Virus record (IMG/VR): IMGVR_UViG_3300021964_000504
Location: 1-24,723 of that record
Reading direction: 5' to 3' (one strand)
Source of the DNA: a virus
DNA length: 24,723 nucleotides
Below the pieces are notes generated by a model. That model was not told the origin of the DNA, ran no database searches, and was given only the letters and a program-made list of their open reading frames with translations. Numbering within the stretch: position 1 is the first letter of the stretch; each line of letters opens with the position of its first letter. The position numbers and the translations under genes were made by a program. Positions 1-24,723 of the stretch are shown here, piece after piece.

Positions 1-2698
1 TAGTATATTGTTCGCCTGCGTGAATATATTCTAACATTATTATTTCGTCTGTAATTTCACCTGCAAACGCATTATCTACTATTGCCTGTTGATTTCTATT
101 ATTAATTGTTGCTTCTCTTGGAATTTCTGTGTCGTCGACGCCGTCTGCAATTGCTCCGTAACTACCGTATGAGTTGTTTCCGTTTGTTGCACGAATCTTG
201 CCTCCGTTTTCTGCGAGATATCCAATTACACAATAGTAAGTAAACACTGATACAAGTTCTGCTCTACCGTTGTTTGTAACCCAAGCACCGACGCCATCAC
301 TTAGTACCTGTGTAAAGTCGTTAGATACCATTGACTTGTTGCCGCCGTTGTGTAGTGCTCCGTCGATCTTTTGTCCAGTACAATTATTACCTATGGTTGT
401 TACGCCTTGTATATACGGAGATCTAGTTAGGATCCATGTTCTGTTGTCGTCTGGTCCCCAGCCCGGATCTAATGAACAAAATGATCCACCTGTTGGTCTT
501 TGATACAAGTCAAATACTCCAGGAGGATTAAGCGTTCCGTCAAGTCCACCAATAGTACAATTACGTACACCAGTAGCATCTCTCAAATAAAACATATCGT
601 CAAATCTACTACCTGCTACACTATTAGCCCAGCGTCTTGCTGCTAACACACTTTGATAATTTCCTTCGTACTGAAGATCGTGTCTCCATCCTCTTAAGAA
701 ACTTCTAAATCCTACCTTGAGCCACTCATCGTCATAATAGTTATATTGTGAATAGTTTTCATTTAAAAATGCAATAGCTTCTGCTACTAAAAATTCTGTA
801 TTGTTAAAAATTGCAGTAGATGTATTTTTTCTGCTTTGATTATTTGTAAGATTGTTTGTGCCGGCGATAACTGGATCAAACCCACCGACGCCTAATTGGT
901 ATTCTATTTTACCTGAAATATCACTTATAAGAGCAGAAAGCACAGGTTGTATTAATATGTAATCTGCTGGCAAAAATTGAAATACTTGTTCTTGAGTATT
1001 ACCTGATGTTTTTTCTACTGTGTCGTTTGCAATTATTTGTTCTAATACTGCTAGTATTCTGTTTAATCCAATCACAGTGTAGTTGAGGTCACCGTCTACA
1101 TACAAATCTGACGATATTGCAGGATTACCGTTTATGGATACTGAGCGCAATTCGTCGCCCATTACAACTGTTTTAGCAGGTGCTATTATTGGCAATACTT
1201 CGTCGTATCTTCCTGTCTTAATAGAAATTTTTGCAGGTCTTGCTACTGCAATATTATCTTCAATATATTCAGCAGCGTATCGGATTGTTTTAAAAGGTTT
1301 TAAGTATGTTGTTCCTCTGCCTGGCTCGTCTATTCCTTCGTTTGATACATATAGTACTAATGGCTCTTTGTCAAGAAAGTTTCTCCATACTACTGAATCT
1401 TCACTATTGATACTTAGCAGTTGATCCTGCACTCCAATAGGTACCGCAGCAGCGCCAAAAGTACTCCCGTCGCCTTTTGCTCTAAAACGTAAATCGTATG
1501 TTAATAAATCTCCTGGTTGGCCTAAGCCTGCTTCTGTTCCTGACTGTGCTACAAATGTCCAATAATTATAACCTGAGCCGTTATCGCCTGGATAGTTATT
1601 ACTTAATGCCACGTGGCCTAGGTTACACTCGTAAAGTTCGCCGTAGTAGATAACCATGTCGCCTACAGCATATTCTTGATCAACTGTCCAGCTCCCTTGC
1701 CATTGTTGTCCAGGTATTACTACTTGCCAAAAACCAATGTCACTTTCGTAATCTAACGTACTACCGTCGAGTGGTACATCTTGAACTGCAATTTCTAAGC
1801 GGCCGCCTCTTCTAACAAGGTCTCCTGTAAGATACACATTTGAAGGTGACCAATCACCTCTAAAGTTATATGTCTTAGACATTAACTGCCAGTATAATGT
1901 ACTATCGGTATTAGATGGATTTTGATCTACACTATTACGTAATGCATAATACATATATCCACCGTACTCTACAATGTCTCCTGCCTCATAGGTATCTGAA
2001 TTTGACCACACACCGTTAAACTGAAATCCTGGTAAGTGAAGTACAAATTTGTCTTCTTCAAATGCATCAGTCGGAGTATGTGTTTGTGTACATTTAAATA
2101 TGCTTCCGCCAAATTTTACAAAATCGTTCTTATAATATGTTGTAGATAATGTCCAGGCTCCTGCATATTCATTTTTATCTGTAAATATTTCCCACTTACT
2201 AAGATCATCTTCTAGTAAAGTTTGGGAAGCATGAGCTGTAACACACTTATACTTTATACTGCCGTACCTAACAACTGCTCCTCTGCCGTAGTTAGTTGCT
2301 GGGAGCCAATCTGCTTCGAAGCCAATGCCATCAGCAAACAATGTCCAATCGGCTTGGTTAGTTTCGAATGTAGTAGCTGTATGTCCTTTTACACATATCC
2401 ACAATGATCCTGTGTGCGTAACAATGTCGCCCAGCTTGTAAAATGTAGACGGTGTCCAAGTACCAACAAACTGTCTTGCATCTGTCATCACAGTCCATCT
2501 TGGTTCTGGTTGTGGTGGATTTGACTCAGGAAGTATTCTATCTAGATCAGTATAAAAGTTTGCATCTGAAGTATGTGTTCCTAAACACACATAACTTTTA
2601 CCACCATATCTAACTACATCATCTCGGTCGTAGTTATATGCCGATTGCCAGTCTCCTCTCCAGTTATACTTAAAGCGTTCTAATTTAAATTCAGCCAT
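1..2698 (-). CDS. Large tail-fiber/structural protein with seven chitin-binding-like repeats, 3' end outside window
   Basis: The frame opens at the ATG at 2696-2698 and stays open to the left edge, so at least 899 codons are present and the C-terminus is missing. Residues 1 to about 370 hold seven tandem repeats of roughly 50 residues with the pattern W..s..Y..gD.V.y.G..Y.C...H (for example GDIVEYGGYMYYA and GDMVIYYGELYEC), which resembles carbohydrate-binding module family 5/12. After about residue 450 a stretch beginning LYVSNEGIDEPGRG looks like a right-handed beta-helix; it ends with RSPYIQGVT and a Gly-rich turn region that match blocks in the two giant fiber genes upstream. An AGGA-type ribosome binding site overlaps the end of the preceding gene. 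It is probably a virion surface adhesin; the exact position (tail fiber, baseplate or head decoration) is inference. Confidence 0.85.
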   Translation of the reverse strand, partial: MAEFKLERFKYNWRGDWQSAYNYDRDDVVRYGGKSYVCLGTHTSDANFYTDLDRILPESNPPQPEPRWTVMTDARQFVGTWTPSTFYKLGDIVTHTGSLWICVKGHTATTFETNQADWTLFADGIGFEADWLPATNYGRGAVVRYGSIKYKCVTAHASQTLLEDDLSKWEIFTDKNEYAGAWTLSTTYYKNDFVKFGGSIFKCTQTHTPTDAFEEDKFVLHLPGFQFNGVWSNSDTYEAGDIVEYGGYMYYALRNSVDQNPSNTDSTLYWQLMSKTYNFRGDWSPSNVYLTGDLVRRGGRLEIAVQDVPLDGSTLDYESDIGFWQVVIPGQQWQGSWTVDQEYAVGDMVIYYGELYECNLGHVALSNNYPGDNGSGYNYWTFVAQSGTEAGLGQPGDLLTYDLRFRAKGDGSTFGAAAVPIGVQDQLLSINSEDSVVWRNFLDKEPLVLYVSNEGIDEPGRGTTYLKPFKTIRYAAEYIEDNIAVARPAKISIKTGRYDEVLPIIAPAKTVVMGDELRSVSINGNPAISSDLYVDGDLNYTVIGLNRILAVLEQIIANDTVEKTSGNTQEQVFQFLPADYILIQPVLSALISDISGKIEYQLGVGGFDPVIAGTNNLTNNQSRKNTSTAIFNNTEFLVAEAIAFLNENYSQYNYYDDEWLKVGFRSFLRGWRHDLQYEGNYQSVLAARRWANSVAGSRFDDMFYLRDATGVRNCTIGGLDGTLNPPGVFDLYQRPTGGSFCSLDPGWGPDDNRTWILTRSPYIQGVTTIGNNCTGQKIDGALHNGGNKSMVSNDFTQVLSDGVGAWVTNNGRAELVSVFTYYCVIGYLAENGGKIRATNGNNSYGSYGAIADGVDDTEIPREATINNRNQQAIVDNAFAGEITDEIIMLEYIHAGEQYT

Positions 2699-2708
2699 TT
2701 ATCTTATC

Positions 2709-3089
2709 CTAATATCCGTCCGGTGATATTGTATCATCGTGATCATATCCTTCACTTATTCGTAATATAAATTGTCCATCTACAGGATCAATATAATATG
2801 TAAGTGATCTTCCGTCCCATTTAATCTGTGGGTATCTTAAGTTATCATAAAGTATATTATGATTTTCGTCGATGCCATCTAAAAAGTCTATTCCTTCTTC
2901 AAAGTCGGGATAATTTTCTTCTGCATCGCCAATATCATTAATTGTCATTAAGTTTTCTGTGCCTCCACCTAATTGATCTATTCTGATTAGATAAAGTTCG
3001 CCGTCGGTACTTCTACGCATACCATATGCGTATCTCTTAATGATACCGTCTAATACGTCTTGTGATGAACTGCCTATAAAATTACCCAT
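2709..3089 (-). CDS. Small conserved phage structural protein, function unknown
   Basis: This encodes 126 residues, acidic, without signal peptide or membrane segment. The start ATG follows an AAGGAATAATT ribosome binding site, and the stop lies ten bases before the next gene, so the genes are cotranscribed. The N-terminus has a YAYGMRRSTDGELYLIRID stretch that I associate, from memory only, with small structural proteins of marine T4-like phages. The C-terminal half, with DGRSLTYYIDPVDGQFILRI, looks beta-rich. Its place between fiber genes argues for a fiber- or baseplate-associated part or an assembly factor. No domain with a known activity is recognised. Confidence 0.75.
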   Translation of the reverse strand: MGNFIGSSSQDVLDGIIKRYAYGMRRSTDGELYLIRIDQLGGGTENLMTINDIGDAEENYPDFEEGIDFLDGIDENHNILYDNLRYPQIKWDGRSLTYYIDPVDGQFILRISEGYDHDDTISPDGY

Positions 3090-3098
3090 AATTATTCC

Positions 3099-3428
3099 TT
3101 ACGTTATTTCTACATAACTTAACACTACATCAAGACTGTCATCTACACTTGCTTGTACAGATAAAATGTTTGACGGTGCCATTATTAATTTTTCTCCGTT
3201 TGTAACAACTCGCAAACTTGTGTTAGCTGGTACAATAGTGTCTTTTAAATAATATCCTGTTACGCTGGTATCGTCTTTTAACAAAACACTAGCATACACA
3301 AACGACTCTGTCAAATTTGTTATGCTCATACCTATCACCGTAGCTCTTGCACTAGCTGAATTTTCTAAGATTTCAACTGGCTTAGTTCCTACTTGTTTTA
3401 TTACTTTATTTTTAAAAAATGTTGCCAT
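3099..3428 (-). CDS. Small beta-rich structural protein, paralogue of the 112-residue protein at 13287-13625
   Basis: This encodes 109 residues predicted to be almost all beta strand. The ATG follows TTAGGATAATAAG, in which the ribosome binding site overlaps the stop codon of the 1719-residue fiber gene, so translation is probably coupled. The order of short blocks (I-x-N near residue 36, a VPA/LPA turn, a late strand ending in LSYVEI) matches the 112-residue protein, which ends VSYLEV. Both sit next to giant fiber genes. I infer a small virion surface or fiber-attachment subunit; no enzyme motif is present. Confidence 0.75.
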   Translation of the reverse strand: MATFFKNKVIKQVGTKPVEILENSASARATVIGMSITNLTESFVYASVLLKDDTSVTGYYLKDTIVPANTSLRVVTNGEKLIMAPSNILSVQASVDDSLDVVLSYVEIT

Positions 3429-3432
3429 CTTA

Positions 3433-6400
3433 TTATCCTAACATTAGTACTCTTTCTACAGCAATATCTTGTGCATCGTTTAAACTAATACCAGATGCTG
3501 CACCAGCAACACCTGTCCACTGTGTTCCGTCCCAAACTTCAACACGACTATCAGCTGTATTAAAACGCATCATACCTGTTTCGGTATATGCAAGAGCCGG
3601 TCTGTTTGTTGCATCACCAACTGGTAAAACAAAACCATTTGTATTATCAATTTTAACAAAACCGTCTGTTGTATTTTCAAATATTGTTGCTGCATTTGCA
3701 ACTGTATTTAAAATAGTGTTGTCTTTAATAGAAAAGTTATCAATTACAACTGACCCAGTTCCGTTTGGTGATAATTCTAAATCTGTATCTGTAGTTATTG
3801 TACTTATCACATTGCCGTCTATTTGGATATCATCAATGACTATTTTATTTGCATTAAATCGTGCTGCTGTTAAGTCGGCAACTACTACGCCGCCAGTGTA
3901 AAACCTAATAGTATTATCATTTGCACCAGGAGTTAGTTCTGCTGTGATGTAAGTATCTTCGTCAAGGTCAATTGGTCCTCTATTTAATATAATCCAATTT
4001 GTTCCATTATAACCTTCAAAGGTATTATCGTCAGTGTTGTATCTGATCATACCTGTTTCTGGTGTGCCAGGTCTTTCTAATTCTGTTCCCTTAGGCAATA
4101 CAAAACTGTTTGTACTATCAATTTCTACTGTGCCGCTGCCTGGCTGTAGAATCATATCGTTTGTGGTTGAAACTATATTAGTATTGAAACTGAATTCATC
4201 AACGACTATCGATCCAGTGCCGTTAGCACGTAATTCTAAATCGCTGTTAGATAAAGTTGTTGTAACAAAGTTATCATCAATTAATATATCGCCTGTTGAA
4301 AAACTATTTGCTGTAATAGTACCCGAGCTGTTTAAGTCAGCAATTGTTGCTGTGCCACTTATAGTAATATCTTGTTCGAATGTTGCATTATTAGATGGTA
4401 TACGTATTATGCCTGTACCATTAGCACGTAATTCTAAATCTGAATTACTAAGTGTTGTGGTAATATAATTATCGTCAATTAAAATATCTTCTAGTTGTGT
4501 ACTGCCGTTAACTGTAAGAGTTTCTGTAATAGTAACATCGCCAGTAACGGAATAATTTCCAGTTTGGTTATAATTGCCTACGTGTGTAATTACTCCTGTA
4601 ATGTTTGTGTTAGCAAGGTTTGTTACACCGTTTACTGTTAAGTTATTATCTATCTGTACATTATTATTCGGAGCATAAATTGTACCAGTTCCATTTGCAC
4701 GAAGTAATAAATTACTATCAGTAAGTGTTGTAGTTATAAAATTATCATCAATTAATATATCGCCTGTTGAAAAACTATTTGCAGTAATAGTACCTGAGCT
4801 GTCTATATCTGCAAAATATCCTACACCATTTACAGTTAAGTTATTATCAATTTCAACATTGTTTGAAGGAACATAAACTCGGCCAGTTCCGTTTGCTCTT
4901 AGTTCTAGATCTGAGTTGCTAAGGGTTGTAGTAATATAATTATCGTTAATTAAAATATCTTCAAACTGTGTTTCGCTGTTTATGTTTACTGTTCCGCTTA
5001 CAGTCATATTTCCTGTAAGTGTAATATCACCAGTCTGAACTGTATTTCCAGTGTGTGTAAATGTGCCGTTAATTGTAGTATTTGATAACGTAGTTACGCC
5101 GTTTACTGTTAAGTTATTATCTATCTGTACGTTATTAGTAGGAACATAAACTGTGCCGGTGCCATTGGCTCTTAGTTCTAAATCTGCATTAGAAGCAGTT
5201 GTAGTAATATAGTTGTCATTAATCTTTATATCGTCTATGTCTACCTGTCCAGCAAATAATTCTTTCCAAGTTTTTGATGTGCTACCTAAATTATAAGTTG
5301 AAGTTTCATTTGGGACTATGTCTGAAACAACTTCTGCAACAAGATTTAAATCGTCGGTGTTTTCGTCACCTATTGTGATATTACCGCCTACAGTAACATT
5401 GCCTGTTACGTCAACATTACCTGTTACACTTACATCGTCTTGTAAATTAATTTCTCCACTTGCTGCTGTTACATTCAAGTCACCGCTGGTGGTTTCAATT
5501 GTGTTGTCGTGTATGCTAATATTGCCAGTGTCAACTGTAGTGCCGTCTATAAATGTTGTGTTGCCACCATCAGTAAATGTTAAGCCTGATGTACTCTGTA
5601 CCTGGAAGTTAGCACTTGAAAAAGTAATTGTGCCCGTTTGCTGGTCTACATAAAACAAATCGCCAACACGGAAGTCGCCTTGATGGTCAACTGATGTATA
5701 ACGTATTTTTGCACCGTTAAGTTCTACAACTTCGTTTTCTTGTACAACTGCTGTGGGTTCGTTATCTTCAAATTCTTCTGTGCCTATGTATGCAAGGTTG
5801 TGTCCAATAGCATACATCAATACACCAGGGCCGTCACCGTAAAGTCCAAATTTACCGTAAACTGATGCAGATGCAATTGAACGTATCTCTGCACCAAAGT
5901 CTGTATAGTCAGCTAGTGTAATGCCTGTTGCTGTTGCGCCACCGCTAAATCTAATATCTTGTGCTAGTACGACATCATCTTCAAATGTAGTGCTTGCATT
6001 GTCACCATCGAAACGTGCCATTAACACAGTTTGTGATGTTACGGGCAACGGTAAGTTAGTAGGAGTAAATCCTGCTGTGTAAACTGCTGTGCCTTTTATA
6101 ACTCTAACATCATCTATGTTACCGTCTAGTGCTCCACCAGCATCGTGTTCAGCACCAATATATACTGGCTTAGTGTTGCCGTAGTCGTTGCTGTCTGTGT
6201 ATGTGCTACCAACTTGTGTACCGTCTACAAAAAGTTTTGTGTCTGTTCCTGAACGTGTTAGTGCAATGTGATGCCAAGTAGTTGCACTTAATGCTGTAGT
6301 ACCTGTAATTACTGTGCTGTTACCTACGTTAACTTTTGCATCAGCACCGTCTGCATAAATCCAAACTGCTGTGTCTGTATCTACGCCTGCACGAAAATCT

Positions 6401-8592
6401 GTAAATGTTTGTACACCACTAGTTGCATCCAAGTATATCCAACCTTCAACTGTAAAGTCATCTGTGCCAAATCCAAAGTCTGCTTGTGAAGTAATTGATG
6501 CATAGTCGCCTGTACCATCTAACAATAAACTAGCAGTACCCATTTTCTTAATACTGGTGCTAAGTTGTGCATCACCGTTAGCAGCAATGGTTTTGCCACC
6601 GCGTTCTGATGCCGTTTCAAAGCCTACTACTTTACCGTCTATATAAAACTTGCCATCGGCATCTTTGTCTGCAATAGTTCCAGATGCTAATAGTGTGACA
6701 CCGTCAGTGTCATAGTAGGAAACTGTTTCGCTTGCTGCAAAAGTTCCGCTTAGGCCATTAACTCTAAGTGCTGTTTGGCCTGCTCCTTTTAATCCATCGT
6801 TACTGTCAAATGCGTTGAAACTCTTGTTAGCAAAATATGTAAATGAATTTAACCATTCAATTCTAGCACCATTAGTTGCTGTTATAGCATCAACACCTGG
6901 ACATATAAATGTTGCAGAGTGGAACAACATACTTGCTTCTTTTGACGCTGCTGTAGCATAAGCACCGTCTATGTAAGCACCTTTACCTGCATCGCCTGCA
7001 TTGTATCCTCTTGGATCACTAGCATCGGATGTTGAACCAAAAGTAAGAACTGTTATGTTTCTAATATACGGAGAACGTGTTGTAACTTCAAAGTCTGTGG
7101 CAAAACGGAAAGCATATCCATTGTCTGGAAATACTCTTGTTCCGCCGTTACAACTAAATGTTAAATCTTTTAAAAATAAATTTGCACCTACATATGTATC
7201 ATGTGGTACGTCTGTTGTAATTGTAAGCTCGCCTGTTGTGTGGTCATACGTAGCACCAGTAACATTTGCTATTGTGCTGTCATCAGAATCAATAGTTCCG
7301 CCGCTTACGTAAGCATGGGCAAACGGAGATGTTCCTACATTTACTTTTATAGTTGAAGTGTCTGGGATATTTGTAACTGCAAAAAAGTTACCGCCACTGT
7401 AAAAATCTCTAACAGTTAAATCTTCTACAGTACTTTGACCGTTTAACAAAAAGGCATCGTTATATCTTGTAGCAGTTGTAGGCTTGATATTTACTGCTCT
7501 TATGCCATAACCTTTAAGTGCTACGCCTACTGGAATTGTTAACGGAAATTGTTCAACATATACACCCGGAGAGTCCAGTACAGTGTCGCCGTCGGTTGCT
7601 GTTGCTAGTGCAGCCTTAATACTGCTTTTTGGGTCTTGAGGGTGTGTTCCTGAATTTAAGTCATTGCCATTTTCTGCAACATATAATGTATTCCCTGGAC
7701 GTAAAGATAAATCAACACCGTCAACTTCTAACGCACCAGTTTCAATTTCTCCTGCAACAAAGTTGTTTACCCAAATGTTTTGCCAGCGTTTTGTATCTGT
7801 ACCTAAAGTGTATGTGTTGTCTTGATCAGGAACAATATTACTAGCAATTTCGCCGTTTAAAATTATATTGTCTGTGTCTTGATCACCAATAGTAATATTA
7901 CCGTCGGCAGTAATTGTTCCGGTTGCGTGTAAATTACCATATACATTTGTGTTGGCTTGTATTTCTACTGTGCCTGTGCCGTTAGGACGTAGTTCTAAAT
8001 TACTGTTTGTATCTGTGGTTGAAATGACATTTTGTTCTATTCTTATATTTTCAAATTGAGCAGTTCTGCCAACTGACAAATCTGTAGATGCTGTAACGTT
8101 TCCAGTTACATTAATATTTCCATTACTAACAATATCTTGTGTAGTAGTTATTCCGTTGACTTGTAAATCTTGCGTGATTTCTACATTATTTGTAGGAATA
8201 TAAATTATGCCTGAACCGTTTGCTCGTAGTTCTAAATCTGCATTTGAACTATTGGTTGTAATAATATTATCATTAATGTTTATACTGTCAATCTGTACTT
8301 CAGTATTATATACAATTTTATCAGGTGTTGCAAGATTTAAAACAGATTGAGAAGTTTCTATAGTGTTTCCACTTATAGATATATTTGCTATATTTGCAAG
8401 GGTAGTTACTTCTAAGTTAGTTGTACGAGTTGTACCGTTTACATCTAGATCGTACTGAGGACTGTTAGTGTTTACACCAATGCGGCTGTCTGTTACATTT
8501 AGATATAGTAAGTCTGTCTCAAAAGCCAAATCGACGCCTTGGCGCTCGAGATTTGCCTTTAAGAGCGGACCACTGATTCGACCAAGTGCCAT
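3433..8592 (-). CDS. Giant fiber-like structural protein with beta-helix, LamG-type lectin domain and tandem repeats (1719 residues)
   Basis: The start ATG is preceded by GAGGAGAAGAG, a strong ribosome binding site. The N-terminus (GRISGPLLKANLERQG) is shared with the 1342-residue gene upstream and is probably the attachment end. Residues about 300-590 form a beta-helix-like block (LYVAENGNDLNSG, RSPYIRNITV), interrupted near 404-490 by an extra beta domain. Residues about 670-865 are a concanavalin/LamG-type domain (FTVEGWIYLD, TTWHHIALTRSGTDTKLFVD, GNIDDVRVIKG). Eight copies of an ITTT-SNSDLELRANGTG-type motif follow and precede these blocks, and two LPxG-RP-GMxRYN motifs lie near the C-terminus, which ends VLMLG. 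The domain order suggests a long adhesive fiber or decoration filament; receptor binding through the lectin domain is inference. Confidence 0.9.
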   Translation of the reverse strand: MALGRISGPLLKANLERQGVDLAFETDLLYLNVTDSRIGVNTNSPQYDLDVNGTTRTTNLEVTTLANIANISISGNTIETSQSVLNLATPDKIVYNTEVQIDSININDNIITTNSSNADLELRANGSGIIYIPTNNVEITQDLQVNGITTTQDIVSNGNINVTGNVTASTDLSVGRTAQFENIRIEQNVISTTDTNSNLELRPNGTGTVEIQANTNVYGNLHATGTITADGNITIGDQDTDNIILNGEIASNIVPDQDNTYTLGTDTKRWQNIWVNNFVAGEIETGALEVDGVDLSLRPGNTLYVAENGNDLNSGTHPQDPKSSIKAALATATDGDTVLDSPGVYVEQFPLTIPVGVALKGYGIRAVNIKPTTATRYNDAFLLNGQSTVEDLTVRDFYSGGNFFAVTNIPDTSTIKVNVGTSPFAHAYVSGGTIDSDDSTIANVTGATYDHTTGELTITTDVPHDTYVGANLFLKDLTFSCNGGTRVFPDNGYAFRFATDFEVTTRSPYIRNITVLTFGSTSDASDPRGYNAGDAGKGAYIDGAYATAASKEASMLFHSATFICPGVDAITATNGARIEWLNSFTYFANKSFNAFDSNDGLKGAGQTALRVNGLSGTFAASETVSYYDTDGVTLLASGTIADKDADGKFYIDGKVVGFETASERGGKTIAANGDAQLSTSIKKMGTASLLLDGTGDYASITSQADFGFGTDDFTVEGWIYLDATSGVQTFTDFRAGVDTDTAVWIYADGADAKVNVGNSTVITGTTALSATTWHHIALTRSGTDTKLFVDGTQVGSTYTDSNDYGNTKPVYIGAEHDAGGALDGNIDDVRVIKGTAVYTAGFTPTNLPLPVTSQTVLMARFDGDNASTTFEDDVVLAQDIRFSGGATATGITLADYTDFGAEIRSIASASVYGKFGLYGDGPGVLMYAIGHNLAYIGTEEFEDNEPTAVVQENEVVELNGAKIRYTSVDHQGDFRVGDLFYVDQQTGTITFSSANFQVQSTSGLTFTDGGNTTFIDGTTVDTGNISIHDNTIETTSGDLNVTAASGEINLQDDVSVTGNVDVTGNVTVGGNITIGDENTDDLNLVAEVVSDIVPNETSTYNLGSTSKTWKELFAGQVDIDDIKINDNYITTTASNADLELRANGTGTVYVPTNNVQIDNNLTVNGVTTLSNTTINGTFTHTGNTVQTGDITLTGNMTVSGTVNINSETQFEDILINDNYITTTLSNSDLELRANGTGRVYVPSNNVEIDNNLTVNGVGYFADIDSSGTITANSFSTGDILIDDNFITTTLTDSNLLLRANGTGTIYAPNNNVQIDNNLTVNGVTNLANTNITGVITHVGNYNQTGNYSVTGDVTITETLTVNGSTQLEDILIDDNYITTTLSNSDLELRANGTGIIRIPSNNATFEQDITISGTATIADLNSSGTITANSFSTGDILIDDNFVTTTLSNSDLELRANGTGSIVVDEFSFNTNIVSTTNDMILQPGSGTVEIDSTNSFVLPKGTELERPGTPETGMIRYNTDDNTFEGYNGTNWIILNRGPIDLDEDTYITAELTPGANDNTIRFYTGGVVVADLTAARFNANKIVIDDIQIDGNVISTITTDTDLELSPNGTGSVVIDNFSIKDNTILNTVANAATIFENTTDGFVKIDNTNGFVLPVGDATNRPALAYTETGMMRFNTADSRVEVWDGTQWTGVAGAASGISLNDAQDIAVERVLMLG
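4271..5212 (-). repeat. 471-base tandem duplication inside the giant fiber gene
   Basis: Two adjacent copies of a 157-codon unit lie end to end. Bases 4271-4331 and 4742-4802 match over 61 bases with two differences, and 4628-4659 and 5099-5130 match over 32 bases without difference; both pairs are offset by exactly 471. Each unit carries two copies of the DLELRANGTG motif and two short beta segments of the DNNLTVNG kind. The outer boundaries are approximate because the older copies diverge. Confidence 0.85.
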
Positions 8593-8695
8593 CTCTTCTC
8601 CTCAATACGGGGATCCTGTCCCTCTAGCCACCTTACATTGCGGGCTAACCACAGTTTGTCCTGCAACAGCTGGTCTGCTATTGTTGCATTAATAG
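8593..8695 (-). promoter_or_regulatory. Structured 5' leader of the 1719-residue fiber gene
   Basis: The stretch between the late promoter and the start codon is about half G+C by my count, clearly richer than its flanks. It can form three successive hairpins on the transcript: TGCAACA/TGTTGCA (8662-8688, 7 bp), TAGCC/GGCTA (8625-8647, 5 bp) and GGGA/TCCC (8610-8622, 4 bp). The ribosome binding site GAGGAG follows unpaired. The pairing is seen; any role in mRNA stability or translation is inference. Confidence 0.5.
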
Positions 8696-8703
8696 TATTT
8701 ATC
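8696..8703 (-). promoter_or_regulatory. T4-type late promoter (GATAAATA)
   Basis: On the minus strand the sequence reads TTGATAAATACTATTA, matching the T4 late-promoter box with G in the first place. It lies in the intergenic gap directly after a terminator-like hairpin and about 104 bases before the ATG of the 1719-residue gene. It shares ATAAATACT with the boxes at 12773-12780 and 15166-15173. Confidence 0.65.
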
Positions 8704-8710
8704 AATTATA

Positions 8711-8732
8711 AAGAAAAGGGTTGAGTTACCCT
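8711..8732 (-). terminator. Probable intrinsic terminator after the 1342-residue fiber gene
   Basis: On the minus strand AGGGT-AACTCA-ACCCT forms a 5-bp stem with a 6-base loop, followed directly by TTTCTTT. The stem overlaps the TAA stop of the 1342-residue gene, and the next late promoter begins only eight bases further on. The stem is short, so readthrough is likely. Confidence 0.45.
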
Positions 8733-11700
8733 AATATAAGAGACCATTCATCTACAATTTCGCCCATAAGTTCTGCACTGACTGTTTCGCCCACTGGGCC
8801 AGTTGATTCAATCCACTCTGTGCCTGTGTAAACTTCTGCTATACTTTCGTCGGTATTGTATCTAAATTCGCCAGTCTCTGGGCCTGATCTTCTACTAGCA
8901 GTGTCACCTGCTGTAATTGCAACGGCGCCCGTGCCTGCAATTTTGACGTAGCCAAATCCGGATGACTGTAAAAGTAAGGCACCTGCAATAGTATTTGTAA
9001 TTTTATTATCTACAAGATTAGTACTGTCTATAATAACAGAACCTGTGCCATTTCTTTGTAAATCTATGTCGCTATTTGAAACCGTTGTGCTAATAACATT
9101 AGCATCAATAGTAATGTCATCTACCTGCAATGCTAATAAATTTACACTATCAGTTATAGACGCAGTTTGTGCATTGTTATTGTAAAAATATAATGTGTTG
9201 TCTGTATTGCCTGCTGTTATTTTTGTTCTGTAGTTATCGCTGAATATTCCGCTAAATGCAGTGTTTGCTGTAGAGTATCCTTCAAACAAATTAAACGAAG
9301 TGTTATATCTTAAACTACCTGATAATGTTGTACGATCACCAGTTGTGCCCACTGGTAAAATTAAACTGCCGGTTGTATTGATTTTTGTTTTGTTAGATGC
9401 ACTATCTAATACAATATCAGCAGTATCAGTTGAAAGTATATTATCAATAAATTTACTGTCTGCAAAAAATGTTTTACCAGTGCCGTCGGCACGAAGTTCT
9501 AAATTAGAATTAGAAACAGTAGTAGTAATATAATTGTCATTTATTTCTATATTGTTTAACACAACTAATTCGTTTAAATCAAGACTTGTGTCTACTATAA
9601 CATTATTTGCAGATACGGTTCCTTGGACACTAATGTTATTAGGAATATCAACATTTTCTTTGAATATTACATTACCAGTTCCGCTTGCACGTAATTCTAA
9701 ATCTGCATTTGAAACTGTAGTTGTTACAACATTTCCTAATACAGATATCGATTCAAAAAATCCATCTCTACTATTAATATTACTAACTGTGCCGTTGCCA
9801 GTAATATTTAAATTTCCTGTCTGATTAACTGCACCTATTACTGTGTTTGTTCCGGTAATATTTGTGCTTGTAAATGTAGTAAGTCCGACGACTGTTAAAT
9901 CATTGTCAATAACAGTATTGTTAGAGTCAATTAATAAAATGCCGTTTCCATTAGCTGTCAATTCTAAGTTTGAATTAGAAACTGTAGTTGTTATAAAGTT
10001 GTCGTCAATTTGAATATTATTTCTTACAACCAAATCATTTATATCTAAACTTGTATCTACGTCGATGTTACCAGCAAAGAACGTTCCGTTAACAGTTAAA
10101 TCATTTTCTACTTCTACATCTTTATCTAGCGATACTACTCCGGTTCCTGCTGCCTTAAGTTCTAAGTCTGCATTAGATACAGTAGTAGTAATGTAGTTGT
10201 CATTAATTTGCACATCTTCAAATTCTGTTGCAGAATTAATTACGGTTTTTCCTGTAATAGATACATTGCCTGTAACGTCTATATTGCCTGTAGTTGTTCT
10301 TACACCAGTGTGTGTTAGCTCCCCGCTTAGAGACGTTGTACGCAAGTCTGTGACACCATTAATAGTAGTATTGTTGTCAAAGACTGCATTGTCAGAAACA
10401 TTTATATTTCCGGTACCATTAGCAAGTAACTCTAAGTTTGCATTAGATTGTGTGGTAGTGATAACATTATCGCTTATGGATATGTCATCTATAGTAAGTT
10501 CACTTAAAAATATATTTTTCCACTGCTTTGATATAGTGCCTAAATTATAAGTGTTTGTTATTGAAGGAATAATATTACTTGTGATTTCTGCTTCAAAGTC
10601 AACTGTGTCTCCGGTTGCATTACCAAGAGTAAAATTAGCACCCGACATTGTAAAGTTGCCTGTCATAGACAGGTTGCTTTGCATATTAACATCATTAGTA
10701 AAATTAATTGTGCCTGATGCCGCTGCAATATTACCATCGCCAATTAATGCGCTGATAGTATTATCTTGTATTCTCCAGTTTCCTGTTTCAATTTTTTCTG
10801 CATTGATAAAAGTTTCATCTCCGCCTGTGTTTACAGTTATACTAGAAATTCCTGTAAGAGCTACATCACTGTCGCTCAAACTGGTTGTTCCTTTATCAAA
10901 GTCTACAACAAAAGCATCGCCAACTCTAAAGTTTCCGCCGGCGTCTTGGCTAGTATAATATATTTTACCGGAGTTTAGTTCAACAGTTTCGTTAGCTTCT
11001 ATAACAAGTGTTGCATCATTTGAAACGTTTTTGCCTGCACCTATGTAAGCAAAGTTATGATTAATAAGGTACATTAGTGTTTCGTCGCCGTCGGCTTCTG
11101 CACCTATATTTCCGTATACACTTGCTGATCCTATAGAGCGCAATTCTGCACCTTTGTTTATGGTGCTTCCGTCTTGGTTTACTCTACCTACTGCATCATT
11201 AAATGCATACAGTCCTCTGTTTGCAAAATATGAAAAACAGTTTAACCACTCTACTCTTACACCGCCTGTCATCGACAGTGCATCAACACCGGGTGTTATA
11301 AATGTACAACTGTGAAATAGCATTGCAGCGTCAGCACTTGCACTATTCACATCTGTGCCGTCTACTAATGCTCCTTTACCTGCGTCACCGCTTGCAAACC
11401 CTCTTGGATCGGTTGCACTAGTTGCAGAGCCTTGTGTAATAACAGTAATGTTTCTAATATATGGAGAACGTGTTGTTGTAATTGCGTTGCTGGCAAATCT
11501 AAACGCATAACCTTTATCGTTTATGCTATCATAGTAAAAATCTTTTATGGTTAGGTCTTCTACAGTAGTTTCGCCGGTCATTAAAAATACATCTTCGCTT
11601 TGCGTAGAAGTGGTTGGCCTAATAATAGTGTTTCTTAAATCAAAACCTTTGACTGTAGTATTTGAAGGCACTGTTAATGGTAGTTCTTCTTGATAGTCAC

Positions 11701-12754
11701 CTGCCATTACATAGATTACTGTTGGTCCGCCGCTACTAGAATCAGCAACACTTAGAGCGTGTTTAATAGTTGCAAACGGTCCTTGAGGATGGTCTCCTCT
11801 GTTAGCATCTGATCCGTTAACTGATACATAAAATATATTACCTACGGGTGTTCCTATGTCTACTCCGCCAATTTGAACTGCGGCTGTGTTGATATCTAAT
11901 CCGTTTAATAAAACTGACTTTACTTCAGTCCATTGCTTACTGGGCGATCCTAAATTATAGGTTCCTGATTGGTCTGGAATAATATTACTAGCTATTTCGC
12001 CATTTAATATTATGTCGTCTGTGTTTTCATCACCTAATGTGATGTCTCCATCAAATGTTACATCTCCGGTTGCGTGTAGTCCTCCGGTGATATTAGTATC
12101 TGCATAAATGTCTAACTCGCCTGTGCCGCCCGGGGATAAATCAATATTACTATTAGAATGTGTGGTGCTGATATTGTTTTGATCTATACGAACATTTTCT
12201 AACTGCACAGCTCTGCTAATTGCAACATCTTGACTAATTGTTAGGTTAGTTGTAGATACAGTGCCTGTTGCATTTATGGCAGCAGTAGTTGTAGTGCCAT
12301 CAATTGTTAGATTATTTTCAATAAGCGTGTTGGCTAATATTATATTGCCAGTGCCATTTGCAGTTAGTTGTAAATTTGTGTTAGCAGTGTATGTTGATAG
12401 AACGTTATCGTTAATATCTATATCAGCAGTTTGTAAACGCGGTATATTAACATAATTTCCAGCACTTATAATAATATCGCCTGTCGGTACTTCTATTCTG
12501 CTGTTTGTAAATTCAAAATTTCCAATATTAGCAATAGTAGTTGCTATTAAATTTGTAGTTTGTGCAGTACCTAATATTGATAAATCTCTACTAGGAGTCT
12601 CAGTGTTAATGCCAATTCTATTATTATTAACATCGAAATAAAGTAAAGTAGATGCAGGATCAAACCTATCGTTACTAAACGCTAGATCTATACCGTTTCT
12701 TTCTAAGTTGGCTTCTAAGAGCGGCCCTGATATTCTACCTAATTGTCTTGACAT
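8726..12754 (-). CDS. Giant fiber-like structural protein with beta-helix and repeats (1342 residues)
   Basis: The ATG follows TAGGAATTACAGT, with AGGA as ribosome binding site. The N-terminus (QLGRISGPLLEANLERNG) and most blocks match the 1719-residue gene, so the two are paralogues in tandem. Residues about 305-515 hold the beta-helix-like block (FYVSVNGSDANRG, RSPYIRNITV). Eight copies of a motif like YITTTVSNSNLEL-ADGTG are spread along the chain, and one pair of larger units (starting DTSLDINDL and DTSLDLNEL) repeats at 155 residues. Two RP-GxxRYN-type motifs lie near the C-terminus, which ends SLILG. Unlike the paralogue it lacks the LamG domain and the extra insertion in the beta-helix. 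It is probably a fiber or virion decoration; location is not provable from sequence. Confidence 0.9.
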   Translation of the reverse strand: MSRQLGRISGPLLEANLERNGIDLAFSNDRFDPASTLLYFDVNNNRIGINTETPSRDLSILGTAQTTNLIATTIANIGNFEFTNSRIEVPTGDIIISAGNYVNIPRLQTADIDINDNVLSTYTANTNLQLTANGTGNIILANTLIENNLTIDGTTTTAAINATGTVSTTNLTISQDVAISRAVQLENVRIDQNNISTTHSNSNIDLSPGGTGELDIYADTNITGGLHATGDVTFDGDITLGDENTDDIILNGEIASNIIPDQSGTYNLGSPSKQWTEVKSVLLNGLDINTAAVQIGGVDIGTPVGNIFYVSVNGSDANRGDHPQGPFATIKHALSVADSSSGGPTVIYVMAGDYQEELPLTVPSNTTVKGFDLRNTIIRPTTSTQSEDVFLMTGETTVEDLTIKDFYYDSINDKGYAFRFASNAITTTRSPYIRNITVITQGSATSATDPRGFASGDAGKGALVDGTDVNSASADAAMLFHSCTFITPGVDALSMTGGVRVEWLNCFSYFANRGLYAFNDAVGRVNQDGSTINKGAELRSIGSASVYGNIGAEADGDETLMYLINHNFAYIGAGKNVSNDATLVIEANETVELNSGKIYYTSQDAGGNFRVGDAFVVDFDKGTTSLSDSDVALTGISSITVNTGGDETFINAEKIETGNWRIQDNTISALIGDGNIAAASGTINFTNDVNMQSNLSMTGNFTMSGANFTLGNATGDTVDFEAEITSNIIPSITNTYNLGTISKQWKNIFLSELTIDDISISDNVITTTQSNANLELLANGTGNINVSDNAVFDNNTTINGVTDLRTTSLSGELTHTGVRTTTGNIDVTGNVSITGKTVINSATEFEDVQINDNYITTTVSNADLELKAAGTGVVSLDKDVEVENDLTVNGTFFAGNIDVDTSLDINDLVVRNNIQIDDNFITTTVSNSNLELTANGNGILLIDSNNTVIDNDLTVVGLTTFTSTNITGTNTVIGAVNQTGNLNITGNGTVSNINSRDGFFESISVLGNVVTTTVSNADLELRASGTGNVIFKENVDIPNNISVQGTVSANNVIVDTSLDLNELVVLNNIEINDNYITTTVSNSNLELRADGTGKTFFADSKFIDNILSTDTADIVLDSASNKTKINTTGSLILPVGTTGDRTTLSGSLRYNTSFNLFEGYSTANTAFSGIFSDNYRTKITAGNTDNTLYFYNNNAQTASITDSVNLLALQVDDITIDANVISTTVSNSDIDLQRNGTGSVIIDSTNLVDNKITNTIAGALLLQSSGFGYVKIAGTGAVAITAGDTASRRSGPETGEFRYNTDESIAEVYTGTEWIESTGPVGETVSAELMGEIVDEWSLILG

Positions 12755-12775
12755 ACTGTAATTCCTATACAGTAT
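12753..12775 (-). promoter_or_regulatory. 8-bp inverted repeat with ribosome binding site in its loop
   Basis: ATACTGTA and TACAGTAT flank a 7-base loop TAGGAAT that holds the AGGA ribosome binding site; the downstream arm includes the first two bases of the ATG and the upstream arm overlaps the late promoter box. Because late transcription would start about at the upstream arm, the RNA hairpin may not form in mRNA from this promoter, though it could in readthrough transcripts. Confidence 0.45.
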
Positions 12776-12780
12776 TTATT
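12773..12780 (-). promoter_or_regulatory. T4-type late promoter (AATAAATA)
   Basis: The minus strand reads CCAATAAATACTGTATAGG in the short gap between the 166-residue gene and the 1342-residue gene, so the giant fiber gene probably has its own late transcript. It shares ATAAATACT with two other promoters in the window. Confidence 0.55.
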
Positions 12781-12784
12781 GGAT

Positions 12785-13285
12785 TTACTTGTCAAAGTTG
12801 TGTAGTACTGTTACTGCTTTGCCAATAGGTACAGCAGTACCAAAATTTAGATAGTAGCCTGCAGGCTTTCCGCCTGGATTTTGTACTACTGTGTAGTTAG
12901 TGTTTGATATTTGGAAAACGTTTTCAACAAAAACTAAAATTGCTTGTGCGCTTTCTGGTGCTGGATAATCACTGTCGCCGTTGTTAAGTGGCCCGAATAA
13001 TGTTTCAACAGAATCACCAACTCCAAGATTTTGTTGAACTATGGCCCTTGGTTCTTTGTACCTTAGTTTGCGCCATTGATCGCCTTGTCTAACTTCAAAG
13101 TCATCTAGTTCTACATTATATCTTAGATATCCGTTAAGAGGATAAAAAGGTCTATTTTCAGTTCTACCTTTTGGAACTAGTACACCTTTCTTGGAGTCGA
13201 GAATAATTTGATCATTTGTGTCATACTGAACTCCGCTGCCTCTAATACTGCGTAAGTTTGTAGTTTGACGTTTTATTAATCTCAT
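12785..13285 (-). CDS. Fiber-associated structural protein with RP-GxxRYN motif
   Basis: This encodes 166 residues. The ATG lies one base after the stop of the upstream gene, with GGAAG inside that gene's last codons as ribosome binding site, so translation is likely coupled. Residues 36-71 (LVPKG, RPFYPLNGYLRYN, then W71) match a motif that occurs twice near the C-terminus of each giant fiber protein and is common in phage fiber proteins. The C-terminal half (AILVFVENVFQISNTNYTVV, ending VLHNFDK) resembles a short beta domain seen in phage tail and fiber proteins. Probably a small fiber or fiber-connecting subunit; the exact role is unknown. Confidence 0.8.
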   Translation of the reverse strand: MRLIKRQTTNLRSIRGSGVQYDTNDQIILDSKKGVLVPKGRTENRPFYPLNGYLRYNVELDDFEVRQGDQWRKLRYKEPRAIVQQNLGVGDSVETLFGPLNNGDSDYPAPESAQAILVFVENVFQISNTNYTVVQNPGGKPAGYYLNFGTAVPIGKAVTVLHNFDK

Positions 13286-13286
13286 G

Positions 13287-13625
13287 TTAAACTTCCAAGT
13301 AACTTACTGTTGCACTTAAATTAGTTGGAGATTCACCTAGTATGATAATGCTGTCGCCAGCCTCTAAAATAACCTTTTCACTATCAAATGTAAACGTTTC
13401 ACCTGCAGGAAGAATCAATGCTCTAATAACCATATTTTGGTCGCCTTTTGGTTCCCCGTTTGGTACAAAGTGCATATCAAAGTTTGTTTCACCGTCTTCT
13501 TCGTGATCTGGATTTGGTAGCCAAGTATTACAAATCATTATAGTTGTAATTGCATACCTTTTTCCTGCTGGCACAGTTAATAGTGTTGTATCTGTACTAA
13601 GTATTAATGCATTTTCTATTGCCAT
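13287..13625 (-). CDS. Small beta-rich structural protein, paralogue of the 109-residue protein at 3099-3428
   Basis: This encodes 112 residues. The ATG follows AAAGGAAATAATA. The sequence is rich in predicted beta strands (TTLLTVPAGKRYAITTIMIC, LILPAGETFTFD, ILEAGDSIIILG, ATVSYLEV) and looks like one compact beta sandwich. The same block order is found in the 109-residue protein beside the other giant fiber gene. There is no signal peptide, membrane segment or catalytic motif. A virion surface role is inferred from position and paralogy. Confidence 0.8.
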   Translation of the reverse strand: MAIENALILSTDTTLLTVPAGKRYAITTIMICNTWLPNPDHEEDGETNFDMHFVPNGEPKGDQNMVIRALILPAGETFTFDSEKVILEAGDSIIILGESPTNLSATVSYLEV

Positions 13626-13636
13626 TATTATTTCCT

Positions 13637-14611
13637 TTAAAACAACATACTGTAAACTAACGATCTGTTGTTGCTTATTATTTCATCTCTTGTACTAGAA
13701 CTATTTACAAAATATAGTCCAGTGTTGCCTGTATCTTCGACTTTAGAATAAATTTTAATACCGTCGCTTGGTGTAGTTGGTTCTAATGCTGGATCATCTA
13801 TACTAGGAGTAGCGTTTATATGCATTTGATCATTTATTCTAACTGATCCGGTACCAGGAGCAGCTAGAATTAAATCAGCATTTGATTCTACTGCTTCAAT
13901 CTTAGTTCCTGCTATCCTAATATCGTTTAATTCTATTCTGTTTGCAAAAAACTGTGCAACCGGAACATCATTAACTCCAATGTCTACATAACTTGCATTT
14001 CCAGTTACTTCGTCGTCGTGTGTTTCTACGAATGTTTTTGTTAATGTGCCTTCATCAATTCTGCTTTGGAATGTTGTTGCTAGTACAGTTGATACGTAGT
14101 CGTCTACATATTTTTTATTTGGAATATGGTCGTCATCTGTAACTTGTGCTTCATAGTTTGCAGTTCCAGTTACGCTTACTACACCTGTACCAGTATTAAT
14201 CAAGTACAAGTCGCTGCCACCTGTAGAAATACTGTTTGTTCTTATTCCTGTTAAGTCGCCGCTTAAATCTTTAAAGTGCCAGCCACCTTGTTTTAGTGTT
14301 TCTGTATTTGGATCTAACCAAGTTACATCTTCGTCAAAAACAAATCGCTGATTTTCTAAAGATCCTCGGTCTATTTCAAGACCAGACTCGTCTAAACTTA
14401 TACCAGAACCTGTCTCGCCATCATTTAAAATTATGATGTTATCGTTAATAGATGTGTCAGTGGACTCAATAACAGTTTGAGTCCCTCTGACTTCTAAATC
14501 TCCTGTAACAACTACTTTTCCGTTAGCAACACCGGTGTTTAATTCTATTTCGCCGCCGTCGGTAACTTTGATATAGTAGTTGCCATTAGGTACATTAACA
14601 AAACGAGACAT
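13637..14611 (-). CDS. Structural protein with fiber-type repeats (324 residues)
   Basis: The ATG follows TAATAGGACTATTAA. Residues about 35-90 (GDLEVRGTQTVIESTDTSIN, then DNIIILNDGETGSG) are a segment type common in tail-fiber proteins of marine T4-like phages, and residues near 240-262 (SNADLILAAPGTGSVRIND) match the repeat motif of the giant fiber genes. A central IPNKKYVDDYV stretch is also fiber-like. It sits second in the unit started by the promoter at 15166-15173. I infer a fiber or baseplate-associated structural subunit that shares building blocks with the giant proteins. Confidence 0.8.
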   Translation of the reverse strand: MSRFVNVPNGNYYIKVTDGGEIELNTGVANGKVVVTGDLEVRGTQTVIESTDTSINDNIIILNDGETGSGISLDESGLEIDRGSLENQRFVFDEDVTWLDPNTETLKQGGWHFKDLSGDLTGIRTNSISTGGSDLYLINTGTGVVSVTGTANYEAQVTDDDHIPNKKYVDDYVSTVLATTFQSRIDEGTLTKTFVETHDDEVTGNASYVDIGVNDVPVAQFFANRIELNDIRIAGTKIEAVESNADLILAAPGTGSVRINDQMHINATPSIDDPALEPTTPSDGIKIYSKVEDTGNTGLYFVNSSSTRDEIISNNRSLVYSMLF

Positions 14612-14623
14612 TTAATAGTCCTA

Positions 14624-15073
14624 TTAGATTGCTGTTAATCTTAAAACAGTTTCTGTAGAATCATCTTCAACAGCCCAAGTATACTTATTGTTGTTAAAGT
14701 CTCTTGCAGTTCTGTTATATAATTTTTTAATTCTAACTTGGCCTTCGTCAGTTGTACCGTTTATAGATATTTCATCAGCACCTAAAGTACCAGCTGCTTT
14801 GTCTACTAAAGTACAAGTACCAACATTGCCTGTTCCTACTGTGCCGTCACGTTGTGTTCCGTCAGCATATACTGCTGTACCTGTTTTTAGATCGTTTACA
14901 ACAAACTTGCTCGGGCTACGCTGTTGTAAAAGTATTCCTGATTCAGTTTCGGCGTTTGCTCCAACTTGCACATTGATTGCAATATTGAAAAAAGTATCAT
15001 TTAACGGTGCAAAACGTGCATCGTCTGCATCGGCTAATCTGCCGAAGTATCTTTTATTAATTGGTCTTCCCAT
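14624..15073 (-). CDS. Conserved structural protein with N-terminal GRPINKRYFG motif
   Basis: This encodes 149 residues. The start is well supported by AATAGGAGAAAAAA before the ATG. The N-terminus GRPINKRYFG and the C-terminal block KKLYNRTARDFNNNKYTW are, from memory, characteristic of a small protein family conserved in structural regions of cyanophages and related marine myoviruses. The chain is beta-rich and Gly/Thr-rich. It is the first gene after a late promoter with a structured leader, so high late expression is likely. Function beyond virion structure is unknown. Confidence 0.8.
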   Translation of the reverse strand: MGRPINKRYFGRLADADDARFAPLNDTFFNIAINVQVGANAETESGILLQQRSPSKFVVNDLKTGTAVYADGTQRDGTVGTGNVGTCTLVDKAAGTLGADEISINGTTDEGQVRIKKLYNRTARDFNNNKYTWAVEDDSTETVLRLTAI

Positions 15074-15165
15074 TTTTTTCTCCTATTATGTTTGACGTTC
15101 TAAGTCTACGCGGTGGGTCCGCATAAGTCCTCAAAGTCTTTGAGGAACATCCTCGTTGACACAAG
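15074..15165 (-). promoter_or_regulatory. Structured 5' leader of the 149-residue structural gene
   Basis: The leader can form a strong hairpin TCCTCAAA-GAC-TTTGAGGA (15128-15146, 8 bp) and a second one GCGG-ACCCA-CCGC (15110-15122, extendable by a wobble and an A-T pair). The ribosome binding site AGGAGA follows in an A-rich unpaired stretch. Like the leader at 8593-8695 it is about 100 bases long with hairpins upstream of a strong ribosome binding site, but the two share no obvious sequence. Confidence 0.5.
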
Positions 15166-15173
15166 TATTTATC
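15166..15173 (-). promoter_or_regulatory. T4-type late promoter (GATAAATA)
   Basis: The minus strand reads AAGATAAATACTTGTG just after the stop of the 371-residue gene and about 100 bases before the ATG of the 149-residue gene. It overlaps a short inverted repeat, ATCTTA/TAAGAT, at 15171-15183. Confidence 0.65.
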
Positions 15174-15182
15174 TTATTAAGA

Positions 15183-16298
15183 TTAATTTAAAAACTTCAA
15201 TTTAGAATGCAGATTTTCACACAGGTGCCTGTACACGAATATTAATTGGTTCTTGTTATGTAAGAGCCGTTGTTTATTTTCTAACATATAATCTTGCCAG
15301 TAACTTACTGGTTTTGTGCAAAATTTTTCAATTTGATCAACAAACATTTTTTCTCTTTTTATAACATCTAATTCTGTATCGTAAGAAAGATCAAAAATAT
15401 CGTCAAACATATCAAAATGTTGATTCTGTAAACTTTTAACTTGAAATGGTGTCCCAAAGACTAGTGGTAATTGAAAGTAGAAAAAAGGTTTTGCTGTTTT
15501 TTCTGTAAAATGTGCTCTGTCAGACAATGTTTGTGTTCTATACTTCTCTTGATACATCCATCCAACGTGTGTTTCCTGTACTACATTCAAACAAACTTTA
15601 TCTAATCCTCCTGTTTCAACTTCCCATTGATCAGAATCTGGATGTCCTAGTGTTACAGGAAATCTATCATGCAGGTCTTGCGGTATAATATTAAGCCACG
15701 GTTTGCTCCACTGCTCATTTTCTTTGTCAAAATATTTTTTACAGTCCTCGTGCCAGCCGCACGACACATAACCTTTTGTATCTAGTTGTCGAGATAGCAA
15801 ATCAGCAGTAATCCTAACTCGAGAATATCTTGCTCTTCTTGCTAAACTACTAAACAACGTATTTTTTTCGGCAACTGATTCTTCAAATTGTTTGTACTTT
15901 CTTGTGTTTAAGCAATTATAAAAGAACGGACTTTGTGCAAAATGATAAGGTTTACTGCCTTTTTGATATAATTCAAATCCGCCGTCTATAACAAGAATAT
16001 TATTCCATCCTTCTTCATTTAAATAGTCACAAACACTATTCCATACAAGCGAATGCATGACTTCAAATTCGTAAACTAGTATTATGTTTTTGTTTGTTAA
16101 ATTTGTGTTGTCTTTTTTAAATTTTTTGTTTGCTCTTTGCGTCATAGACACAAGCATATCTTCTTGGATGTCAAGATAATTAATTACAAAAATATCGTCA
16201 GGTAATAGAGTACTTAATTTGTCCCAGTCAAGTTCAGTATTCATTTTATCTATTGACTGCGATTCGTGGTAAAGTTGCATATGGTATTTATAGTGCAA
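15183..16298 (-). CDS. Putative glycosyltransferase-like protein (exostosin/GT10-like viral family)
   Basis: The longest frame has 371 residues, but a late promoter lies inside its first codons, so translation probably starts at Met7 (16280) or Met19 (16244). No clear Shine-Dalgarno sequence precedes any of the three. Residues about 149-182 (FSSLARRARYSR, GYVSCGW) and 238-307 (NVVQETH, HFTEKTAKPF, a G-x-P turn at 282-284, FDMFDDIFDLSYD) fit a pattern I know from virus-encoded proteins; the E...FTEK...P...G order resembles the donor-binding region of GT-B fold glycosyltransferases such as GT10 and exostosin. The gene stands alone between the gp23 terminator and the next late promoter, like an inserted accessory gene. 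Enzyme activity is inference. Confidence 0.7.
   Translation of the reverse strand: MHYKYHMQLYHESQSIDKMNTELDWDKLSTLLPDDIFVINYLDIQEDMLVSMTQRANKKFKKDNTNLTNKNIILVYEFEVMHSLVWNSVCDYLNEEGWNNILVIDGGFELYQKGSKPYHFAQSPFFYNCLNTRKYKQFEESVAEKNTLFSSLARRARYSRVRITADLLSRQLDTKGYVSCGWHEDCKKYFDKENEQWSKPWLNIIPQDLHDRFPVTLGHPDSDQWEVETGGLDKVCLNVVQETHVGWMYQEKYRTQTLSDRAHFTEKTAKPFFYFQLPLVFGTPFQVKSLQNQHFDMFDDIFDLSYDTELDVIKREKMFVDQIEKFCTKPVSYWQDYMLENKQRLLHNKNQLIFVYRHLCENLHSKLKFLN
16285..16292 (-). promoter_or_regulatory. T4-type late promoter (TATAAATA, perfect match)
   Basis: The minus strand reads CACTATAAATACCATATG. It is identical to the T4 late-promoter consensus and lies about 20 bases after the gp23 terminator. 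An ATG (Met7 of the 371-residue frame) begins four bases behind the box. Confidence 0.75.
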
Positions 16299-16310
16299 GA
16301 TATTCTAGTC

Positions 16311-16339
16311 AAAAAAATAGGACCCTAAGGTCCTATTTT
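16311..16339 (-). terminator. Strong intrinsic terminator after the major capsid gene
   Basis: On the minus strand AAAATAGGACC-TTAG-GGTCCTATTTT forms an 11-bp perfect stem with a 4-base loop and runs into seven T residues. It lies 21 bases after the gp23 stop codon. This should end the highly expressed capsid transcript before the 371-residue gene. Confidence 0.9.
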
Positions 16340-16360
16340 CCGTTTTATAAAATATAAAAC

Positions 16361-17527
16361 TTAGCTGAAGCTTACATTACCAGATGTAATTGCAACTTCA
16401 CCTAGGTAATCGCCTGCGTTACCTAAAGATGACGCTGTGTTAGACAGTTCAACATAACCATAACGTGTCATAAATGATACGACTGGTTCGAATGTTGCTG
16501 GGTCTAATACAACTCCACTGCTCATTAATGGAATATATGGGCAATAGAATGCTGCGGCATCTGACTCTGAAGAGCCTTTATAACCAACAAGTACTGGTGT
16601 GTTATCAGCTGCATAAGAATCAACATACACTTTCATGGCGTTGTTTAATGTACCAACCATTTTAGTGTTTGTAGGTGCTTCAAAAGCGCCTTCAGTTGTT
16701 CTAGCAAATGCTGAAGTTGTAGCACTTTGTAAAATTGTTAACGCAAATGGGCTAACAACTGCAAAGTTACCAGCACCACGTCTTGTACGCTGAGCAATCA
16801 AGTTAGCAACACGGTTGATTTGAACAGCTAAAGCAGCGTGTTCGTCACCAACAAATGTAGCAGTACCTGATACAGCAGCTTGGTCATATGTTTCATATGT
16901 ACCAGCTAAAGAACGTAGGCTTCCTAATACTTCTTGATCAATCTCAGCAGTAATTTCTTGTGCTAAAGCAGCCATAATCTCTGCTTCAATATCAATACCA
17001 TGCTGTGACTGAGCGTCCTGTGCAGATTCAAAAGTCCAGCGAGCTGATAGCTTTCTGGTTTTTGCTTCTACAGTTTGCTTTAAGATTTGAATGCTTAATT
17101 TCTTACCTGCTTGTCCTTCTAGTGCTGCTGTAGCTGCTGCTTTAGCAGTTGCGCTTGAAGAATTTGCTGAGTAACCTTGAGCAATTTCAAATGGGCTTAA
17201 AGCTTCTGTTCCAGCTGCAAACTCACCTGCGTCCGCATAGCGTACACGTAATGTGTGAATTTGACCGACTGGTCCAGTCATAGGTTGTACACCAACTAGT
17301 TCATTTGCAATCACTGTTGGCATTACACGTCTGATAACTGGTAAAATAACTCTGTTAAGAGTTGCGACATTACCGGCGGAAGTGGCACCTGCTGTAGCAC
17401 TTTCTGACAAATACTGCTTAGTATTTTCCAGTGTAGTAGCCATTACAGACTTCTTGTTGCCTTGTAGGCCTTCAAGTAGTGCGTCTTTGGTCTCCTGCCA
17501 GCGACTTTCTAGTAGTTCTGACATCAT
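16361..17527 (-). CDS. gp23: Major capsid protein gp23
   Basis: This encodes 388 residues of the T4-type gp23 family, which builds the hexamers of the head shell. GVQPMTGP (79-86) and the following HTLRVRY strand match the conserved core of the family. T4 gp23 is about 520 residues, so this is a compact form, as in distant marine T4-like phages. LSE-S at 40-43 fits the (I/L)-x-E cleavage rule of the gp21 protease, predicting removal of a 42-residue propeptide that contains the helix LLESRWQETKDALLEG. Two ATGs are adjacent; AAGGAG is three bases before the first and six before the second, so Met2 (17524) is the likelier start. The gene is directly downstream of the scaffold gene and followed by a strong terminator. 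Confidence 0.95.
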   Translation of the reverse strand: MMSELLESRWQETKDALLEGLQGNKKSVMATTLENTKQYLSESATAGATSAGNVATLNRVILPVIRRVMPTVIANELVGVQPMTGPVGQIHTLRVRYADAGEFAAGTEALSPFEIAQGYSANSSSATAKAAATAALEGQAGKKLSIQILKQTVEAKTRKLSARWTFESAQDAQSQHGIDIEAEIMAALAQEITAEIDQEVLGSLRSLAGTYETYDQAAVSGTATFVGDEHAALAVQINRVANLIAQRTRRGAGNFAVVSPFALTILQSATTSAFARTTEGAFEAPTNTKMVGTLNNAMKVYVDSYAADNTPVLVGYKGSSESDAAAFYCPYIPLMSSGVVLDPATFEPVVSFMTRYGYVELSNTASSLGNAGDYLGEVAITSGNVSFS

Positions 17528-17534
17528 TATCTCC

Positions 17535-18632
17535 TTAATTTAATCCAGCGAGACGACGAATGTCAATAACATTTCCGTCCTCTGCTTGTCTACTAACGTT
17601 AGATTCTTCTTCTCTGTTGCCTGTGATTTCTTTGCCTTCTACTAATTGTGCCTTTTTCTTGGCTGGAGTACCGCCGTCTATAACGGATGGTAAGTACTTG
17701 TCAAACTGTGTTCTAAGTTTTGTAGTTTGGACAGTTTCCAGTAAGTCTGTCATAATTTCGCGCTGGTCATTGCTTAAAGGCGCAACCAACTCGTTCATTA
17801 TGTCTTTTCTTTGTGCATTTTCATTGATCTGTGTGATTTCTTTCTCTTTAGATTCAACTAACTTAACTGCTTTTTCAGCAACAGTTTTTGCTTCTGCAAG
17901 TTTCTTTTCTTTTAAGTCAAGAACTTTCATAAGTTTTGCTGTTTCTGATTTTTCATTTAAGTAAGAGTTAGAATACTCAGATGCAAATGCTTCGAATAAT
18001 TTACGACCAAAGTCGTTTTCTCGTGCAGCATCAATGTCTTCTTTAAGCTGATTAATTTCTTTTGCAAGTCCTTTTTCAACTGCTTCTGACACTAATGTAG
18101 CACTTCTTTTGATAAAGTCTGTTTTGACTTTAGCAAAGTGCGACTTAGCTTCACGTACTAAACGTACTTTTGTTTCAGCTAGGTCTTTTTTATCTTCATA
18201 AAATTCTGCAATCTCATTAGATAGTGCTTCAACAACAAAATCTTCAAGTGTAGCAAATTTCTCTGCCATTGCTTTTTGATCTTGGTGTAATTCAGAAACT
18301 TCAGAAGTTAATTGTTCCATAACAAAACCTTTTAGTAGTTCAGCATTTTCACGCTGTGCTACTGCATATTTTGCTTTGGCTTCTGCTAACTGTTTGCGGT
18401 CTTCTGCAAACTCTGAAATTTCTTCTTGTAGACGCTCTTCTAGCATGGTGTCGACAGCTTCAATCATGTTCTGCTTATCGTGTTCATACTTTTGTGCAAA
18501 TTCTTCGCGAAGTTCAGCAGTTACCTGCTGCTTGTTCTCTTTGATTTTGCTATTCCAAGCTTCTTCAATTTCGTTGCGCACTTCTTCTGAAACAACATCG
18601 TTTTCAAATAAAGTTTTTAGTGCATCCAACAT
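17535..18632 (-). CDS. gp22: Prohead scaffold protein gp22
   Basis: This encodes 365 residues, strongly charged and almost wholly alpha-helical, the core scaffold around which gp23 assembles and which gp21 later degrades. The ATG follows GAGGAGAAAAAT. Several degenerate repeats of the type E-L-x-x-EI-x-EF-x-EDKK-x-LAE lie between residues about 60 and 180 and would form coiled coil. FGRKLFEAFASEY and the C-terminal block TTKLRTQFDKYLPSVI are conserved-looking features in gp22 of marine T4-like phages. Position between protease and capsid genes is the T4 order. LVEGKEITG and similar sites could be gp21 targets. Confidence 0.93.
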   Translation of the reverse strand: MLDALKTLFENDVVSEEVRNEIEEAWNSKIKENKQQVTAELREEFAQKYEHDKQNMIEAVDTMLEERLQEEISEFAEDRKQLAEAKAKYAVAQRENAELLKGFVMEQLTSEVSELHQDQKAMAEKFATLEDFVVEALSNEIAEFYEDKKDLAETKVRLVREAKSHFAKVKTDFIKRSATLVSEAVEKGLAKEINQLKEDIDAARENDFGRKLFEAFASEYSNSYLNEKSETAKLMKVLDLKEKKLAEAKTVAEKAVKLVESKEKEITQINENAQRKDIMNELVAPLSNDQREIMTDLLETVQTTKLRTQFDKYLPSVIDGGTPAKKKAQLVEGKEITGNREEESNVSRQAEDGNVIDIRRLAGLN

Positions 18633-18648
18633 ATTTTTCTCCTCAAAA

Positions 18649-19272
18649 TTATCGGAGTTTACTGATTATATTAATCAGCGATTCCTTAAGATACTTTTGT
18701 GCCTTTTCGTCGTGCTTTGTTGCCTGTGCTAGTTCGTACGCCGACATCCCGCCACGAGCATTCATTAAATGTTCGTAGATAGGCGTTGGATACGCCCCAG
18801 GAGCACTCGGCTGTGCGACGACATCCACGGTGATAATTTCAAATCCTGAAACTTCACCGCTTCCGTCTTCTGATACGTTACCACTTCCTCTTGAAGAAAC
18901 GCCTAGTTTTACACCTGCTTCAAGCATTGTTTTTACTAGTTGTCCCATAGGAGTTGGTAAAATTTTCATCTTTCCATAACCGTTTGGTCCATCCATCCAC
19001 ATTTCTGTAATCATGTGTGATACACGGTCCAAGTTAATGTTTAGGCCTTCTGGATGATCAACCTCGCCGAGAACGCTGTAACCTCCGCTAACTTGATCGT
19101 TGAGAGTTTTGACAGCCCTGCCTATTTCATTAACAGGATATACTCGCTGATTAGCGTTACGGACGCCGCCTTGAATACAAATACCTTTCATATAAAGATC
19201 TTTGCCTTCATTTTGGCTTTCCACGACCATTTGTGCTTGGTCAAATGTCAAATGCTCTCGTAGATTCATCAT
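18649..19272 (-). CDS. gp21: Prohead core protease gp21
   Basis: This encodes 207 residues of the T4 gp21 prohead protease family, a serine protease with a herpesvirus-assemblin-like fold that cleaves core and capsid proteins after head assembly. The GEVDHP motif supplies the catalytic His73, and GVSSRG (124-129) supplies the active-site serine. The later D-V-V-A-QPSAPGA segment also fits the family. Length is close to T4 gp21. There are two adjacent ATGs; GAGG lies about ten bases before the first. The gene stands between the acidic core gene and the scaffold gene as in T4. Confidence 0.95.
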   Translation of the reverse strand: MMNLREHLTFDQAQMVVESQNEGKDLYMKGICIQGGVRNANQRVYPVNEIGRAVKTLNDQVSGGYSVLGEVDHPEGLNINLDRVSHMITEMWMDGPNGYGKMKILPTPMGQLVKTMLEAGVKLGVSSRGSGNVSEDGSGEVSGFEIITVDVVAQPSAPGAYPTPIYEHLMNARGGMSAYELAQATKHDEKAQKYLKESLINIISKLR

Positions 19273-19290
19273 CTAATTTAGCCCTCTTTC

Positions 19291-20316
19291 TTATGAGCCA
19301 AGTGTGGACTTCTTGTTCACACCGCCGTCTTCGCCTGCGCCTTTTTTCTCAGCGCCATGGCCTTTTGGTTCACCCTTTAAAGATTTGCCAGCTTTTCCAC
19401 CTGGTACATTAACGTTTCCTGCATTTTCTTCGCTTTCTGAAGGATTTGCTAATCCGCCTGTTGTACCTTTAGTGTCAGCTTCGCCGCCTTGAACTAAGTT
19501 AGACGATGTTCCGCCCATATCGTTCTTACCAGCTACTGTTGACTTGGTGTTTGTGCCTGACTCTTCTGACTTATTTGCACTTGATGCTTCTAAACCGCCT
19601 TTACCAGCAATTTTTTCTACATACTCGCGCATTTGTTCTGCTTCTGATTTTTCAGCAACTTCTTCGTCGTCTGAATCTTCAGCAACAGCGTCTTCGTCAG
19701 TTTCTTCTTCAGCTTCGCCAAAGTTAAAGGCTTCTTCTTCGCCTTCTTCGTCTTCGCCTTCCTCATCGCCCATGTCCATGTCAGCAGCGTCGTCATCGTC
19801 GCCGTCTTCATCAGACATCATTTTTTCAAATTCAGCTTTAAGGTCGTCCAAAGCATCTTCTAGGTCAACAACTCTGTCTTCTATTTCTTCGTCGTCGCCT
19901 TTATCTTCTTCGCCTTCGTCGTCCATAGCGTCTTCAATGTCACCCATCATGTCATCTGCTGGGTCACCGCTCATGTCGTCGTCAGCTTCAACTTCAAATT
20001 CGTCTAAGTTAAAGTCTTCGTCTACTTCTTCGTCAGTAGCTTCGTCAACTTCTTCGTCTTGTGCTTTTGCTTCGTCTACTTCTTCGTCAGTAGCTTCGTC
20101 TACTTCTTCGTCAGTAGCTTCGTCAACTTCTTCCTCTGAAGCTTCATCAACTTCTTCTTCGGATTCCTCGTCAACTTCGATATCGTCTTCAAGTAGATTT
20201 TCATAAATCTCTCTTGATTTTTCTACAACGATGTCGTGGAATAATTCTTGTGCTCCGGCTTTGTCTTCATTGACTAGGCGCTCAAGCATTTCTTCAAACT
20301 TGTTTCGATCTGCCAT
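19291..20316 (-). CDS. Very acidic prohead core protein, gp67-like
   Basis: This encodes 341 residues, extremely rich in Asp and Glu. The ATG follows TATAGGAGACAAAAA. Residues 1-43 (LVNEDKAGAQELFHDIVVEK and on) are a predicted helix that resembles the N-terminus of T4 gp67, and the acidic tail is also gp67-like, although T4 gp67 has only about 80 residues. Residues about 52-105 contain seven copies of EEVDEATD or close variants, coded by 24-base repeats. The C-terminal third is Gly/Lys/Ser-rich (KAGKSLKGEPKGHGAEKKG) and basic. Gene order (portal, core, protease) supports a core role; the expanded size is unusual. Homology to gp67 is inferred from memory of the family. Confidence 0.8.
   Translation of the reverse strand: MADRNKFEEMLERLVNEDKAGAQELFHDIVVEKSREIYENLLEDDIEVDEESEEEVDEASEEEVDEATDEEVDEATDEEVDEAKAQDEEVDEATDEEVDEDFNLDEFEVEADDDMSGDPADDMMGDIEDAMDDEGEEDKGDDEEIEDRVVDLEDALDDLKAEFEKMMSDEDGDDDDAADMDMGDEEGEDEEGEEEAFNFGEAEEETDEDAVAEDSDDEEVAEKSEAEQMREYVEKIAGKGGLEASSANKSEESGTNTKSTVAGKNDMGGTSSNLVQGGEADTKGTTGGLANPSESEENAGNVNVPGGKAGKSLKGEPKGHGAEKKGAGEDGGVNKKSTLGS
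20018..20180 (-). repeat. 24-base tandem repeats coding EEVDEATD
   Basis: The plus strand shows repeated units of the form cttcgtcagtagcttcgtc with changes to cttcctctgaagcttcatc, giving seven copies of an 8-residue acidic unit. One KAQD interruption sits in the middle. Near-identical third positions in the central copies suggest recent expansion by slippage or unequal recombination. Confidence 0.8.
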
Positions 20317-20365
20317 TTTTTGTCTCCTATAAATGATTTGTTACCTATGGTAAGGCTGTCACTAT

Positions 20366-20372
20366 TATTTAG
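20366..20372 (-). promoter_or_regulatory. Possible late promoter (CTAAATA)
   Basis: The minus strand reads ACTAAATAATAGTGAC about 50 bases before the ATG of the acidic core gene, in the only sizeable gap of the head block (20317-20438). CTAAATA is a late-promoter variant in T4-like cyanophages. The match is weaker than at the other five sites. Confidence 0.4.
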
Positions 20373-20395
20373 TAGAAATATAGATATACGCTGGT

Positions 20396-20420
20396 AAACG
20401 GGGTCAAAACGGCCCGTTTT
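20396..20420 (-). terminator. Hairpin, possible weak terminator before the acidic core gene
   Basis: On the minus strand AAAACGG-G-CCGTTTT is a near-perfect palindrome ending in four T residues. An alternative 7-bp stem, AAACGGG with CCCGTTT (20396-20402 and 20413-20419), would exclude it. It lies shortly after the stop of the 268-residue gene and before a possible promoter. Confidence 0.4.
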
Positions 20421-20438
20421 AGAAAGATCGTGCTAATT

Positions 20439-21245
20439 TTAGAAGATTTTTTGGAAATCTTCGATTAGCATAGTACTAAAGTTGTCAAATTTATTTAGTT
20501 CTTCTGGACGATAATTATCTGGTGCTATAACTCTTACAAACTTAATATGCGGATTTTCTTTAATTACATTAGTAGTTTGACGCATCCAATTGCCAAAAAA
20601 TGTTGCGCCATCTGATGATTTTTTGTAATTAGGACTATCTGCAAATATATTATTAAATCGTTGGCCGTCTTTTAGGCCTTTATAATCAAATCCTAATATG
20701 TAAATTGTTTCGTACCTGTGCTGACTTGCTAACCACAACGCAGTAGGACCACTTGACCAACCTTTTGAAGGATTAAAAAAATTAAATTCTTTAAATCTAC
20801 TAATTGTTTTTTGTGGATTAGTCCATATGTTAGGATTTTTCTTGTGATATCCGGCTTTATGTAATTCTAAAACCATCTTTACATCTACAGCAACTAGATA
20901 ATCAGGGTCAAATGATCTATAAACAGCATTACAAGCATATACTTTACCGTGTTCTTTTAATGTGTTAGGATCAATAGGTTCTCTACTAGTTCCATTACCT
21001 AATACAAACGCAATACTGCCATCAGATATAGGTGTTACAACCGGCACAGGTTGTTGCTTAGGTTTATACTTTATAGAATCTTGTTCGGTTGTGGGAGCTG
21101 GTTGAGTTGGGGATTGTGTAGCAAGATCTTTTTGTCTTTGATCTATTTGTCTTTTTAACTTTGCTTCTTGCTTTTCTTGTCGGCGCCACTGCATTAATTT
21201 AGCGGCTTCCTGTTTGGTTAACCCTTTTTTGGATAATTTAGCCAC
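20439..21245 (-). CDS. Protein with coiled-coil N-terminus and glycosyltransferase-like (GT42/DUF115-like) C-terminal domain
   Basis: This encodes 268 residues. It begins with GTG, three bases after the stop of the upstream gene, suggesting coupled translation; GGGA lies eight bases upstream. Residues 1-45 are a Lys/Gln/Arg-rich helix, followed by a Pro/Gln-rich linker to about 75. Residues 78-190 carry LGNGTS (82-87), YACNAVYR (103-110), PDYLVAVD (114-121), a GWSSGPTALWLA block (162-173) and IYILGFD (181-187). This order resembles GT42 sialyltransferases and the DUF115/MptE-like Rossmann fold family. It has no counterpart between portal and protease genes in T4. A modification enzyme acting on virion or host glycans is possible, but activity is inference, and the helix could be a capsid-targeting tail. 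Confidence 0.7.
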   Translation of the reverse strand: MAKLSKKGLTKQEAAKLMQWRRQEKQEAKLKRQIDQRQKDLATQSPTQPAPTTEQDSIKYKPKQQPVPVVTPISDGSIAFVLGNGTSREPIDPNTLKEHGKVYACNAVYRSFDPDYLVAVDVKMVLELHKAGYHKKNPNIWTNPQKTISRFKEFNFFNPSKGWSSGPTALWLASQHRYETIYILGFDYKGLKDGQRFNNIFADSPNYKKSSDGATFFGNWMRQTTNVIKENPHIKFVRVIAPDNYRPEELNKFDNFSTMLIEDFQKIF

Positions 21246-21248
21246 ACG

Positions 21249-21494
21249 TTAGATTCCCGCTTCGGCGTTGGCAGCAACTCCATACATTTGTCTAACAAAA
21301 TCTAATTCATTTGCTTTTTCTTTTTTATGTAGTTCGCCTGCTTTACGTGCTTTGTTGATTTGTCGTAGAGTTAATTTTGTTTTGCGTGTGTCGTCCAAGT
21401 CTACAGGTGATAAGTCGTCACGCGGCTCGTAGCTGTTATCCTCTACAGGCTCAAATGTTTCTTTGTCAAAATAAAATAATTCACGCAATATCAT
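21249..21494 (-). CDS. Small conserved protein downstream of the portal gene
   Basis: This encodes 81 residues. Residues 34-50 (DDTRKTKLTLRQINKAR) form a basic segment that I recall as conserved in a small protein found after the portal gene in marine T4-like phages. The rest is charged and helical at the C-terminus. A perfect late promoter overlaps the portal stop codon and ends five bases before the ATG, and there is no Shine-Dalgarno sequence, so the transcript may be leaderless or translation may be coupled to the portal gene. Position equals that of T4 gp67/gp68; a prohead-core role is possible but not shown. Confidence 0.75.
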   Translation of the reverse strand: MILRELFYFDKETFEPVEDNSYEPRDDLSPVDLDDTRKTKLTLRQINKARKAGELHKKEKANELDFVRQMYGVAANAEAGI

Positions 21495-21499
21495 AATAC

Positions 21500-21507
21500 T
21501 ATTTATA
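21500..21507 (-). promoter_or_regulatory. T4-type late promoter (TATAAATA, perfect match)
   Basis: The minus strand reads ACGGTATAAATAGTATTATG. The box includes the TAA stop of the portal gene and is followed after five bases by the ATG of the 81-residue gene. Confidence 0.7.
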
Positions 21508-23251
21508 CCGTTTGGTCTGTTGCTGGAGGTGTTGCTCCTGGCTCTGCTCCTGTAGCAGTGTCTGGAGGTGTTCCTTCACCGCCTTCTATAGGTGCTTCGT
21601 CACCAGTTACTGCTTCGTCTTCAAGTCCGCCTAAGTCTCCTTCAATGCCTGCGCCACTTACTCCTGCGCCACGCATTTCTGCACTTTGATCGCCTGGAGG
21701 AGGTGTAAGATTTTCGTCGTTTTCTTCTCTCCATAAACGTTCATTTTCTGCTATTTCTTCTTGTGATAAACCTAAGTATCGCGCAAGTGCAAATCTATTT
21801 GACATATAAGGAATTGCTGCCATTTGTGTATATGTTGGTACACGAGCATTGTCCATTTCTGCTTGTCTATATGCAGCAAAGTTTTGTGGTGGTTCCATAG
21901 TAAGATCAAACATACTTGTATCTATGTTTGCACCTTTTTCTAATAGATAACGTTTAAACTCTTGATTAAATTGTTCAACAACTAGATTTTGTAAACGTTC
22001 GCAATATGTATTAAATCTTAATTCTTGTATATATGCTGTTCCAACTCTGCCGTCGTTATACTGAGCGGCACTATCGTCTGCTCCAGTAGGTAGATAGGAT
22101 GAAGGGATACGGAGACCGCGTACTAGTTTGTTAGTGAAATAACGTAAGTCGTCAATTTCACCAAGGTTAGTTCCGCCTGGCAGTGTTTCAACTTTTGATC
22201 CGCGCCCTTCAGCAGTTTGCGGGAAGAAGTAGTCTTCGTTGATGCTCAACGGATTGTAGGAACTGTCTATGACGTTCGTGCCACCTCCTGTCGAACTTGG
22301 TATGCGTCTCTGATGTATCTCAGTTTTTACCCTTTCGACAAACTGCATTGCCAAGTGACTTGGCATATTACCAACGTCTACATAAAACACTCTACGTTCA
22401 GGTGCTCTCTGCACACGATAGATAATAATTGCATCTTCAAGCAATTCTTTCTGCTTGTAGACTTTGAATATTGTTTCTAATAGTGAATTACCAAATGGAT
22501 AATTGTTGTCTAAGCCTTCTGATAAACTTAAATGTATAACATGGTTAGCATCAACAGTAATTTCTCTGTCGCCTTGCTGGAATCTCGAACCGCCTACAGT
22601 TTGATTGGGATTTCCTGTCATGCCGCGAACACCGCCGGTCATGTATCCTTCTCCGCCGCCAGTAGTGTTACCGTTAGTTGAATATGGAGTTGTAGCAACC
22701 ATTTCTTCAAAGTTTAAATTAAAGTTTTTAACTACATATTGTTCTGGTTTTTTGCCTTCTGATTCGTTTACAATAATTTTAGTTACATTTGCAGGATCTA
22801 CATGGAACCATTTTCTTGTTTCTGGATCTCTTACAAAGAATGCATCACCGTACTTGAATGTGTTACGTAATATACGGAACATACGTGTTTCAAAATTTTG
22901 TAATTTACACCATTGTTGTAGATATTGTTGTAATACAGTTGCTTCTGAATTTGTTGCCTTTTGTTTGAAATTCATTTTAAAAGGCGTTTGATTCTGTTTG
23001 TTTTTTTGTGTGCAGAATTCAGCTAATATGTCAAGTGCAGCATTTACTTCTGAGTCCAAATCCATTGTGTTATAGTGGCCATATCGTTCAACACGATTTG
23101 GCGATCCTGTATAAACGTCTGGCAAAAAGGAACTGTAATTTGCTTTTGCAGGGCCAACACTGTTGCCGCCACTAGATCCGCCTAACGGTGAATAGTTGCC
23201 GCTTGGATTATCGCCTGTTGCTATTGGTGTAAAATGTCTTTTCCAACTCAT
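21503..23251 (-). CDS. gp20: Portal vertex protein gp20
   Basis: This encodes 582 residues of the T4 gp20 portal family, the twelve-subunit ring at the head vertex that nucleates the prohead and lets DNA pass. RAPERRVFYVDVGNMP (near residue 290) is the family hallmark, followed by a QFVERVKTEIHQRR helix, the FFPQTAEGRGSKVETLPGG block and the NKLVRGLRIPSSYL segment. It is somewhat longer than T4 gp20 (about 524 residues), with a Gly-rich stretch near residues 197-225 and a Pro/Gly/Glu-rich tail after about 520. The ATG follows TAGGAATTTAA nine bases after the upstream stop, so it is cotranscribed with the gene to its right. Confidence 0.95.
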   Translation of the reverse strand: MSWKRHFTPIATGDNPSGNYSPLGGSSGGNSVGPAKANYSSFLPDVYTGSPNRVERYGHYNTMDLDSEVNAALDILAEFCTQKNKQNQTPFKMNFKQKATNSEATVLQQYLQQWCKLQNFETRMFRILRNTFKYGDAFFVRDPETRKWFHVDPANVTKIIVNESEGKKPEQYVVKNFNLNFEEMVATTPYSTNGNTTGGGEGYMTGGVRGMTGNPNQTVGGSRFQQGDREITVDANHVIHLSLSEGLDNNYPFGNSLLETIFKVYKQKELLEDAIIIYRVQRAPERRVFYVDVGNMPSHLAMQFVERVKTEIHQRRIPSSTGGGTNVIDSSYNPLSINEDYFFPQTAEGRGSKVETLPGGTNLGEIDDLRYFTNKLVRGLRIPSSYLPTGADDSAAQYNDGRVGTAYIQELRFNTYCERLQNLVVEQFNQEFKRYLLEKGANIDTSMFDLTMEPPQNFAAYRQAEMDNARVPTYTQMAAIPYMSNRFALARYLGLSQEEIAENERLWREENDENLTPPPGDQSAEMRGAGVSGAGIEGDLGGLEDEAVTGDEAPIEGGEGTPPDTATGAEPGATPPATDQTV

Positions 23252-23259
23252 TTAAATTC

Positions 23260-24723
23260 CTACCACATTGCATCGCTATTTGCTTTTGTGGCTTTATATG
23301 TTTTTCCGCCTATCTTATTGCCGGATATCATCTCATTTAAGATACTGTTCATAGTACTATTTAACTGATCTAGCTTATCTGCGCCGCCTGTTCCGGTACC
23401 AATGCCGCCGGCAAGTGCTTCTTGCACTGCTCCTTGTGCCGCTGTACCAGCTTCTGTGCCTGCTTGATCACCTAATACTTCGTTCATTTTTTCTAAAGTC
23501 TTTATTAGTTCTTTTAAAGCACTATTATAACTGAAAATACTGTCGCTGTCAAGTCCATTTGTAACATCTTGTAGATTTCTTAGGCCGTCTGATGTAAATT
23601 GGATATTTCCTATATTGACATCATCGCCCGAAAATTCTGCAATGCCTGCCATTGCTTCTTTTAGTTTTGGAACATTATCTAGATTTAGTTCGCCGCCCAT
23701 AAAGTCTTTAAAGCTAGATAGTCCTGAACCTACTTTATATATTGCATCGGCATCAACTTGATCAAACGCTTTTAGGTCTTCTACTAGTTGATCAAATTGT
23801 CCTTCACCTTCAAAGAAACTACTGATCATGCCGCCAAGGCCTTTTGACACACTGTCGAACACGCCGTCACCTGTGAAAGAACTTATTCCATCATATAGCG
23901 ATTGCAGTGCAGGACCCATTAACCATAATTGATTAACATCTAAATTTTCAAATGCTCTTACACCATCTGCTAATCCTGGTAACGCTCCGCTACTTACAAA
24001 GTTTGCAAAAAATCCTGCTTTGCCTAATTCACCTATTGGGCCTGCAACATTAGAAATTGCAGGGCCAACGTTAAATAGTGCCATAGGATCGACACTTTCA
24101 AATTGTTTTACACCTTCTGCTAGTTTTCCTATATCACCTGCGAAGTTAGCAAGGAAGCCCGCATCAGCCAGCTCGTAGATACCGACAGCCAGTGGTCCTA
24201 ATACTCCGGCGACTTCTTTTAAATTAGCAACATCTTTTATTTCGCTTAAACCTTGTACTGCATCTTTAATTCGTTCAACACCTTGCCCTGCAAAATCAAT
24301 GCCTTTGCCTGCAAGCATAATTGCAGCGCCGGTTCCAACTAACATACCTGTAAATACTGCTGCGCCGACTGCAACTTGTGGTGCAGCAAATCCGCTGAGC
24401 AGTTTTTGAAATACTTTGAAGGCAACATACACTGCGCCGCCTGAACCTATTACTCCGGCAACAGTGCCGAGCGTTCCCATGTCTATTCCAAACAGTCCTC
24501 CGCCGTCGTCGGGTGCTTCTGGAGTTGACGATGATAATTCTGCTTTTTCTTTTTCTAAAGTAGCAATCCTGGATAATATTTTATCTTCTTTTTCTTTTAT
24601 GGCTGCAATACTTTTTTCTTTGTCTTCTTTAGAAAGTTCACTATTTGCTAATACTTCAGCTCTTTGTTTTTCTAGGTCTGCTAAACTAGCTTGTCTTCCT
24701 GCTATTGCATCATCAAATTGTTT
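23260..24723 (-). CDS. Structural or tail protein with coiled coil, hydrophobic segments and ~50-residue repeats, 5' end outside window
   Basis: The frame is open to the right edge; 487 codons are visible, and the Met codon at 24480 is probably internal because the same frame continues upstream with a Lys/Glu-rich coiled coil (visible residues 1-70). A DDGGGLFG linker leads to two hydrophobic segments (about 84-105 and 117-140) that could be membrane helices. From residue 175 four degenerate repeats follow, beginning near 175, 220, 270 and 332, each with G-P-x-L, a G-F-F-A-N-F-like block, GVxxFExVD and a V/M-GP end. The C-terminus has a helix with NSTMNSILNEM. The repeats and hydrophobic part recall tape-measure-like proteins, but its place just before the portal gene is unusual. 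Function is unknown. Confidence 0.8.
   Translation of the reverse strand, partial: KQFDDAIAGRQASLADLEKQRAEVLANSELSKEDKEKSIAAIKEKEDKILSRIATLEKEKAELSSSTPEAPDDGGGLFGIDMGTLGTVAGVIGSGGAVYVAFKVFQKLLSGFAAPQVAVGAAVFTGMLVGTGAAIMLAGKGIDFAGQGVERIKDAVQGLSEIKDVANLKEVAGVLGPLAVGIYELADAGFLANFAGDIGKLAEGVKQFESVDPMALFNVGPAISNVAGPIGELGKAGFFANFVSSGALPGLADGVRAFENLDVNQLWLMGPALQSLYDGISSFTGDGVFDSVSKGLGGMISSFFEGEGQFDQLVEDLKAFDQVDADAIYKVGSGLSSFKDFMGGELNLDNVPKLKEAMAGIAEFSGDDVNIGNIQFTSDGLRNLQDVTNGLDSDSIFSYNSALKELIKTLEKMNEVLGDQAGTEAGTAAQGAVQEALAGGIGTGTGGADKLDQLNSTMNSILNEMISGNKIGGKTYKATKANSDAMW

Follow-up and report, generated by a model that had tools for sequence, protein, structure and literature searches.

Sialyltransferases of family GT42, typified by CstI and CstII (Pfam CST-I, PF06002), are among the described systems closest to the glycosyltransferase-like protein (GT) considered here. 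They share the GNG...S, CN and SG...GxD motifs in matching order and gave the best PDB sequence matches of our profile, but the present family scores 16 bits against a cut-off of 25, has no invariant histidine, is shorter and sits in another gene context. MptE-like proteins (DUF115, PF01973) resemble it in that 21 of 63 members match their profile weakly, and the archaeal structure 8sd5 (Foldseek probability 0.99) and viral MptE-like models (probability 1.0) were fold hits, whereas the protein itself has no PF01973 match and reaches a TM-score of only 0.35 to 8sd5. A third group, GT29, consists of membrane-anchored Golgi enzymes (PMC1508147) and includes the plant sialyltransferase-like enzyme RCKT1, for which transfer of Kdo with CMP-Kdo as donor is reported (PMC11288761), a precedent for the use of that donor; its members ST8SiaIII and ST6GalNAc2 were fold hits, but with TM-scores of 0.36-0.43 and no sequence match. 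The nearest annotated relatives are phrog_30607, phrog_4603 and I899_gp007 of Pelagibacter phage HTVC008M (30.7% identity over 70%). Unlike the copies described below, the homologues of HTVC008M and Mosig have replication genes and 2OG-oxygenase or hypothetical genes as neighbours, not head genes.

Sugar transfer by phage enzymes has precedents. Moraphages have four core glycosyltransferase groups (PMC12619734), and the cluster F1 mycobacteriophages Che8 and Rita are described, as cited in PMC11256854, as encoding glycosyltransferases and bearing glycans on capsid proteins. Virion glycosylation of this kind provides a precedent for our reading, but the phages are different ones, and their relative Maravista has its glycosyltransferase genes towards the 3' terminus, outside the head assembly cluster (PMC11256854). 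A further comparison is with the T4 internal proteins that carry a capsid-targeting sequence, which likewise have a short N-terminal extension and a place near core genes, but whose [L/I]-x-E site is absent from the tail of the present protein; this tail is also neither universal in its family nor shared with other proteins.

The gene was examined within the window, by which we mean the whole stretch of 24,723 nucleotides analysed. An earlier note had placed a 268-residue gene between those for portal and protease, and it was indeed found there on the minus strand, the plus strand over the same interval being closed by many stops. Reading along the minus strand, the order is portal, 81-aa gene, GT, acidic 341-aa gene, protease, scaffold and major capsid protein, with the following features:

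21503-23251, minus strand: portal protein (T4 gp20-like; Portal_T4, E=3.8e-111)
21249-21494, minus strand: 81-aa head gene directly upstream of GT (phrog_13986, unknown function)
20439-21245, minus strand: GT, 268-aa sialyltransferase/MptE-like protein (GTG start at 21245, stop codon 20439-20441)
21117-21215, minus strand: predicted N-terminal basic helix of GT, residues 11-43, lineage-specific
21015-21116, minus strand: Pro-rich linker of GT, residues 44-77 (low pLDDT at 45-59; length and prolines not conserved)
20442-21020, minus strand: enzyme domain of GT, residues 76-268 (domain model, invariant residues in 153 orthologues, dN/dS)
19291-20316, minus strand: acidic 341-aa protein downstream of GT, probable prohead core protein by position and composition
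18649-19272, minus strand: prohead protease (T4 gp21-like; phrog_207, E=5e-58)
17535-18632, minus strand: scaffold-like protein rich in [L/I]-x-E sites (phrog_10922)
16361-17527, minus strand: major capsid protein (T4 gp23-like; phrog_138, E=2.2e-100)

Besides GT, two further small head genes thus lie between portal and protease. GT starts 3 bp after the 81-aa gene, and the acidic gene follows 122 bp after GT; by positional analogy these two neighbours presumably occupy the places of T4 genes 67 and 68. A homologue of the 81-aa gene is present in cultured jumbo phages too, while a family search with the acidic protein gave no match. The scaffold-like protein contains 19 [L/I]-x-E sites (7.8 expected). 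All five motifs listed in the earlier note (LGNGTS, YACNAVYR, PDYLVAVD, GWSSGP and IYILGFD) were found in the order given there, and they are not a product of chance: none of their core residues varies among 153 non-redundant orthologues. As a candidate late promoter, TATAAATA had two occurrences in the window where 3 were expected, and the hairpin 3' of GT scored no better as a terminator than shuffled sequences.

Other genes of the window were also noted. The acidic protein (19291-20316, minus strand) contains a long acidic repeat, EEVDEATD, whose length differs among relatives. Directly after the capsid gene lies a 371-aa gene (15183-16298, minus strand) with no Pfam or PHROGs match; only a few close relatives were seen (loci L006/L164, L009 and L010), so that its presence beside the capsid gene is variable, and its C-terminal part, SYDTELDVIKREK, gives the impression of a motif found in phage enzymes that are uncharacterised. 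Two very long fibre-like proteins, 1719 aa (3433-8592) and 1342 aa (8726-12754), both on the minus strand, have repeated motifs such as DNYITTTxSNxDLELRANGTG and many segments in common.

The phages bearing GT form a large family that is uncultured, mostly marine and T4-type. Among loci found via GT, each of the 134 complete main-lineage contexts held the 81-aa gene, GT and the acidic gene, although these are not all independent (105 non-redundant proteins); the remaining loci reached a contig edge or came from Pelagibacter phages. With the protease as bait, loci spanning portal to protease were picked without selecting on GT, and GT was present in 52 of these 55. In a quick tree of the protease, the three without it fall within a GT-bearing group, which points to loss of the gene. 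The place of GT in the head operon is nearly fixed. GT was not seen between portal and protease in the cultured jumbo relatives 121Q, Ettore, Atu_ph07, Phosso and Vibrio 2.275.O. As a separate observation, the portal-to-protease interval is about 3.2 kb rather than 2.0 kb in loci L182, L200 and L201, so that an extra gene is probably inserted among their head genes.

Adjacent kdsA and kdsB genes were observed on three GT-bearing contigs chosen without regard to kds (G001, 200 kb; G002, 101 kb; G003, 98 kb), and two contigs found through kdsA (G015, G016) carry GT as well. In all five contigs that reach far enough, the pair lies 73-88 kb downstream of GT on the same strand. KdsA scores above the NCBIfam equivalogue cut-offs, and for the kdsB product KdsB is the best match but stays under its cut-offs. 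Every GT contig without the pair stops less than 73 kb downstream of GT, and such contigs are therefore neither counter-examples nor support; the window, too, is too short to contain it. Phages without GT can have the pair too: contig G014 carries kdsA-kdsB and a T4 portal but no GT of this type. A tighter linkage was found once: contig G029 (locus L329, 417-5887) encodes, in this order, a fibre-like protein, a distant GT homologue (E=1e-26), PTPS, KdsA, KdsB, a GT8-like enzyme, a 2OG-oxygenase and a PMM-like phosphatase; some 80 kdsA loci, taken with short flanks, held no second case of this kind. The GT8-like enzyme of L329 begins with a basic tail too (MAQQMSEKEERRLQKEKRRLEKQGN). On the 200 kb GT-bearing contig L242, metK (methionine adenosyltransferase) and a Vut_1 family gene (putative vitamin uptake transporter), at 6552-7643 and 7899-8558, stand beside kdsA-kdsB.

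These genes bear on the choice of donor. Sialic acid was considered as a phage-made donor and set aside, because NeuB was not found on 13 contigs and a phage-encoded sialic acid pathway was thus not seen. The 151- and 249-aa genes that follow kdsB in the main lineage were not recognisable as sugar enzymes. Kdo as the donor is possible rather than probable; hosts with lipopolysaccharide produce CMP-Kdo themselves.

The explanation we favour, tentatively and short of calling it probable, is that GT is an active superfamily glycosyltransferase, probably made late, which takes an acidic ulosonic sugar, with Kdo the likeliest, from its CMP-activated form and transfers it to a virion protein. GT would be made late together with the portal and would act as a glycosyltransferase of the GT42/GT29/MptE-like group, a relationship borne out by profile matches and a catalytic role suggested by residue conservation. 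The donor may be CMP-Kdo, for which kdsA-kdsB is phage-encoded in the lineage. The acceptor would be a virion protein, with a head protein as the first candidate and, among these, the major capsid protein the one we would look to first. A virion protein as target comes close to an even chance. That the marine T4-type lineage makes CMP-Kdo and that the head-cluster GT decorates the capsid with it, giving a lipopolysaccharide-like coat, is a bolder proposal that we consider improbable as a whole. Against the reading of Kdo on the virion stand the weak PDB folds, the want of an invariant histidine, the kds pair without GT in G014 and the CMP-Kdo of the host; in addition, the linked kds cassette is one instance, and a position among head genes is no proof of a head target.

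The same genes could serve a different target. GT may be a late sugar enzyme acting on the host envelope, for example on the lipopolysaccharide inner core, where it would block superinfection or change a receptor, and it would stand among the head genes simply because late transcription suits it. Kdo sits in the lipopolysaccharide inner core, an enzyme of CMP-sugar type together with kds genes suits envelope sugars equally well, and the distant homologue of the Pelagibacter phages is located away from head genes. However, a near-fixed place between two small head genes across a divergent family is unexpected for a free-standing host-directed gene, and we consider action on the envelope rather unlikely, if the most serious competitor of a virion target.

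What reaction GT may catalyze was approached through its family and fold. As a single sequence it matched Pfam CST-I at E=0.015 with 15.2-16.4 bits, under the gathering cut-off of 25, and searches of PDB and NCBIfam returned nothing. When 63 divergent members were sampled for profile searches, 29 of them matched CST-I (best 7.5e-5) and 21 weakly matched MptE-like PF01973 (best 2.1e-4), to which the window protein itself had no match up to E=1. The PHROG named alpha-2,3-sialyltransferase (phrog_4603) was matched by 60 of the 63 (best 2e-8), and phrog_30607, of unknown function, by all 63. Against PDB sequences the family profiles found bacterial sialyltransferases best (E=0.012), the donor-site motifs GNG...S and CN and the SG...G-D motif falling in order in alignments to 2p2v and 9c08.

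A domain-only model of residues 76-268 had a mean pLDDT of 94.4 and a pTM of 0.91. Foldseek matched this domain to archaeal MptE 8sd5 with probability 0.99, but with E=0.0037 and a TM-score of 0.35. Human ST8SiaIII was matched with probability 0.90 and TM 0.42 by the domain and with probability 0.99 and TM 0.36-0.38 by the full model; for ST6GalNAc2 the probability was 0.84-0.98, and viral MptE-like models matched the full-length model with probability 1.0. Overall, the PDB hits had E above 0.001 and TM-scores of 0.35-0.43 and stood amid many generic Rossmann hits, and CstI/CstII were absent among the PDB structure matches listed. The relation to the GT42 and DUF115 group proposed in the earlier note is thereby upheld by the profile matches to CST-I, MptE-like and phrog_4603 families and by weak fold matches, whereas scores stayed below the family cut-offs; we are highly confident that residues 76-268 belong to the sialyltransferase/MptE-like superfamily, and not to GT42 or PF01973 as such.

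Membership in this superfamily leaves room for an MptE-like enzyme of other chemistry, with pyrophosphoryl transfer to a pterin or another nucleotide-linked reaction in place of glycosyl transfer. The PF01973 matches of one third of the members (21/63) are in keeping with this, as are archaeal MptE being the most probable sensible PDB fold hit and a PTPS gene adjoining the distant homologue. The CST-I and sialyltransferase-family matches are equal or stronger, though, and no pterin gene turned up next to GT in the head clusters; we judge such chemistry to be quite improbable and glycosyl transfer reasonably likely.

Preceding the enzyme domain, GT carries the tail and linker that the earlier note described as a coiled coil joined by a Pro-rich segment and interpreted as a possible capsid-targeting element. 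The helix itself is predicted and N-terminal, and residues 11-40 (pLDDT about 90) are modelled as a single charged helix; the coiled coil is unsupported. Seven prolines are present in the linker of the window protein, but this feature is not conserved, and most relatives have much shorter linkers. The start of the tail, MAKIDKSxYTKxEWxxIxEQRRxEK, is conserved within one large group and predicted to be helical, while sister groups have GT without the tail at the identical locus. On a tree of 125 rows, presence of the tail changes 6 times, clustered far beyond chance (row L050 counts as tail-free only because its contig is truncated); the pattern fits, though the tree does not prove, one origin followed by several losses.

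The tail of the window protein contains no [L/I]-x-E site. Elsewhere the triplet occurs in 73 of 103 tails against 48 expected by shuffling, an excess that may perhaps reflect the shared motif alone, and a tail profile searched against all ORFs of the loci found the tail on the GT protein only. A T4-like capsid-targeting sequence was accordingly rejected as a general account of the tail: because tail-free orthologues hold the position, with apparent repeated loss, and the window tail lacks [L/I]-x-E, capsid targeting is unsupported as the reason for the gene's location. The tail is unnecessary for the association of GT with head genes; the basic tail is a lineage-specific accessory, which may serve as an adaptor that links GT to acidic proteins of the core or to acceptor proteins. 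A related idea is that the enzyme travels inside the head and enters the next host by ejection, the basic tail being its packaging signal. This idea could draw on that tail, on the place among core genes and on the triplet excess, but the tail is absent from orthologues in the same place and repeatedly lost, the triplet is missing from the window copy and no other protein of the loci shares the tail, and we regard packaging as very improbable.

Conservation was examined for the enzyme domain. About 36 residues of GT are invariant. Those invariant or nearly so among 153 non-redundant sequences include G83 N84 G85, R88, C105 N106, R110, D121, K123, E127, W163 S164 S165 G166 P167 T168, G185 F186 D187, N198 N199, N206 Y207, T215, G218 N219 W220, Q223 T224 and R238. 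They cover the positions at which sialyltransferases of solved structure have their GNG, CN and SG motifs in the alignments, and the loss of putative catalytic residues that the earlier note had named as refuting its proposal did not appear, the putative active-site residues being kept in all homologues (153 sequences). Histidine is the exception: no His is invariant among the 153 sequences, the best column being H176 (131/153). The catalytic base of GT42, which we take to be His188 of CstII, is hence missing or replaced in this family. Pairwise dN/dS was 0.08-0.09 for the domain and 0.27-0.35 for the tail (synonymous sites near saturation in the second pair). Given about 36 invariant residues and a dN/dS of about 0.09, sequence conservation indicates with good confidence that GT is an active enzyme, whose base may differ from that of GT42. 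That GT has lost catalysis and now serves as a structural protein of the prohead core would suit a place among core genes and the variable histidine, but is highly improbable, because few residues of the protein are better conserved than those aligning with the nucleotide-sugar pocket, the opposite of what would be expected, and three relatives do without GT.

Phage glycosyltransferases, kds genes and virion glycosylation are each known separately (PMC11256854, PMC12619734), and kdsA was found in named phages. Our literature search found no account of a sialyltransferase-like enzyme fixed in a T4-type head cluster with CMP-Kdo genes in the lineage. If the favoured reading is true, the head gene cluster would come with its own protein-modifying sugar enzyme, which would be conserved throughout a group of phages that is very common in the environment and would have a partner donor pathway encoded by the phage, and auxiliary sugar genes (kdsA, kdsB) and virion assembly, usually filed apart, would become linked.
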